DNA from: Pontiella desulfatans
Lineage (GTDB): Bacteria > Verrucomicrobiota > Kiritimatiellia > Kiritimatiellales > Pontiellaceae
Assembly (NCBI RefSeq): GCF_900890425.1
Contig: NZ_CAAHFG010000004.1
Coordinates: 664,330-728,329, forward strand
Reading direction: 5' to 3'
Length of the DNA stretch: 64,000 nucleotides
Part shown: in pieces, positions 1 to 64,000 of the stretch
Position numbering within the stretch: position 1 is the first letter of the stretch
Layout of the letters: each line of letters opens with the position of its first letter
The notes under the pieces: generated by a model
The model's input: only the letters and a program-made list of their open reading frames with translations
Database searches by the model: none
Told to the model about the DNA's origin: nothing
Program-made: the position numbers and the translations under genes

Positions 1-1660
1 GATCGCCGTCGAAAACATGACTGCGCGTTTGCAGGGAATCACCATCCCGAGCCTCGACTTCCGCGATGCAAACATCAAGGACGTTGTGCTCTTCCTCACG
101 GAAACTTGCCGTCGTCTCGACACCAGCAAGCAGGGAGTGAACATCCTTCTGCTCGGCATGGAGGATTCCATGGCCGCCGACCAGAACAACATCACCATCT
201 CCATCCGCGACATGAGCCTCTTCGAAGCGCTTTCGTACATTGTGGAAATGGCTTCCCTGAAATTCGAAGTGCAGCCCAAAGCCGTTGCGATCATGCCGGT
301 TGGCCATGTTCCGCCGGCCGACCTTAAAACCGTACCCTACGACGTGATCCCAGAAGTCGGCATGGAACTCGAGTCCATGGCTGGCAGCGGTGGTGGCGGC
401 GGAGCCGACGACCTGTTCGGCGATGCCTCCTCCGATAGCGCCGCCGGCGGACCGGTTGACGTTCAGGGATTCTTCTCCATCGTTGATTGGCCGGAAGGTT
501 CCTCTGCAATCTACCAGCCGAACTTCCACAAGCTGTTCGTCAAGAACACCGAGAAGAACATCAAGGCGGTTGAGGACATCCTTGCCGAGCTCGAAGACGA
601 CGCGATCAAGAAGCGTTCCCAGCAGGTTGAAATCGAAGCCAAGTTCGTTGAATACAACGAAGGTGCCTTGGAAGAACTCGGATTCGACTGGACGCTGTAC
701 GACGACGGCGAATTTGCCGGCCTCGGTTTGGACACGCAAAACTCTTACTACAAGCGTAGCCAAGGTGTTACATCTGGTACAACTGCAGTAGGACCGAGCA
801 GCGGCGTTCTGTTGAACAGCCCATCCACGGGTTATGAAACGATCTCAAATCCTTACAACTCGACTGGCCCAGGCCAGAACATGTTCGGTAACGCCCAGCG
901 CAACAACACCACGGCCTTCGAGACCCTCCAGTCCGGCATCCTGTCCAGCATGGGCGGTGCTCCGGCCCAGATGGTTCTCGCAAACAACGGCCAGTTCCCG
1001 TTCGACCTGGCGATCACCGCCATGGAACAGGAAGGTACCGGCGATGTTCTCTCCGCTCCGCGTGTAACTACCAAGAGCGGCAACGAAGCCATCATCCGCG
1101 TTGTGGAAGTCCACCGCTACCCGCAGGACTACGACGTTGAAACCGGTCAGCGTACTGCTCCGGTCGTCAAGCCGCAGGACTGGGAAGACTACGACCTTGG
1201 TGTCGTGCTCAAGGTTACTCCGGTGGTTGACGCTGAAAGCAACACCATCGACCTCGACCTGCAGCCCGAAATCAACAACTTCAAAGGTTTCGACAACTAC
1301 GTCGTAGGTTACAACGCATACGAATCCGGTGGTAACAACCAGTCCGAACTGTTCGGCGACGGTAGTGCCCTGTTGGCTCGCATGCCTTACTTCGAAACCC
1401 GGACGGTTCAGACGCAGGTCACCATCGCCGATGGTAGCACTGTCATTATGGGCGGTCTGGTTGACGAGCGCACTGAAACCTTCCGCGACCAGGTTCCGTT
1501 CCTCGGGGATATCCCGTACATCGGACGCCTCTTCCGCACCGAAGGTTCCCGTTCGCAGAAGAAAAACCTGATCATCTCCGTCAAAGCCACCCAGGTGGAC
1601 GACCGCGGAATGACTCGCGCCCAGCGCGAACTGGCTCGCCAGACCGCTTCCACCAACTAA
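1..1660 (+). CDS. Secretin-family outer-membrane channel protein (5' end outside window)
   Basis: The reading frame is open from the first bases of the window, so the ATG at 17 is probably internal and the N-terminus is missing. The protein has an N-domain-like region (residues about 1-90 from that ATG, with SLDFRDANIKDVVLFL typical of secretin N-domains), a Gly/Ser/Asp-rich linker near 120-145, a second N-domain with repeat KNTEKNIKAVEDIL, then the C-terminal secretin domain with VEIEAKFVEYNEG and the conserved end VPFLGDIPYIGRLFR. Known secretins form the outer-membrane pore of type II secretion or type IV pilus systems. Which system this one serves cannot be decided because the upstream genes are not in view. 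A strong terminator follows directly, so it is the last gene of its operon. Confidence 0.85.
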   Translation, partial: IAVENMTARLQGITIPSLDFRDANIKDVVLFLTETCRRLDTSKQGVNILLLGMEDSMAADQNNITISIRDMSLFEALSYIVEMASLKFEVQPKAVAIMPVGHVPPADLKTVPYDVIPEVGMELESMAGSGGGGGADDLFGDASSDSAAGGPVDVQGFFSIVDWPEGSSAIYQPNFHKLFVKNTEKNIKAVEDILAELEDDAIKKRSQQVEIEAKFVEYNEGALEELGFDWTLYDDGEFAGLGLDTQNSYYKRSQGVTSGTTAVGPSSGVLLNSPSTGYETISNPYNSTGPGQNMFGNAQRNNTTAFETLQSGILSSMGGAPAQMVLANNGQFPFDLAITAMEQEGTGDVLSAPRVTTKSGNEAIIRVVEVHRYPQDYDVETGQRTAPVVKPQDWEDYDLGVVLKVTPVVDAESNTIDLDLQPEINNFKGFDNYVVGYNAYESGGNNQSELFGDGSALLARMPYFETRTVQTQVTIADGSTVIMGGLVDERTETFRDQVPFLGDIPYIGRLFRTEGSRSQKKNLIISVKATQVDDRGMTRAQRELARQTASTN

Positions 1661-1685
1661 GGAACGCGTCAGGTGATTCGAAAGA

Positions 1686-1715
1686 CCCGCCCATTAACCC
1701 GGGCGGGTTTTTTTT
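1686..1715 (+). terminator. Rho-independent terminator after the secretin gene
   Basis: A CCCGCCC/GGGCGGG stem with an 8-base loop is followed by eight Ts. It begins 26 bases after the secretin stop codon. Confidence 0.9.
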
Positions 1716-1767
1716 ATTCCCCTTTTGGTTCGCAAGAGCCGAAACCATCCTATATTGGTACTATATT

Positions 1768-2376
1768 ATGAAATTCGTTGCTTTTGATTTGGAAACCACG
1801 GGAACAAAACCCAATGCCGACATGATTGTCGAAGTGGGTGCGGTTTTGTTCGACGGAGCCCGGGCCGTGAAAGGCTTTGGAACCTTGGTTGATCCAGGCA
1901 TTCCGATTCCGCCGGATGCATCGGAGGTGAATGGGATCTCGGATGATATGGTTCGGGGCCAGCCCCGTATTAAAGACGTGATGGGCGATTTTGCCGACTT
2001 CTGCGGTGATTTGCCTTTAGTGGCGCACAATGCTCCCTTCGATTTCAAGTTCCTGCTTGAGGATGTGAATTTGCATAAGGCAGCCGCGCCGAAAGGTGTC
2101 GTGCTCGACACGCTTCCGCTGGCGCGCCTTGTTTTCCCCGGCCTAGCGAACTATCGCCTGGGGACGTTGGTTCGCCATTTCGGATTCCCAAGCGGAACCT
2201 TCCACCGGGCGGAGGAGGATAGTTCCTACTGCGGGCTTCTATTCGCCAAAATCCTTGAGACGCTTGAAATGCGCGGGGAATCCTGCCTGGAGCACGATCT
2301 GGTGAAAATGATTGGAAAGGCGGAAATGCGTTTTCCCCAGTTTGCGGCACAGCCCGACCAGCTCGACCTATTTTAA
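1768..2376 (+). CDS. DnaQ-like 3'-5' exonuclease (DEDDh family)
   Basis: This 202-residue protein is close to the minimal DnaQ/RNase T exonuclease fold. The three exonuclease motifs are visible: ExoI DLETTG (D7, E9), ExoII in AHNAPFD (D92) and ExoIII HRAEED (H146 to D151), the last marking the DEDDh subtype. The family removes 3' nucleotides, as in the DNA polymerase III epsilon subunit, but stand-alone paralogues of this size also act in repair or RNA processing. The C-terminus ends QLDLF, which resembles a beta-clamp-binding peptide (QLxLF), so the enzyme may be tethered to the sliding clamp. It lies 24 bases upstream of the dehydrogenase gene and may be cotranscribed with it. Confidence 0.88.
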   Translation: MKFVAFDLETTGTKPNADMIVEVGAVLFDGARAVKGFGTLVDPGIPIPPDASEVNGISDDMVRGQPRIKDVMGDFADFCGDLPLVAHNAPFDFKFLLEDVNLHKAAAPKGVVLDTLPLARLVFPGLANYRLGTLVRHFGFPSGTFHRAEEDSSYCGLLFAKILETLEMRGESCLEHDLVKMIGKAEMRFPQFAAQPDQLDLF

Positions 2377-2400
2377 GGCCCATCCCCGAACGAGAACCCC

Positions 2401-3396
2401 ATGAAAATCGCTTTTTTCAGCAACAAACCCTACGACCGTAAGTTTTTTGATTTGGCCAATAAGGATTTTGGCCACGAGATTACCTATTTTGAATCAAAGC
2501 TTCGCCGCGAAACCCTTAAGTTGGCCGAGGGCTACGAGTGCGCCTGTGTCTTCGTGAACGATCAGGTCGATGCTTCCGTGCTGATTGCACTGGCTGCCCA
2601 GGGTACAAGGCTCGTGGCCTTGCGGTGCGCGGGGTTCAACAATGTTGATATCCACAGTGCCAAGGAGCTGGGTATTTCGGTTGTTCGCGTTCCGGCCTAT
2701 TCCCCGTATGCCGTCGCGGAGCACACGGTGGGTTTGATGCTTGCCCTGAACCGGAAGGTCTACTGGGCGAATTCGCGGGTCAAGGAAGGCAATTTCTCGC
2801 TGGATGGACTCCTGGGCTTCGATATGCGGGGGCGCACGGTTGGTTTGGTGGGAACCGGGAAAATCGGGGAATGCGTGGCCAGAATCCTGAATGGATTTGG
2901 TTGCAACATCATTGCCCATGATAAATTCAAGAATCCAGCGTGCGAGGCGCTAGGCGTAAAATATGTCGAGCGCGATGAACTGTTTGCACAATCGGACATT
3001 ATTACGCTTCACTGCCCCCTGTTTAAGGAGACGCGTCATTTGATCGGGATGGATGCCATCGCCAAAATGAAGAAGGGCGTAATGATCATCAACACCAGCC
3101 GTGGTGCGTTGATTGATGCCCGTGCTGCCATTGAAGGCCTAAAATCGGAGAAGATCGGCTATCTGGGGATCGACGTCTACGAGGAAGAAGAGGAACTGTT
3201 CTTTGAAGACAAAACCTTTGAAATCCGTACCGACGATGTATTTGCCCGCCTGACCACCTTCCCGAACGTGGTGATTACGGGGCATCAGGCCTACTTTACC
3301 GAAGAAGCCGTTTCGGCCATTGCGAAGACGACGCTCGAAAACATTTCCGCCTATGAAAAAGGTGAAGAGCTGGCCAACGCCGTGGACCCCGACTAG
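2401..3396 (+). CDS. ldhA: D-2-hydroxyacid dehydrogenase, D-lactate dehydrogenase type
   Basis: The 331-residue protein has the full D-isomer 2-hydroxyacid dehydrogenase layout. A split substrate-binding domain lies at both ends, the NAD-binding glycine motif GTGKIG is near residue 150, the catalytic Arg is in NTSRGALID, the Glu lies in the YEEEEELFFED region and the catalytic His is in ITGHQAYFTEE. The start MKIAFFSNKPYD matches fermentative D-lactate dehydrogenases, which reduce pyruvate to D-lactate with NADH. The exact substrate is inferred. The stop codon TAG uses the TA target duplication plus the first G of the IS element that follows. Before insertion the stop would have been TAA, so the protein is unchanged. 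Confidence 0.85.
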   Translation: MKIAFFSNKPYDRKFFDLANKDFGHEITYFESKLRRETLKLAEGYECACVFVNDQVDASVLIALAAQGTRLVALRCAGFNNVDIHSAKELGISVVRVPAYSPYAVAEHTVGLMLALNRKVYWANSRVKEGNFSLDGLLGFDMRGRTVGLVGTGKIGECVARILNGFGCNIIAHDKFKNPACEALGVKYVERDELFAQSDIITLHCPLFKETRHLIGMDAIAKMKKGVMIINTSRGALIDARAAIEGLKSEKIGYLGIDVYEEEEELFFEDKTFEIRTDDVFARLTTFPNVVITGHQAYFTEEAVSAIAKTTLENISAYEKGEELANAVDPD

Positions 3397-4397
3397 AGCA
3401 ATTTAATTTAAACTGTAGCCGCATGAGGCAAACCAACCTTGAGCATCCGCCGCACTAACGCACCCTAAGGCAGCGCCGATCGCATCAAACAGAGATTCCA
3501 GGGAGCGCGCTTTTTCCCCGCGAAGCAATTGCTTTACTTTGCTCCACATCTTTTCGATGGGATTGAGATCAGGACTGTAGGGCGGAAGGAACCAAACCTC
3601 TGCCCCAGCTTCTTCGATCAACTGTAACGAAGCCTTGTCCTTATGAGCCGAGAGGTTATCAAGCACAACGATATCGCCCACTCGAAGAGTCGGAGCTAGA
3701 ACCTGTTCGACATAGGCACGGAATACATCGCCGCTTGTGGCGGCATCAATCGCCATGCAGGCTGTTTCTCCGTTGAAACGAATGGAGGAGATCATGGTGG
3801 TGGTACACCAATGGCCATGCGGGGCGTGATCGTAAGCCCGCTCATTTTTCGGCGAGCGTCCGTACAGCCGAGTCATATTGGTCTTGGCTCCAGCCTCATC
3901 AATAAAGACCAACCGAGCAATGTCAAGTTGCCCTTGCATGGCCATCCACTCAGCCCGTGCGAGTTTCACGTCTTCGCGCCCTTGCTCGCTGGCGTGAAGC
4001 GTTTTTTTTAAAGCTCATCCCCATGTCCTTGAGTACATAGTGAATGGCAGGCAGCGTGCAATCGAGCTCCAGTTGCTCTCGGATCTCCCACAACGTGATA
4101 TCAGGTTGCCGATCAATCAGCGTTTTCATCTGCTTCCGGTGCTCTTGGGTGAAGTAGGGTTTTCTTCCTGAATGGCTGTGAAGCGGGGCGATATCGCCGG
4201 TTCGCTTCCGTTGCGAGAGGAGCTTCTTTACCATACCAAGCGATACCTTGTATCGGTCAGCAATGTCCTGCCGGGTTCCTTCTCCGGCATCGTAGGTGGC
4301 CAGAATTCTCTGGCGTAGATCCAGTGATAGAGTGCTCATGCAAAGAACTCTACACAATGACTCATCTAATGGCTATAGAATTATTTAAAATGCTCTA
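3394..4397. mobile_element. IS630-family insertion sequence with TA target duplication
   Basis: The element is 1000 bp (3396-4395) and is flanked on both sides by TA, the target duplication expected of IS630/Tc1 elements. The ends are imperfect inverted repeats beginning GAGCA and sharing TTTAA and TAGCC blocks. It carries one transposase gene on the minus strand, split by a frameshift. It sits exactly at the stop codons of the two convergent neighbours, and both proteins keep their original ends. Confidence 0.92.
3403..4339 (-). CDS. IS630 transposase, produced by -1 frameshift from two overlapping frames
   Basis: The N-terminal frame (to about 3950) holds a helix-turn-helix domain (DIADRYKVSLGMVKKLL) and a second winged-helix segment. 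The C-terminal frame (3403-3969) holds the DDE catalytic domain with D in LVFIDEAG, D in IVVLDNLSAHK and E in DLNPIEKMWS. The frames overlap at a run of eight A on the coding strand (4002-4009) just after the codons for MSF. A -1 slip there joins them into SFKKTLHASEQG and on into the DDE domain. Such slippery A runs are common in IS630 elements, so the gene is probably functional and not broken, but an indel cannot be excluded from sequence alone. I chose the start MSTLSL at 4339. Confidence 0.88.
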
Positions 4398-4721
4398 ATC
4401 GTTGGACGGTTCGGATTCATTCTCCAACTCCCGCATGATCAGCTCAGCGGGGGTGAGGTATTTCTTCTCGTTGTTGCATTCCTTGCAGCAGGCAACGCAG
4501 TTGGACTTGGTGCTCTTTCCGCCGCGTACGACGGGCAACACATGATCCATGGTCAACTCATCGGGTTGGAAATGACCCCCGCAATAATGGCAGACCCCTT
4601 GGGTGAGTTGTTGTTTCCACCAGTCGCCCTTGCGCAGTTCCTTGGCCTTGGCCCGCTCACGCTTCACATGTGCAGGGTCTTTCCTAATATCGATCCAGTC
4701 GTCGTTCACCATGCTCTCCAT
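4395..4721 (-). CDS. HNH endonuclease domain protein
   Basis: This 108-residue protein carries CHYCGGHF, then MDHVLPVVRGGKS and NCVACCKECNNEK. These are the two CxxC zinc-binding knuckles and the DH...N of the HNH nuclease fold. Genes of this size and layout occur widely in bacterial chromosomes with no established role; the family cleaves or nicks DNA. The C-terminus is Asp- and Glu-rich. Its TAG stop overlaps the right end of the IS630 element, and the ancestral stop read the same. The initiator could be the first ATG (MESMVND) or the fourth codon. Confidence 0.82.
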   Translation of the reverse strand: MESMVNDDWIDIRKDPAHVKRERAKAKELRKGDWWKQQLTQGVCHYCGGHFQPDELTMDHVLPVVRGGKSTKSNCVACCKECNNEKKYLTPAELIMRELENESEPSND

Positions 4722-4837
4722 TCGATGGCAGGAACCTAATCCCCCTCGGGGGCGGTTTCAATGAAATCGTTGGAAAAGAAAATTGTGTCTGCATTGAACA
4801 GCAACTAGACTAAAAGGGTCTTTTATTCGGAGGTTGC

Positions 4838-5341
4838 ATGATGAGGTATCTATATACTGTTTTATTAATCGCCTTGGCCGGGTTGACGGCCTGCGCAAAA
4901 GAGGAGGCAAAATCCATGGATACGAACAAGGTGGTCAAAACCGAGGCCGAATGGAAGGAACAGCTCGACGACATGCAATATTACGTTGCCCGGCAGAAGG
5001 GAACCGAGCGGCCATATACGGGGAAATACTGGGACAACAAGGAGTGGGGAATCTATTCCTGCATCTGTTGCGGAACCGACCTCTTTCTTTCCGACACCAA
5101 GTTTGATTCCGGTTGCGGGTGGCCAAGCTATTTCAAGCCGGTCAACGACAAAGTCATCACCGAACACCGCGATACCTCCGCCGGCATGATCCGAACCGAA
5201 GTGGTCTGCAGCAAATGCGATGCCCATCTGGGGCACGTCTTTCCCGACGGTCCGCCACCCACCGGCCTGCGTTATTGCATCAACTCGGCCTCCATCAGTT
5301 TCCGGGAAACCGAAAAGCCAGCGGAGCAGGAAAAAAAATAG
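4838..5341 (+). CDS. msrB: Peptide-methionine (R)-S-oxide reductase B, lipoprotein form
   Basis: The 167-residue protein begins with a lipoprotein signal (hydrophobic stretch then LTAC lipobox, Cys near residue 19), so it should be anchored in an envelope membrane facing the periplasm. The MsrB domain follows: a CICC zinc knuckle, [27 protein letters not shown] with the second zinc CxxC, and the catalytic Cys in LRYCINSAS. The enzyme reduces the R-sulfoxide of methionine in oxidised proteins. The periplasmic location implies repair of envelope proteins and needs an exported electron donor that is not in this window. GGAGG lies five bases upstream of the ATG. Confidence 0.92.
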
Positions 5342-5350
5342 TGGGCAGGT

Positions 5351-6760
5351 TTAACGCTTGGTGAATTCACCGTTTTTCAACCGTTTGCAATATTTCTTTG
5401 TTTCCCTCGCCACGACACCGGAGAGCAGCATCAGGCCGATCAGGTTGGGGATGGCCATGAGGGCGTTCGAAATGTCGGCCAGTGTCCAGATAACCTTCAA
5501 TCCGCCTACGGCGCCGATGGTGATGGCAACGACGAATAGCCAGCGGTAGACCGGAATTGCTTTCGACCCGAACAGGTATTCCGCGCAGCGATCCCCGTAA
5601 TAGGACCAGCCGAGCATGGTGGAATAGGCGAAAAACACCAGGCCGATGCCAACCAGATAGTGCCCCCAGCCAAACAACCCTTCCTGGAAAGCGTATGCCG
5701 TTAGCGCCCCGCCATCGTGCTCGCTGGAATGGGCGCCCGTCACCAGGATCACCAACGCCGTCATGGTGCAGATGATCAGCGTATCGATGAGCGGCCCCAG
5801 CATGGCCACCGTGCCTTCGCGCACCGGCTCGTTGGTTTTGACCGCCGCGTGGGCGATCGGCGCCGAGCCAAGACCGGATTCGTTGGAAAAGACACCACGC
5901 GCCACACCGAAACGCACCGTCGTCCCAATCACCCCGCCGCCAACGGCGTAGGGCGTGAAGGCATATTTGAAAATCAAACCGAACGCTTCGGGAATGGCCG
6001 CGGCATGAAGGATCAGGATGACGCCCGCGCCAACGACGTAGAAGCAGCACATGAATGGAACAATGACACCTGCAACATTGGCGATGCGCTTGATGCCGCC
6101 AAGAATCACGATGCCGGCCAGCGCCGAAAGGGTAAGCCCGGTCGCCAAGCTCATCCAGCTGATTTCAAAGCCATCCCAAAGAGTGAATCCTCCACTTTGC
6201 GCGGCATCCGGCAACAGGTAGGCCAGGCCTCCGACCACGGAGTTGGCCTGCACCATGTTTCCGATTCCAAACGACGCCACTACCCCGAAGAAGGCGAACA
6301 GGGCTCCGAGGAATCCGCCCAGCATTTTGTTTTTCAAACCCAGGGAGAGGAAATACATGGGGCCGCCGCTGGCAGAACCATCCTCATGGATCTTGCGGTA
6401 CTTCACCGCCAGGGTGCAGGAGGTGAACTTGGTGGCCATGCCGACCAGCGCCGTGACCCACATCCAGAATACCGCGCCGGGGCCGCCGGACGCAATGGCC
6501 GTGGCCACGCCGGCAATGTTGCCGGTGCCGATGGTGGCCGAGAGGGCCGTGGCCAGCGCCTTGAAATGGGAGACATCGCCGCTTTCATCGGGCTGGTCGT
6601 ATTTCCCCATCACACAGGCGATGGCATGGCCGAGATGCCGGACTTGCACGAACATCAGGCGTACGGTCAGGAAGAGTCCGGAGCCGACCAGCAGGACGAT
6701 CATCACCGGCCCCCATACAAAATCATCCACCTTGCCCAGCAACTCGTTCAACCACTCCAT
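5351..6760 (-). CDS. Sodium:alanine/glycine symporter (AGCS family)
   Basis: The 469-residue protein has about ten to eleven hydrophobic segments and the AGCS signatures. These include the N-terminal WGPVMIVLLVGSGLFLTVRL, GTGNIAGVATAIASGGPGAVFWMW, and GVARGVFSNESGLGSAPIAHAA. The family imports alanine or glycine with sodium across the inner membrane. The length matches the family. It is convergent with msrB, separated by nine bases, and there is no obvious terminator between the two stops. The sequence after its start (6761-6822) is short and holds no gene. Confidence 0.93.
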   Translation of the reverse strand: MEWLNELLGKVDDFVWGPVMIVLLVGSGLFLTVRLMFVQVRHLGHAIACVMGKYDQPDESGDVSHFKALATALSATIGTGNIAGVATAIASGGPGAVFWMWVTALVGMATKFTSCTLAVKYRKIHEDGSASGGPMYFLSLGLKNKMLGGFLGALFAFFGVVASFGIGNMVQANSVVGGLAYLLPDAAQSGGFTLWDGFEISWMSLATGLTLSALAGIVILGGIKRIANVAGVIVPFMCCFYVVGAGVILILHAAAIPEAFGLIFKYAFTPYAVGGGVIGTTVRFGVARGVFSNESGLGSAPIAHAAVKTNEPVREGTVAMLGPLIDTLIICTMTALVILVTGAHSSEHDGGALTAYAFQEGLFGWGHYLVGIGLVFFAYSTMLGWSYYGDRCAEYLFGSKAIPVYRWLFVVAITIGAVGGLKVIWTLADISNALMAIPNLIGLMLLSGVVARETKKYCKRLKNGEFTKR

Positions 6761-6822
6761 GAAAACCTCCGTTCAAGCTAAGGTAATGAGCACGGCGCGG
6801 CTTGGCAAACGTTGCTTATCCC

Positions 6823-6877
6823 AAAAGAAAAGCCCCGCCAAAAATGACGGGGCTGGTGGTTGTGCCGTGACGGCACA
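6823..6877 (-). terminator. Terminator and second hairpin after the VWA/PKD gene
   Basis: Read on the minus strand, TGTGCCG/CGGCACA forms a first hairpin (6861-6877). AGCCCCG/CGGGGCT (6831-6854) then forms a second, followed by a T-rich run. The same pair of hairpins follows the related large gene near 9399-9448. Confidence 0.85.
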
Positions 6878-6898
6878 TTTTGGCCAGCGGCTAGGTTG

Positions 6899-8914
6899 CT
6901 AGAGGTTCAGCCACCATTTTTCCGGGTTGTTTTCCTTGCTGATGACAATGCCACCCTTCCAGATCGGCAGCATGCTGCCATTGTCGTAGATGGTGGTCTC
7001 GGCGCCGGTAACATCTTCCTTCCAGATACGGATCCGGAAGGTATCGGCGGTGTCGTCGCCCATCCAAACCATGAACTTGTATCCGGGCTTTCCATTGGCG
7101 GTGCCTTCGCCCGAAATCTGGGCGTTCTTTCCATCCGGGCTGACGACCAGAGCTTCATAGTTATCGCTAGCGAACTTCAGGCTGCCTGCCTGGAGGTTGA
7201 AGCCGGCACGGCCAACCGGAATGGTCTCACCGTCGTTGTATTTCGAGTAGACCACGAAGCGGGCTTCGCCGTTGATCGACCCATTCGCCGAATAGGCACC
7301 CTTCGGCGAGGTTATGCATCCCCAGCCGAACGCAAATCCGGCGCGGATGTCGGAAACAACAACCGTTACAGCAAGGCTGGTGCTATTGCCGGCATCGTCT
7401 GTCACGGTTACCGTGGCTTTGTAGGTTCCAGCAGCGGCATAGGCATGCGTCGTGTCGGTGGTTGCAGGCGATCCGTCGCCGAAGTCCCAGACCACATCGA
7501 GGGTGGGGTCGTAGGAGTCGATCGCGTCGACCGAGAAGGTGACGGTTTCGCCCACCATGGCCGGGTTCGGGATCGCGTCGGCAGACAGGATTTGGGGCGG
7601 TGTGTGGTCTGCGACTGTTACGTCGGCTGCTCCAACGGAGGTGCGGCCATCGTTATCCATGGCACGAACCCTGACGATGCCCGTGTATTCGGCAGGCCAG
7701 GAGTGTGTCGCCGTCGGCACGCCGGTGGCTTCGTCATAAACACCGTCGGCGTCCCAATCCCATTCGAACAGGACAATCACGCCGTCGGGATCGAACGAGG
7801 CACTCGCATCGAAAACGATGGCTTGGCCAGGATCGCCGATATACGGGCCGCCAGCATTGACGACCGGGGAATAGGAAATCTCTTCCAAGGCGGCCTTAAT
7901 AGCGGCAACAACGGCACTGGCGTTGGCGGCGGTGAAGACTTCGCCACCGGTGCAGTCGGCAAGGGCCTGGAAGTAGGCGGCTGCGGAGCTGTCGCCACCG
8001 ATAATCACAGGATACAGGATCGACGCGCCAGCTTCGAGGGCTGCCAGGCAAACGTCGTTTGCGACATACCCAGTGAAGGGTTCCGGGTCGTGCGGCGGAG
8101 CGTCGGTCATGATGATCATCACCCGTTTGCTCATGCCTTCCGGGCGCCAGCCACCAAGAGAGGTGGAGTCGATGCAGTGCATCAGGGCCGCATAGGCGGA
8201 TTCCGGCCAGTCGGCACCTCCGCCCGTTCCGATGGAGTTGATGGCAGCCACAGCTGCGGCTTGGTCGGTGGTGAAGGGCAGGACATCCCGGTACTCATAA
8301 TCCGTGCTACCTCCGTAAGGGGAAACGGGGAAATCACGGTAGTCTACCACTGCAATCCTGAATTCAGGAATGTCCGTGGCGATTTGGGTGATGATCTCGT
8401 TCGCGGCGGCTTTTACAGCGCCAATGTCGTCCCACATGCTGCCTGTGCTATCGATGCAGAAGATCAGATCGACCGGGGCAAGCGTGACGGGGGCGACCGC
8501 CGGTTCTACCATGGCCACCATAGGCGCTCCTTCCGGTGCGATGACGGTTGCGGTGATGTCCCACTCAAGCTCAAGGCCTTCGGGTTGTTCCTGGCCCGTG
8601 AATTCGGGCGTGACCACGGCTACCGTGTCGTCGAGCACAACGCTGGCACCAGCGGCCAGATAGTCGATCGTGAACACGCTCGGTATCACCGTCAAGGCCG
8701 ATCCCGACGCGGCGGACACCGTTACGTCGCTAACGGCGGTTCCAAGTGAATTGACCACACGGACTTGAGATACCATGACATTCGCGGAACCTTCCTTGAA
8801 CGTATTCACCGCACTCAGTTTTACTTTGACACCTTCCGTCGTTCCGTGGGCGATCGATGCAATCGCGAGGAACGCGGCGGCAACAACGCCTAGTTTCTTT
8901 CTTACATGTTTCAT
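6899..8914 (-). CDS. Secreted von Willebrand A and PKD domain protein
   Basis: The 671-residue protein starts with a signal peptide (KKLGVVAAAFLAIASIAHG). A beta-rich region of about 120 residues comes next. A VWA domain (about 145-330) follows with the MIDAS motif DSTGSM, a Thr in the TMIIMTDAPP region and a metal-binding Asp. Two PKD domains follow (GPYIGDPGQAIVFDAS... and PNPAMVGETVTFSVDA...VVWDFGDGSPATTD). The last 140 residues are a beta-rich module nearly repeated in the next large protein. VWA and PKD domains usually mediate adhesion or protein contacts outside the cell. The ligand is unknown. GGGAGG lies seven bases before the ATG, and a terminator follows. Confidence 0.85.
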   Translation of the reverse strand: MKHVRKKLGVVAAAFLAIASIAHGTTEGVKVKLSAVNTFKEGSANVMVSQVRVVNSLGTAVSDVTVSAASGSALTVIPSVFTIDYLAAGASVVLDDTVAVVTPEFTGQEQPEGLELEWDITATVIAPEGAPMVAMVEPAVAPVTLAPVDLIFCIDSTGSMWDDIGAVKAAANEIITQIATDIPEFRIAVVDYRDFPVSPYGGSTDYEYRDVLPFTTDQAAAVAAINSIGTGGGADWPESAYAALMHCIDSTSLGGWRPEGMSKRVMIIMTDAPPHDPEPFTGYVANDVCLAALEAGASILYPVIIGGDSSAAAYFQALADCTGGEVFTAANASAVVAAIKAALEEISYSPVVNAGGPYIGDPGQAIVFDASASFDPDGVIVLFEWDWDADGVYDEATGVPTATHSWPAEYTGIVRVRAMDNDGRTSVGAADVTVADHTPPQILSADAIPNPAMVGETVTFSVDAIDSYDPTLDVVWDFGDGSPATTDTTHAYAAAGTYKATVTVTDDAGNSTSLAVTVVVSDIRAGFAFGWGCITSPKGAYSANGSINGEARFVVYSKYNDGETIPVGRAGFNLQAGSLKFASDNYEALVVSPDGKNAQISGEGTANGKPGYKFMVWMGDDTADTFRIRIWKEDVTGAETTIYDNGSMLPIWKGGIVISKENNPEKWWLNL

Positions 8915-9398
8915 TTTAGCCTCCCTAGCTAATGTATGATTGAAATATACTTAGGATTATCAATGTGACTTTCCGATCATCTCTTCATTGCATTCTCTTT
9001 ATCCAACCACCTCCCTAGTGGATGTGCCACCATTAGGATGCCTTGTGATAAAGGAGTGGGATCGTGCTGAATGGAATTCGGTTCAGGGGGTCGTGGTCGC
9101 AATGAAACCCCATTGCGTAAAACGCCTCGTAGGTATTCGAATCATCAGCTGTTCAAGCACTCCCTTCCAAGCAAGGACTATCCAACAGGCCAGCATTGTA
9201 AGAAATCGAACCCCACGATTCCAAAAAACATAGCCAACGCCCGGATTGGTTTAACCAGTCGCCCGCTTTGTTGGGTTGGATTAAAAGATGATAATGCAGT
9301 TAGATGCAATAAAAAATAAACATAAAAAAGAAATGTTAGAAAATGCTAATATAAAGTTGTGTGATTGAGTACTTCTTTTAGCAGTTCATTCGTTCATG
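8915..9398. other. Intergenic region, 484 bp, no gene seen
   Basis: AT-richer DNA between two minus-strand genes. It should hold the promoter of the VWA/PKD gene and the trailing part of the upstream terminator region. The frames here (8988-9319) are short, mutually overlapping and give no recognisable protein. Confidence 0.6.
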
Positions 9399-9448
9399 AA
9401 AAAGCCCCGCCATTCCTGACGGGGCTGATCCATGTGCCGGAACGGCAC
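9399..9448 (-). terminator. Terminator pair after the large PKD protein gene
   Basis: AGCCCCG/CGGGGCT (9403-9426) is followed on the minus strand by a T-rich stretch. GTGCCG/CGGCAC (9434-9448) forms a second hairpin nearer the gene. The pair matches the arrangement after 6899. Confidence 0.85.
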
Positions 9449-9469
9449 GGTTACCAGAAAACCAGGAGG

Positions 9470-12400
9470 CTAGAGTTCCAGCCACCAGTTTGCCGGATCG
9501 TTTTGCTTACTGATAACAATGCTGCCTTTCCAGATGGGTAGCTTGCTCCCGTTATCATAGATGGGGATTTCCACACCCAGTGCATTTTCCTTCCAGATGC
9601 GGATCCGGAAGGCATCGACACCATCGTGCATATAGATCCTGAACTTATAGCCGAACTTGCCGTTGGCCCAACCTTCTCCGCTGATCTGGGCGTTCTTGCC
9701 ATCCGGGCTGACCACCAGCGCTTCATAGCCCGTGCTCATGAACTTGAGGCTTCCGGCCTGGAGGTTGAAGCCGGAGCGGCCAGTCGGATCGGGATTGCCG
9801 TCGCGGTATTTTGCATAGACCACGAAGCGGGCTTCGCCGTGGATCGATGCGTTGGCTCTGTAGGCCCCCTTGGGTGAATCGATGCAGCCCCAACCGAAAA
9901 CAAAACCGGTGAGGGAGTCGCCAACAACAACGGTGACCGGGGCGCTGGCGGAATTGCCGGCATCGTCCGTTACCGTAACGATCGCCTTATAGGTTCCGTC
10001 GGCGGCATAGGCATGGGCCGTGTCGGTGGTGGGAGGCGATCCGTCGCCGAAGTCCCAAACCACATCCAGCAGGGCGTCGCAGGCGTTGGTCGCATCGACC
10101 GTGAAGCTCACGGTATCGCCTGCCATGGCCGGGTTCGGCGCTGCGGCGGCATCGAGGATTTCCGGCGGCGTGCGGTCTTCGACCGTTACGGTTGCGATGC
10201 ACCAGTCGGAGAATCCGCCGTCATCGGTGACCAGCAGGGTTACCTGTGTGTCGCCCAGCGGGTAGGGGCCGGCCGGGATTTGCTCGATGATGATGGCATC
10301 GCCATCCGGATCGAAGGAGCCGTCATCGATCGAGGCATTTGCGCTGCACGTGCCGGCATCGGTTCCCACCACGACATCCGTGCAAAGGGCAACCGGTGCC
10401 TGGTTGGAAATGATGGTGACGGTGGTGTGGTCAACAGCTGTTTCGCCGAAACTGTCGGTAACCTTCAGGGCAATGTCGTAGACCTTGCCGAGCTCGCCCG
10501 AAACGCAGAAGGTCGGGTTGGTCTCGGAGCTGTCGTCGAAGACACCGTCGCTATCGAGATCCCATGCATAGGACGCGATGTAGTCGCCGGGGTCGATATC
10601 GAACGATCCGCTGCCATCGAGCTCGAAGCAGGTGTTGGTCGGAACCATGTAGTGCCCGCCTGCATCCGCGATCGGTCGATGGTTGCCGATTTTGATCTCG
10701 GTGAAATCCAAGTCTTGGCAAATTTCAAAGATCTCGCCGTTGTCGGCAATGCCCGTATCGGTAACCCGCAGGCCGATAATGCCCTCGTACGGAGCATGCC
10801 AGACCCATTGCGGTTGGTTGCCGAAGGCGTCGGAGCCGATGCCGAAGCAATCGAGGTCGTCTGCGCCGAAGAGGCCATCGTTATCCAGGTCCCATTCGAT
10901 GAGGGAGAATTCCAGCGGATCGCCGAGGTAGGGGAACTCGGCGGCGTCGGGGTCCCACGAACGGGTTGCGTCGAATTGGACGGGGGTTCCGACAAAGCCA
11001 ACATAGGGGCCGCCGGCGTAGGCATGCGGGCAATGCGGGGGCTCGTGCACGTCGATTTCGCAGATGGCGATATCCGTCAAGGCACCGCTTGGTGTGTCGT
11101 CCGTCACGCGAAGGGCGACGGGATAGATGCCGGGAACGGCGTAGCCGCCTGGGATTTCCGCCGTGATGCCGCTGGCATCGGCCACGAAAGTGCCGTCGTA
11201 GTCGAAGTCCCACTCATATTGGACAAGTGAGCGTTTGACGTCGGTATGGTAGGAGCAGGAGCCATCGAGCTGGATGGTCTGGTTGAGGTTGTATTCCTGC
11301 TTGTCGCAATTGCAAACCACGGCAACCGGTGGACGAAGCGTTACCCTGGGCGACAGAACCAAGATGCGCCATGCGGTTGCGAATTCATCGTAGACCGCGT
11401 TGGGGCCGATGGTGTCGTCCCAGCTGCCATCCCCCTGTTGGGTCACCACGGTATAGTATCCGATGCCTTGGTTGGCCTGGCCTTCGGGCCAATAGAACCA
11501 GTCGAAGGTATTGGCGGTTTGCGTTCCGGCGGTATAGTCGAATTCCGTTACGTCCGCCATGGCGGGATCGGTGATGCGCATGGCTTTTTGGAGTCCATAC
11601 ATGCCGTAGCTGTTGCCGTGCAACTTGGTGTAGTCCCACCCTGTTCCGGTGTCATTCCAGTGGCGGTAGATGAAGCCAATTCCGGCCTGCACCCTGGTGT
11701 CGGCGAGGAAAGCCGCCAGTTTGGCGTCATATTCGACCTGGGTTGCAGAGGGACTCAGGTAAAGGAATTCGTAGCAGATCAATCCCGCACCCTGTTTGGT
11801 AATGTTGTAGTAGGGGTAATAACCGGGATAATAGTAGGCAAAGGCACCGTGATTATTGCCGGCCGCGAGGTTTTGCGAGGTATTCATCCAAATGGGCAAC
11901 TCTGCCCGGACGAAAGCCGGAACGATGCTATGCATGTTGCGTTCCGCCGCGAGCATGCCCAATGCCGGCCATTGCGAGGTCGACATGTCGGATTCGGTAT
12001 AGTTGGCGTAATAGCGCCAGCCGCCGCGGCCCCAGCCGGAATCGACCTGCCCGTAGGCAAAGAAGTCAACCATGTCCTGGACGATGTCGGCATAGGTGCG
12101 GCCCACAACGTTGACGCTACCGACCTGGGCAACGACATTGGGCGCACCGCTCGATGCCAGTGCCGCCATGCAGATGCCGCCGATGTAGGTCTGGCGCGCG
12201 GTGGACTCGTTGTTGGCCACCAGGCCGATGCCGTTGCCGTTGGTGTCGGGATCGCCCGCGGGTTGTGGACCGATGGCGTAGGTGCGGATGTTGTAGAGCA
12301 GGTAGTTCATGGCGCGTTGCACGGTTTCGGTATACGGGTCGTGGTCGTAGTCCGATAGAACCGTGTGCCCCGAAAGCTGGAACGCCTCGATGCCCGACCC

Positions 12401-12955
12401 CGTGGCGGCCAGCGGATAATAGCTGGGTTGCCAGTAGCCGACGGGTTGCCCAAAGCCCGGCGAACCTGCGGCATATGTGGTGCGGTTGAGCCGCGTATGC
12501 AACCACCAGAGCCCCGCGTCGATCGCCATGTTTCTGCGCACTTCCAGATGGTCGTTGTTGCGTAGGTTCGTGCTGACGAACATGCGGATGGGGTAGGTGT
12601 CGCTATTCTCCTCGCCCAGTCCGTTGCGTACGGTCAGCGTTGCAATAAACAGTTGGTTGGGCACTCCGGTGTAGACATGTTGAACACCTAGGTTGTAGGG
12701 GTTGGCGATGGTCATCCAGCCGGTATCGCCGCTCCCATCCCCATAGTCCCATTTGTATTCAACGGCATCCCCGCGCGCTATGCCTTTGAGGGTGATTGCC
12801 GCCCCGTCATACGTCCAGTGCGGCAGGCTCTCGTCCGATTTCCACGGTACGCAAATGGCTTCCGGCGCAGCCAGGGCTGCGAGCGATGGCATCATCACCA
12901 ATGCCACCATGACGATATGTATCAGTCTTCCCAAGAATCTTTTCGTCGTTCTCAC
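9470..12955 (-). CDS. Large secreted PKD protein with terpenoid-cyclase-like alpha toroid
   Basis: I chose the GTG at 12955 because GGAGG lies seven bases upstream and it gives a clean signal peptide (IVMVALVMMPSLAALA). The 1161-residue protein has an N-terminal PKD domain, then about 430 residues resembling prenyltransferase/squalene-oxidase repeats (GGWRYYA, STSQWPALGML, QQGDGSWDD...FATAWRILVLSP). Four or five PKD-type domains follow (YEWDFDYDG, IEWDLDNDG, YAWDLDSDG, VVWDFGDGS), one with an HYR-like segment ending TVEDRTPPEI. The last 140 residues match the end of the neighbouring VWA protein. It is probably a cell-surface or secreted protein; what the toroid binds or does is unknown. Confidence 0.83.
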   Translation of the reverse strand: MRTTKRFLGRLIHIVMVALVMMPSLAALAAPEAICVPWKSDESLPHWTYDGAAITLKGIARGDAVEYKWDYGDGSGDTGWMTIANPYNLGVQHVYTGVPNQLFIATLTVRNGLGEENSDTYPIRMFVSTNLRNNDHLEVRRNMAIDAGLWWLHTRLNRTTYAAGSPGFGQPVGYWQPSYYPLAATGSGIEAFQLSGHTVLSDYDHDPYTETVQRAMNYLLYNIRTYAIGPQPAGDPDTNGNGIGLVANNESTARQTYIGGICMAALASSGAPNVVAQVGSVNVVGRTYADIVQDMVDFFAYGQVDSGWGRGGWRYYANYTESDMSTSQWPALGMLAAERNMHSIVPAFVRAELPIWMNTSQNLAAGNNHGAFAYYYPGYYPYYNITKQGAGLICYEFLYLSPSATQVEYDAKLAAFLADTRVQAGIGFIYRHWNDTGTGWDYTKLHGNSYGMYGLQKAMRITDPAMADVTEFDYTAGTQTANTFDWFYWPEGQANQGIGYYTVVTQQGDGSWDDTIGPNAVYDEFATAWRILVLSPRVTLRPPVAVVCNCDKQEYNLNQTIQLDGSCSYHTDVKRSLVQYEWDFDYDGTFVADASGITAEIPGGYAVPGIYPVALRVTDDTPSGALTDIAICEIDVHEPPHCPHAYAGGPYVGFVGTPVQFDATRSWDPDAAEFPYLGDPLEFSLIEWDLDNDGLFGADDLDCFGIGSDAFGNQPQWVWHAPYEGIIGLRVTDTGIADNGEIFEICQDLDFTEIKIGNHRPIADAGGHYMVPTNTCFELDGSGSFDIDPGDYIASYAWDLDSDGVFDDSSETNPTFCVSGELGKVYDIALKVTDSFGETAVDHTTVTIISNQAPVALCTDVVVGTDAGTCSANASIDDGSFDPDGDAIIIEQIPAGPYPLGDTQVTLLVTDDGGFSDWCIATVTVEDRTPPEILDAAAAPNPAMAGDTVSFTVDATNACDALLDVVWDFGDGSPPTTDTAHAYAADGTYKAIVTVTDDAGNSASAPVTVVVGDSLTGFVFGWGCIDSPKGAYRANASIHGEARFVVYAKYRDGNPDPTGRSGFNLQAGSLKFMSTGYEALVVSPDGKNAQISGEGWANGKFGYKFRIYMHDGVDAFRIRIWKENALGVEIPIYDNGSKLPIWKGSIVISKQNDPANWWLEL

Positions 12956-13247
12956 TTCTATTCCTCCCAGAATAACAAGGTTAATTAACATACGGCATTC
13001 ACTACGCCCTAAAATCAGATGTAATTTATGACTAAGTTGATCTTATCACCTCCTAAATACTTTAAGTTCGGCATGTTGCGCCCTCTTCCGTTTAAGAAAC
13101 GTAAAATACAGCACCCGTCATAAGTGTATCAAGAATATAGTGCTAGAATTCCGTTGTTTTTCCGGAGTGGCAGTTCGAATACTTGTTAAGTGCCAAAAAC
13201 GGGCCTTGGCATTGACTTTCCCAGTCCTAGTCCGTATTGATAATCCC

Positions 13248-14732
13248 ATGAATAACGATCATGTTTCAGGAAGTATTGGGGGGCGGTCCGACGTGGTGTT
13301 GATTGGCGGCGGAATCATGAGCGCCACGCTGGGCACCATGCTCAAACAACTGAACCCGGAACTCTCGATGCAGATTGTCGAGGCATTGCCGCGCGTTGCG
13401 CAGGAAAGCTCGAACGCGTGGAACAATGCCGGAACCGGGCATGCGGCACTTTGCGAGCTCAACTATACGCCCGAAGACGCCCTCGGCAACATCGACATTT
13501 CGAAGGCCGCACGGATCAACGAACAATTCGAAACCACCAAGCATTTCTGGGGCTGGCTGGCGGGGCAGGGCATTGTTGCCGACCCGTCCTCCTTTGTCCG
13601 CCCGTGTCCGCACATGAGTTTTGTCTGGGGCGAATCGAACCAGGACTTCCTGCGCAAGCGCCATGCGGCCATGGAGAAAAGCCACCTGTTCGAAACGATG
13701 GGGTTCACGACGGACTGGGCGACCATAGAAGGCTGGGCGCCGCTTTTGACCGAAGGTCGCCCCTCCGGTGAATCCCTGGCGGCCACCCGGGTGGAAGCGG
13801 GCACGGATGTGAACTATGGATCGCTCACCAAGCAACTGATCGATCATCTGGTTTCCCTCGATGGCGTTGAGCTGGCGCTCGATACCAAGGTCGGCAGCAT
13901 TCGCCGGACAGGTGATGGCTGGAAAGTGGGCCTTGTTGGCGGAAAGAGCATTGCGGCAAGGTTTGTCTTTATCGGGGCAGGCGGCGGGGCGTTGCCGCTG
14001 CTGCAGAAATCCGGCATTCCCGAAGGCAAGGGCTTCGGCGGCTTTCCCGTTAGCGGCCAGTTCCTGGTTTGTAAGAACCAGGAGATCGTTAAACGACATG
14101 CCGCCAAGGTCTACGGCAAGGCGGCGGTCGGTGCGCCGCCCATGTCGGTGCCGCATCTGGACACCCGGGTAATTGGCGGCAACAAGTCGTTGCTTTTCGG
14201 CCCCTATGCCGGCTTTTCCCCCAAATATCTAAAAACCGGTTCGAACCTCGACCTGTTAAAGTCGGTCAAGCCCGACAACCTGGCGCCCATGCTGGCCGCC
14301 GGACGCGACAATATGCCGCTGACCCAATATTTGATCAACGAATGCCGCAAGAGCCACAACGACCGCTGCGAAATGCTCCGCGAATTTTTTCCCGACGCCA
14401 GGAATGACGACTGGACGCTGATCAATGCCGGGCAGCGCGTGCAGATTATCAAAAAGGATGCCGAGCGAACCGGGAGCCTGCAGTTCGGAACCGAGGTGGT
14501 GGCCTCCGCCGATGGCTCGCTCTCGACGGTGCTCGGCGCTTCGCCCGGCGCCTCGACGGCGGTATCCATCATCCTCCAGGTTCTGGAAAAATGCTTCCCG
14601 CACCAGATGGCTTCCGCCGATTGGAAGGCGCAGCTGGCCGCGATGGTGCCCGCCTATGGCCTCGACCTGACCAAAGACAAGGCGGCCTATCTCGACCTGG
14701 GCGGCAAAGCCGCCACCTTGCTCGGGCTCTGA
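13248..14732 (+). CDS. mqo: Malate:quinone oxidoreductase
   Basis: The 494-residue protein has the Mqo length and motifs: the FAD-binding VVLIGGGIMSATLG near residue 17, SSNAWNNAGTGHAALCELNYTP, and the C-terminal ASPGAS with SIILQVLEKCFP. Mqo is a peripheral inner-membrane flavoenzyme of the citric acid cycle that oxidises malate to oxaloacetate and passes electrons to quinone. The frame is open upstream to 13140, but the ATG at 13248 begins the conserved N-terminus and no conserved sequence precedes it. The preceding 290 bases (12956-13247) hold no other gene. It is followed at 92 bases by a FeoC-like gene. Confidence 0.95.
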   Translation: MNNDHVSGSIGGRSDVVLIGGGIMSATLGTMLKQLNPELSMQIVEALPRVAQESSNAWNNAGTGHAALCELNYTPEDALGNIDISKAARINEQFETTKHFWGWLAGQGIVADPSSFVRPCPHMSFVWGESNQDFLRKRHAAMEKSHLFETMGFTTDWATIEGWAPLLTEGRPSGESLAATRVEAGTDVNYGSLTKQLIDHLVSLDGVELALDTKVGSIRRTGDGWKVGLVGGKSIAARFVFIGAGGGALPLLQKSGIPEGKGFGGFPVSGQFLVCKNQEIVKRHAAKVYGKAAVGAPPMSVPHLDTRVIGGNKSLLFGPYAGFSPKYLKTGSNLDLLKSVKPDNLAPMLAAGRDNMPLTQYLINECRKSHNDRCEMLREFFPDARNDDWTLINAGQRVQIIKKDAERTGSLQFGTEVVASADGSLSTVLGASPGASTAVSIILQVLEKCFPHQMASADWKAQLAAMVPAYGLDLTKDKAAYLDLGGKAATLLGL

Positions 14733-14824
14733 TTCGGTTCCCTTCAGAAAATGCTCGCCCGGGCCCCGGACAACGGGTAGACATTCCGCCAACGGTTGGA
14801 GGAGAGAACAACCGGAGAAAAAAA

Positions 14825-15106
14825 ATGCTCGATCAAATTATGGATGTCTTAACGCCTCGACGCATGATGACCGTCGGCAACCTTGCGTTGCAGTTCGAGA
14901 TGAAGCCCGAAGAGCTTCATCCTCGATTGGAGCAACTGAATGCCGAAGGCCGGGTGCGCTATGCGCTCTCGAAATGCAATGGCTCCTGTTCCACCTGCTC
15001 AACCTGCACGGTTTCATCTTCGGGAGAAGTGGTGAACGATGCCGACTTGGCGGTCGACCCGACCGCCATTGTGATCTCCATGGAAATCCGCCAGCAGGAC
15101 GATTAG
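14825..15106 (+). CDS. FeoC-like small winged-helix protein with cysteine cluster
   Basis: This 93-residue protein has an N-terminal winged-helix segment (MDVLTPRRMMTVGNLALQFE, LHPRLEQLNAEGRVRYAL) and then the cysteine cluster CNGSCSTCSTC. FeoC-like proteins have the same order, a helix-turn-helix followed by three or four cysteines that can hold an iron-sulfur cluster, and are encoded with the ferrous iron transporter FeoAB. No feoA or feoB is present here. The neighbours are mqo upstream and a convergent autotransporter downstream. It could be a stand-alone iron or redox-sensing regulator. GGAG lies about seven bases before the ATG. Confidence 0.7.
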   Translation: MLDQIMDVLTPRRMMTVGNLALQFEMKPEELHPRLEQLNAEGRVRYALSKCNGSCSTCSTCTVSSSGEVVNDADLAVDPTAIVISMEIRQQDD

Positions 15107-15136
15107 GCGCTTCCGGCTGGAAACCGAACCCTCCGC

Positions 15137-17323
15137 TTAAAACTCGCTGCCCAGCGAGAAATAGATGCTGTGGTAGCCGCCGTCCGCAAGGCCATAGGTT
15201 AACATCAACGGGCCAATATTCAGGTCAACGCCAACCCCCAGCGATCCGCCATACCGAACGTCGGAGTTCATGCCGTTCTCCCAGACATTGCCCACATCGA
15301 AACGGGACAGGGTATAAATACCGCGCCCCAACTGGGCCGGTAGCTCCTTGAGCCGGTAGCGGTAGGCGAGCGTTGCCACCCCAAGACTTGATCCGCGAAA
15401 CTGATCCTGGGCCAGGCCGGAAAAACCATCGGCCCCGCCGAGTGTGAACTGGGCATAGCCTGGAATGTCGGTGCCGAGCGAGGATCCGCCTTCCAGCGCC
15501 ATTTCCATCGTGTGGTCGTTGATCGAATGGCTTAGGATGAAGTCGGCCGAAACCTTATCGAACGAAACATCGCCCCCCCAATCCTCGCGCGGGAAGAATC
15601 CGCGCGTTTCAAAATAATAGCCCTGCCGCGGGAAATAGGTTCTGTCCTTCTGATCGACGATCAGGCTGAACGCCGGGCCTGCATAGTGGTCGTCGAAATC
15701 CGGCAATCCGGTAAGGCCGGTCTCGACCTCGCCCTTTCCGATGCCCCATACCGGCCCCACGCGCAGTTCCGCGAAGCGGCGTAGCTGAATGCCGAAATCG
15801 AAATTGGCCTCGGTCTTCTCCACATTGTATTCGGCAATGTGGTCTTTGTCGTCGTAGAGATCCTGGAGTTCCGAGCGGTAGTTGATCATCGGAGCAACAA
15901 ACAAATAGCCGCCATGGCCCAGGGGCTGGTAGAACTCGGAAAGAAGGCCCTGGGTGCTGCCGATGATGGCATCGTTGCGCCACTCGGCTCCGAGCGGGCC
16001 GATGCTCCGCCGCGTCAGGTTGAGCAGTATGTTCCAATCGGTGTCGTTCTGGAAATCGCTGCGCAGGTTAAGGCCGACGTTGAGATAGAGCGGTCCTCTG
16101 GGATCTTCCGTCACCACATAGTTGAGCGAGCCCGTTTCCTCGTCTTTTTGATCCAGGTGGAAGAGCACCTGCTCGAACTCGCCGATGCCATAGATGCGCA
16201 TGAGGTCAAGCTGCAGGGTCTGGGCATCGAACGAGGTGCCGGCCTTGCTTTGGATGCGGCCGCGGATCGACTTTTCGCTGACGCGGCTCTGACCTGCAAC
16301 CTCGATGGCATCAAGCTGCACACCGGTGGGGTTGGCGCGGCGGTGGCGCTTGAGGTAGGCCGCATATTCCTCCTTGTCCACGCTGAGTTTGGCAATCTCA
16401 TCGAGCTTGCCGCGCGCGGCAACTTCCCCCTTTGGCACCAGCTCTAAAACGCGGGCGAATTGCGAGGCCGTGAAATCCGCCAGCTCCGGCTGCAGGCCAA
16501 GGTCTGCCTGTTCGAACTGCTTAATCTGTTCCGGGCGCTGCATGATGGCGTAGGTGCGCCCCAGGATTCCGGTAATGCCCTTGAGCTCTTCCGGATCCAC
16601 ATCGTCGGATGCCGAACCAACATCGACGGCAATGATGAACTCCGCCCCCATCGCCTTGGCCACATCGACCGGAAGATTGTTGACGATGCCGCCATCCACC
16701 AGCAACCGACCCTCGATTTCAACGGGAGTGAAGGCGCCGGGAACGGCCATGCTCGCCCGCATCGCCCGCGCCAGGTTTCCGTGGCCGATCACATGGGCGC
16801 TGCCGGACTGAAGATCGGTGGCCACGGCGCGGTAGGGAATGGAAAGGTGATCGAACTCGGTGATGGTTGCCGCGCGTTGCACCTGGAGCTGCAGCAGGTT
16901 ATTGAATTTTTGCCCGGCCGCCATTCCGGCTCCCATCTTCAAGCCCTTCCGGCCAAGCCCCATCTCGATGAGATAGCGTTGGTCTTCGAGCTTGCGGCGG
17001 AAATAAAGTTCGCGGCGCGGTGTGGCATCGCTCATCACCTGGTTCCAGTCCAGCCCGGAAAGGAAGGCCTCGATTTCGTCCGGCGACATCCCGCTGGCAT
17101 AAAGGCCTGCAATAATGGCGCCCATGCTCGTGCCGCAAATATAGTCGATCGGTACGCGTTGCTCTTCGAGCACCCGCAGGACACCGATATGCGACATCCC
17201 CAGCGCCCCGCCGCCTCCGAGCACCAGTCCAATCTTCGGACGTTCGTCGCTGCGGTTTTCGTTCCCCGTTGCCTGGAACGACACCATCAGCAGCATGCTC
17301 CAGATTATCCACCGCATTGTCAT
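15137..17323 (-). CDS. Patatin-like phospholipase fused to POTRA and outer-membrane barrel (type Vd autotransporter)
   Basis: The start at 17323 (MTMRWIIWSMLLMVSFQATG) gives a signal peptide; the longer frame adds 20 residues without support. The patatin domain (about 28-330) has the oxyanion-hole motif GGGGALG, the nucleophile elbow GTSMG (Ser66) and the catalytic Asp in VDGGIVNN. A POTRA-like domain (about 345-425) follows and then a BamA/TamA-like beta barrel to the terminal Phe (SIYFSLGSEF). This is the PlpD layout, in which the barrel exports the lipase to the surface. Length (728 residues) fits the family. It is convergent with the FeoC-like gene. Confidence 0.9.
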   Translation of the reverse strand: MTMRWIIWSMLLMVSFQATGNENRSDERPKIGLVLGGGGALGMSHIGVLRVLEEQRVPIDYICGTSMGAIIAGLYASGMSPDEIEAFLSGLDWNQVMSDATPRRELYFRRKLEDQRYLIEMGLGRKGLKMGAGMAAGQKFNNLLQLQVQRAATITEFDHLSIPYRAVATDLQSGSAHVIGHGNLARAMRASMAVPGAFTPVEIEGRLLVDGGIVNNLPVDVAKAMGAEFIIAVDVGSASDDVDPEELKGITGILGRTYAIMQRPEQIKQFEQADLGLQPELADFTASQFARVLELVPKGEVAARGKLDEIAKLSVDKEEYAAYLKRHRRANPTGVQLDAIEVAGQSRVSEKSIRGRIQSKAGTSFDAQTLQLDLMRIYGIGEFEQVLFHLDQKDEETGSLNYVVTEDPRGPLYLNVGLNLRSDFQNDTDWNILLNLTRRSIGPLGAEWRNDAIIGSTQGLLSEFYQPLGHGGYLFVAPMINYRSELQDLYDDKDHIAEYNVEKTEANFDFGIQLRRFAELRVGPVWGIGKGEVETGLTGLPDFDDHYAGPAFSLIVDQKDRTYFPRQGYYFETRGFFPREDWGGDVSFDKVSADFILSHSINDHTMEMALEGGSSLGTDIPGYAQFTLGGADGFSGLAQDQFRGSSLGVATLAYRYRLKELPAQLGRGIYTLSRFDVGNVWENGMNSDVRYGGSLGVGVDLNIGPLMLTYGLADGGYHSIYFSLGSEF

Positions 17324-17467
17324 CGCAACCCCTTTCCCGGATTTCCCCAAATCAGTCCGCCCTCCGGCCAAACATTGGAACACGGTAAACCACGGGGCAT
17401 GCGGATGACAACCGGGAAAAGGAACGGGAGCAGGAATATCCCCGCCCCGTTTGCTGTCCGGCTTGTG

Positions 17468-19537
17468 CTACTTTGACAGCATCTTCAGCAGGTAGACATA
17501 GCCGAGGCTTTCCATCATCGCCTTCTGCTCGTTGGTCACGCCTGCGCCGTGGCCGCCCTCGGTGTTTTCGAAATAGAAGAAGGGGTGGCCGAACTGTTCC
17601 ATGCGCGCCGCCATTTTTCGGGCGTGCCCCGGATGCACCCGGTCGTCGCGCGTGGTGGTCGTGAAATAGATCTTCGGGTAGTCGCCGTCCTTCGCAAGGT
17701 TTTGGTAGGGCGAATAGTTGCCGATGTATGCCCACTCCTCGGGAATATCGGGATTGCCGTACTCCGCCATCCAGCTCGCGCCGGCGAGCAGTTTGTTGAA
17801 GCGTTTCATGTCGAGCAGGGGAACGGCGCAGATCACGGCCTCGTAAAGCTCCGGCCGTTGGGTGGCGACCACCCCGACCAACAGGCCGCCGTTGCTACCG
17901 CCCTTCACGCCGAGGGTCTTGGGCGAGCAATAGCCGCGTTGGATCAGGTCTTCCGACACCGCAATGAAGTCGTCGTATGCCCGCTGGCGGTTTTCCTTGA
18001 GGGCGGCCTGATGCCATGCGGGGCCAAACTCGCCGCCGCCGCGGATGTTGGCGACGGCAAAGGCGCCGCCGTTGGCCAACCAGGTTGCGCCCATCACCGG
18101 CGAATACCCCGGCCGAAGCGAAATCTCGAAACCGCCGTAGCCATACAGCAGGGTCGGGTTGGAGCCATCGAGCTTGGCCGCCCTGGGCAGCACGATGGAG
18201 TAGGGGATCATGGTGCCGTCCTTCGAGGCGGCTTCGTGGAACTCGACCTTGAAATCGTTGCCGTTGAAGAATTCGGGCAGGCTCTTGACCTTCGAGAATT
18301 CCTTGGTGTCCTTCGAATAATAGAGGGTGCGGGGGGAGAGGGCGCTTTCGTGCGTCAGGAAGAGGCGGTCGGAATAGTCGTCCGCCGAAACCACCGACAG
18401 GGTGCCGTGTTCCGGCGCTGCAACGTGGTCAACCGTCCATTTCCCCTTGTCGAACGAATGTTGGATCAACAGGTCGTAGCGCCCGCCCTTGAAGACGCGA
18501 ACCAGGATCAGGTTTTCCGTGGAGGAAACCGCGCCGAGGCTGTCGCGTTCCGTGGGTTTGAACAGCACCTTGAATTCATGTTTGCCCTGGAGCAGGGCGT
18601 GGTAGTCGAGCGCAAGCAATGAACCGCCAACGACCTTCCTTCCACCTACGTTCCAATCTTTTTTCGGTTTCGCCAAGAGGTGTCCCTTGAAGAATCCGCT
18701 GACATCGACGTCGAGGGGCAGGTCGAGCTTGATCAACTTACCCGTCTCATAGGCATGGTATTCGCTCTCGTAAAACGAGATGCCGCGCGTTATCACGGCA
18801 TATTTCCGGGCGACCGTGTTCTGCACAAACGACCGCACGCTCACATCGTCGTGCTTTCCTTCGAAGACCAGCCCGGCCTTTTCCAGCGGTGTGCCGCGCG
18901 TCCACTTCTTCACTTGGCGCGGATAGCCGGAGGCCGTCATGGAACCTTCACCGAAGTCGGTGCCGACCAGCAGCGTGTCGCGATCCAGCCACGAGGTGTC
19001 GCTCTTGGCTTCCTCCAAAACGAAGCCGCCTTGAACAAACGCCTTTTCCCCGATGTTGAATTCCCGGCTGACCACCGCATCGCCGCCACCGCGCGAAAGG
19101 CGCAGCATGCAGATGTCGAAGTCGGGATGGAGCGTGTCCACGCCCTTGAACGACCAGTTTTCACCCTCCTTTTCGGAGAGCTTGCTAAGGTCGAGCAGGA
19201 TTTCCCATTCGGGGGCATCCTTGAGATAGGCCTCCAGTTTAGTCCGCCGCCAGACTCCGCGCGGGTAGGTTTCGTCCTGCCAGAAGTTATAGACATGGTC
19301 GCCACGGATCGCCGGATAGGCAATGCGCTCCTTCGAGTTGAGGATCTCCAGCGTCTTGTTGTAGACCTGCCCGAACTTCGGATGCTGTTTCAACACGTTG
19401 GTCGTGGCCGTATTCTGTTGCTCGACCCATTCCATCGCTTTTTCACCATCCACCTCCTCCAACCAGAGGAAAGGATCTTCTTGGGCGGTGGTAACCATGG
19501 CCATCATCAGTGCCGTAAGCAGGATTTGTTTTCGCAC
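17468..19537 (-). CDS. Prolyl oligopeptidase family serine peptidase (S9A), exported
   Basis: The 689-residue protein has the N-terminal seven-blade propeller region beginning EDPFLWLEEVDGEKAMEWVEQQN and a C-terminal alpha/beta-hydrolase domain. The catalytic Ser is in GGSNGGLLVG, the Asp in TTRDDRVHPGHARK and the His in EGGHGAG. The family cleaves short peptides after proline. The first 18 residues form a signal peptide, so the enzyme is probably periplasmic. The start is GTG at 19537, supported by GGAGAA upstream. The 144 bases between this gene and the autotransporter gene upstream of it in coordinates hold no gene. Confidence 0.92.
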   Translation of the reverse strand: MRKQILLTALMMAMVTTAQEDPFLWLEEVDGEKAMEWVEQQNTATTNVLKQHPKFGQVYNKTLEILNSKERIAYPAIRGDHVYNFWQDETYPRGVWRRTKLEAYLKDAPEWEILLDLSKLSEKEGENWSFKGVDTLHPDFDICMLRLSRGGGDAVVSREFNIGEKAFVQGGFVLEEAKSDTSWLDRDTLLVGTDFGEGSMTASGYPRQVKKWTRGTPLEKAGLVFEGKHDDVSVRSFVQNTVARKYAVITRGISFYESEYHAYETGKLIKLDLPLDVDVSGFFKGHLLAKPKKDWNVGGRKVVGGSLLALDYHALLQGKHEFKVLFKPTERDSLGAVSSTENLILVRVFKGGRYDLLIQHSFDKGKWTVDHVAAPEHGTLSVVSADDYSDRLFLTHESALSPRTLYYSKDTKEFSKVKSLPEFFNGNDFKVEFHEAASKDGTMIPYSIVLPRAAKLDGSNPTLLYGYGGFEISLRPGYSPVMGATWLANGGAFAVANIRGGGEFGPAWHQAALKENRQRAYDDFIAVSEDLIQRGYCSPKTLGVKGGSNGGLLVGVVATQRPELYEAVICAVPLLDMKRFNKLLAGASWMAEYGNPDIPEEWAYIGNYSPYQNLAKDGDYPKIYFTTTTRDDRVHPGHARKMAARMEQFGHPFFYFENTEGGHGAGVTNEQKAMMESLGYVYLLKMLSK

Positions 19538-19562
19538 AGCGGTTCTCCATTCATAAATAGAC

Positions 19563-20522
19563 TCATTTGGACAGTTTTAGGCGTTCGGTGGTTTCCAGTT
19601 CGGGGCCGCCACCGCGCCCACCGGAACCTGAGCAGGTATAGATGCAGTTTTTGTGCAGGATCAACGCCGTGCCATGGCGTCCTTGCTTGAGCGGGGGATA
19701 GTCGTGCCACTTCTCTTTTAACGTATCCCATGCCTCCACTTCGGCATGCGCTTCTTTCTGGGTCATGCTCTCGCCACCAGCCACCACGATGTCCTGGCCG
19801 ATGGTCGCCGTCGAGTTGCCTGCTCGCGGGGTTGGGAGGTCGTCCTTTAGTACCGACCACGCGCCGCTCTTGATGTCGTAGACATCGACCTCCGGCACCG
19901 TGAGGTCGAACACTTGGTTTGTTTCCTTCGAGGTGGTGCGACCGCCGGCCGCATAGATTTTTCCATCGAGGTAGGTGCATTGGAAATGGTCGCGCTTGTG
20001 CTTGGCGTTTTTCAGCTTTGTCCATTCGCCGGTGGCCGGGTCATATCGATCCGCCCAGTTCACATAGCCGCCCACATGGCCATTGACGATCCCGCACATG
20101 ACATAGATCTTACCATCCACATTCACCACACCCGCCGAACCGCGCCGCCGGTTTTTCGGGATTTCGTCACCCCAGCTCCACGTATCCTTTTTCGGTTCAT
20201 AGACCAAAACCTTTTCGAGCCCCGTCTCGTTCGGGTAGCGCCCGGTCATGGCGCAGATGATCAGGATTTTATCTTCATGGACCACCGGTTGGAAATGGTG
20301 GATCTCTATTGGCGGCTTCGAGGCGTTGCGCCACGTTTTGGTTTCGGGATTGAAAATGTTCACGGGCTGGATGCGCCGCCCGCCCAGCAGGTAGAACTCG
20401 CCCTCGAATTCCACAAAGGCCGCTTCGTGGCGGGGGTTCGGTTGCCCCTTGGTTTCCAGTGTTTCCCATTCGGCGGCGACCACCGATGTGGCTGCGAGCA
20501 GGGCGATGATGAGTGCTTTCAT
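19563..20522 (-). CDS. Exported Kelch-repeat beta-propeller protein
   Basis: The 319-residue protein starts at the ATG at 20522, with a signal peptide ([17 protein letters not shown]). The longer open frame upstream is only a shadow of the phosphatase gene. About six Kelch motifs can be seen ([33 protein letters not shown]...[33 protein letters not shown]). These form a beta propeller, usually a binding surface or the scaffold of a sialate-type epimerase. It overlaps the end of the upstream phosphatase gene as ATGA, so the two are translationally coupled. No catalytic residues can be assigned. Confidence 0.82.
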
Positions 20523-21379
20523 ATCAGTTTCTCCTTCAAGGCGAGAATCTTGCGGGCAAGTTCGGCATCCGTTGCATAGAGGATGCCCTTTCGGTTCATG
20601 TAGATCGAGTCGGCATGGTTCAGATCGAGCGGGTCGCCGTGGATGTCGGACACGTGCGCGCCCAGCTCGCGGTAGATGCAGGCCGTTGCGCCGAAATCCC
20701 AGAAGGTACCGCCGCCGACCTTCTCTTTGGGCATCCTGACATAGCAGGCCGGCGCGTTTTCCAGCGCCCAGATGGCGTTCATCACTCCGCCGCCGTGCGT
20801 GGTGGTCTCCAGCTTTCCGTATCCAAAGTTCTCCAGCCCAGCCACCAACGCCGGATATTCCGGCTGTTCGGCCACGCTGCGGTCGGTGTTCATGAACAGC
20901 CGACCTTCCACATGGCCGAGCGTCCAGGGTTTTTCGTTCCGGAAGGCGCCTTGGCCGCGGATCGCGTGGTAGAGGATGTGCTCGATCGGATCGTACACCA
21001 CCCCAATGTAGGGAACGCCCTCCTGCGAAATTAAGGCAATGGAAACGGCGTAGCCCGACGTCCCTTCGATGTAGGGCAGGGTGCCATCGATCGGGTCGAT
21101 GCACCAAAAAAAGTCCTTCACCAACCGGCTCCCGTCGTCCGGGCTCTCCTCCGTTAGCAGGGCGAGGTCATATTCGGCAAACGTCGGTTCAAGTGTTTCC
21201 AGGATCATCTCCTGGCATTGGCCATCCACTTCCGTCAGCACCTGCGAGGCGAGGCTGTCGCCCTCCTTATCCTGCCGGATGTCCGTTGGCCGCGTCTTGG
21301 AAATATGCGCACCCGCCTTCCGCGCCGCTTCGATGGCCAGATTGCAGAGGTCGGTTAAATTGTCTGTGTTGAGTTTCAT
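20519..21379 (-). CDS. Inositol monophosphatase-family phosphatase (CysQ-like)
   Basis: The 286-residue protein has the lithium-sensitive phosphatase motifs: [10 protein letters not shown] (metal-binding Glu), the central [15 protein letters not shown] (DPxDGT), and near the C-terminus [20 protein letters not shown]. The family hydrolyses inositol phosphates or 3'(2'),5'-bisphosphate nucleotides. The typical WD near the end is modified here to WDFGATA, so the substrate is not clear. It is followed with an ATGA overlap by the exported Kelch gene. The downstream partner being exported while this protein has no signal peptide makes a direct physical complex unlikely. Confidence 0.85.
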
Positions 21380-21443
21380 GCCGGGAAGGGTAGCAACGAA
21401 TGAATGGAAAGCAACGAATAGTTCGGATGGGAGGATTCGTTGC

Positions 21444-22415
21444 CTATTTCAGTTGTTCCAGAACTTCGTGGGCGAGGCGCTCGCTGTAGCGGTGGATCTT
21501 CCAGTGGCCGGGACTCCAGCCTTGGAGGAAACGGAAAAAGTCCGTCCAAGCCACGGGGTAGAGCGACCGCCAATCCGCTTCCAACGCCGTGAAGTCGATT
21601 TGCTTTTCATGGTTTCCCAATGCGGTTTCCAGAGTTTCAAAATAATAATGAAGCAGGGCGGTTTCCTGCCGCTCGCATTCGTCTTCGCAGAGGCAGCTGC
21701 CGAGGAAATAGGCGACGTCTTTCATGCCGCACCCGCCGCCGACATACTGGAAATCGACCGCCGCCACCCGGCCGTCGGCGGCAAAGCAAAAGTTGGCCAG
21801 CTTGGCGTCGCCATGGACCAGCGTCTGGAACGGGCTTTCGTTCAACTTCCGATCCATCGCCGGAGCGGCGGCTTTGAGCTTCGGATCGTCCAGCTCCGCC
21901 CATTCATCCGGCCGCGTTTCGAGATGCCAGTAGGTGCCCGTTTGCCATAATTTGTCGGGCGTCTCGCCCATGAACGTGGCGTGGAAGTGGGCCAGCCACG
22001 ATAGGCAGGCTTTGATTTCGGCATCCGAAACGTAGCTGCGCCGTCCATCGAAGCCGGAGGCATCGAGATCCTCCATCACCATGAACACTTCGTCGCCATG
22101 CGTTTCGAGTGCAAAACATGCCGGCACGCGGCAGGTATCGTTGCATCGCGCCGCCCACTCGGCATAGAACGCGGTTTCCACCTGGTAGGACTTAACCTTC
22201 CGTTCGTGCGACCGCCCCGTATTCCACCCGCGCGGATGGTGCTTCTCGTCCGGCCAATGCACATGCTTCACGACGACGCTTTTGAGATCGGATCCGTCCA
22301 ACCCGACGCGCACAATCTTCCCATATCCGCTCCAAAGGCTTTGGATCACTTCGGATTCGGTCAGCGCCGTTGCGCCGGTTGCCTTCAGCGTAATTTCGGT
22401 AAAATGTTGGTTCAT
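21444..22415 (-). CDS. Aminoglycoside/choline kinase-like phosphotransferase
   Basis: The 323-residue protein has the protein-kinase-like fold of the APH/ecdysteroid kinase group. It has a Lys in [10 protein letters not shown] (ATP binding), catalytic [13 protein letters not shown] (HGDxxxxN) and the metal-binding Asp in [22 protein letters not shown]. Members phosphorylate small hydroxylated molecules; the substrate is unknown here. The gene begins within the last four bases of the Nudix gene (ATGA overlap), so the two form an operon and may act on a common metabolite. Confidence 0.85.
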
Positions 22416-22951
22416 CTATTCAGCCATTTCCTTGCCATGCGCAGCATGGATTCATCGGTCGTATATTCATCGAGGTGATTGATCGTACCCCACGCGAGAT
22501 CGTGCGATTCGTTGCTGACCGCGTATTCTTCGCTTCCTGTGCAGCGGAAGGCGAAGCGGATGTCGTGGTGATCGTGCTCCGGCTCATTCTTGCGGGCGGG
22601 GATGAGATGGATGTCGATATCGAAAATATCTGTGCTGATCGGCTCAAGGTCGGGCAATCCCGATTCCTCGCGGGCTTCCTGCAGGGCTGCATCGAGGATG
22701 TCGGTATTGCCGTCGGCGTGGCCACCCAGCTGCAACCAGGCGTTGAGTTTGCGGTGGTGCGTCAGAAGGACGTGGGTGCCCGCTTTGTTAACCAGCCAGG
22801 CGGAGCCGGTGATGTGGCCAACCGAAAGCGACCGTTCAAAGCAGTCGGTATGGCGCTCCACGAAGCTGATCAGCCGGTCGGTCATGGTGGCCTCATCCGG
22901 CCAGTGTTCCCGATAGTTACAAAGTTTGGAAAGCAGGTCATTGCGGTGCAT
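22412..22951 (-). CDS. Nudix hydrolase with variant Nudix box
   Basis: The 179-residue protein has the box [24 protein letters not shown]. The catalytic EExG half is intact (REESGL), while the first Glu and the Arg of the classical consensus are replaced by Thr and Gln. That variant (GGHxDGxxD) is common in a Nudix subgroup of unassigned substrate. Nudix enzymes hydrolyse nucleoside diphosphates linked to another group. It is translationally coupled to the downstream kinase gene. Confidence 0.85.
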
Positions 22952-22976
22952 GTAAACATCCTGAAGCGGGAGCCCG

Positions 22977-23027
22977 GTGTAGCCGAGGTCCTCGACCTCG
23001 GTCCGCGATCATGGATCGCGGCTACAC
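22977..23027. repeat. Two-hairpin cruciform repeat, type A
   Basis: Outer arms GTGTAGCC and GGCTACAC enclose two adjacent hairpins, GAGGTC-CTC-GACCTC and GCGATC-ATG-GATCGC. The whole unit fills the gap between the Nudix and HIT genes. The design matches the type B repeats in the glycan locus but the hairpin sequences differ. Confidence 0.8.
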
Positions 23028-23032
23028 ATTCA

Positions 23033-23521
23033 TTAATCAGGCGGATTAAACAGAGGGAAGAGGGCGTCGTATTGCTCCATCAGCGCCTGCGGCATGACGC
23101 GCGTGTCGGAGAGCACCGGCATGAAGTTGGTGTCGCCTATCCAACGTGGAACAATGTGCTGGTGGATGTGGTCTTTCAGGCCGGCACCAGCGGCGGCGCC
23201 AAGGTTGTAGCCCAGATTGAGCCCGTCGGTTTTCAGTTCAGCCTTGAGGATTTCGACGGCCTCGATGGTGAGGTCGGTCATTTCGAGCCGCTCCTCGGGC
23301 GTCATGTCCTTGAGGTTTTCGAGATGCCGGTAGGGGGTGACCATCAGGTGGCCGCCGGTGTAGGGGTAGCGGTTCATCACCACGGCGCAGGTTTTGCCCC
23401 GTTTGAGGATGAGGTTGTCGCGGTCGGCCGCATCCGCGAACATCTTGCAGAGGAAGCACCCCTCTTCCTTGTCGGACAGAATATATTCAATGCGCCACGG
23501 CGCCCAAATCGTCTTTTGCAT
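23033..23521 (-). CDS. HIT-family nucleotide hydrolase/phosphorylase
   Basis: The 162-residue protein carries the histidine triad in DHIHQHIVPRW, preceded by the substrate-site sequence PYTGGHLMVTPYRHLENL, and two N-terminal cysteines (CFLCKM) that are common in the Ap4A phosphorylase-like branch (APA2/FHIT-like). The family splits dinucleoside polyphosphates or AMP-linked compounds. It is divergent from holA, and about 175 bases between them hold both promoters. Confidence 0.9.
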   Translation of the reverse strand: MQKTIWAPWRIEYILSDKEEGCFLCKMFADAADRDNLILKRGKTCAVVMNRYPYTGGHLMVTPYRHLENLKDMTPEERLEMTDLTIEAVEILKAELKTDGLNLGYNLGAAAGAGLKDHIHQHIVPRWIGDTNFMPVLSDTRVMPQALMEQYDALFPLFNPPD

Positions 23522-23696
23522 AATCTATTTCTCTCGACTTGCAGGCAGAATATTTGCGGCAGAACTATCTGCTGAGCATAAACCGGATCAGATTTTTCTG
23601 CCTATTATCTTTCTGCCCAATTATCCCTTTGTGGTTTTCAGTTTCAAACACAGGGATTAAATCATATCTTGTGCGGATTGGAAGAGGAACAATTTC

Positions 23697-24794
23697 ATGG
23701 CGGACAACGTATATTTTTATTGTGGCAACGATGAATACCTGGTGGGGCTCAACGCCCGGAAAAAGGTCGACCAGGTTTGCCCGGCGGAGGAGCAGGCGCT
23801 CTCGTTGGAGATCATCGACGGCAGTGCCTCGAAAATCGAGGAGGCGGTCGCGGCGGTCGACCAATGCATCGCGGCGTTCCGGACGGTAGGCCTGTTTGGT
23901 GGCAAGAAGGTGGTCTGGTTCCGCGAGGTCGCGTTCTTGAAAAACGCGGTGATCATGAAGAACGCCGATGTGAAGCGTCTGTTGGGCGAGCTTTCGAACG
24001 ACCTGAAATCCGGGCTCTCGCCCGACCAGTTCCTGATCATTTCCGCTCCGGGAATCGATAAGCGCTCAGCCTTCCACAAGGCGTTGAAGGAGGTCGTCCA
24101 GCTTGAGGAATTCAATATTCCCGAACGCGACTACGAAGCACGCCCGGTGGCTCTCGAGCGCGCCCTCTCCCTCTTCAAGCGCGAAGGCTATTCCATCGAC
24201 AACGATGCCGCCCAAGTCTTCATCGACCGAACCGGATTCGAGACGCGCCAGATCATGAACGAGGTTGAAAAGCTGGTGTTGTTCAAGGGCGCCGACAAGA
24301 CCATCCAGCTGGCCGATGTCCAGTTGATGACCTCCTCTTCCGGCGAGGCCATCACCTGGGACTTCACCGATGCCATTGCCGAACGCAAGCTGGCCGTTGC
24401 CATCCGCATTTTCCGGCAGCTCCTGTTCCAGAAGCAGACGGCCATTGGGCTGATTATCCAGATCGAGAGCATGTATCAGAACATGTTGCGTTTCCGCGAA
24501 TACATGGAGGCGGGCTGGCTGCGCATGAACGGCAACCGGATCCAGTGGGCATCCGGCCAGGAGATCGACGACTATTTCGAGGCCATGCCCGACGACCCGC
24601 GCACGATGCACTGGTTCCGCGCCTCGAAGATCGCCAACCAGGCCGCGCCCTATTCCGTTACGCGCCTGGCGGCCAGCAAGCGGCTGGTGGTGGATACGCA
24701 TGAACGGATGCTTTCGGGCGGATCAATCCCCCACGAACTGATGCTCGAGACCCTGCTGGCCAAACTCTGCGCCCCGCCGCAGCGCCGGAGATAG
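23697..24794 (+). CDS. holA: DNA polymerase III delta subunit
   Basis: The 365-residue protein has the size and layout of HolA. An N-terminal AAA-like domain begins NVYFYCGNDEYLV (the family's F/YxxxGxexyLv opening), a middle domain includes DRTGFETRQIMNEVEKLVLFKG, and the C-terminal clamp-loader collar helices include RKLAVAIRIFRQLLFQKQTAIGLI. Delta opens the beta sliding clamp within the clamp-loader complex. A bidirectional terminator follows. The start ATG has GAAGAGGA upstream. Confidence 0.9.
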   Translation: MADNVYFYCGNDEYLVGLNARKKVDQVCPAEEQALSLEIIDGSASKIEEAVAAVDQCIAAFRTVGLFGGKKVVWFREVAFLKNAVIMKNADVKRLLGELSNDLKSGLSPDQFLIISAPGIDKRSAFHKALKEVVQLEEFNIPERDYEARPVALERALSLFKREGYSIDNDAAQVFIDRTGFETRQIMNEVEKLVLFKGADKTIQLADVQLMTSSSGEAITWDFTDAIAERKLAVAIRIFRQLLFQKQTAIGLIIQIESMYQNMLRFREYMEAGWLRMNGNRIQWASGQEIDDYFEAMPDDPRTMHWFRASKIANQAAPYSVTRLAASKRLVVDTHERMLSGGSIPHELMLETLLAKLCAPPQRRR

Positions 24795-24798
24795 GCGC

Positions 24799-24829
24799 AA
24801 AAAAAACCGCGGGATCGCCCCGCGGTTTT
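24799..24829. terminator. Bidirectional terminator between holA and a convergent gene
   Basis: CCGCGGG/CCCGCGG stem, flanked by an A run on one side and a T run on the other, so it can end transcripts from both directions. Confidence 0.9.
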
Positions 24830-24851
24830 ACAGAACTGGCCCTGGCTCGAA

Positions 24852-25418
24852 TTATTCGCCGCCGAAGCTCCAGTTGACAATGATCATGCCCTGGGCCAGA
24901 TCACCCGGGAAATCCTTGAACCAGGCATTGTCGGCAATAATGTTGACCAAGCCTAGCTGGAAGAGGTTGTTCGCGGTTGCGGCATAGTTCACCAAGCCCC
25001 ACTGGAAGCCGGCTTCAACGCCCTGGGCAATGTTGACCGTGCCCAGCTGTACGCCGGTCAGGTTGCCGGCATAGTTGCCGATCCAGCCCCACTGCAGGCC
25101 TTTCATGTCGCCGGACGCATAGTTGACCCAGCCCATCTGGGCTCCGGTATAGTTTTCGGCATAGTTGAAGATGGTCGGCAGGAAGATAAACCACTGGAGA
25201 CCGACACTGTCGCCGGTGGCGCCGTTCACGAAACCGAACTGCCAGTTAAACGTGGGGCTTGGGTTTTCATTCCACACACCCAGGGAGACTCCGGTAATAT
25301 TGGCATCCCGATCCTGGAGTGCGATGTCGGGGGTCAGCGATAACTGGAAGGCTGCATCTTTCGCCATAACGCTGGAAGCCACTACGCAACTGAGTGCCAC
25401 TACGATCAACTTTTTCAT
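24852..25418 (-). CDS. Exported GxQxGxxN surface-repeat protein
   Basis: The start is the ATG at 25418, which gives a signal peptide (MKKLIVVALSCVVASSVMA); upstream parts of the open frame are a shadow of the YggS gene. The 188-residue mature region repeats a unit of about 18 residues of the form GxQWGxVNYAxG (GAQMGWVNYASGDMKG, GLQWGWIGNYAGNLTG, GVQLGTVNIAQGVEAG, GFQWGLVNYAATANN). Such repeats suggest a small beta solenoid or barrel. Similar surface repeat proteins are known in Leptospira and other bacteria, without assigned function. Confidence 0.75.
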   Translation of the reverse strand: MKKLIVVALSCVVASSVMAKDAAFQLSLTPDIALQDRDANITGVSLGVWNENPSPTFNWQFGFVNGATGDSVGLQWFIFLPTIFNYAENYTGAQMGWVNYASGDMKGLQWGWIGNYAGNLTGVQLGTVNIAQGVEAGFQWGLVNYAATANNLFQLGLVNIIADNAWFKDFPGDLAQGMIIVNWSFGGE

Positions 25419-25652
25419 TCTATCTCTCCTTATGTTTGGTTCCGAATGAACTCGCCCGACGGTCACATCTCCGTCAGAAACTAGGGGCATTCTAAATAGG
25501 ACCAAAAGTATTGCAATTAAAAAACGCAGGCATCCTTGGCCCGATTTTCCGGGCAGGTTTCGGTGCAAAACAACGCTTTCCGGGATCGCCATGTTTGGTA
25601 TGCTAGGCCTCTTTGAAGGGACAGTTGGTCTTGTAAATGGGAAACGAACGGC

Positions 25653-26330
25653 ATGAACGAAACATTTGAGCAACGGTTGGAGCGGGTGGAGCAGCGAATT
25701 GCCAAGGCCTGTCAAAACGCCGGGCGCTCGCGCGAGGAAGTCCGCCTCCTGGCCGTTTCCAAAACCAAGCCCCCCGAAGCCGTACGCGAGGCCGCCGGAT
25801 GCGGGCTGCGCCTCTTTGGCGAAAACCGGGTGCAGGAGGCGCAGTCGAAAATCCCCCTGTGCCCGCCCGGACTCGAGTGGCATTTGATCGGGCATCTGCA
25901 AACCAACAAGGCCAAGATTGCCGCCCGGTTTTTCCAGATGGTGCATTCCGTGGATTCGCTCAAGCTGCTCGAAGCGCTCGATAGCCATGCCGGAACCACC
26001 CTCCCGGTTTTGCTGCAGGTCAATGTTTCCGGCGAGGCCGCCAAGTTCGGCATGAAACCCGACGAGGTGGCCGGGGTCATCGAAACGGCCAACCGCCTGC
26101 AGAAGTGCGAGGTGCACGGCCTGATGACCATCCCGCCCTTTTCCCCCGATCCGGAAAAAACACGCGTCCACTTCCGCGCCCTGCGCGAGCTGCGCGACCG
26201 CCTGCAGCAGGAAACCGCAACCCCGTTGCCCGAGCTTTCCATGGGCATGTCGCACGATCTCGAAGTCGCCATCGAAGAAGGCAGCACCTGGGTCCGCATC
26301 GGAACCGATTTGTTTGGATCACGAAACTAG
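25653..26330 (+). CDS. yggS: YggS/PLPBP family pyridoxal phosphate-binding protein
   Basis: The 225-residue protein has [18 protein letters not shown] with the PLP-binding Lys, [22 protein letters not shown], and the C-terminal [27 protein letters not shown]. The family binds pyridoxal phosphate without known catalysis and maintains vitamin B6 balance. The gene is followed 51 bases later by proC, the usual yggS-proC neighbourhood. The gap holds a perfect 30-bp palindrome. Confidence 0.95.
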
Positions 26331-26336
26331 GCGTCA

Positions 26337-26366
26337 CAGTTATGCTGACGGCCGTCAGCATAACTG
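26337..26366. promoter_or_regulatory. Perfect 30-bp palindrome upstream of proC
   Basis: The 15-base arms of the sequence from CAGTTATGCTGACG to its complement are exact. There is no loop and no T run, so it is not a simple terminator. It ends 15 bases before the proC ATG, just ahead of the ribosome-binding site AAAGGAAAAG. It could be a repressor site or an mRNA hairpin that tunes proC translation. Confidence 0.75.
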
Positions 26367-26381
26367 CAACAAAGGAAAAGC

Positions 26382-27179
26382 ATGAACATTGTATTTATTG
26401 GAGCGGGCAACATGGCCGAGGCCATTGTTGCAGGGATTGTGAAGAACAAGGTGGTTGCCGCCGCCAATGTCTGCGTAACGGATGTTTCGGAAGAGCGACT
26501 GACCCATTTTCTCATGAAATACGATGTCAGCACATCCGACGACAATGCCTACGCGGTGGCCAAAGCCGATGTGGTGGTGCTCGCCGTCAAACCGCAGGTT
26601 TTCCCTTCGGTCTGGCCGGAGATCGAAGGCGCCCTGAAGCCCGATGCCCTCGTTGTGAGCATCATGGCCGGCATCCCGTCGGCCAAAATCGCCAATGGCC
26701 AGCCGCTCCGGGTGGTGCGGGTTATGCCGAACACGCCGTCGCTTGTTGGCATGGGGGCGGCGGGGATCGCGGCGGGGGAACGGGCAACGGAATCCGATCT
26801 GCAGGTTGCGCAAAAACTGCTGGGTGCGGTGGGCTCGGCCGTGATTGTGGCGGAAGAGGAGATCGATGCCGTCACCGCGCTGAGCGGTAGCGGCCCCGCC
26901 TATGTGTTCTACCTGCTCGAAAGCATGCTCGAGGCGGCTGGGAAGATGGGATTGGAGCAAGGAATTTCCCGTGAATTGGCGCTCGCAACCGTGATGGGCG
27001 CCGCTAAACTGATGCAGGAAACCGGCGAGGATGCCGCTGTTCTGCGCAAGAAGGTCACTTCCAAGGGCGGCACCACCGAAGCCGCCATCAATACCCTGGA
27101 AGAGCGGCATGTGAAGGACTCGGTTGTGGCCGCGCTGCTGGCGGCCCAGGCGCGCTCGAAGGAGCTGGCAAATGGCTAA
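26382..27179 (+). CDS. proC: Pyrroline-5-carboxylate reductase
   Basis: The 265-residue protein opens with the NAD(P)-binding motif NIVFIGAGNMAEAIVAGI and carries VVLAVKPQV, VRVMPNTPSLVGMGAAGI, and the ProC signature region ALSGSGPAYVFYLLESMLEAAGKMGL with VTSKGGTTEAAI. It makes proline from pyrroline-5-carboxylate using NAD(P)H in the cytoplasm. Its stop overlaps the start of the next gene by eight bases. Confidence 0.97.
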   Translation: MNIVFIGAGNMAEAIVAGIVKNKVVAAANVCVTDVSEERLTHFLMKYDVSTSDDNAYAVAKADVVVLAVKPQVFPSVWPEIEGALKPDALVVSIMAGIPSAKIANGQPLRVVRVMPNTPSLVGMGAAGIAAGERATESDLQVAQKLLGAVGSAVIVAEEEIDAVTALSGSGPAYVFYLLESMLEAAGKMGLEQGISRELALATVMGAAKLMQETGEDAAVLRKKVTSKGGTTEAAINTLEERHVKDSVVAALLAAQARSKELANG

Positions 27180-27999
27180 AGTGAAAACCGCAAAAAAGAA
27201 AAGACCCCTGAAGGTGCGGATCAAGCGCAACCTGGTCACCGCCACCACGCTCTTGCTGATCCTATACATCGGTGTGCACGTCATCACCCGCACCGACGGC
27301 TTCCGCACCCTGGTCGCCGACAAGTTGTCCAACGGCACCCGCCAGCTCATCACCCTCGAAAAATGCGGCGCCACGCCGCTGCTGGGCTTGCACCTGCAGG
27401 GACTCGGTTTCGAAGGCGCCGTCATTCCCGATGCCAAGGTGTTGTTCAACTGGCATGGCCCGCTGTACAAAGACGTACCCCTCGTCCGCAGACTGATCAT
27501 TGCCAATCTCGATATCGAATTCCGCCGTATCCCCACGAGCGGCAACTGGGAGCCACTCGTGTTGAACGGCGTGGGCGCCCGGCTTGGTGCCATTCTTGGG
27601 CTTAATCCCGCAACAATGGATGAAAACGACGCCCTTCCCAAATTCCCGGCCTACGCCATAAACGAGAAAACCCTCGTCCAGCTACGCCGCGCGAAACTCG
27701 TTTGGCGCGATGAAAAAGGGCGCGAGCTCGCCTACATCACCGAGGCCGACCTCAACGTCAAGTCCGGCACATTGATCAAGCGAAAGGTCATCCAAACCAT
27801 CGCCAAATGCGGCCATGTCAAACTCGCCTCCGGCCGCGCCATGCGCGACTTCCGGTTGGAAGTGTTCCGCATCGAAGGCTCCGGCGTCGCCACCATTCTC
27901 GACATGGCCGACAGCAATGGGGAGTATCCCGAGTTTGCCACCGAAAACCTCTGGCAGGATCTCAACCTGAACCTGCACCAACTCTCCGAGCACCGGTAG
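27172..27999 (+). CDS. Single-pass membrane-anchored protein of unknown function
   Basis: The ATG at 27172 overlaps the end of proC. The 275-residue protein starts with a very basic segment (AKVKTAKKKRPLKVRIKR), then one membrane helix (LVTATTLLLILYIGVHVI), and a large extracytoplasmic part. The opening of that part (GFRTLVADKLSNGTRQLITLEKCGATPLLGLHLQGLGFEG) resembles the beginning of AsmA-like envelope proteins, but I cannot confirm this. The translational coupling to proC looks incidental. It is the last gene before the tRNA and island. Confidence 0.7.
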   Translation: MAKVKTAKKKRPLKVRIKRNLVTATTLLLILYIGVHVITRTDGFRTLVADKLSNGTRQLITLEKCGATPLLGLHLQGLGFEGAVIPDAKVLFNWHGPLYKDVPLVRRLIIANLDIEFRRIPTSGNWEPLVLNGVGARLGAILGLNPATMDENDALPKFPAYAINEKTLVQLRRAKLVWRDEKGRELAYITEADLNVKSGTLIKRKVIQTIAKCGHVKLASGRAMRDFRLEVFRIEGSGVATILDMADSNGEYPEFATENLWQDLNLNLHQLSEHR

Positions 28000-28074
28000 C
28001 GGCAACAAAAAAGCCACAGATCCGAATTGACCCGGAACGCCCATTTTCGTAAACACGTTCCCTTCTTTCGAGAG

Positions 28075-28150
28075 GCCAATGTAGCTCAGCTGGTAGAGCA
28101 GCTCATTCGTAATGAGCAGGTCGTCCGTTCGAATCGGATCATTGGCTCCA
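28075..28150 (+). tRNA. tRNA-Thr (anticodon CGT)
   Basis: All 76 bases fold as a cloverleaf. The acceptor arms are GCCAATG/CATTGGC, the D arm GCTC/GAGC, the anticodon arm GCTCA-TTCGTAA-TGAGC with CGT at the anticodon, and the T arm GTCCG-TTCGAAT-CGGAT. The CCA end is encoded. The 3' part from the anticodon arm onward is repeated at 49388, marking it as the integration site of the island. Confidence 0.97.
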
Positions 28151-28155
28151 CTCTT
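28101..28155 (+). repeat. attL: 55-bp direct repeat in the tRNA-Thr gene
   Basis: From the anticodon stem through CCA plus five bases (CTCTT), this sequence is identical to 49388-49442. The tRNA gene is kept whole on this side. Confidence 0.95.
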
Positions 28156-28807
28156 TCCCTAATAAAATCCAATGTTTTCAGGGGTTTTGAGGTAAATCCC
28201 TCATTCCTATGTGTCTACTGCTGTCTGGACGTGTGCCTACCGTTGAACCCTTGATAGTGCATCCGTAATACATCCGAGATGTGTTATCCGGGGAATTTCC
28301 GGTGCTTTCGCTTAAACAACGGGCTCCTTTGCTGATGAAAGGCTATGGAATGCTTGCATGTGCCGGGAGAATTGGGAGCGTGGTGCATTAAAAAGTCTAA
28401 ATATCCCTAAATGAGGAAATGGAGAAATGGATATTCCGGCGCACTTTTTTTACGATCGATTGGTAGCAACCAGAGACCCTATGGGGCACCCCCAAGGGGT
28501 AGCTCCCGGGCGGCACCATTTATGACGAATGGGTTTATGCGCTCTCCCCGTCCCTGATACTATAATTTCAGAGTATGCAAGGTGGCTAAGGGAGTTTAAG
28601 CCCGGGCATTAACCCTCACCGCTGAGCGGAAACGAGGATTTTGGCCAAACTGGATTGGTGGCACCCACCAGGCCGGGGCTCAGGTGGTGGCTGGTCTAGT
28701 AGAAAATACTAGTTGATTTCTTTTGAAGGGTTGCTTGTGAAGGGCGGATTCCAAGCCTATCATTTAAAGGTTATTAATGCGTGTAGTGATTTGCTGGGGG
28801 AAGCAGC
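28156..28807. other. Left-end intergenic region of the island, 652 bp
   Basis: No gene is seen. Near the attachment site AATACATCCG (about 28267) resembles AATACATCCA near the right end (about 49330), a possible integrase arm site. The remainder must contain the promoter for the restriction operon, but I see no clear -35/-10 pair. Confidence 0.5.
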
Positions 28808-29104
28808 ATGGATTTGGAAATGCAGCGGGTGTGTGAGTGCCTGCAACGGAATAAGACCAGGGCGACGTATGGGGCTGTTGGGGAGTATACGCATACGCCC
28901 CACCGTTCCGTTAGCGGTCGGCTTGGGCGCAAATGCCCTCTGGCCTCTTGGGTTGTACGTGCTGACACAAAAAAGCCCAAAGGCTATGCCCCCACCCAGC
29001 TTGATACCGATTTAGAGAGCAAACCCGACATCATTACAACAGGTGATGAGCTGGGATTATTGATGCGGCAGGATTTTGAACAGCAACAACAGGAAGAGAA
29101 TTAA
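28808..29104 (+). CDS. MGMT-like DNA-binding small protein ahead of hsdM
   Basis: The 98-residue protein contains a segment (residues about 16-62: TRATYGAVGEYTHTPHRSV, then LGRKCPLASWVV and TKKPKGYAP) resembling the C-terminal DNA-binding part of alkylguanine DNA alkyltransferase-like proteins. It lacks the PCHR active-site Cys, so it should bind DNA but not accept alkyl groups. The C-terminal tail is acidic and Gln-rich. A GGGG ribosome-binding site precedes the ATG, and the stop codon directly touches the hsdM ATG. It may regulate the restriction operon or help the modification complex. The family match is by eye. Confidence 0.7.
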   Translation: MDLEMQRVCECLQRNKTRATYGAVGEYTHTPHRSVSGRLGRKCPLASWVVRADTKKPKGYAPTQLDTDLESKPDIITTGDELGLLMRQDFEQQQQEEN

Positions 29105-31246
29105 ATGGCGCAGTTAGAGAATATTGAGGCGATTGAGAAGCGGTTGTGGAGTGCGGCGGATTTGCTGCGTACAGGCTCCAACTATGCGAGTAATGAATAT
29201 TTTATGCCGGTGATGGGCTTGGTGTTTCTGCGTCATGCCTATAGCCGCTTTCTGAATGTGAAGGATGATATTGTGGCCTCATTGCCGAGCCGGGGCGGGA
29301 AGACGCGGGATTTGACGAAGGCGGACTTTTCGCAGAAGGGGGCGATCTTTCTTCAGGAGAAGGCGCAGTTTGACTATCTGGTGTCGCTGTCGGACGACAA
29401 AGACCGTGCGGCTGCGGTGGTGGAGGCGATGGAGTCCATCGAGGCGGACTATGAAACGCTTTCGGGCGTGCTGCCGAAGGCGGAATACCACGAGCTGGAT
29501 AACGAGGTGCTGGGCACGCTGCTGCGCACCCTGAACCCGGACGAGCTGAAAAAGGCTTCGGGCGACATCTTCGGGCGCATCTATGAATATTTCCTGACGC
29601 AGTTTGCCAACGACAAGGCGCATGACGGCGGGGAGTTTTTTACCCCGGTTTCGCTGGTGTCGCTGATTGCCCATGTGCTGGAGCCGGAGCGGGGCAGCGT
29701 GCTTGATCCGGCCTGCGGTTCGGGCGGCATGTTTGTGCAGAGCGCGAAGTTTGTGGAGCAGATGAAGGCCAACCCTTCGGAGCGGCTGACCTTCTACGGG
29801 CTGGAAAAGAATCCAACCACGATCCGGCTGGGCAAGATGAACCTTGCCGTGCATGGGCTGGAGGGCGACATCCGCAAGGCGATTTCCTACTATGAAGACC
29901 CGCACGAGCTGCTGGGCAAGGCCGACTATGTGATGGCCAACCCGCCGTTCAATACCGACGAGGTGGACGCGGAAAAGGTGAAGCGCGACCCGCGTTTGCC
30001 GTTTGGCCTGCCGGGCGTGAACAAGAAGGAGAAGGTTTCCAACGGCAACTATCTGTGGATTTCCTATTTCTATAGCTACCTGAGCGAAAAGGGACGGGCG
30101 GGCTTTGTGATGTCGTCGCAGGCATCGAGCGCAGGCGGCGAAGAGGCCAAGGTGCGGCAGAAGTTGATTGAGACGGGTGCGGTTGAGGCGATGATTGATG
30201 TGCGTGGCAACTTTTTCTATACCCGCTCCGTGCCGTGTCAGCTCTGGTTCTTCAACAAGGACAAACCCGCCGAGCACAAGGACAAGGTGCTGATGGTCGA
30301 TGCCCGCAACGTCTACCGCAAGGTAACGCGCAAAATCTTCGACTTTACCCCGGAGCAGGAAAAGAACCTCAACTCCATCTTCTGGCTCTACCGTGGGCAG
30401 AATGAGCGGTTTATTGAGCTGGTGCAGTCGTATGTGGATCAGGTGTTGAACGAGGCGCATAGCTGCTTTGTGAATCAGGGCAACACGGTATCTGCGTCCG
30501 AGCCGTTGCCGGATTTCATCAAGGCGGTCAATAAGTTGTTTGATGCTATGAAGCCGTTTTTAGATTCGCTGCCGGAAGACGGGGCACAGGCCGAAACGGA
30601 TTCCGAGCTGAGGAAAGCACTCGGTGATTTGGACAACCATGTCGGCGCATATGATGGATTGCGACAGGATACTCAGAAGCAATGGAACGAATCGGATTCT
30701 AATACAGTCAAGGAACTGCACTTTTTTGCCGATGAACAGAGCAGCCCAGCTCTATTGGCCGAGGGCAGTCGCGATCTGGTGAAGCTGGCCGACCATGCCT
30801 ATAAGTTGGCGACGCGTTTGATTGAGCTGTGCGAAAAGGAATTGGATGCCAAGAGTTCCGACCTTTGGAAAAGTGCCGAGATCAACGGGGCACGGAAATC
30901 CAACCTTCGGAAAGAGGCGGAGGCAGCGCGGAAGGATGCGGTCGAGCAGTTGAAGCGGGTGCGTTATTTTTATAAGCAGGCGCATTGGCTGCTGTCGCGC
31001 TTTCCTGATGGCGAGCTGCGCGATGTGGAGGGGCTGGTTAAGCTGGTGAATCACACCGAGTTGGCTTCCAATGATTGGAGCCTCACGCCGGGGCGGTATG
31101 TCGGCGTTGCCCCGGAAGAGGTGGACGAGGATTTTGATTTTGAAGAAGCCCTGCGCGATATCCATGTGGAGCTGGCCGGACTTAATGAAGAAGCCGTTGA
31201 TTTGGCCGCGAAAATTGCCCGTAACTTTGAGGAGCTGGGGGTATGA
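29105..31246 (+). CDS. hsdM: Type I restriction system DNA methyltransferase subunit
   Basis: The 713-residue protein has an N-terminal helical domain, then the N6-adenine methyltransferase core with DPACGSGGMF (Asp200; SAM binding) and NPPF (Asn279; catalytic). The C-terminal region ends TPGRYVG...VDLAAKIARNFEELG, as expected for HsdM that docks on HsdS. It is longer than most HsdM proteins (about 500). Residues about 455-640 form a helical insertion with lower GC content than the flanking parts. HsdM methylates adenine and, with HsdS and HsdR, forms the restriction complex. The end overlaps hsdS by four bases (ATGA). Confidence 0.96.
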   Translation: MAQLENIEAIEKRLWSAADLLRTGSNYASNEYFMPVMGLVFLRHAYSRFLNVKDDIVASLPSRGGKTRDLTKADFSQKGAIFLQEKAQFDYLVSLSDDKDRAAAVVEAMESIEADYETLSGVLPKAEYHELDNEVLGTLLRTLNPDELKKASGDIFGRIYEYFLTQFANDKAHDGGEFFTPVSLVSLIAHVLEPERGSVLDPACGSGGMFVQSAKFVEQMKANPSERLTFYGLEKNPTTIRLGKMNLAVHGLEGDIRKAISYYEDPHELLGKADYVMANPPFNTDEVDAEKVKRDPRLPFGLPGVNKKEKVSNGNYLWISYFYSYLSEKGRAGFVMSSQASSAGGEEAKVRQKLIETGAVEAMIDVRGNFFYTRSVPCQLWFFNKDKPAEHKDKVLMVDARNVYRKVTRKIFDFTPEQEKNLNSIFWLYRGQNERFIELVQSYVDQVLNEAHSCFVNQGNTVSASEPLPDFIKAVNKLFDAMKPFLDSLPEDGAQAETDSELRKALGDLDNHVGAYDGLRQDTQKQWNESDSNTVKELHFFADEQSSPALLAEGSRDLVKLADHAYKLATRLIELCEKELDAKSSDLWKSAEINGARKSNLRKEAEAARKDAVEQLKRVRYFYKQAHWLLSRFPDGELRDVEGLVKLVNHTELASNDWSLTPGRYVGVAPEEVDEDFDFEEALRDIHVELAGLNEEAVDLAAKIARNFEELGV

Positions 31247-32457
31247 GTTTTCGTTCCGGGGCAATAAAGGATTATGCTCTTGGCATATACGATGGGCCGC
31301 ACGCGACACCAAAGGAGTCCGATGACGGACATATTTTCTTAGGGATAAAGAACGTTACGCCTGATGGGCGGTTGGATTTTTCCGACATTAAATATGTTTC
31401 AGATCAAGAGTTCCCTCGATGGACGAAGCGCGTAACACCAACGGCTGGCGACGTTGTATTTTCGTATGAAGCAACGCTTCATCGTTACGGAGTAATTCCT
31501 GAAGGCTTCGATGGATGCTTAGGCCGGAGGATGGGACTAGTCCGCCCCGACCCAAAGAAACTCCTGTCACGCTATCTCCATTTCTATTTTCTCTCTCCAG
31601 GCTGGAAGTCGTATGCGGATACGAAGGTCATCGTCGGCGCAACGGTGAATCGTCTTCCAATAAAAGATTTCCCTGACTTTGAGGTAAAGTTCCCACCATT
31701 GGAAGTACAGCAGCGCGTGGTTGATGTTCTGGGAGCCTACGACGATCTGATAGAAAACAATCGGCGGCGGATTGCGTTGCTGGAGGAGTCGGCGCGGCTG
31801 CTGTACAAGGAGTGGTTTATCCATCTGCGCTTCCCCGGCCATGAGCAGGTCAAGGTGGTCGATGGCGTGCCGGAGGGGTGGAAGAAAGGAATTATATCTG
31901 ACTTTTTCGATAGTACCTCTGGGGGCACACCGAGTCGAAAAGTTCCCGAATACTACACGGGAGATATTAACTGGGTTAAGACTCAAGAGCTTAATGAACT
32001 TTTCATTTTAGAGGCAGATGAAAAAATAACGGAAGAGGCTATTTCTAAATCTGCCGCAAAGTTGTTTCCGGTCGGAACCCTCCTTGTTGCAATTTATGGA
32101 GGAACAAATATTGGGCGAACAGGATTGTTGGCCGCCCCGTCAGCATCCAATCAAGCATGTGTTGCGTTCTTTCCGAGACGGAGGCTGGAAGACAATTTAT
32201 TTCTTCAAAAATGGGTGCAGGAACATAGGGAATATCTAATTGGCCTGTCGCAAGGTGCGGCTCAGACGAATATTAGTCAACAAACGCTGAAGGCGCTCGA
32301 CTTTATAATGCCAAAGCATTCCATGCTGGATGAATTTATCGACTACATCTTGCCTATCTATGACCAGATAAAAAATATAGTGGCTCAAAACCGAAAATTG
32401 GCTGAAGCCCGCGACCTATTACTTCCCCGCCTGATGAATGGAGAGATTGAGGTATGA
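31243..32457 (+). CDS. hsdS: Type I restriction system specificity subunit
   Basis: The 404-residue protein has two target recognition domains (about 1-150 and 215-365). A conserved helical spacer separates them (DLIENNRRRIALLEESARLLYKEWF) and a second conserved helix follows at the C-terminus (KNIVAQNRKLAEARDLLLPRLMNGEI). The two recognition domains set the bipartite DNA target. The recognition-domain DNA is AT-rich while the spacer DNA (about 31740-31880) is GC-rich like hsdM and hsdR, a sign of domain exchange. It overlaps both neighbours by four bases. Confidence 0.95.
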   Translation: MSFRSGAIKDYALGIYDGPHATPKESDDGHIFLGIKNVTPDGRLDFSDIKYVSDQEFPRWTKRVTPTAGDVVFSYEATLHRYGVIPEGFDGCLGRRMGLVRPDPKKLLSRYLHFYFLSPGWKSYADTKVIVGATVNRLPIKDFPDFEVKFPPLEVQQRVVDVLGAYDDLIENNRRRIALLEESARLLYKEWFIHLRFPGHEQVKVVDGVPEGWKKGIISDFFDSTSGGTPSRKVPEYYTGDINWVKTQELNELFILEADEKITEEAISKSAAKLFPVGTLLVAIYGGTNIGRTGLLAAPSASNQACVAFFPRRRLEDNLFLQKWVQEHREYLIGLSQGAAQTNISQQTLKALDFIMPKHSMLDEFIDYILPIYDQIKNIVAQNRKLAEARDLLLPRLMNGEIEV

Positions 32458-35400
32458 GCGCGTACACCGAAGATACCCTAGTGCAGCAGACGACGGCAGA
32501 CTATCTGCGCGATGATCTGGGGTGGCGTTCGGTGTTGGCCTATAACCATGAGACCTTTGGCGCGGGCGGTTTGCTGGGGCGGGAGAACGACAAAGAGGTC
32601 ATTCTAAAGCCGTTGCTTCGGGAAAAGCTGGAGGAATTGAATCCGGACTTGCCGGAGCTGGCGTATCAGGATGCGGTGCGGCAGGTGGTCGAGTCGATGA
32701 TCAGTCAGACGCTGTTTTCGACAAACCGCGAAAAGTATGAACTGCTACGCAACGGGGTGCGGGTGGCTTTCCGCAATGACCAGGGCGAGCAGAAGAAGCA
32801 GACACTGCGGGTGTTTGATTTTGATGAGCCGACGGAAAACGATTTCCTCTGCGTTCGCGAGCTGTGGGTGCGGGGCGATCTTTACCGCAGGCGGGCGGAT
32901 ATTATTGGTTTTGTGAACGGGATTCCGCTGTTGTTTGTGGAGTGCAAAAATGTGCACCGCGATCTGGAGGTGGCGTTCCGTGAAAATCTGGCGGACTATA
33001 AGGATACGATTCCGCATCTGTTCCACCATAACGCGATTGTGATGCTGGGCAACGGCATTGAGGCGAAGGTGGGGACGATTACGAGCCAGTATAACCACTT
33101 TGCGGATTGGAAGCGCCTTGAGGAGGATGAGCCGGGCGTAGTGGACATGGAGACGCTGCTGAAGGGTATCTGCGATAAGCGCAATTTCATGGACTTGATC
33201 GAGAATTTTATCCTGTTCGATGATTCGACGGGCAAGGCGGTTAAGATTCTCGCCCGCAACCATCAGTTCCTTGGGGTGAACCGTGCGATTGAGTCGGTGG
33301 AGCAGCGGGAGGAGCGCGAGGGCAAGCTGGGGGTGTTCTGGCATACGCAGGGATCGGGCAAGAGCTATTCGATGCTGTTCTTTACGCGCAAGGTGCACCG
33401 CAGGCTGGGCGGCAACTTTACGTTTGTGATCCTGACCGACCGGGATGACCTTGACGGGCAAATCTATAAGACCTTCGCGGGGTGCGGCGTGGTGAATAAT
33501 GACCGCGATCCATGCCGGGCGGCGAACGGGAAGCATCTGGAACGGTTGCTGGGGCAGCACAAGTCGTATGTGTTCTCGCTGATCCAGAAGTTTAATCAGG
33601 ATGTGGAAGAAGATGCGTTCTATTCGGAGCGCGACGATGTGATTGTGATTACGGACGAGGCGCACCGCACCCAATACGGCACGCTGGCGCTGAACCTGCG
33701 CAATGCCTTGCCGAATGCGAGCTATATGGGCTTTACGGGTACGCCGCTGTTTTCGGATGACGAAATTACGCGGCGGGTGTTCGGGGAGTATGTTTCGACC
33801 TATGACTTCCAGCGGGCGGTGGAGGACGGCGCAACCGTGCCGCTCTATTATGATGCACGGGGCGAGCGGTTGAAAATCGCCACCAACGATTTGAACGAGC
33901 GGATTGCCGAGAAGCTGGAAGAGATTGAGTCCACCATGGATATCAATAAGAAGCAGCGGCTGGAGCAGGCGCTGAAGCAGGACTATCATATTATCACCGC
34001 TCACGAACGGCTGTCTCAGGTGGCCGAGGATTTTGTGGAGCATTATTCGACGGGCTGGGAAAGCGGTAAGGCGATGCTGGTGTGCATCGATAAGATTACC
34101 TGCGTGAAGATGCACGAGCTGATTTCCAAACGCTGGAAGGAACGCATTGAAGAGCTGAGCGCACTATTGCCTACCGCAAAGGATGAGCAGGATGAGCTTT
34201 ACCGCCTTCGTCAACTGGCATGGATGCAGGAAACGGAAATGGCCGTTGTGGTGAGCGAGGAACAGGGTGAGATGGAAAAGTTCCGCAAGTGGGACTTGGA
34301 TATTACCCCGCACCGCCGACTCATTAAGGAGGGATTCAGTATTCCCGAAAAGCTGCGCGACCGCCCGGAGTTCATGGGGATGCAGCATCTGGATATGGAT
34401 TCGGCTTTCAAGGAGCCTGCGCATCCGTTCCGCGTTGTGATTGTCTGCGCCATGTGGCTTACGGGCTTTGATGTACCGAGCCTTTCAACGCTCTATATCG
34501 ATAAGCCGCTTAAAGCACATACGCTGATGCAGGCGATTGCGCGGGCAAACCGCGTGAGCGAGGGCAAGAACAACGGCCTGATTGTGGACTACTGCGGGAT
34601 TCTGAAAAACCTGCGCAAGGCATTGGCTACGTTTGCGGGAGCGGGCGACGACGGACGCGGTGGCGGTGGCGGAGGTGCTGATCCGGGACGGCCTAAGGAA
34701 GAGCTGCTGGAGGAGCTGGGCGAGGCGATTGGTTTTGTCCGTTCGTTCCTTGATGAGCGCAACGCCCCGCTGGATGACATTAAGACCGCTACCGGCTTCG
34801 GACGCAACGCGGCGATTGTGAGGGCCAAGGAAGCGGCCAACGAAAACGATGAGAGCCGCAAGCGGTTTGAGATTATGTGCCGTGCGGTGTTCAAAAAGTT
34901 CAAGGCATGCATCAATGATCCGGGGGTGAATGCCTACCGCCCCGACCGCGATGCGATCAATGTGGTCTATAAGCATTTACAGAAGGACAAGGAGAGCGCG
35001 GACATCAGCGATATTATCCGCATCCTGCATGGGGTGGTTGATGAGGTGGTGGAAACCAAGCCTTCGGGATTTGGTAACGGCAAAGCCGATTATGAACCCT
35101 ACGATATCAGCAAGATTGATTTTGAGCGGTTGAGGCAGGAGTTTGAACGCAGCCCGGCCAAGAAAACGACGGTGCAGTGCATGAGTGATATGATTGAGCA
35201 GCGGCTTAAAAAAATGCTCGAACGGAATCCTCTGCGGACAGATATGCAGGCGCACTATGAAAAGATCATTGCCGAATACAATAGCGAGAAAAGCAGGCTG
35301 ACCATTGAGCAGACGTTTGCCGAGCTGCTGAAGAAAGTCCAGGAACTGGACGAAGAAGAAGACCGTGCTGTGCGGGAGGGACTGAACGAAGAGAGCCTTG

Positions 35401-35708
35401 CCATATTCGACCTGCTGAAAAAGCCGGAGCTTGGCGCGGCGGAGATCAAGCGCATTAAAGCCGTAGCCGAAGAGCTGCTGGAAACCCTCAAGGCCGAGGT
35501 GCTGAAAATTCACCATTGGCAGGAGAAGGAATCCACCCGCGATGCGGTAAGCATCACGATCCACAATTTCCTATATGACGGTGAGCACGGCTTGCCGGAA
35601 AATAGCTATACCGAAACCGATGTGAGCGACCTGACCTCTGCCGTCTACCGCCACATCTACCGCGCCTATCCAGAAGTGCCTTCGCCTGTTTATGGGGAGG
35701 TGGGGTGA
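32454..35708 (+). CDS. hsdR: Type I restriction system endonuclease/translocase subunit
   Basis: The 1084-residue protein has the N-terminal PD-(D/E)xK nuclease (ADIIGFVNGIPLLFVECKN; Glu163 and Lys165). The Walker A is GSGKS at about 300, the helicase motif II is DEAH at 401-404, followed by MGFTGTPLF, and the second RecA domain has DYCGILKNL and QAIARANRVSEG. A long C-terminal helical domain contacts the methylase. HsdR pumps DNA and cuts far from the target. The Gly-rich stretch near 34650 is a linker. The last base of the stop codon is also the first base of the next start (TGATG), so the downstream gene is coupled. Confidence 0.97.
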   Translation: MSAYTEDTLVQQTTADYLRDDLGWRSVLAYNHETFGAGGLLGRENDKEVILKPLLREKLEELNPDLPELAYQDAVRQVVESMISQTLFSTNREKYELLRNGVRVAFRNDQGEQKKQTLRVFDFDEPTENDFLCVRELWVRGDLYRRRADIIGFVNGIPLLFVECKNVHRDLEVAFRENLADYKDTIPHLFHHNAIVMLGNGIEAKVGTITSQYNHFADWKRLEEDEPGVVDMETLLKGICDKRNFMDLIENFILFDDSTGKAVKILARNHQFLGVNRAIESVEQREEREGKLGVFWHTQGSGKSYSMLFFTRKVHRRLGGNFTFVILTDRDDLDGQIYKTFAGCGVVNNDRDPCRAANGKHLERLLGQHKSYVFSLIQKFNQDVEEDAFYSERDDVIVITDEAHRTQYGTLALNLRNALPNASYMGFTGTPLFSDDEITRRVFGEYVSTYDFQRAVEDGATVPLYYDARGERLKIATNDLNERIAEKLEEIESTMDINKKQRLEQALKQDYHIITAHERLSQVAEDFVEHYSTGWESGKAMLVCIDKITCVKMHELISKRWKERIEELSALLPTAKDEQDELYRLRQLAWMQETEMAVVVSEEQGEMEKFRKWDLDITPHRRLIKEGFSIPEKLRDRPEFMGMQHLDMDSAFKEPAHPFRVVIVCAMWLTGFDVPSLSTLYIDKPLKAHTLMQAIARANRVSEGKNNGLIVDYCGILKNLRKALATFAGAGDDGRGGGGGGADPGRPKEELLEELGEAIGFVRSFLDERNAPLDDIKTATGFGRNAAIVRAKEAANENDESRKRFEIMCRAVFKKFKACINDPGVNAYRPDRDAINVVYKHLQKDKESADISDIIRILHGVVDEVVETKPSGFGNGKADYEPYDISKIDFERLRQEFERSPAKKTTVQCMSDMIEQRLKKMLERNPLRTDMQAHYEKIIAEYNSEKSRLTIEQTFAELLKKVQELDEEEDRAVREGLNEESLAIFDLLKKPELGAAEIKRIKAVAEELLETLKAEVLKIHHWQEKESTRDAVSITIHNFLYDGEHGLPENSYTETDVSDLTSAVYRHIYRAYPEVPSPVYGEVG

Positions 35709-37579
35709 TGAGCGACCAACGCTATCCCGAGGACTTGATTGTAACGGCAGATGATTTCCAGTCATCAGGGTGGGAGGCAGCTATTGATGGTGCGGAAGAC
35801 TACATGGACTATTGGCAAAAGCTTTCGCAGGTTGCTAGGGAGGCTATTGAGGCAGGAGAGAGCGCTAAGGGGAAAGTGCTATGGCTTATAGCAGATGCAT
35901 GCGCAATGGATTTCAATGCTTCAAGTATTCATAATCCGTTCGTTTCTCGATGTGGAATATCAGTTGAAATTGCAACGGCAATACCTGAAATATTCACTGC
36001 CGAGGATGTGAGTTTTTTTAACGGTGTCATCCCTCAAGTAGATGATTGCTTTATCAAAGCCCGGCTCGCTGATGTGCTTTGGCTAATCGAAATTCCTAAG
36101 AATCCTGCCAACGCATTCACAGCAATTGAGGCGTATCAACAATTCCCACTCGATCAAGATTCTCTCGTTCGTGATAGCGAGAGTGCGTGGGAGCGGGCTA
36201 TCCGCTTGTGCTATTTGCTGCGGAGAGGTTCTGAGGCTCATCTGGAAACAATTCGCGAAACATTATTTTCCAAACTTCAAGAACTTACATATGAGGGGCG
36301 CTACCAAGCTTTATGGATTGCTCAGTTACTTGGATTGGCATGTGTTGAAGTAGAGCAGTCAATAGTTGTATGTAATAAATTGGAAAGCATTGCTACGACG
36401 GCAAAAAATCAAAATGATTGGAATTGCACAAGGTCATACATAAAGCATTCGAGAGAGTGGCATACTAATTTTGATCGAATTGAAGAAAGCCGCGCGCTAA
36501 CAGTAGAAATTGCTGAGAGCTGGGCAGAAGAAGGTGCTGCCCGATCAGCGGAGTTTATCGCGGTAGGCCATTGCTATGAAAATGCAATCCACGAATATCG
36601 AACTCTTCCTAATCGATTCAGACGCGAAAATAATATTGTAGACCGCCTGACAGAATTAAGACGATTGCTGAACGAAGCTAATGCAAATGCTGTGGAAGAT
36701 ATGCAGGCAACCATGATTCCAGGCTGTGATATTAGTGAATCGATAGAGTCTGCCAGACAATTTGTGGAAGGAAGAGAATTTCCTGATGTAATACGTGCAT
36801 TCGTGAATATTTTTCAAGGAGCGGACGCCACCGCAATTCGAGCAACTGCTGAGCGTAATATGGGACGTTATGTTTTAAGCAGCCTCTTTGGCTCAACTCA
36901 TCTTACGCATGATGGACGAGTGCGTGCGCGCTCACCGGGGATTGATATTTCTGATGTCGCTAGCGCAAACACACAATTAGAACTCAGAGCAAGTATGGTG
37001 CAAAACTATAATTTGCATATCGATCTCGTTATGCAAGGAGCCATTATTCCAGCCTTCCATATTATTCAGGAGGAACACCGTTTTACGGAATACTTGATGC
37101 GCTCTCTTTGCTCCAGCTCTTCAGCAGTGCCGAAAGATAGAGTTAGCTTGTGGGCTAAAGGTTTATTGTTCGGCTTTGAGGAGGATTTTGCTGCTGCAAC
37201 CCATTTATTGGTTCCGCAAGTTGAGCATTTGGTGCGAGTTATTTTCAAGGAAAACGAAATCATCACAACTCGGCTTGATCCAGTATCTGGAATTGAAACC
37301 GAAAATGGTCTCGGAACTTTACTTGATAATCCGAGAGCGGCGGAAGTCTTGGGTGACAATATAGCTTTTGAGTTGAAAGTTCTACTGACGGATGAGTTTG
37401 GGGCAAATCTACGTAATCAGATAGCACATGGTCTTTTCAATGATGGAGCGGCAGCTTCCACTTTTTCTGTTTATGCATGGTGGTATTGCCTGAAGTTAGT
37501 AATTAACTCCATTCCTTGGCCGGATCGCATGCGTGAAGAAGATGCTGCTGAAGGCGGAGATGCAACAGAGCAGGAATAG
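35708..37579 (+). CDS. DUF4209 protein with HEPN-like RNxxxHG motif
   Basis: The 623-residue protein ends in a domain carrying RNQIAHG (Arg569 to Gly575), the RNxxxHG signature of DUF4209 and the R-x4-6-H arrangement of HEPN ribonucleases. The first 430 residues are helical (HEAT- or TPR-like in appearance) with no motif I can name. HEPN domains in defence systems cleave RNA when triggered; whether this one is catalytic is inferred. It is translationally coupled to hsdR, which suggests that it works with or guards the restriction enzyme. The DNA is clearly more AT-rich than hsdR, so the gene was probably acquired separately. Confidence 0.75.
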   Translation: MSDQRYPEDLIVTADDFQSSGWEAAIDGAEDYMDYWQKLSQVAREAIEAGESAKGKVLWLIADACAMDFNASSIHNPFVSRCGISVEIATAIPEIFTAEDVSFFNGVIPQVDDCFIKARLADVLWLIEIPKNPANAFTAIEAYQQFPLDQDSLVRDSESAWERAIRLCYLLRRGSEAHLETIRETLFSKLQELTYEGRYQALWIAQLLGLACVEVEQSIVVCNKLESIATTAKNQNDWNCTRSYIKHSREWHTNFDRIEESRALTVEIAESWAEEGAARSAEFIAVGHCYENAIHEYRTLPNRFRRENNIVDRLTELRRLLNEANANAVEDMQATMIPGCDISESIESARQFVEGREFPDVIRAFVNIFQGADATAIRATAERNMGRYVLSSLFGSTHLTHDGRVRARSPGIDISDVASANTQLELRASMVQNYNLHIDLVMQGAIIPAFHIIQEEHRFTEYLMRSLCSSSSAVPKDRVSLWAKGLLFGFEEDFAAATHLLVPQVEHLVRVIFKENEIITTRLDPVSGIETENGLGTLLDNPRAAEVLGDNIAFELKVLLTDEFGANLRNQIAHGLFNDGAAASTFSVYAWWYCLKLVINSIPWPDRMREEDAAEGGDATEQE

Positions 37580-37601
37580 AAAAAATAACCTAGGGGACAA
37601 G

Positions 37602-38675
37602 ATGACCGATTTAGATATTAAGCACTCAGCATTTCACGCGATTGATTATCATAGGGCTATTGCGGATGTCCCGGAGGCATCATTCAATAATGCTGAAGTT
37701 AAAAACTACATTCAGGGCATTATTCCTTTTCTGCATAAAAAGCGAAATAACCGAGCGTTTCAATTCTCAAGTGATACTGGAGAGACATCTACTTTAACCA
37801 ATAAATATGCATCCATTGCCGACTGTGATTTTGATGCAACCTCACTTGCTCTCGCGACTAGATTAGCGAAGGAGGAACAAAAGGCTAATCAGCGATATGG
37901 GCATCTCAACCAATTGCATGCTGGAGGCTTGGTTCAGGTGGTTTATGAGGCGGAAGATCAGTTTGTAATTTTAATAGCTAAGGTTGACTACAATAACTTT
38001 TTGGATAAGTCGGATTATACAAGAAGGTCGGGCTTACCTTTTGAGCGATACGTGCTGAAAGCTTTTACCATGACGTTCGATATTGATTCCGAAACTGGGG
38101 AAATGAATGAAACACCGACCCTTTCAGTCTTCGACACGAATGCTTCTATCTCGAAGTATTGGTGGCGTGAGTTCCTTGAGCTTGAAGAGTTAAATACTAA
38201 TGAAGCAAATACTGTAACCGCACTTGACGCTCATTTGCGACTTCTTAAGCTTAAGCTATCCAGAAATTATAAAAGTGATTATACGTTGCTTCGGAATAGA
38301 GTGATTTCTTATTTCAAAACATGCTCGGATTATAAGCATGATGATGCTTTGGATATTATTTTCAGAGGGTATCATCCCCTGAATACAGAATTGCAAGGTG
38401 AGAAGTATGACCGTTTATTGGTGGCTGCCACAACCTTACCTGATCAAAAGGGGTTTGATCGGCAATTTTCAGTGGTAGCTGACAAGGTCAAAGCAAAGAT
38501 GGGTCATAGAATCCCTCTTAGGCCCAATATGGAGCTGAGTTTGCTTGGAGAAATTGATGACTTAGAAAATGTTGTAACAGCCTCCGAGAGCGATGGTAGA
38601 AAATATATTACTATCGAATCTGAAAGTGGATTTGAGTATTTCAAGAAAAATGGAATCGATGCACCCAATTCGTAA
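37602..38675 (+). CDS. Nucleoid-associated (NA37/NdpA-like) protein
   Basis: I chose the ATG at 37602, preceded by GGGGACAAG. The 357-residue protein resembles the NA37/NdpA family. It has a helical region with LATRLAKEEQKAN, then the core GGLVQVVYEAEDQFVILIAKVDYNNFLDKS, KYWWREFLELEEL, and a C-terminal part ending DGRKYITIESESGFEYFKKN, which fits the family's C-terminal beta unit. NA37 proteins bind DNA and are found on the nucleoid. Within defence loci such a protein could sense or coat invading DNA. The next gene overlaps its end. The assignment is by pattern and needs a profile search. Confidence 0.65.
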   Translation: MTDLDIKHSAFHAIDYHRAIADVPEASFNNAEVKNYIQGIIPFLHKKRNNRAFQFSSDTGETSTLTNKYASIADCDFDATSLALATRLAKEEQKANQRYGHLNQLHAGGLVQVVYEAEDQFVILIAKVDYNNFLDKSDYTRRSGLPFERYVLKAFTMTFDIDSETGEMNETPTLSVFDTNASISKYWWREFLELEELNTNEANTVTALDAHLRLLKLKLSRNYKSDYTLLRNRVISYFKTCSDYKHDDALDIIFRGYHPLNTELQGEKYDRLLVAATTLPDQKGFDRQFSVVADKVKAKMGHRIPLRPNMELSLLGEIDDLENVVTASESDGRKYITIESESGFEYFKKNGIDAPNS

Positions 38676-40137
38676 ACTAGAGAACTACTTAGGATTCTCC
38701 TCTAATGACTTAGAAGTTAAGGAGAGTTTGACCTTGCTCAAAGCCAAGGCTGAACTGTCATTTAACTCTTCCTGTGAGTGGGAACAGCTTGCAGAGAGTA
38801 TTGCTACTTTTCCAAAGAGAGATGTGGTGTCTATTACGCTTAGTGTTGGTGAGTGGGAGCATACTATAACATCTAGCACTATCGATGCCGCTCAAAGTTT
38901 CCATGGTGAATATGAAGAAGCAGTTGGTGAGCATTCAGATCAGAACATCAGTCTCGCCCTTAGAGTCGATAAGAGGGTTGAAGATGGGGTGGTTTCTCTT
39001 TATTTTCCCATCGGTTATGGGAAGGCATTTTGTAGCGAGGATTTTTATGAGCGTCTACTAGAGCTTAATAATATGATTGGATCGCACAAGGCTCTTGCTA
39101 TCCAGCTATTCGATGATACTCCGACTATTGCAACGGCCTCATTGAAATTTACATCTGTTCCCGCTGATCTGGAACCGCCCTCTTCAGATGTCGAAATGCG
39201 TGAATCGTTCATTGAGCAGCAACAGGAGTATTGCCATTTTGGGCAAGCTTCCATGCTCACAATTTCGCCATACGATTTGTGTCCTACCATTGTGGCAGAT
39301 TCAGGAAATCCGATTATCGAAGCACTGCAAAAAGCATGCTTAGTTCTGTCTGCAATCTATCTGTTCGATGTTACCGAACTCTCTAAAGAAAAGCTTACAT
39401 TTAAGCTGAAGGGGAAAAAGACTAAGTTCCACGATGTCATCCACTCTTCATGGACACCTTCTGAAGAGATGACCCTGTTTCGTATTTTTAAGTGGGCATA
39501 TACAGATGGCAATCTGTCAGATAAGCTATACCTCGCAAGAAACATTATATCGATGCACATGCCGCATGATGCCGCTAGCGCGTTACTTGTGCCGGAAGAT
39601 TGCTATTACTCAATTCAGTCCGGTTTTGCAATTTACCTAAAAGACAATGTCGCAGAGTACATTGGGCTAAAAAATTCGCTGTCGGAGTTTCTGCAAAAAG
39701 CGTTCAGGCAATCACTAGAAGTTGCTGATGGGATGGCCTCGTCCATGAAAGCCAACTTCTTTGCGATACTCACTTTTTTCTTTGGCGTTATCATCGCTGC
39801 ATCGATTAAGGGTGCAACGCTAGGAAGCTTCTTTACTAAGGAGGCAGTTATTTTAACAGGCATTCTTGTGGCGGGTTCGTTCGCTCACCTTTTGGCTTCA
39901 AGTTGGGAAACCAGACGAAAGCAAATATTGTTTTCAGAGTCATACGCGAGGTTAAAGGCTCGTTATGATGACGTTCTGGATGGCGTGGATATGGAAAATA
40001 TCACGGGTGACGATGCCGAGTTCAATAAGTGCGTTAATTACATTAAGCATCGGCGAATAGCATATTTCTTTATCTGGTTCAGCTTTTTAGCCCTCATCGG
40101 ATTTTCGGTTCTCATGATTTACAGCGATGTTTGGTAG
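38650..40137 (+). CDS. Large protein with three C-terminal membrane helices
   Basis: The start is either ATG at 38650 or 38659; both overlap the NA37-like gene. The 495-residue protein has about 370 soluble residues with no recognised motif. Two helices follow (FFAILTFFFGVIIAASI and AVILTGILVAGSFAHLLAS), then a charged segment of about 55 residues and a third helix (IAYFFIWFSFLALIGFSVLMIYS). The pairing of a DNA-associated protein with a membrane protein resembles the logic of the Kiwa defence system, but this protein is not KwaA-like in size or helix number. It could be a membrane effector. The DNA is AT-rich like its two upstream neighbours. Confidence 0.65.
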   Translation: MESMHPIRKLENYLGFSSNDLEVKESLTLLKAKAELSFNSSCEWEQLAESIATFPKRDVVSITLSVGEWEHTITSSTIDAAQSFHGEYEEAVGEHSDQNISLALRVDKRVEDGVVSLYFPIGYGKAFCSEDFYERLLELNNMIGSHKALAIQLFDDTPTIATASLKFTSVPADLEPPSSDVEMRESFIEQQQEYCHFGQASMLTISPYDLCPTIVADSGNPIIEALQKACLVLSAIYLFDVTELSKEKLTFKLKGKKTKFHDVIHSSWTPSEEMTLFRIFKWAYTDGNLSDKLYLARNIISMHMPHDAASALLVPEDCYYSIQSGFAIYLKDNVAEYIGLKNSLSEFLQKAFRQSLEVADGMASSMKANFFAILTFFFGVIIAASIKGATLGSFFTKEAVILTGILVAGSFAHLLASSWETRRKQILFSESYARLKARYDDVLDGVDMENITGDDAEFNKCVNYIKHRRIAYFFIWFSFLALIGFSVLMIYSDVW

Positions 40138-40151
40138 ATGGAGAGATAGAC

Positions 40152-40478
40152 ATGCCATTCACAAGATTACACCTGATTGAACGGATGGGGTTGGATGAGC
40201 CTTGGGAGGGGGAGCCGGGGTATACGAAAACGGGCTATTGGGCGTTTACCAAGGAGCAGGCAGAGTCCTTTGTCGGGTGCTTCCTTTTTCTGCATAAAGG
40301 TCAGTTGGAGCCCGCCCGATACGCTGGTGAGATTGTGGATGTGTTCCTACAGACGGAAGGGAAATATGTCAGTCGTTTTGTGTTCAAGGTGAAAGATGAA
40401 CCGCGACTGAATGGGATTGCGACCATGGTTGATGGCTGGGATCGATGGTGGAAAGCGGATGGATGGAGACAAGAATGA
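40152..40478 (+). CDS. Small acidic/aromatic protein of unknown function
   Basis: The 108-residue protein (MPFTRLHLIERMGLDEPWEG...) has no motif I recognise. It is Trp-rich (WAF, WDRWWKADGW) and probably an alpha/beta domain. GGAGAGATAGAC precedes the ATG, and its stop overlaps the next start as ATGA, so it is translated with the DUF4268 nuclease gene and may be its partner or inhibitor. It ends the accessory set in the same direction as the restriction genes. Confidence 0.7.
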   Translation: MPFTRLHLIERMGLDEPWEGEPGYTKTGYWAFTKEQAESFVGCFLFLHKGQLEPARYAGEIVDVFLQTEGKYVSRFVFKVKDEPRLNGIATMVDGWDRWWKADGWRQE

Positions 40479-41464
40479 GTTTGGGTAGATTGGAAAAAGT
40501 TGAGTTGCGGGATGTGTGGAAAACGGAGGCGCAGGATTTTACGCCTTGGCTGGCGAAGGAGGATAATCTTGCTTTACTGGGTAATACCATTGGCCTCGAC
40601 CTTGAATTGGAAGCGGTTGAAAAGAATGTGGGTGCGTTCAGGGCGGACATCCTTTGCAAGGATACTGCTACCAATGCCTGGGTGTTGGTGGAAAATCAAG
40701 TGGAGCGTACCGACCATACCCACCTTGGGCAGCTGCTAACCTATGCAGCTGGTCTGAACACCGTGACGATCGTATGGATTGCAAAACGCTTCACCGATGA
40801 ACACCGCGCAGCGTTGGATTGGCTGAATGAGGTGACTGGGGATGATATTAATTTCTTCGGGATTGAAATTGAGCTGTGGCGCATTGGTGAGTCAGCCATT
40901 GCCCCGAAGTTCAACATGGTATCGAAACCCAACGAGTGGACAAAAGGAAAGGGTGGAACCTCGGCTGTTGTATCATCGGAGAAGGAGTTGTCGCCTACCC
41001 GGAAATTGCAGTTGGAGTTCTGGCAACTGTTCCGGGAATATATGGAGGACAACAGCTCCATTATGCGTCCGCAAAAACCAAACCCCTGTCATTGGATGAA
41101 TTTCAGCATAGGAACAAGCAAGGCTTTTCCTGCCGCTTTGCTGAACATGCAATCGGGTCTTATTTCAATAAGCTTGCAGATCAATAAGGGCGAAGACCGT
41201 TTCGCAATTTTCAATTTACTCAAGCAGGACAAGGTTGCTATTGAAGAAGAAATGGGTGCTGCTTTGGATTGGGAGGAAAAACCGGAGAATAAGTGCAGTT
41301 ATGTATTCTTGCGAAACCCCCAACTTGATCCGAAGAAAAAGAACGATTGGCCAATGCAGCACCAATGGCTGCTGGAAAATCTTGAAACGTTCCATGCCGT
41401 TTTCTCTTCCCGCATTAGGGATATGGACACGGGCGATTGGCAACCGGATGATGACGGGGAATGA
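40475..41464 (+). CDS. DUF4268-type PD-(D/E)xK nuclease-like protein
   Basis: The 329-residue protein has a clear nuclease core: FRADILCKDTATNAWVLVENQ (Asp58, Glu73, Gln75 as the D...ExQ variant), then RTDHTHLGQLLTYAAGL. The C-terminal half, with KLQLEFWQLFREYME, matches the DUF4268 domain. These proteins commonly occur beside restriction loci; their substrate is not established. The replacement of Lys by Gln is usual in this family. It is the last gene of the operon, followed by a long GC-rich stretch with no coding sequence. Confidence 0.82.
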   Translation: MSLGRLEKVELRDVWKTEAQDFTPWLAKEDNLALLGNTIGLDLELEAVEKNVGAFRADILCKDTATNAWVLVENQVERTDHTHLGQLLTYAAGLNTVTIVWIAKRFTDEHRAALDWLNEVTGDDINFFGIEIELWRIGESAIAPKFNMVSKPNEWTKGKGGTSAVVSSEKELSPTRKLQLEFWQLFREYMEDNSSIMRPQKPNPCHWMNFSIGTSKAFPAALLNMQSGLISISLQINKGEDRFAIFNLLKQDKVAIEEEMGAALDWEEKPENKCSYVFLRNPQLDPKKKNDWPMQHQWLLENLETFHAVFSSRIRDMDTGDWQPDDDGE

Positions 41465-41793
41465 TAAGCCCGGCGTAGGGGCTATATTTCCGCACCCATC
41501 TCTATTGCCCCCCGTCCCCTCTCCCAGGGAAAAGTTCCAATGTCTGGAAGACCCACTTGCCCCGCAGGGCAGCCGCTGGGTGGCCGTTCCGTAGCGCGAT
41601 ACTGGAGAACCTGAGCGCGTGGAACTACTTCTCGGGCGGGGGCCGGGGCGTGACCAGCAAGCTTGCGAGATGGGCGCGCTTTGGCCGGGTGGGCGGGGGA
41701 TGCGGTGGCCGGAGGCGATAGCCGGAAGCCCCCGCAACCACGGCCGCCCCGCCCGCCCTGTAGGTGTGGCATGAATTTGACACCGACACGAGC

Positions 41794-41889
41794 CAAGCTC
41801 GCATAATGACTTGTTATGTTGGGTGGTTGAAATTCTGATTTCCAAAACCCACTGAACATAATCAAGCATTATGCGGGTTTGCGAGCTTG
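41794..41889. repeat. 96-base imperfect inverted repeat with bulges
   Basis: Left blocks CAAGCTCG, CATAATG, TTATGTT and GGTGGTT pair in order with right blocks AACCCACT, AACATAA, CATTATG and CGAGCTTG, separated by short unpaired bulges and a loop of about 16 bases. On the minus strand it contains CATAACAAGTC, similar to the conserved end of integron attC sites, but the opposite end does not fit. Confidence 0.6.
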
Positions 41890-43068
41890 CCCCCCGCCAG
41901 CGCGACCTTGGGAACGATGCCGGTGGCAGCAGGGAAGCATGGGACGTGCGAGGAACGAACCGCCCCTTGATTCCGAACTATCAGGGAGAACGCGCAGCGG
42001 GCGATGGAACAACCCGGCAAATTTTGCAGAGCGTTTCCGGCCACTCGGGGAGTCAGTCCGATAATCGTGCATCGGAGATGCCGCAGGCTCACGATTATTC
42101 GTACTGACCCCACTCGCTGAAAGCGGAAACGTGGCGAAACTGCCGCCGGGGTGCGGCCGAAGGCTCCATAGCCCCGCAGGGCAGGCCGTAGGCCACCGGA
42201 GGGAGTCCGCCCGGGAAGGTGATGCGACATCGAAGCATGACCTTTCCGGATCAGCGGGCGACCGGAGTAGGTAGAGCGCTTGAGCCGGGTTTGCGTGGAG
42301 CTCCCCGTAGGGCGAAGGCCGGGCAGGCTGGCGGGATCAGGCGATGATGCTTCCGAGCGCCGCGAAGGATAGCATCAGCGCCCCCGCCTTGGCTGGCCGG
42401 CGAGCGGAATGCAAAGGCGGCTGAAGCGCGACGTGGCGGTAATAGCCGCCACCCACACCGCGCTGACAAAGGAGAATTTGTGAAGGAAGCTGAATGAGGA
42501 GACCGGGAACGGACAGCGCCTTCCGGAATCATCGATCCCGGCTACAGCGACCGAACAAAGGACGGGGTGGAACCCGACCCTCCACTTGGCGGCGCTGGGA
42601 GTGGACGGATCGACGATTGAAGCTGGATGAACAATTTCTTCTTTGGCACTAAGCGCGGCGTACATCCCCCCGTTGCGGGGGGCTTGGGGGGTAACACGAA
42701 GCAGCGCGAGGTGAACTTTGTGGATGACGGTGAGCAAAGGGATGCAGGACGGCCATCGTAGATGATGTGGCCTGCTCCCGTCGCGAACCGGAAGGAACAA
42801 AGGGCGCCTGGCGGTGCGGCGTAGGTCAGCTGGAAACGTGACCGTGTTCTGCGTAGCAGGTTCTGAGCGCGTTTGCTGCGTAGGAGTGGGCAGAAAAGCA
42901 GGATGGCCGATATGCATTGTATTCCCAACTGCCGTGAACTGTACTCTTGATTCCGGTCTTTTTCGGCGTATGGTCATGACTTAATAAAACAGATAAAGAC
43001 AATTTAGCATCAGAAGTATAGTCGCTCTTCAGAAATCGCCAGTTTCAATACACGCGAGCGAACCATGC

Positions 43069-43097
43069 GGAGGATGCGCCCACTCGGGCGCGCCTCC
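43069..43097 (+). promoter_or_regulatory. Hairpin in the leader of the Sel1 gene
   Basis: GGAGG and GCGCCC pair with GGGCGC and CCTCC around an ACTC loop. Outside it CACGCGA and TCGCGTG can add a longer stem. It lies about 100 bases before the ATG and has no following T run, so it looks like a leader structure and not a terminator. Confidence 0.55.
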
Positions 43098-43197
43098 TGT
43101 GTTGTGTTCGCGTGTGGGCTCTGGCGAGCCTCTGGAGGGCATGGCCGGGGGGTTGCGCCTCTTTTTTGTGCCACGGGATATAACCGCAGGGGATCAT

Positions 43198-44562
43198 ATG
43201 AAAAAAACAGCATTCTTGATAGCAACCATCGCCCTACTCGGACTTCCTCTCTTGAGCTTTGCGGCTGACGACATCGCAACGCTTCAGCAAAAGGCCGAGC
43301 GTGGGGATGCAGAGGCTCAATGTTCTTTGGGCTCATTGTACTATGAGGGCAGCGGTGTATTGCAAAGCTATGAAGATGCCGCAAAGTGGTATCAGCTATC
43401 TGCCACACAAGGAAATGCGGAAGCACAGTTCCTACTGGGTCTATGCTATTCCCTTGGTTCTGGTGTTCCCAAGAGTAAGGAATTAGCGGGAGAGTGGTGG
43501 CATAAAGCCGCTGAGCAAGGACACGAGCGAGCACGAGACTGGTGGGATATAAACTTTGGGAACGAGAAAGAATTTTACGCGAGAACATTTGCTGACCCAG
43601 AGGCGGCAGAAAAACAGATTAGTTCTATTGCAGAAAGAATTGGTGCTCTCAACAGGCAAGAGTTGTTCACTGCCGCCGAAAATGGAGATCCAGAAGCCCA
43701 GTATGAATTGGCTGGACTTTATCGTGATGGGAAGGTGTTCGAAAAAGATCGCGACAAAGCCATAAAATGGTATCGGCTGGCGGCAGCACAACAACACAAA
43801 GAAGCATTGTTCGCCCTCGGCCTTATCTACTCGACATCTATGCAGGGGGGAGATGAGTCTGAAGCCACAGTTTATTTTAAACAAGCTGCTGAAGCAGGCC
43901 ACACGGTAGCTCGGCGTATGATGGGCGCATTTTGCTACGAAGGGAGTTTGGTTCCACAAGATTATAAAAAAGGAGCTCGCTGGTTCCATTTGGCCGCTCT
44001 TGATGGCGATATGTTATCCCAACATTGTATTGGTCTGGCTTATCTATATGGAAAAGGAGTGCCACAAAATTCCTCAAAAGCAACTGCATGGTTTATAAAA
44101 GCGGCGGAGCAGGGAGACGTCAAATCACAGCGCTTTCTAGGGCATATCTACCGAGATGAGAAGACAGCAGCCGGGATCTCGCAGAACTACACAGAAGCGA
44201 TAAGGTGGTATCTTAAGGCGGCTGAACAAGATGATCTAGAAGCTCAAATGGGGCTCATATTGATTTTTTCGGAATTGGAGGAGTTTGATAAGGCGATCCC
44301 ATTTGCAGAAAAGCTTGCCAGAAAAGGGGTAAAAGAGGCTCAATATTTATTAGGGAGTGCATATGCCTTTGGAAAAGGCGGCTTAAAAAAGGATTTGGTT
44401 CAAGCCTATGCTTGGTTGAATGTTTCGGCAGCATTGGGACATGAAGGTGCGGCGGAGCTTCGAAGTGAATGCGCCATAGAAATGTCTATTGCTCAACTAG
44501 AAGAGGCTCAGCGTATTTCCAAGGAATACTACAAAAAATATGCCCACCCGATTGACTATTAA
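43198..44562 (+). CDS. Exported Sel1-repeat protein
   Basis: The ATG at 43198 has AGGGGATC upstream and gives a signal peptide (KKTAFLIATIALLGLPLLSFA). The 454-residue protein holds about nine Sel1-type (TPR-like) repeats, for example AEAQCSLGSLYYEGSGV, AEAQFLLGLCYSLGSGV, DMLSQHCIGLAYLYGKGV and KEAQYLLGSAYAFGKGG. These helical repeats bind other proteins and organise complexes, often in the periplasm or outside the cell. It is separated from the defence operon by 1.7 kb and has its own leader. Its link to the island's other cargo is unknown. Confidence 0.88.
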   Translation: MKKTAFLIATIALLGLPLLSFAADDIATLQQKAERGDAEAQCSLGSLYYEGSGVLQSYEDAAKWYQLSATQGNAEAQFLLGLCYSLGSGVPKSKELAGEWWHKAAEQGHERARDWWDINFGNEKEFYARTFADPEAAEKQISSIAERIGALNRQELFTAAENGDPEAQYELAGLYRDGKVFEKDRDKAIKWYRLAAAQQHKEALFALGLIYSTSMQGGDESEATVYFKQAAEAGHTVARRMMGAFCYEGSLVPQDYKKGARWFHLAALDGDMLSQHCIGLAYLYGKGVPQNSSKATAWFIKAAEQGDVKSQRFLGHIYRDEKTAAGISQNYTEAIRWYLKAAEQDDLEAQMGLILIFSELEEFDKAIPFAEKLARKGVKEAQYLLGSAYAFGKGGLKKDLVQAYAWLNVSAALGHEGAAELRSECAIEMSIAQLEEAQRISKEYYKKYAHPIDY

Positions 44563-44669
44563 TTGTATTAGTTGGGATGAGATCTTACAGAGCCCCGTTA
44601 TCCGTTTCTATACCACAAAGGGAGAGCCTAAGCGCTTCTTCAGGGCGCGGCGGGATTGATTGAACAGCG

Positions 44670-44954
44670 CTAGACAATGCGCTGGATAACGATGACGGGC
44701 TCGCCGCGGTGGATCTCGTAGCGATGCACAAAATGGCAGTCCGCAAACGAGCCGGTATGGCGGCGGTTGTAGCGGCACTTTGCCTGGACAAGCCGCTTCC
44801 GGTTTTGCGGCGTGTCGGGATAAATCAGACAGTCGCCTTTCGTGCCGTCTTTCGAGCAGGTCAACCCAAGGAACTCTGGAAAAATTATGTGTCCCCTGCC
44901 CCGTGCATGGGTTTGGGGGGGTATCTGCTGATCGGGTATAATTTTGTGGTTCAT
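44670..44954 (-). CDS. Small Cys/His-containing island protein
   Basis: The start MNHKIIPDQ at 44954 has GGAGAAC upstream; the longer frame adds seven residues. The 94-residue protein has four Cys and several His (TCSKDGTKGDC, AKCRYNRRHTGSFADCHFVHRYEI) and ends in a strand-rich segment (PVIVIQRIV). The spacing suggests a zinc-binding fold. It is the last gene of the minus-strand set after the primase-like gene. I cannot name the family. Confidence 0.55.
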   Translation of the reverse strand: MNHKIIPDQQIPPQTHARGRGHIIFPEFLGLTCSKDGTKGDCLIYPDTPQNRKRLVQAKCRYNRRHTGSFADCHFVHRYEIHRGEPVIVIQRIV

Positions 44955-44990
44955 TAGTCGTTCTCCGGATTCCAACGGAACAAACTCGGT

Positions 44991-46220
44991 TCAGGGCTCG
45001 GAGGGAGCGGGATGGGATAAAATCCATTCATAAACAGCAGCTTTACCTCTTATCAAATTTCCATTCCGGTCGGTATGGTGGCGAGTCCCTGGTTGTATCC
45101 GCCTGAGTATGCCTGCCGAAATAAACTTCTCGATTAGGCGGGCCACTTGTTGGGTATCAAGTCCCATTCGGTAACCGGTGTACGTTTGGGGTATCCCAAG
45201 GGTGCGGCCTTCGCTGCACTCGCAGAGCGATAGCCCCCGGCAAATCCGGAAGAAGGTTTGTTCCCGTTCATCACGGTTGTCATAAAAGGATCGTTCTCGT
45301 TCGCTCAATCTTTCTGGATAGCTTCGCATCATTCCGTTGTAGTGGGCGCGTGCGTCTTTCATGTGCCGCTCCAATGTGTCCTCGAACACATTTGCATGAA
45401 GCCGGTAGAAAAGCTCTGCAAAGGACATGGCGACTTCTTCACAAACTGAATCGAAGGCGAAGGTAACAAGAGCAACCAGTTCGGTATTGCGGCGGCCTTG
45501 CTCGGCGGAGACTCGGTGGGCTATCAGTTTTTTGTAGAGACGGGCAATTTCCGGGGAGGTCGTTTTGAGTTCATGCCATGCTTGACAGGCTCCCTCGTTT
45601 TCTCCCCTTGTGGTTCCCCTAAAAGAAGACTCTTCTCTATCTCTATGACATTGCCTTTCCTTTATGACATCTTGCCTGGCTATCCAATCGGTCAATGTTT
45701 TCAGGGGTATTCGCGAATTTGTGGCCTCCACTTTCTGGTCTGTTCTTTGGTCTCCGTCACTACGCACACCAAACGGCAACCTTGAGAAGCTTATTCGGTT
45801 GGTCAGTGGCTTCGGATCGGCTTTTGGGAAAATCAGCAAAAGGTCTCTTGCTATTCGCTCCCAAGTGATGGAATCGACATCTTCTTCTAGCCGAATGTAG
45901 GTATGGATCGACTTGCCGCCAGAAAACACCCGCAAGGTATGCGGCGTATCATCGAGCCGCCACATATCGCGCTGATGGGTAATCGGCATTTTTTCATCAT
46001 GTTCAATGACCCAAGTATGCAGACGGACAATGTTGTCGCGGCGGCGGGTGCTACCGGCAGAGAACGAGTTGCCGATGCAAAACTGCTTCTTTGGCTGTAC
46101 CGTAATTTTGCGAGCTAGGCGCATAGGCTTCTTCTCATACACGGTGTCGGCCAGTAGAATGTACTCATCATCATCCCACAACAGGCGGCGAACCTTAATC
46201 CAGTCGCTGGGTGTTTGCAT
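44991..46220 (-). CDS. Primase-like replication protein (archaeo-eukaryotic primase type)
   Basis: The 409-residue protein has features of an archaeo-eukaryotic-type primase. VRLHTWVIEHDEKMP is a possible metal-binding acidic motif, FSGGKSIHTYIRL fits the conserved S-x-H motif II, and NRISFSRLPFGVRSDG follows. A charged helical middle and a C-terminal winged-helix segment (QQVARLIEKFISAGILRRIQPGTRHHTDRNGN) resemble DNA-binding wings of replication proteins. Integrative elements often carry such enzymes for self-replication or primer synthesis. The catalytic residues are assigned by eye only. Confidence 0.6.
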   Translation of the reverse strand: MQTPSDWIKVRRLLWDDDEYILLADTVYEKKPMRLARKITVQPKKQFCIGNSFSAGSTRRRDNIVRLHTWVIEHDEKMPITHQRDMWRLDDTPHTLRVFSGGKSIHTYIRLEEDVDSITWERIARDLLLIFPKADPKPLTNRISFSRLPFGVRSDGDQRTDQKVEATNSRIPLKTLTDWIARQDVIKERQCHRDREESSFRGTTRGENEGACQAWHELKTTSPEIARLYKKLIAHRVSAEQGRRNTELVALVTFAFDSVCEEVAMSFAELFYRLHANVFEDTLERHMKDARAHYNGMMRSYPERLSERERSFYDNRDEREQTFFRICRGLSLCECSEGRTLGIPQTYTGYRMGLDTQQVARLIEKFISAGILRRIQPGTRHHTDRNGNLIRGKAAVYEWILSHPAPSEP

Positions 46221-46443
46221 GGATGGCTCCTTCGGCGCGGTCGCGCATCAGAGATTGGAAATCACGTTTTGAGATGTAGGGTCGCCCCTTGCGGCAGGCT
46301 CCGCACTCGGCGCAACAATTCCCGATCCCGGCAGCCAGGGCGGTCTTGAATGTTGTTCCGGTGTCGGTGCCGCAACGGTGGCACCATGCGCGGACGTGTG
46401 GTGCGGGGATATTTGGAACGGTCGGCTCCTGAAAATTATTCAT
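46195..46443 (-). CDS. Small zinc-ribbon-like protein
   Basis: The 82-residue protein contains WCHRCG, then CCAECGACRKGRPYIS, a cluster of six cysteines that fits a zinc ribbon. Its 3' end overlaps the start of the primase-like gene by 26 bases, and its start overlaps the end of the upstream small gene, so they are one transcript. Confidence 0.65.
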   Translation of the reverse strand: MNNFQEPTVPNIPAPHVRAWCHRCGTDTGTTFKTALAAGIGNCCAECGACRKGRPYISKRDFQSLMRDRAEGAIHANTQRLD

Positions 46444-46717
46444 GACAGCCTTCTTTGCCCTCTGTCTTTGGCCTATACGGGCGATAGGGAATTAGGGGAC
46501 AGGCTGTGCCTGAACATTCGCGGATAGCGGCGGTATCGCAGGATGTGCATTCGTTGCATTTGGCCGTGATTGCTGCCCGCAACGAATTTCCTTCATAAGC
46601 GCGCTTAAAATGATTTAGTCGGCTTGGGTGATGCTCCGACACCACTTTGAGCATTGCTTGCTGTTGGAGAATCGTAGAATGCGGCTCAGGCGGGTTTTTT
46701 TGTGGTAATTTACTCAT
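46436..46717 (-). CDS. Small cysteine-cluster island protein
   Basis: I chose the start MSKLPQKNP at 46717, since it overlaps the stop of the preceding gene. The 93-residue protein has KCNECTSC...IRECSGTACPLIPYRPYR, a four- to five-Cys cluster followed by a CPLxPYR motif. This kind of small protein is common in phages and integrative elements, with no assigned role. Confidence 0.68.
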   Translation of the reverse strand: MSKLPQKNPPEPHSTILQQQAMLKVVSEHHPSRLNHFKRAYEGNSLRAAITAKCNECTSCDTAAIRECSGTACPLIPYRPYRPKTEGKEGCHE

Positions 46718-47000
46718 GGCCGACTCCTTCCCGTGCAAGACGCAATATTTCGGCCTCATCGAACCGGATACGCCTTGATGTGAATCGGATTTCACGGATC
46801 AAACCTTGTTGGATGTAGCGATCAACGGTTTTTGTTGAAATACCACCGAGAAGCTCAGCCACCTGACGGCGATTTATTAAACGCGGCCTGCGACCGCGTC
46901 CTTGTCGGCTGAGAACATCCAGTATTTCCTTGCGGGTGTCGTCGGGAATGGTCTGATCATTCTTGACCATCAGTTTGATTACTTCTGTATTTCCGGTCAT
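46710..47000 (-). CDS. Helix-turn-helix protein, excisionase-like
   Basis: The 96-residue protein has the MerR/excisionase-type segment RRQVAELLGGISTKTVDRYIQQGLIREIRFTSRRIRFDEAEILRLAREG, a winged helix typical of recombination directionality factors. Its position beside the recombinase block supports a role in excision or as a regulator of the following small genes. GGAGATAGAG precedes the ATG. Confidence 0.78.
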   Translation of the reverse strand: MTGNTEVIKLMVKNDQTIPDDTRKEILDVLSRQGRGRRPRLINRRQVAELLGGISTKTVDRYIQQGLIREIRFTSRRIRFDEAEILRLAREGVGHE

Positions 47001-47040
47001 CTCTCTATCTCCTGTCCAGATTCTGCTTTTCTAGGCGCAG

Positions 47041-47073
47041 AAAAATGCCCTCAGTTCTTGTTGAACTAAGGGC
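47041..47073 (-). terminator. Terminator after the integrase operon
   Basis: On the minus strand GCCCTTAGTTC pairs with GAACTGAGGGC (one mismatch) and is followed by A and five Ts. Confidence 0.85.
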
Positions 47074-47104
47074 AAGATAAGACAGGAAGGACGGGACTCT
47101 CTAT

Positions 47105-47887
47105 TTAGTCTGTCCCTGGTTTTTCATAGCCGCTTGTATGGCGCTGGATTGTTTTCAAGCTCACGCCGTATTCTGCGGCACAGGCTCTTTTCCCCTCAGT
47201 AATGCTATGCTTTGGATTCCGTCCAAAGTAATCATCAAGGAACGTCGGATATTTCTTCCATTCATCTTGACGGGGCTTGTCTTTCCGTTCCCGAAGTTCG
47301 GCATAGGTTGAGTGGATTTTATTTCCTGTAACAACCTTAGGCAACTTCTCTTCGAAAAGGACATCCCCCAATTTTTGCTCAACCGCCAAACATTTCTTTG
47401 TACCTACGAAGACAGGATCGGCTAACACTATTTCCATGCACGTTTTTAACAGTGAGGCTCTATCCCCTTCAGGATTCGGCATCCGATCAAATACCCGTTT
47501 CATATTTTGCTCCAGGAATTGCTCGATGCCTTCAAATGGGCTAGGTGATTTATCGGAGTTCCCCTGCGAACAACTCTTGGCTGCTCGCAACACCAAATCC
47601 GTGTAGAAACCTGTCTTTTCGTGGTTTGGTTGTATGTTTTGAAGCATAAAAACCTGTTCAATCAACAATCTCTGATCCCGTTCGCCTAAAGCTTCAAAAG
47701 CACTAATCAGCTGATCCAAGGCATCTTGATTAATGATACCATTGTTGCCGCCATGGTGCAGGAAAAATGCTTGATATGTGATTATTTGAATCGGTTCAAT
47801 GATGCTATCTGTCAGATGCTCGTCATCTTGCTTCAGCAGTTCTTTTAGTTTCTCAATGGTTTCATCATTCAATCTATGCGGTTTCAT
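47105..47887 (-). CDS. Uncharacterised protein with C-terminal helix-turn-helix-like segment
   Basis: The 260-residue protein is mostly helical. The C-terminal 45 residues (SITEGKRACAAEYGVSLKTIQRHTSGY) look like a helix-turn-helix, so it may bind DNA. It is encoded two bases after the recombinase stop and ends at the terminator, so it is cotranscribed with the recombinase and may assist integration or regulate it. I do not recognise the family. Confidence 0.7.
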   Translation of the reverse strand: MKPHRLNDETIEKLKELLKQDDEHLTDSIIEPIQIITYQAFFLHHGGNNGIINQDALDQLISAFEALGERDQRLLIEQVFMLQNIQPNHEKTGFYTDLVLRAAKSCSQGNSDKSPSPFEGIEQFLEQNMKRVFDRMPNPEGDRASLLKTCMEIVLADPVFVGTKKCLAVEQKLGDVLFEEKLPKVVTGNKIHSTYAELRERKDKPRQDEWKKYPTFLDDYFGRNPKHSITEGKRACAAEYGVSLKTIQRHTSGYEKPGTD

Positions 47888-47889
47888 GC

Positions 47890-49263
47890 TTAACCTTGGG
47901 CTGTCAGTTCATCTCGTATTTCTTCCCAGCTTTTAGCGGTCATGCTCTTAAGCTTTTCGAGTGCCCACTTGGGCAAGGGCTCCTTATTCTCTGGGGCTTG
48001 GATGAAGCCTTTGTTTCCGTTGGGGAGGGCGTGGGGGATGTTAGCGGCCAAGGATGCAACTAGTTTTTCATCGAAGGCGGTATAGTGGTCGATCATTTGT
48101 TCCGAAGTGTGGCCTGTGATTTTCATTATGAGGGCATCGGGGAAGCCAGCCAGCCGGGCAATGGTGACAAAGGAGTGCCGCAGGCTGTGCGCCCCGGTTT
48201 CGACTATGGCTTGTCCCGTTTTTATGTCCGTCTCTTTGTGTGCGTTCAGTTTGGCGGCATCAAAGATTTTGCGGATTCGTTTCGTGATGGCCGACCTGTC
48301 GCGGTCGTAGGCTTCCACGAGTTCGGGAAGGACGTAGCGGCCATTGTGCATGATGCTTTGCAGTTCTTCCCTCAACTGGGGAAGGATAGGGATATAGACC
48401 TGCTTGCCTGTGCGCTTGGCGGTCTTGGCGGGGGTAAGGGTTATGATGTTCTTTTCGTAGTCGATTTCCTTCCATTGGAGCTTTACGCCGTCCACAAGGC
48501 GCTGTCCGGTACATACAAGAATGATTAGAAGCGTCCTATAGTCACCCTCTGCCTTCTCAATGACCTTGTTGACTTCCTCCAAGGTCAATGCCCGCTTTTT
48601 CCGGATCGTGGCTTCTGCCTTGATGTTTTTGCGCTGTATGCCCGTTCTGCTCTTCTTGTCCCAAGCAAATGGATTCTGCGTGGTGCGGGCTTTCTTTTCG
48701 AGCACAGCCCAGACCATGGCCAAGGAGTTCAAATAGATGTTGAACGATGAAGGGGATAGCTTTTTTGATTCCAGATGGTCGGCATAGGCTTCGGCATGCT
48801 CTGTGCCGACTTCCCTCAACTCTTTGACATCGGGATAGCTCTCCTTTATCCAGTCATGGAAGGCACTAATGCAGGCCTCATAGCGGTGCAAGGTGCGTTC
48901 CCCGGATTTTGGGCGGTTGTGGGCTTTCTTGTATTCAGTCCAGGCATCGGCAATGCGGAGTGCTGGTTTTGCATCAATGATTCGTGCGGTCTCGCCCTTT
49001 GCGGCTTGAAGCATGGCCTCCAACTGACGCTCTGCATTCTCTGCTTGCAAAGGGGCTACAATGCGCATCTGCGCTTCTACTGCCTCTTCCTTGGTGTAGA
49101 GCTTGTTGCCGTGTTCGTCGGTGAGGCAAACCTTCTTCCGCTTGCCGTTGATTTTATACTCTAGATAATAGGGTGCCTTGACCTTTGACCCGGCAGGCAG
49201 TTCCTTACCGTTGCTGCGTTTGTAGAGTCTGCCAAGACCCTTCTTGGTTCTCGTCGCTGTCAT
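47890..49263 (-). CDS. Tyrosine recombinase (island integrase)
   Basis: The 457-residue protein has an N-terminal arm and core-binding domain and a catalytic domain with the tyrosine recombinase residues: Arg in CTGQRLVDGVKL, His and Arg in GAHSLRHSFVTIARLAG, His in TGHTSEQMIDHY and the final Tyr of that motif. GGAGG stands just before the ATG. It lies 124 bases inside attR, the standard position for a tRNA-targeting integrase. It should catalyse integration and excision at the 55-bp tRNA-Thr repeat. Confidence 0.95.
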   Translation of the reverse strand: MTATRTKKGLGRLYKRSNGKELPAGSKVKAPYYLEYKINGKRKKVCLTDEHGNKLYTKEEAVEAQMRIVAPLQAENAERQLEAMLQAAKGETARIIDAKPALRIADAWTEYKKAHNRPKSGERTLHRYEACISAFHDWIKESYPDVKELREVGTEHAEAYADHLESKKLSPSSFNIYLNSLAMVWAVLEKKARTTQNPFAWDKKSRTGIQRKNIKAEATIRKKRALTLEEVNKVIEKAEGDYRTLLIILVCTGQRLVDGVKLQWKEIDYEKNIITLTPAKTAKRTGKQVYIPILPQLREELQSIMHNGRYVLPELVEAYDRDRSAITKRIRKIFDAAKLNAHKETDIKTGQAIVETGAHSLRHSFVTIARLAGFPDALIMKITGHTSEQMIDHYTAFDEKLVASLAANIPHALPNGNKGFIQAPENKEPLPKWALEKLKSMTAKSWEEIRDELTAQG

Positions 49264-49387
49264 GTGTGCCTCCTATGCATTTGTCCATTCCTGTCCAGAA
49301 AGGTAGCAATAGAAGGCCTGTGAACCAAGGATAATACATCCAAAACACATCATATATTCAATATACACCTGTAATACTGCAATAAAT

Positions 49388-49442
49388 GCTCATTCGTAAT
49401 GAGCAGGTCGTCCGTTCGAATCGGATCATTGGCTCCACTCTT
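49388..49442 (+). repeat. attR: 55-bp direct repeat of the tRNA-Thr 3' half
   Basis: This is identical to 28101-28155 but lacks the 5' half of the tRNA, so it does not encode a tRNA. It marks the right end of the island. Confidence 0.95.
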
Positions 49443-49779
49443 ATCTAACTTCTTATTAGAGGGTTAGATGATAATTCACTGTCTGTGCGATCCTTGAAAC
49501 TGCCGCAAATCCTCCCGGAGGAAAGGTAGTAGAATGAAGATCGAACTAAGGTGGGCAACTCGTTTTCTTTCGCATGTCCATTCCCGCTGGTCTCAGAATG
49601 CATTTTGAGAACCGCAGGGAAATCTCCCAAAGCCAACGTAACGGCGAGGCTCAAGCCACACGGTGCAGCCCGACACTTCGCTCGATGTGCTGGAGCGCGC
49701 CTATCTCACCGCTCAGGCTTGCGGAAGCTATAGCTAAATAGGTACAGTCTGGCGTTTTGGGGTTGGAAGGGAGTTCGTT
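49443..49779. other. Intergenic region between the island and the glycan locus, 337 bp
   Basis: No gene is seen. It contains the inverted repeat GGTCTCA/TTGAGAACC near 49590, and at its end a degenerate copy of the putative LacI operator, next to the start of the LacI gene. Confidence 0.55.
49731..49754 (+). promoter_or_regulatory. Operator-like motif before the LacI gene (degenerate copy)
   Basis: The 24 bases beginning TAGCTAAATA and ending AGTCTGGCG match 63660-63683 at all but three positions. The right half is altered (TACAG instead of TTTAG). It ends 25 bases before the LacI start, suitable for autoregulation. Confidence 0.55.
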
Positions 49780-50829
49780 ATGGCCAATATCAAGGATGTC
49801 GCGAAGCGCGCCGAAGTCAGTGTGACCACCGCCAGTTTTGTACTGAGCGGCAAAGCCGCCGAATTTCGGATCAGTGAAACGGCTGCGCAGCGGGTGATGG
49901 AGGCCGCCGATGCCCTGGACTATCGCCCCAACTACCACGCCCGCACCTTCAAGCGCGGCCGGTCGGACGTTTTGGGTTTTCCGATCGTCCTGCAGGATCC
50001 CAACCGATATCTTGTCGGCTTTTGGCAAGGCATGCTCACCGGCGTCGACCTCCGGGCGCGCGAAGATAAATGCGATGTGCTCATGATCGGCAGCGACACC
50101 CCGAAGGACACCGCCCTGCGCGCGTTCGAAAGCGTGCGCAAGTGCCAGGTCGATGCGCTGGTTGCGCCAGGTTTCATGACCTATTTCCTGAAGGATCGGC
50201 CGGGCTACAAAAAAATGCCCATCGTCTTTCTGTCGCCCGACCAGGTGACGGAGCATCCGAGCGTTCAGCTCGATCCGATGCCCGGCCTCCAGACGGCGGT
50301 GGATCATCTCAAAGAACTCGGACATGCTTCCATCCACTATGTCGCCGTCCACGGCAGCGACGAAACACCGGTTCGCGGCAACCTGCTCAAGGGCTTGGCG
50401 GAGCAGGCCGGATTGTCGTTTTCCATCGGAAACATTTGGTCGAAAACGCTCGGCAGGGAAACCGAGGTTTCAAGCTACATCGACCTGTGCCGAATAAACT
50501 ATGCAGCCCAGCTCGATTCCGACCATCCGCCCACGGCGATCATTTGTCGGAACGATTTGGTTGCGATCGGAGTGCAGGCGGCCTTGCAGGATGTAGGACT
50601 CCGCGTGCCCGCCGACGTCTCGATTATCGGCTTCGACAACATCTACGCCCAGAGCACCTACCCCCGCATGACCGTCATCAGCCATATGCTCGAAGAGATG
50701 GGCGAGGTGGCCTGCGAGCTGGCGCTGAGCATGGTCGGCAAGGACAAGGTGTTCAAAGCGCTCCGCGGTCATGTTGCGCAGGTTCCTTCGGAACTCATCG
50801 TTGGAAAAACAACCGCTAAGGCTCGCTGA
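49780..50829 (+). CDS. LacI-family transcriptional regulator
   Basis: The 349-residue protein opens with the LacI helix-turn-helix MANIKDVAKRAEVSVTTASFVLSG (residues 1-25) and hinge region (AADALDYRPNYHAR), followed by a periplasmic-binding-protein-like sensor domain (about 60-340; CRNDLVAIGVQAALQDVGLRVPADVSIIGFDN). Such proteins repress sugar genes until an oligosaccharide inducer binds. It heads the glycan-utilisation genes and probably controls them through the CTAAA-N4-TTTAG sites. It is placed just outside the island's right end. Confidence 0.93.
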   Translation: MANIKDVAKRAEVSVTTASFVLSGKAAEFRISETAAQRVMEAADALDYRPNYHARTFKRGRSDVLGFPIVLQDPNRYLVGFWQGMLTGVDLRAREDKCDVLMIGSDTPKDTALRAFESVRKCQVDALVAPGFMTYFLKDRPGYKKMPIVFLSPDQVTEHPSVQLDPMPGLQTAVDHLKELGHASIHYVAVHGSDETPVRGNLLKGLAEQAGLSFSIGNIWSKTLGRETEVSSYIDLCRINYAAQLDSDHPPTAIICRNDLVAIGVQAALQDVGLRVPADVSIIGFDNIYAQSTYPRMTVISHMLEEMGEVACELALSMVGKDKVFKALRGHVAQVPSELIVGKTTAKAR

Positions 50830-50833
50830 CCCT

Positions 50834-50876
50834 GTAGCTCGCTTATCAGGAAACGCGGATCGGATATCCGCGCCAC
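50834..50876. repeat. Two-hairpin cruciform repeat, type B (left hairpin degraded)
   Basis: GTAGCTCGCTTATC lacks most of its left hairpin. The right hairpin CGCGGATcggATATCCGCG is intact. It lies between the LacI gene and the next operon. Confidence 0.65.
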
Positions 50877-50883
50877 TTTAACG

Positions 50884-50901
50884 AACTAAACATATTTAGC
50901 T
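50884..50901 (+). promoter_or_regulatory. Operator-like inverted repeat before the GH operon
   Basis: CTAAA-CATA-TTTAG is an exact inverted repeat of 14 bases. It lies about 37 bases before the ATG of the first gene of the operon, in promoter position, and has related copies before the LacI gene and a secreted-protein gene. Confidence 0.6.
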
Positions 50902-50935
50902 TGAGGCGCGAGCCGTTGGTTGCTAGCGTTTTGCC

Positions 50936-52033
50936 ATGAATAAAAGATTCTTTTCGGACGATAGTTTTTGGAACCAGAAGGTGGGCGGGGAGGCAAAAAT
51001 CCATCCCCGAAGCGGGGAGTGGATTGCGTTGCTGGAAAAGGTGGATGGAAACAGCGGTTTCTATCTCAACCTGAACGAATGGACGGTGCCCGTCTACGAA
51101 GCGACGGCGGATACGCCTGTTTGTTCCATCGAAAAGCGGCTGCCCCATTTCGAGTCGGGCTATGAATATTTTTTTCTCAATTCCAAACCCTATATCAGCG
51201 ACGGCCATCCTGTTGGTCACGGCGAAGGGTTCGGCGAGGCGGTTCCGATTCCGCCCGAGGCGGAGCCGGACTGCTCCAACGATGCGCACATTGCAGTGAT
51301 CGACCGCGAGCGGGGTATGGCGTGGGACATGTGGGCGGCACAGAAAAAAGACGACGGAACCTGGTGGTCGTGCACCGGCATGAAATACGACCTCTACGGA
51401 TCGGGCGTGTTTAATCCAACGCAGTTCAAAATCCACAATGGGGAGAGCATCCATCTTTATGGCCCCTCACGCGCATCCGGCGTCCCGATCATTGCCGGCC
51501 TGATCATGCATCACGAAATTCTGGCCGGTCGCATCGAGCACAAGCTGGCCTTTGCCAGCGATTGCGCCGGGTTGCTGGAACATGTGTTCCCTCCGGCGGT
51601 TTGGACGGATGGCGGAACGCCGGGCGGGATCCCGGAAGGTGCAGTGCTGCAGCTCGATCCTTCTCTTGACCTCGATTCGCTCGGGCTGGGGGAGTCCGAA
51701 AAAGTGGTGGCGCGGGCGATGCAGGAATATGGATTGGTGCTGGTCGATGTCGCCGATGGTGCTTCGCTCTATGGCGAAGGGCTCTGGGGGCATGAAGGCC
51801 TTTCATGGGATGGGCTGTTGTCGCAGGAGGGACTGCGCGGGATTCCATACTCCAGTTTCAGGGTGATCGAGCATGGTATGTCGGTCGAAAAGGGCATGGT
51901 TCCCATGGCGCACCACAACATTAACCGCAACTACCATTTTTACACTGGCGTCCCGCACACCGACGGCACCATCCCGTCCGGCATGGAACGGAGAATAGAA
52001 CCGCAGAATATCGAACAGGGAACCGCAGAATGA
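50936..52033 (+). CDS. Uncharacterised cytoplasmic protein at the head of the GH94/GH26 operon
   Basis: The 365-residue protein has no signal peptide or membrane helix. It is rich in aromatic residues and has HIAVIDRERGMAWDMWAAQ and SRASGVPIIAGLIMHHEILAGRIEHKLAF, features that look like a secreted-enzyme family of actinobacteria I cannot name. The Glu/Asp-rich stretch and fold suggest a carbohydrate-active or binding protein. It begins the operon that continues with two phosphorylases and a mannanase-type enzyme, and it has the putative LacI site just upstream. Confidence 0.65.
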   Translation: MNKRFFSDDSFWNQKVGGEAKIHPRSGEWIALLEKVDGNSGFYLNLNEWTVPVYEATADTPVCSIEKRLPHFESGYEYFFLNSKPYISDGHPVGHGEGFGEAVPIPPEAEPDCSNDAHIAVIDRERGMAWDMWAAQKKDDGTWWSCTGMKYDLYGSGVFNPTQFKIHNGESIHLYGPSRASGVPIIAGLIMHHEILAGRIEHKLAFASDCAGLLEHVFPPAVWTDGGTPGGIPEGAVLQLDPSLDLDSLGLGESEKVVARAMQEYGLVLVDVADGASLYGEGLWGHEGLSWDGLLSQEGLRGIPYSSFRVIEHGMSVEKGMVPMAHHNINRNYHFYTGVPHTDGTIPSGMERRIEPQNIEQGTAE

Positions 52034-52097
52034 TGAAGATTCTTATTTCGAAATTCGAAATTCCTTGTTCGGTATTCGATATTCAAGGGAACCGATT

Positions 52098-54380
52098 ATG
52101 ACTTCCATCGAACAGTATGGCCGCTTCATCCCGGAAGAGGGGTGCTTTGAGCTGACCGCTCCGCCGCCGCGCAAGTGGATCAACCTTCACTACAACCTAA
52201 TCGGCGATAACGAAATCTATTCCGAGATCACCAACATCGGCGACGGGCGCACCGTCTGCCGAGACCACGCGGGCAATACCTGCGTGCTCGTCGATTGGGA
52301 TCACAAATATTGCTACATCCGCGACGAGAAATCCGGCACCGTTTTCTGTCCCGGTGGCGAACCCGCACCGCAGCAGGTCGATAACGTCGTTACCAAATAC
52401 TATCCGGCCAAGACCATCACGACCGGCGAGTGCATCGGCCTCAAGGTGGAACAGCGCGTCTTCGTTCCGCTCGACCATCCGATGGAAGTGCGCACGGTTT
52501 GGGTTGAGAATGCGACCGCTGAAGAGCGCGAGGTTTCCGTCTTCATGTATGCGATGTTTCAGCTCAATGGCTGCGATTCCGAAAGCAACACGGTTTGGAA
52601 AGACAACCTCTCCTTTATCGAACCGGAGATCAACGGCGTTCTGGTGGTGAATCGCCATGCGGATGTGCCGACCGGCCGCTACAAAGGCTATGTGGTTGCG
52701 CTTAACCACTACCATGGTGCCAGCGGCTACCGCGACTATTTCACCCGCTCCGATTTTTCCCTCGGCACGCCGAAAATTCTGTGGGGCTGGGATGCCGATA
52801 ACAAACCGGGCATGGGCCCCGACTGTGCGGGCGTTGTGCAGGTGAAGATAAAGATCCCCGCCGGAGCCAAAGGGCGCGCCGATTTCCTGTTGGGGCAAAC
52901 GTCCTCGCTCGACGAGGTGAAGGGCATTCTTCAGCAAACCAATGAGCAAACCGTCGATGGATGGTGTGCCGCGCAGGAGGCTGCCGAGGCCAAGCGCACC
53001 AATGCGTTTACGGTCGATACCGGCAACGAAAACTGGGATGGGTTGCTGAACACCTTTGTCAAAAAACAGCTCTATTCCTATCTGCTGAATAAGGCGGGTT
53101 TCCGTGACAACCTGCAATGCGACTGCGCATTGGCGCTGTGCGACTATGAAGCGGCGAAGGGCAACCTGTTGCGGGCGCTCTCTTCGCAATACGCCAACGG
53201 TTCCGTGCCGCACGGCTTCCGCCCGCTCAACGACCTGCTCTATTCCGACCAGCCGGCCTGGATTTTCCTGACGGTACCGTGGCTCATCAAAGAGAGCGGC
53301 GACTTCTCGTTGCTGGATGAAACGGTTCCATACCTTGGAAGCGATGAAACGGGAACAGTGTGGGATCATATGCTGCGCGCCATGCGCTACCTCGCCAACG
53401 ACACCGGCGCAAACGCCCTGTGCGACCAGCACTATGCTGATTGGAATGACGGGCTGGAAGCGACGAAGGAAGCCGGCGACCGCGAATCGGTGATGGTGAC
53501 GATGCAGTTTTGTTTCGGCATGAAGGAATTTGTGGAACTGGCGCAACGACGAGGCGATTCCGATGTGGCCGGGGAGGCGCAGGGCTATTACGACACCTTT
53601 GCCGCACGTCTGAACGATGTCGCCTGGGATGGCGAATGGTATGTCCGGACGATCTGCGGCGACGGCTACCGCATCGGTTCTGCAGCCGGCAAGGAAGGGC
53701 GGATCTTTATGAACACGCAGAGCTGGGCGGTGCTGGCCGGCGTTGCTTCAGACGAGCGGGCGGAATTGTGCATGGCGGCGGTGGATGAGCATTGCGAAAA
53801 GGAGGTCGGCTTCCAGGTCTGCGCACCGGGGTTTTCGAAATACGATCCGCGCGTTGGCCGCAACTCCGGCAGCCTGCCGGGCACCGGCGAAAACGGCGGG
53901 TGCTACAACCACGCCGCCGGATTCAAGGCCGTGGCCGACTGCATGATGGGGCGCGCCGAAGAGGCGTGGCGCACCTTTGAAAAGGTTGCGCCGGACAATC
54001 CGCTCAACCCGGTTTCGAATTCCGAGTGCGAGCCGTTTTCCTTCAACAACTTTTATGTGCAGGTGCCGGGGTTCATGGGCAAGTCGGGTTATCCGTGGCG
54101 CACGGGCACCTCCGGTTGGTTCACGATGCTGATGGTCGAATGGATCCTCGGCGCGCGCCGCCACTACGGCGGCCTGCTGATTGATCCGTGCCTGCCGAAG
54201 CACATTAAAAGCGCGGGCATCCAGCGCACCTATCGCGGAACGGTGTTCAACATCAAACTCGACAACACCTCAGGGCGCTGCAAGGGCGCCGTGGAGATCC
54301 GGGTGGACGGTATTCCAATGGTTGGAAATCTGCTGACGTGCATCGATGGCGGAACGCACGAAGTGCATGTGATGATTTAA
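52098..54380 (+). CDS. GH94-type glycoside phosphorylase
   Basis: I chose the ATG at 52098. The 760-residue protein has the GH94 (former GT36) layout: an N-terminal beta-sandwich (about 1-270), a helical linker and an (alpha/alpha)6 barrel. The catalytic motif is YADWNDGLE and the conserved region GENGGCYNHAAGFKAV follows, with a C-terminal beta domain. GH94 enzymes split beta-linked disaccharides with inorganic phosphate, saving ATP. The substrate is not shown by sequence. No signal peptide; cytoplasmic. The gene follows 64 bases after the previous one. Confidence 0.85.
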   Translation: MTSIEQYGRFIPEEGCFELTAPPPRKWINLHYNLIGDNEIYSEITNIGDGRTVCRDHAGNTCVLVDWDHKYCYIRDEKSGTVFCPGGEPAPQQVDNVVTKYYPAKTITTGECIGLKVEQRVFVPLDHPMEVRTVWVENATAEEREVSVFMYAMFQLNGCDSESNTVWKDNLSFIEPEINGVLVVNRHADVPTGRYKGYVVALNHYHGASGYRDYFTRSDFSLGTPKILWGWDADNKPGMGPDCAGVVQVKIKIPAGAKGRADFLLGQTSSLDEVKGILQQTNEQTVDGWCAAQEAAEAKRTNAFTVDTGNENWDGLLNTFVKKQLYSYLLNKAGFRDNLQCDCALALCDYEAAKGNLLRALSSQYANGSVPHGFRPLNDLLYSDQPAWIFLTVPWLIKESGDFSLLDETVPYLGSDETGTVWDHMLRAMRYLANDTGANALCDQHYADWNDGLEATKEAGDRESVMVTMQFCFGMKEFVELAQRRGDSDVAGEAQGYYDTFAARLNDVAWDGEWYVRTICGDGYRIGSAAGKEGRIFMNTQSWAVLAGVASDERAELCMAAVDEHCEKEVGFQVCAPGFSKYDPRVGRNSGSLPGTGENGGCYNHAAGFKAVADCMMGRAEEAWRTFEKVAPDNPLNPVSNSECEPFSFNNFYVQVPGFMGKSGYPWRTGTSGWFTMLMVEWILGARRHYGGLLIDPCLPKHIKSAGIQRTYRGTVFNIKLDNTSGRCKGAVEIRVDGIPMVGNLLTCIDGGTHEVHVMI

Positions 54381-54385
54381 GGCAA

Positions 54386-54435
54386 GTAGCTCGCATATCC
54401 GATGCGAGTTAACGCGGATCGGATATCCGCGCTAC
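54386..54435. repeat. Two-hairpin cruciform repeat, type B
   Basis: GTAGC and GCTAC form the outer arms. Inside, TCGCATatccGATGCGA and CGCGGATcggATATCCGCG form two hairpins joined by TTAA. It lies between the two GH94 genes. Confidence 0.85.
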
Positions 54436-54465
54436 GGCGAAATGCAGAAACAATCTGAGGGAAAT

Positions 54466-56817
54466 ATGCAATACGGATACTTTGACGACGAAAACAAAGA
54501 ATATGTCATCACCCGCCCCGATACGCCCAAGCCGTGGAGCAACTATATCGGCAGCGCGGAATTCGGCGGGCTGGTGACAAACAACGCGGCGGGTTACACC
54601 TTTTATAAATCGGCGGCGCAAGGGCGTCTGACCCGCTTCCGTTTTAACAGTCCGCCATCCTCGTTCCCCGGCCGCTATGTCTATTTGCGCGACCGCGAAA
54701 CTTTCAAACATTGGAGCAATTCGTGGATGCCCGGCGCTCCGCCCATCGAAGAATTCGACTACGAGTGCCGCCACGGCACCGGCTACACGAAGATCAAGTC
54801 CGGCTTCCAGGGATTGGAAAGCGAAGTGCTCTATTTTGTTCCGCCGAATGCGACACACGAAGTGTGGAAAATCACGGTGCGCAATCCCGGCGATGCCGAC
54901 CGCTCTGTCAGTGTTTTTCCCTTCGTGGAACCGCAATGCAATTGGAACGCCGAAGACGATGGCACCAACCTGCAATACACGCAGTACATTGCCGCCACGG
55001 CTTATGAAGATGGAGTGATCGATATCGGCTCCAACATCAACATGCCGACCGATCCCGAACATTTTGAAAATAAAGACCAGGCGCGTCACACCTTCTTTGC
55101 GTTGGATGGAGCCGATGTTGCCGGATTCGATACGGATCTCGAATGCTTCCTCGGTGCGCATGGCTCCTATGCCGCACCGCAGGCCGTGGTGGAGGGGGCG
55201 TGTCGCGGCTCGTTGTCTGCGGGCGATCTGCCATGCGCGGCATTCCAGGTTGATCTGGATCTGGCTCCCGGAGAGGAGCAAACATTTTCTGTTTGCTTTG
55301 GTGTGAACGAAGTGCCCCGCGCAATGGATATAGAAAACGCCTTTGCTGGCGTGAAGCAGCATTGGCATTCGCGCCTTGGCGAACTGAAGGTGGAGACGCC
55401 CGACGCCGGATTCAATTCGATGCTCAATGTCTGGGCACCGTACAACAATCTGATGACCTTTTATTGGTCACGTGCTGCGAGCATGGTTTATGCGGGCGAG
55501 CGCGATGGACTGGGCTACCGCGATACGCTGCAGGATCTGGTGGGTTCGGTTTCGCTGATTGCCGAGGAGTCGCTGGAGTGTCTGGAGCTGATGCTGACGG
55601 GGCAGTATGCCAACGGTGGTGCCATGCCGGTGGTGAAGCCGTTTGCCCACTCGCCGGGCAGCGAAGGGCCTCCGCCGCACTACCGCTCCGACGATGCACT
55701 ATGGCTCTTCAATGCCGTGCCGGCCTATGTGAAGGAAACGGGCGACTTCGATTTCTACACCAAGGTGCTGCCCTATGCCGACCAGGGCGAGGCTTCGGTC
55801 TTCGGGCATCTGCGCCGCGCCATTGAATTCAACCTCGAACGCTCCGGCGCGCACGGTCTGCCGTGTGGGCTGCATGCCGATTGGAACGACTGCATCCGGT
55901 TGGGCGAAAAAGGCGAGACGGTCTTTGTGGCCCTTCAGCTGCGATATGCCCTGCGCGAATACGTTGAGATTGCCGAACGTTTAGAGGAAGGTGCCGAGGC
56001 CGGTTGGGCGCGGGAGCAACTGGCGAGCCTGGATAAAAACATCGAGGTGCACGCCTGGGATGGAGAATGGTATTTACGCGCCTACCGATACGACGGTCTT
56101 AAGTTCGGGTCACGCGAAAACGACGAAGGCTCGATCTTTATGAATCCGCAAAGTTGGGCGGTGCTCAGCGGGCATGCAACGGGCGACCGCGCGACGCAGG
56201 TGATGGAGTCGATGCACAACCAATTGGCCACCGACTATGGCGTGATGATTTGCACTCCGCCCTATGTGAAGACAGATCCCGAGGTGTGCCTCGGCCGACT
56301 CTTCAATCCGGGCATGAAGGAAAACGGCGGGGTGTTTAATCATACGCAGGGCTGGGCGGTGATGGCCGCCGCCGAACTGGGCATGGGTGACCGTGCCTGG
56401 GAATATATGCGCAACGTGATGCCTGCCAGTTATAACGACCGCGCCGAGATCCGGCAGGTTGAGCCCTATGTCGTTTGTCAGAGTACACACAGCCTGTTCA
56501 GTCCGCGCTATGGCGCCGGGCGGCTCTCCTGGCTTTCGGGATCCGCCGTCTGGAACCATGTGGCTATGACGTCTGCCATACTAGGCCTGAAGTCGGAATA
56601 TGACGGCTTCCGAATTGATCCCTGCATCCCGTCCGAATGGCCGGGTTTCAAGGCCGAGCGCATGTTCCGGGGAAGGAAGCTAAACATTGAAGTCCGCAAT
56701 CCCAATGGTGCGCAGAAGGGCGTAAAGGAACTCATGCTTAACGGCGAGCAGTTGAGCGGAACCCTGATTCCCGGTGATCTGTTGAAAGACGAAAACGAAA
56801 TTGTTGCGGTGATGTAG
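54466..56817 (+). CDS. GH94-type phosphorylase, chitobiose/cellobiose phosphorylase-like
   Basis: I chose the ATG at 54466, which has GAGGGAA upstream; the longer frame adds eight residues. The 783-residue protein begins MQYGYFDDENKEYVITRPDTPKPWSNYIG, the opening of diacetylchitobiose and cellobiose phosphorylases. The catalytic region HADWNDCIRLGEKGE and the later NGGVFNHTQGWAV are conserved. It would use phosphate to release a sugar 1-phosphate from a beta-linked disaccharide. Substrate uncertain. Its TAG stop overlaps the GTG of the next gene by one base. Confidence 0.88.
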   Translation: MQYGYFDDENKEYVITRPDTPKPWSNYIGSAEFGGLVTNNAAGYTFYKSAAQGRLTRFRFNSPPSSFPGRYVYLRDRETFKHWSNSWMPGAPPIEEFDYECRHGTGYTKIKSGFQGLESEVLYFVPPNATHEVWKITVRNPGDADRSVSVFPFVEPQCNWNAEDDGTNLQYTQYIAATAYEDGVIDIGSNINMPTDPEHFENKDQARHTFFALDGADVAGFDTDLECFLGAHGSYAAPQAVVEGACRGSLSAGDLPCAAFQVDLDLAPGEEQTFSVCFGVNEVPRAMDIENAFAGVKQHWHSRLGELKVETPDAGFNSMLNVWAPYNNLMTFYWSRAASMVYAGERDGLGYRDTLQDLVGSVSLIAEESLECLELMLTGQYANGGAMPVVKPFAHSPGSEGPPPHYRSDDALWLFNAVPAYVKETGDFDFYTKVLPYADQGEASVFGHLRRAIEFNLERSGAHGLPCGLHADWNDCIRLGEKGETVFVALQLRYALREYVEIAERLEEGAEAGWAREQLASLDKNIEVHAWDGEWYLRAYRYDGLKFGSRENDEGSIFMNPQSWAVLSGHATGDRATQVMESMHNQLATDYGVMICTPPYVKTDPEVCLGRLFNPGMKENGGVFNHTQGWAVMAAAELGMGDRAWEYMRNVMPASYNDRAEIRQVEPYVVCQSTHSLFSPRYGAGRLSWLSGSAVWNHVAMTSAILGLKSEYDGFRIDPCIPSEWPGFKAERMFRGRKLNIEVRNPNGAQKGVKELMLNGEQLSGTLIPGDLLKDENEIVAVM

Positions 56818-57860
56818 TGGAACACCAACCGGTAAACCCGAACGCATCGGATTCCGCGAGGGAACTGCTGGAAAAACTATATGCTTTGCGCGGTAAGACG
56901 ATCCTTTCGGCACAGCACGATTATATCGGTAGCGGAACGCGGTATAATGATCAGGTTGCTGAACTTGTCGGTCGGTCGCCATCGATCTTCGGCGGCGATT
57001 TCAGTTTTACCTATTGCGGGGAAAAACCGGAGGCCATTCACCATTGCGGCCCGGCCAACCTGACCGAACCTGGGCATGGGATTGACCAATGGGAGTACCG
57101 TCCCGAAAAGGTATTCGCGCCGGAATCACCTCCGCAGTTTCTGGATGTGGATTTGCGCGACTCGCGTCAGGCGCTGGTGGAACGCTGCATTGCATTGCAC
57201 CGGGCGGGACGTCTCATCACGCTGATGTGGCATTGCCCGACGCCCGACAAGGGCGATGTGAGCGGCAATGCCGACCTTTGGTCGCACGGAGCTTTCGCGG
57301 AAGAAAAGTGGCAGGAAGTTTTAACACCGGGCACAAAGCTCCATCGCCAATGGGAAGAGCAGGTGGATCGCATGGCCGTTTATCTGAAACAACTGCAGCA
57401 GGCCGATGTTCCTGTTCTATGGCGACCGTATCATGAAATGAATGGTGGTTGGTTCTGGTGGGGGAACCGCTCGGACTTTTCCCGCTTGTGGCGACAACTC
57501 TATGTCCGCTTGACCGAGGTGCACGACCTCAACAATCTTCTTTGGGTGTGGAATCCCAATGCACCGCGCGATACGCCGGGTGATGAAGCCGGAGCTTATG
57601 CGGATTGTTATCCGGGTGGCGATGTGGTGGATGTGCTGGCAACGGATGTTTACCACAACGATTACCGCGACTCGCATTATACGGATCTGCTGGAGCTGGC
57701 AGACGGTAAGCCGATCGCATTGGGTGAAGTTGGGCATCTACCGGAGCCGGACTTGCTGAAGCAGCGACCGCTTTGGTCGTGGGTTATGCCGTGGGGCGGT
57801 CTCCTCTTCCGCTTCAACAGCGAGGAGCGCATTCGCGAAACTTATTCCGCGATCAGCTGA
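56817..57860 (+). CDS. GH26 beta-mannanase/mannosidase-type enzyme, cytoplasmic
   Basis: The 347-residue protein starts with GTG at 56817, sharing one base with the upstream stop. It is a single GH26 TIM barrel: the acid/base Glu207 in LWRPYHEMNGGWFWWG and the nucleophile Glu304 in IALGEVGHLP, as in GH26 beta-mannanases. No signal peptide is present, so it probably trims imported manno-oligosaccharides rather than polymer. Its coupling to two GH94 phosphorylases suggests stepwise intracellular breakdown of a short beta-linked oligosaccharide. Confidence 0.92.
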   Translation: MEHQPVNPNASDSARELLEKLYALRGKTILSAQHDYIGSGTRYNDQVAELVGRSPSIFGGDFSFTYCGEKPEAIHHCGPANLTEPGHGIDQWEYRPEKVFAPESPPQFLDVDLRDSRQALVERCIALHRAGRLITLMWHCPTPDKGDVSGNADLWSHGAFAEEKWQEVLTPGTKLHRQWEEQVDRMAVYLKQLQQADVPVLWRPYHEMNGGWFWWGNRSDFSRLWRQLYVRLTEVHDLNNLLWVWNPNAPRDTPGDEAGAYADCYPGGDVVDVLATDVYHNDYRDSHYTDLLELADGKPIALGEVGHLPEPDLLKQRPLWSWVMPWGGLLFRFNSEERIRETYSAIS

Positions 57861-57874
57861 CGGCGACAGAGCGG

Positions 57875-59071
57875 CTATAGTAGCTGGGAAAGCAGGGTTT
57901 GCGCAGGCACAACGGCCGGAGCTTTGACTGAGAAGCAGTCGATATCCTGATAGGGAAGATTGATTACGGCCTGCAAGGCGTGTGGTGCTCCGGTTATTTT
58001 CTGGAAATAATCAAGGTGCGGAGATAAATCCGTTTCAGATGTTTTTGCCTCCAGGAGAAGCCACGCTGCATTATCCTTCGTGATCAGGAAATCGACTTCC
58101 CGCTTTTCCTTGGTGCGTACATAGTGGAGGGAATAGCTGCCTAGTCCAGTATCGTTCCAACCTTCAACGGCCTTGAGCAATGAACAGGCAATGAAGTTTT
58201 CATTGCGCTTGCCTGGGTCGGCAATGGCAGACCAATCGCCAAGGTAGAGTCTGGGTTCCTTTGCGATAGAGCGTGCGATGTTCTTTGTCCAGGGGCGTAT
58301 GGTAAAGCAGTAGGACAATTGTTGCAGCAAGGTGATCCATCGCTGAATGGATTCCACCGAGGCGCGAACGCTTCTCGCATAGGAAGAGTGGTTGAGCGAG
58401 CTCGATGCGTTTAGCAGGATGAGCTCGGCAAGTAATTCGATCTTTGCCAAATCATAAGCACCCCCCAATGTGCGTATGTCTTCCTGGAACAGTCGATCTT
58501 GGCGGGTACGCCGCCATTGCCGATGAAAACGTTTTTCGGCTTTCAGAAGTGGTTGGGGAAACCCCCCGAATTCCAGCAGGGCTTCCCATGCTTCGGCATC
58601 GATTTTTTCCGGCGAATGCACATCCTGAGGAGAGAACTCGGTGCGCGCCAGCTCGGCGGTGGAAAGTGGAAACATCTGAAGATGAAAGTAGCGCCCCAGC
58701 AGGCTGTCACCGCCTTTGCGATAGGTATCCAATCTGGTGCTACCGGTAACAATGGTCTTCCACGCAAGCGGCCGGTGGAGGTCGTAGAATCCTTTGATGA
58801 AGTTTTTCCAGTCCGCAAATTTATGGAGCTCATCGAAAACAATGGTCTGGCCGACCGAAGCTCCCAAACGATCGGACAAGTGCCTTTGCCCTTGGATAAT
58901 GTCGGATCGGTCTTCCTGCACATCCCAATCCAGATAGAGTCCCTCCGTCGCAAATCCTCGTGTTGTCGTGGTTTTGCCCACCTGCCTTGCGCCTGAGATA
59001 AACAGCATCTCCGCATTGCGTTGGAAATGATCTGTTATGATGGATTCATATATCCGTTTCATGTCCGCCAT
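57875..59071 (-). CDS. ATPase with DUF4143 domain
   Basis: The 398-residue protein has an AAA-type ATPase with Walker A GARQVGKTTT (about 27-36) and Walker B TIVFDELHKF, followed by the DUF4143 domain. The C-terminus has KREVDFLITKDNAAWLLLEAK, the D...ExK pattern of a PD-(D/E)xK nuclease-like fold. These archaeal/bacterial ATPases are common, in many copies, and of unknown function. It is convergent with the GH26 gene and the two genes may share no function. Confidence 0.9.
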   Translation of the reverse strand: MADMKRIYESIITDHFQRNAEMLFISGARQVGKTTTTRGFATEGLYLDWDVQEDRSDIIQGQRHLSDRLGASVGQTIVFDELHKFADWKNFIKGFYDLHRPLAWKTIVTGSTRLDTYRKGGDSLLGRYFHLQMFPLSTAELARTEFSPQDVHSPEKIDAEAWEALLEFGGFPQPLLKAEKRFHRQWRRTRQDRLFQEDIRTLGGAYDLAKIELLAELILLNASSSLNHSSYARSVRASVESIQRWITLLQQLSYCFTIRPWTKNIARSIAKEPRLYLGDWSAIADPGKRNENFIACSLLKAVEGWNDTGLGSYSLHYVRTKEKREVDFLITKDNAAWLLLEAKTSETDLSPHLDYFQKITGAPHALQAVINLPYQDIDCFSVKAPAVVPAQTLLSQLL

Positions 59072-59148
59072 TATTCGGCGGATCTGAAAATAGTCAAGAC
59101 CAGGTTTCGATTGATCTTAAAATGGTCAAAGCACGGTTTGGCAATGTA

Positions 59149-61683
59149 TTAGATGGGTGTGGATTCCACTTCTATTCCTCTAGGAGCGCTTAGTGAGATC
59201 TCAATCCTGCCATCCACCTTTTTCCACTCAACGCGGATGTCGCCTTTGGGGTGGGGGTAGGTGCCTCTTGCCCAGTCGATGGTTTCGACGTTGGGGGCGA
59301 TGACCAGCTTGTCGGGATTGAGCGGGTCGCGTTGTCGGACGCCGAGGGTGTGGCGGATGGCGGTTACGAGCGGAGCGCCCGCCCAGGAGTGGCAACGGCT
59401 GCCGACCTGCCGCATGCCTCGGCTGAAGCATTCCCAAAGGGTACCGGAATCGTTTTCGAGCATGAGTCCCCAATGATCTCGGATGAGTTGCTCCGCAAAT
59501 GCGGCTTCCCCGTTTTGATAGAGCGCTTCGAGGGCATAGAATAGAAAGTAGTATTCCGCCTGTCCGTTCTCTCTGGTCAGGTTTGTATTGAGTTGTTCTT
59601 TTACGTAACTGCAGACTTTCCGCGTGTCGCCAATGTTGAACAGCAACGCAAGGATGTTGGCGTGCAGGGCGGTCGTGCTTTCGCCAAGGCTCGGTGCATA
59701 GCGGCCTTCCTCTTCGATCCAAAGGTTTTTCACAAACGCTTCACGCACCACCAGGGCTTCAGAACGTAATTCGCGAGCGCGATCTTCCGGCGCTAGCGCG
59801 GCGGCGTTTTCCAATGCCCGGATGCGGAAGGCGTTGAGCGCTGCGTTGCCTTTGCCCCTGCGTTCGCCGGGAAGCACGCCCCAGTCGATGAAGAGGTTGA
59901 GATGATCGGCATTCCATAGCCCGGTTTCGTCTGCCTGCCATTCGGGGCTGGCGAGAATGGTTTCCACGGTTGGCCACAGTTCCTCAACCAGCGAGGAGTC
60001 CTGCGTCATGACCCAGTAATCGTGCAGGCAGAGGATCCAGATGAGCGTGTAGTCTTCCAGTGAAGTCTGCATCCACGACGGGGCGGACGAGGGCATCTGG
60101 CCGTTGCCAAACTGCGATTGCGCGAAGAGGCGGAGGAAACGGTTTTGTATGCGGGTGTCGCAGTTAAGCATGCGGTGCATGTGGATGTTGACGTAGCCGT
60201 CGCCGAGGTAGGTTCCGCGTTCGCGCCACGGGCAGTCGGAATAGGAATCCTCGGTGGAAACCTCCAGCGTGCGGGCGCTCATGTTCCAAACCTTGGAAAG
60301 GATGGGGTCGGAACACTCGAAACTTCCAATCATTGGAAATTCGGGATTGGCGCTGAGCACATGGACGTCGTTGATGGTGCCCTGGCCGGTGAGCGTTAGT
60401 TGAAGGTAGTGCCCGCCGCGCACATGAAATCCTTGTATCCGTTGTGTGCCGCCTTTGAGGATGTAGCGGTCGATGGTGTTAACGAACGGGTTGGTGCCAT
60501 AGAGGTTGATGAGTCCATCATCGCGCAGCCAGTCGTCGTAGCCAATGTCGAGGATGGCACCTTCCGGGGCATCGACCTCCACCACCACGAAGCCGTCGAA
60601 TTCGTTTTTAAATTCATAGACCCAGCTTTGAATGCCCGTTTCTTCTTTTTCAACGGGCAGATCCCACGCGCGTATCCGCGCAGGCAGTTGCGGCTCAGCA
60701 TCGATAGGAACGGTTTTCCAATCGTTGGAATGACTGTCGGCGGAAGGCAGAAGCTCGGTATGGCGCAGGTCGCGGACGGTAAGGCCGGCGTTGCGGGGAA
60801 TGCCGAGGAAAAATCCCCAAACTTCTTCGAGTTGTTCCACTTCGCCGTTCAGTTGATTCCAGCCTTTGGAAAGATGAAGCGTGGTGTTTTGACGGTTGCC
60901 GCGCCGTTCATCGTTGCGGCATTCGAGCGGTTGCCCGTTCAGGAAATGGTTGCCCCAGAAAATGCCGATTTCCACGGTCTGTTCTTCGGAGGAATGGATC
61001 TGGCATTCGTAGCGCGTCCAACGGCGCTCTTCGGCCTCAAGGTCGAAGGCAGGGTCGTATTGACGGAAGCCGATGATCTGTTCGTCGTTGGCGATATTGT
61101 ATGGGCCGGTCAGCGCATCGGGTTTTAGTTTTTCAAGTGATGGGTAGGGCACCGAGCGCGGCTCACGTTTGCCCCAAAGCTTCTGGTTCCCGACCGGGCA
61201 GGGCGGATGCCATTCGTTTGAATCTTGTTTCCGTGTATCGAGGATTTCGGCGGCCCCGAGGGCAAACGTGAAAGCCGGGGCTTCGGAGTCCCAGGCATCG
61301 GATGTACTGCATTGCCAGTTGCCGGGCGTGGAGAGATCGATGCCGGCGACCTCGCCCCATGCGATGAATCCTGCCCGGCTATCGCGCGTGCTTTGAAAGG
61401 TGTTCGAGCCAAAGGACGTGACTTCGACCAGGATGGTATTGTCGCCCTCTGTGAGATGGGGGGCAAGGTCGTAGGTGTCGTACTCGGGGTGCGCAGGAAC
61501 GAAGCGGACGGGGCCATAACCGATGAATGTGCCGTTGACCCATAGGCGGTAGCGCGAGTCGGCGAAGAGGTTGATGGTTGCCGAGTCAGAAACAGCATCC
61601 AGCTCAAACTCCTGTCGGAAGCGGCAAAACCGGTTGCGGCCGGAGCCTGAAGGTTCGTGCCAGATGAAGAGGTCTGTTTCCAT
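59149..61683 (-). CDS. GH78-type alpha-L-rhamnosidase, cytoplasmic
   Basis: The 844-residue protein has the rhamnosidase layout: N-terminal beta-sandwich domains (ADSRYRLWVNGTFIGYGPVR), then the six-hairpin barrel with TEDSYSDCPWRERGTYLGDG (catalytic Glu/Asp region) and GSRCHSWAGAPLV, and a C-terminal beta domain. It should release alpha-linked rhamnose from oligosaccharides or glycosides. No signal peptide is seen. A cruciform repeat lies just upstream of the ATG. The codon use and GC resemble the other GH genes. Confidence 0.88.
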   Translation of the reverse strand: METDLFIWHEPSGSGRNRFCRFRQEFELDAVSDSATINLFADSRYRLWVNGTFIGYGPVRFVPAHPEYDTYDLAPHLTEGDNTILVEVTSFGSNTFQSTRDSRAGFIAWGEVAGIDLSTPGNWQCSTSDAWDSEAPAFTFALGAAEILDTRKQDSNEWHPPCPVGNQKLWGKREPRSVPYPSLEKLKPDALTGPYNIANDEQIIGFRQYDPAFDLEAEERRWTRYECQIHSSEEQTVEIGIFWGNHFLNGQPLECRNDERRGNRQNTTLHLSKGWNQLNGEVEQLEEVWGFFLGIPRNAGLTVRDLRHTELLPSADSHSNDWKTVPIDAEPQLPARIRAWDLPVEKEETGIQSWVYEFKNEFDGFVVVEVDAPEGAILDIGYDDWLRDDGLINLYGTNPFVNTIDRYILKGGTQRIQGFHVRGGHYLQLTLTGQGTINDVHVLSANPEFPMIGSFECSDPILSKVWNMSARTLEVSTEDSYSDCPWRERGTYLGDGYVNIHMHRMLNCDTRIQNRFLRLFAQSQFGNGQMPSSAPSWMQTSLEDYTLIWILCLHDYWVMTQDSSLVEELWPTVETILASPEWQADETGLWNADHLNLFIDWGVLPGERRGKGNAALNAFRIRALENAAALAPEDRARELRSEALVVREAFVKNLWIEEEGRYAPSLGESTTALHANILALLFNIGDTRKVCSYVKEQLNTNLTRENGQAEYYFLFYALEALYQNGEAAFAEQLIRDHWGLMLENDSGTLWECFSRGMRQVGSRCHSWAGAPLVTAIRHTLGVRQRDPLNPDKLVIAPNVETIDWARGTYPHPKGDIRVEWKKVDGRIEISLSAPRGIEVESTPI

Positions 61684-61687
61684 AGTC

Positions 61688-61751
61688 GTAGCGCGGATAT
61701 CCGATCCGCGTTTCCTTACGCGGGAAGACTCGTATCGGATATACGAGCTAC
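61688..61751. repeat. Two-hairpin cruciform repeat, type B (reverse orientation)
   Basis: On the minus strand the unit reads GTAGC, hairpin TCGTATatccGATACGA, a spacer with GCGTAAGGAA, hairpin CGCGGATcggATATCCGCG, GCTAC. It lies between the rhamnosidase start and the next gene's stop. Confidence 0.85.
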
Positions 61752-61764
61752 CAAGGCTCTACGC

Positions 61765-62679
61765 CTAGTCGATATATTCAATGTTGAAGAATGCCCTTTT
61801 CGTGGCATCGTGGAGTTCGATATAGATTGAATAATCGCCGTCTACGATGGTGGAGTAGGCGAGGTTGGTAACCATGAACGGCCCGAAAGGACTTGCTGAA
61901 TGCGCGATGCTTCCCCACGGATCAGTTGTTAGATTGGCTTTGCTTACGGGGTAGAGCGTGGATGGGAAACCATCTTCGGTTTGGATCACCATGTTGTAGA
62001 CTTTTGTGGAATCGACGACTGTGGCAGGAACAATCAATTCCGGCACTATCGGGTCAACCTTATCTTCAACAGTGCCTGTCAATGTGATGGCCGAAGGTTT
62101 GGGCCATCCGGCGTCGTTGTTATCGCTGGATACGCCGGCCCAGAACCATTCGTTCTTCACGTCTGCCATGCAGATCCGAAACTCGAGATTGCCCGTAACC
62201 GTATCGAAGGCGGTTCCGCTGACATCGATGCTCGCAGAAATGTATGTTCCGCCAATAAGATCTGTGCCGGATGCGACCGGATTGGCAAAACTGTCGATAC
62301 TGGAGTAGATCGCCCAGTCAGGCGTGTTTTCGGGGTCGGCTTGAACGGAAAAAAACATATCCAGTGTGGCGAGGTTAAGTTGCTTTTCTGGATCAATGCC
62401 TATGTTGAACGTTATGTATTCGCCGGAGGCAAGGGCGGAAGCCGGAGTCGGCTGAGTCCATCCCTGTGGGACGAAACGCTGATTGACTATGTTTGCGCTG
62501 AGTTCCGCCGATGCAGTGAGATCGCTGGTGGTCAGGTATGTGACTCCGGGCGCGGAGTTGGAGACCGAGGTTGCGCCCGGGGGAGTGGCCACGGTTCCGT
62601 AGTCAACCAGTATTTCTGCGGAGGCAGCGGCAGCTGTGAAAAGGCTTGCAACCAGAGCGATGGTGTAGATTGATTTCAT
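61765..62679 (-). CDS. Exported protein with a C-terminal module shared with its neighbour
   Basis: The 304-residue protein starts with a signal peptide (MKSIYTIALVASLFTAAAASA). The N-terminal 200 residues are beta-rich and unrecognised. The last 75 residues (VYNMVIQTEDGFPSTLYPVSKAN...GPFMVTNLAYSTIVDGDYSIYIELHDATKRAFFNIEYID) match the end of the next protein. It lacks PEP-CTERM. Probably a secreted or surface glycan-related protein. Confidence 0.75.
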   Translation of the reverse strand: MKSIYTIALVASLFTAAAASAEILVDYGTVATPPGATSVSNSAPGVTYLTTSDLTASAELSANIVNQRFVPQGWTQPTPASALASGEYITFNIGIDPEKQLNLATLDMFFSVQADPENTPDWAIYSSIDSFANPVASGTDLIGGTYISASIDVSGTAFDTVTGNLEFRICMADVKNEWFWAGVSSDNNDAGWPKPSAITLTGTVEDKVDPIVPELIVPATVVDSTKVYNMVIQTEDGFPSTLYPVSKANLTTDPWGSIAHSASPFGPFMVTNLAYSTIVDGDYSIYIELHDATKRAFFNIEYID

Positions 62680-62704
62680 GGCAGTTTCCTTGTGATTAAA
62701 TGGG

Positions 62705-63622
62705 TTATCTCAGGTCGAGGCCGAAGGTCTTCGTTGCGCCTTCCCCCTGGACATAGAAGACATAGTCGCCACTGGTCTGGTCTGAATAGGTGAGGTTGGT
62801 CACCACGAACGGGCCATAGGGATTATCGGAGTGGGGTTCATCCGTCCAGGGGCCGCTGGCAGCGTTTTGGGTGCTGATGGGGTATAGGTTTTGCGGGGCA
62901 CCCGGGGCATCGGTGGTCGTTACGATGAGTTCATATACCTGAATGGTTTGAACGCCTGATTCGACAATTATGAGATTCGTTGGTGGTTCGGGATCCGGGT
63001 CTACAGGGGTTGAGGGAGTAACCCATTCATCGCTGACCGTAAAGTTGGTAATGGAGGCGGCACCGCCCGCCGAATTGTATTCCTGTTCCACCAGAATTTT
63101 ATCCACGGTGAAGGAAACAACCAGATTGCTCACGGTCACATCGGCCGTGCCTTCTGTTGCGTTGGTTGCGTTCGCCCCGATGAAGATTTCGGCGAAGCCT
63201 TTGTTCCATGCGTCGTTGGATAGCTTGATGACAAAGTCGAGGTCGCCGCCAGCCAAGGGCGTGAGATTGATCTGGGTTCCGGCAGCACCGACCCAGTAGC
63301 CCCAGTTTGCATTACCCCGCTGGTTCCCGAGCGAGACCACGTTACCGTCGAGACCGACTCCATCGTCGTCAATTAAGGAAATCTTGAAGCCGGCTTGCCA
63401 CAAAGCATAGTTGGCCTGGATGGTTCCGGCATAATAGGTTCCAACGGTTCCGACGTCTGCGCTGTTTGGGTTGGTGAATATCCCGACACCGGAAAGATCG
63501 TTGGTCATGGAGACTGAAGCGTCGATCGTATACTCCCCGTTAATGGCAGGGATGTTATAGAGGGGGGCTGCTGTAACCTCTGCAACAACGAGCATAAAGG
63601 CAAATGCGACTATAGTTTTCAT
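62705..63622 (-). CDS. Exported protein related to a PEP-CTERM protein but with a different C-terminus
   Basis: I chose the ATG at 63622 (GGAGAATT upstream, signal peptide MKTIVAFAFMLVVAEVTAA); the longer frame is not needed. In the 305-residue protein the N-terminal region up to about residue 230 (AWNKGFAEIFIGANATNATEGTADV...VSDEWVTP) closely matches the partial PEP-CTERM protein at the window edge. The remainder, after a Pro-rich linker (PSTPVDPDPEPPTN), is the same C-terminal module as in the 61765 protein. The copy of the putative operator lies upstream. Confidence 0.78.
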   Translation of the reverse strand: MKTIVAFAFMLVVAEVTAAPLYNIPAINGEYTIDASVSMTNDLSGVGIFTNPNSADVGTVGTYYAGTIQANYALWQAGFKISLIDDDGVGLDGNVVSLGNQRGNANWGYWVGAAGTQINLTPLAGGDLDFVIKLSNDAWNKGFAEIFIGANATNATEGTADVTVSNLVVSFTVDKILVEQEYNSAGGAASITNFTVSDEWVTPSTPVDPDPEPPTNLIIVESGVQTIQVYELIVTTTDAPGAPQNLYPISTQNAASGPWTDEPHSDNPYGPFVVTNLTYSDQTSGDYVFYVQGEGATKTFGLDLR

Positions 63623-63659
63623 GGTAAAATTCTCCTGTTTCAACTTAGTGGATCCTTTG

Positions 63660-63683
63660 TAGCTAAATAAGTTTAGTCTGGCG
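63660..63683 (-). promoter_or_regulatory. Operator-like inverted repeat upstream of a secreted-protein gene
   Basis: CTAAA-TAAG-TTTAG (63663-63676), about 38 bases upstream of the ATG on the minus strand. The flanks (TAG before, TCTGGCG after) also match the copy before the LacI gene. Confidence 0.6.
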
Positions 63684-63712
63684 ATCAAAAAAAGCGCCCG
63701 ATCTCCGGGCGC
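63684..63712 (-). terminator. Terminator after the PEP-CTERM gene
   Basis: GCGCCCG/CGGGCGC with a 5-base loop, followed on the minus strand by seven Ts. It lies 11 bases beyond the stop codon. Confidence 0.9.
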
Positions 63713-63723
63713 AGGTCAAATGA

Positions 63724-64000
63724 TTAAACCATGAAGATTCTGCGGATGAACAGGATTCCACCACCGAACAGCCCGATCATACCCATGGTGGCCGGTTCCG
63801 GGATGGCCACCCATTCATCACCGACAGCGAAATTGGAAACCGTGGCGGTGTTGCCACTTCCGCTATTATAGTTGATGTCCACGGCAATGGATGAGATGCC
63901 GGAAATTACGAGGTCGTTGAGCGTAATATCCGCCGTTCCTTCCGAAGCGGCGGTTGCATTTGCACCGAAGAATATTTCGACGGTTCCTTTGTTCCATGCC
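63724..64000 (-). CDS. PEP-CTERM protein (5' end outside window)
   Basis: Only the last 91 residues are visible. The sequence AWNKGTVEIFFGANATAASEG...VGDEWVAIPEP is homologous to the neighbouring protein and ends in a PEP-CTERM signal: IPEPATMGMIGLFGGGILFIRRIFMV, with the PEP motif, one membrane helix and a basic tail. Such proteins are sorted by exosortase and used in surface or exopolysaccharide structures. Confidence 0.85.
   Translation of the reverse strand, partial: AWNKGTVEIFFGANATAASEGTADITLNDLVISGISSIAVDINYNSGSGNTATVSNFAVGDEWVAIPEPATMGMIGLFGGGILFIRRIFMV

Follow-up and report, generated by a model that had tools for sequence, protein, structure and literature searches.

The window analysed here is a 64,000-nucleotide stretch of Pontiella desulfatans DNA that contains an integrated island of 21 kb, bordered by 55-bp att direct repeats identical to each other. 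These repeats, together with a tyrosine integrase gene beside attR, bear out the initial annotation's placement of the stretch 41465-43197 within an island. The features of the locus are as follows:

28101-28155, + strand: attL, the 3' part of a tRNA-Thr gene (28075-28150) plus 5 bp.
29105-35708, + strand: the M, S and R genes of a type I restriction-modification system, carried as island cargo.
35705-37579, + strand: candidate defence protein PDC-S39 (DUF7380/DUF4209), island cargo.
40445-41464, + strand: candidate defence protein PDC-S11 (DUF4268), which stops 66 bp before RNA A.
41531-42891, + strand: RNA A, interpreted from its diverged copies, fold z and kept consensus pairs as an orphan copy of a phage RNA that is large and structured.
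41535-41549, unstranded: palindrome TTCCAATGTCTGGAA at the 5' edge of RNA A, a possible operator.
41546-41764, + strand: 5' domain of RNA A, from alignment A3 of 10 copies (G-U 46 versus A-C 3 on the + strand).
41794-41889, + strand: long AT-rich hairpin module of RNA A, swapped for a different module in some copies.
42042-42117, unstranded: inserted palindrome GTCAGTCC...GTACTGAC, found elsewhere in other Kiritimatiellia genomes (L041, L014).
42163-42490, + strand: central domain of RNA A, with 94 consensus pairs, 9 of them with double changes.
42527-42619, unstranded: inserted hairpin of repeat-like character around GGACGGGGTGGAACCCG, which relatives carry at dispersed sites (G036, G008, G031).
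42625-42891, + strand: 3' domain of RNA A, carrying the conserved element CCCCCC-GTTGC-GGGGGG-CTTG-GGGGGG.
42998-43170, + strand: RNA B, a putative leader of ~170 nt with a small 5' hairpin, a long covarying hairpin and a terminator-like hairpin with a T-run.
43198-44562, + strand: Sel1-repeat protein gene behind RNA B (Sel1, 7 stretches; signal-peptide-like N-terminus).
44991-46220, - strand: 409-aa protein, weakly primase-like (E 0.0055).
47890-49263, - strand: island tyrosine integrase (Phage_integrase 1.9e-17), adjoining attR.
49388-49442, + strand: attR, the 55-bp identical direct repeat.

The island combines an integrase with att repeats at a tRNA gene and contains no structural phage genes. 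Homologues of terL, polA, the DUF5906 primase and the neighbouring phage genes described below were sought in the window, and none were found. Between 35705 and 40478, the proteins that follow PDC-S39 matched only PHROGs without assigned function. A distant relative of the 409-aa protein (in genome G166) adjoins a DUF5906-type helicase match; the structure prediction for the island protein gave a mean pLDDT of 35, so its primase nature remains a weak hint. The att repeats, integrase, weak primase-like gene and defence cargo, along with the lack of any structural phage gene found, suggest that the island is satellite-like.

The stretch 41465-43197 had been described as a single structured, noncoding segment of 1.7 kb. 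It is noncoding and folded, but these coordinates fuse two unrelated elements, 41531-42891 and ~42998-43170. Block A (41531-42891) is common to a set of repeat copies; block B (42998-~43170) is absent from those copies and has relatives of its own. On comparison with other genomes, the stretch appears to comprise two previously undescribed RNA families, termed RNA A and RNA B.

The ends of RNA A were set from where similarity stops, giving a length of ~1.4 kb in the window and of 1.3-1.7 kb as aligned among copies. Several diverged copies, ~80% identical, are present in the same Pontiella genome and in relatives. Those in its own genome lie on contigs C3 and C4 and are partly rearranged, and contig C4 both starts and ends inside RNA A copies; contigs usually end inside repeats upon assembly. 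Further copies, often at contig ends, were found in same-genus relatives, namely Pontiellaceae bacterium B12227 (G016) and Pontiella sulfatireligans F21 (G021). The palindrome at 42042-42117 is not a constant part of RNA A. A search of plasmid and phage record collections with the stretch 41465-43197 returned no match.

GC content across 41531-42891 is 0.627, in agreement with the GC-rich character originally noted; the flanking island genes have 0.497, and the chromosome beyond the island has 0.571. The motif CCCCG(C/T)AGGGC, reported there as recurring three times, has exactly three copies in the whole 64-kb window (41560, 42172 and 42303); shuffled sequences predict 0.05 copies, and 0 of 100 shuffles reached three. 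A small GCCC-loop-GGGC hairpin is possible at each motif copy. Indels between RNA A copies are mostly of 1 nt, and mismatches lack a three-base period. Reverse-strand ORFs of 300-350 aa are present in the copies, and the long reverse-strand ORFs align between copies only over short pieces. The view that no protein frame is convincing was thereby upheld, and coding pseudogenes, which had been named as one finding that would overturn a structured RNA, were not revealed by comparison of the copies. A coding pseudogene on either strand was ruled out by the one-base indels and the absent periodicity. A promoter scan gave three weak sites near 41424-41488, which is weak evidence.

RNA A in the window has a fold z of -7.6 for the + strand and of -3.3 for the - strand, and a coding control of equal length has z ~0 on both strands. 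Three prophage or viral copies gave z ~-10 on the + strand and weaker values on the other; L167, a distant relative, folds strongly on both strands. If the RNA is read from the + strand, G-U cells should exceed A-C cells on that strand more than on the other; in the three domains the ratios were 31:4, 37:8 and 46:3 on the + strand compared with 15:16, 9:9 and 31:14 on the - strand. Within the central domain, 97% of cells keep pairing over the 94 pairs, and 15 double-change cells were counted, compared with 4.6 in shuffled and 0-3 in slid alignments; double changes are few here because the copies are close. In the three domains of the window copy, 94.1%, 98.6% and 96.9% of the consensus pairs are kept, a level similar to that of prophage copies. 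The element CCCCCC-GTTGC-GGGGGG-CTTG-GGGGGG is nearly invariant (window 42665-42692, L045 9952-9982), and its C-run could pair with either G-run, a possible switch. A lone fragment resembling the 3' domain was also detected at L168 7931-8099 (genome G018; 68.8 bits), and the tested phage genes are not nearby. Taken together, we conclude that block A specifies a large structured RNA, modular in build and encoded on the + strand, as judged from covariation and predicted folding.

Genes found beside the RNA A copies encode a sigma70-region-4-like protein, a primase-helicase of the DUF5906 type, a family A DNA polymerase and the large subunit of terminase (terL). Gene order is kept in viral contigs and other genomes: polymerase, primase, sigma-like gene, a gap of ~1.5-3.8 kb, terL and the next two phage genes. 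RNA A lies between the sigma-like gene and terL, on the strand opposite to terL, in 12 of the 12 prophages or viral contigs with both neighbours (L031, L033, L045, L046, L047, L158, L159, L160, L162, L203, L220 and L228), some of which are cut by contig ends or have one gene undetected. L204 and L208, in which only terL and the RNA were identified and terL is more distantly related, also have the module described below 5' of terL on the opposite strand, so that this arrangement holds at all 14 loci with terL and the RNA. When the part shared with the window was searched without that module, it was found again in several other prophages, with E values from 1e-3 to 4e-6. Model R1 had no match at L049, L050 and L053, three loci whose terL relatives are more distant. 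A first DNA pattern run on viral contigs found nothing; a gapped motif pattern matched four viral contigs, one of them new. The RNA is thus encoded at phage or prophage loci with terL, polA and primase, and the window copy itself lies outside any prophage. These results establish the normal home of RNA A as a family of Kiritimatiellia prophages, in which it lies between the sigma-like gene and terL and is read opposite to terL.

Arrays of 2-8 sites resembling TTCCAATGTCTGGAA are found upstream of RNA A in several prophages; none was found in L033 and one in L162. Palindrome arrays of the TTCCNNNNNNTGGAA type, located between terL and the RNA A 5' end (L158 6582-6840, L032 6467-6690, L027 8050-8400 and L160), are possible operator or replication sites. 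In a rearranged prophage (L028 6746-13709), two opposed RNA A copies flank broken terL pieces.

The best conserved piece of RNA A is a 95-nt segment, module M, of the form GGGGCUGGCGCG-stem-UGC...GCA-stem-CGUGACAGCUAUGGGG, which is absent from the window copy and from L031. Within the class, its covariance model matched 20 of 288 genomes, which belong to ten families. Outside the class it is nearly nil: among 387 genomes, the matches were 12 class genomes and one borderline case. Double-change cells numbered 94, compared with 28 in shuffled and 12-20 in slid alignments, in an alignment that leans to the model; an alignment made without structure gave 85, compared with a shuffled mean of 26 and maximum of 39. 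Module M alone is uninformative for strand (G-U versus A-C 4:4 on + and 9:4 on -). Twelve of the 34 module M sites listed fall less than 1 kb from a contig end, and copies are therefore probably undercounted. In other bacterial families, the 95-nt module was the only part by which a locus was identified, and several of these loci adjoin ordinary chromosomal genes, where phage genes were not found. At L167 9412-11127 (genome G052), five module-M-like hairpins occur within 1.7 kb (z ~-18 on both strands), as if module M had been multiplied inside one RNA.

Diverged RNA A copies also occur in elements that combine an integrase with a primase and lack a terminase (L209, L210, L212, L213 and L027); the island around the window copy has an integrase and no phage structural genes. 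In genomes G338 and G350, module M is located beside genes for a tyrosine integrase and for a primase that combines CHC2 and Toprim domains; the G338 primase has a helicase-like end. L027 contains an integrase, a primase, a sigma-like gene and the RNA, without terL.

RNA B is unrelated to RNA A. The first five relatives, folded singly, all formed one common long hairpin, with energies of -69 to -99 kcal/mol, and the RNA B model was built from these agreeing single folds; RNAalifold on the first alignment, in which stems were misaligned, gave a different consensus. The model matched the long hairpin in the window at 43021-43144. It was found in 102 of 240 Kiritimatiellia genomes, at 1 to 9 copies each, and across the phylum in 56 of 288 genomes, other classes included. 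Among 25 copies, 30 of 42 pairs had double changes, and double-change cells numbered 187 in an alignment fitted to the model, compared with 59 shuffled and 26-38 slid. Nearly all sampled copies are followed by a CGCGCC-type stretch and then a T-run, and in many the left arm of a terminator-like hairpin is the end of helix P1. A start codon often follows within ~80 nt. An integron attC origin of the hairpins was dropped on inspection by eye; RNA B copies are scattered and not in arrays.

RNA B thus has conserved structure before a start codon and a terminator overlapping an alternative helix, the overlap being read from sequence and folds. The long hairpin and terminator would share one strand, the GAGGC-type end of P1, and should for that reason be mutually exclusive; RNA B would then switch transcription of the Sel1 gene on or off upon some signal. 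Of the sampled downstream proteins, 11 of 25 belong to one exported-looking family, and 14 fall outside this main family. RNA B could also be a free small RNA rather than a leader. We favor the view that RNA B looks like a new attenuator-type leader. It resembles attenuators and riboswitches in its long-hairpin leader, in the terminator that overlaps the hairpin and in a T-run just ahead of the start codon. It differs in lacking an Rfam match and any known ligand or sensing domain, and in its wide spread through Kiritimatiellia and other classes. If confirmed, it would represent a regulatory leader that is common throughout a bacterial phylum and has no Rfam entry.

The account that best explains the whole stretch, and which we consider probable, is that RNA A is a structured RNA at home in phages that acts as a folded RNA and that RNA B is the leader of the Sel1 gene. 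A long transcript of RNA A would be made once the element becomes active. By analogy with GOLLD and ROOL, its folded form would most likely serve the lytic cycle as a large particle, made either of RNA or of RNA and protein. The claim of a long structured RNA in the initial annotation is strongly supported by covariation, the + strand G-U excess, fold z and phage homologues at a fixed place. Its suggested tie to the defence genes is unsupported, since the RNA A relatives studied sit in prophages and integrase-primase elements, and we find no evidence linking either RNA to those genes. Nor is there support for relics of lost cassettes as such, the piece being an orphan copy of a phage RNA. The retention of RNA A by terminase-less elements suggests a process, for instance replication or packaging, to which every genome must bring a copy of its own, a narrower reading that we think rather unlikely.

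A more specific possibility is that RNA A, or the DNA encoding it, serves packaging or replication and that terminase-less islands carry it for replication or packaging by a helper phage. The invariable position 5' of terL on the opposite strand, the retention of the RNA in integrase-primase elements and the integrase, att sites and weakly primase-like gene of the window island are all compatible with such a role. Adjacency to terL is no proof of packaging by itself, however, a trans-acting RNA need not travel on a satellite, and known packaging signals are far shorter than RNA A; we regard this role as rather unlikely. An extended form, in which RNA A would be a kilobase-size, giant-pRNA-like packaging or replication RNA captured by terminase-less defence islands for spread via helper phages of the same host, seems to us unlikely. 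Missing module M and interrupted by two inserted palindromes, the window copy could be inactive, and it may or may not still be functional. Whether it is a dead prophage remnant, retained by chance after capture by the island, is doubtful but deserves serious consideration: its orphan state fits, and rearranged relatives such as L028 exist, but the consensus pairs are kept at prophage levels, and differences from the nearest copies are partly compensating changes.

Two further explanations concern the nature of block A itself. Palindromic sites alongside RNA A, and inverted repeats that fold on both strands, could point to a DNA element (an origin, a cos or pac site, or a hairpin array). This is improbable given the G-U excess, which is absent or much smaller on the - strand, and the finding that the + strand was the better folder in every copy tested. 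A decayed coding sequence or group II intron relic is hardly tenable. It would account for the long reverse-strand ORFs, and group II introns are reported from phages (PMC12350094), but the one-base indels and missing three-base period argue against coding. No Rfam group II match was obtained in the region even at E 10, and RNA A at the phage loci lies between genes rather than inside one. A folded RNA whose home is in phages remains the preferred reading of block A.

If so, a further large phage RNA family, fixed beside terL and present in elements without structural genes, would make function testable by comparison, the question being what a phage and an integrase-primase element share that requires RNA A.

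We know of few very large structured RNAs from phages and of none with an established function. The comparison with GOLLD, ROOL and HEARO proposed at the outset was run against Rfam models. Neither the window nor 10 related loci gave any match at gathering scores, and GOLLD, ROOL, HEARO and OLE were sought in the region up to E 10 without a hit; the only weak matches, to MIR8001 and RydC, were far under their thresholds. RNA B likewise had no Rfam match. The phi29 packaging RNA (pRNA) is a ring-forming RNA of ~174 nt, and RNA A would resemble it only if the packaging reading were right, as a phage RNA required for packaging. A phi29-type pRNA match was absent from the window and the 10 related loci, and a packaging role for RNA A is hypothetical.

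GOLLD and ROOL are large phage or prophage RNAs that form RNA cages and whose function is not established (PMC12286853). Like RNA A, GOLLD is large, elaborately folded, encoded by phages or prophages and variable in its 5' part (PMC12286853). It differs in size (~800 nt, compared with 1.3-1.7 kb for RNA A as aligned), and RNA A has no Rfam match to it, is located beside terL rather than near tRNA islands and also occurs in integrase-primase elements. The tRNA-island neighbourhood typical of GOLLD and ROOL was not seen: the window has one tRNA, 13 kb away, and the 10 related loci together have one. ROOL is likewise a large phage or prophage RNA (PMC12286853) and includes, in the classification of that paper, the lncRNA of a Lactobacillus salivarius megaplasmid (PMC5643018); RNA A has no Rfam match to it, is unrelated in sequence, is larger and has another neighbourhood. 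For both phage ICP1 and its PLE satellites, the transcript present at the highest level is predicted to be non-coding (PMC7567579). These RNAs belong to other phages and hosts and show no sequence relation to RNA A, and the PLE RNA lies between inverted repeats. RNA A resembles GOLLD and ROOL in its working at most and is a member of neither family; it is best read as a new family of large, ornate phage/satellite RNA.
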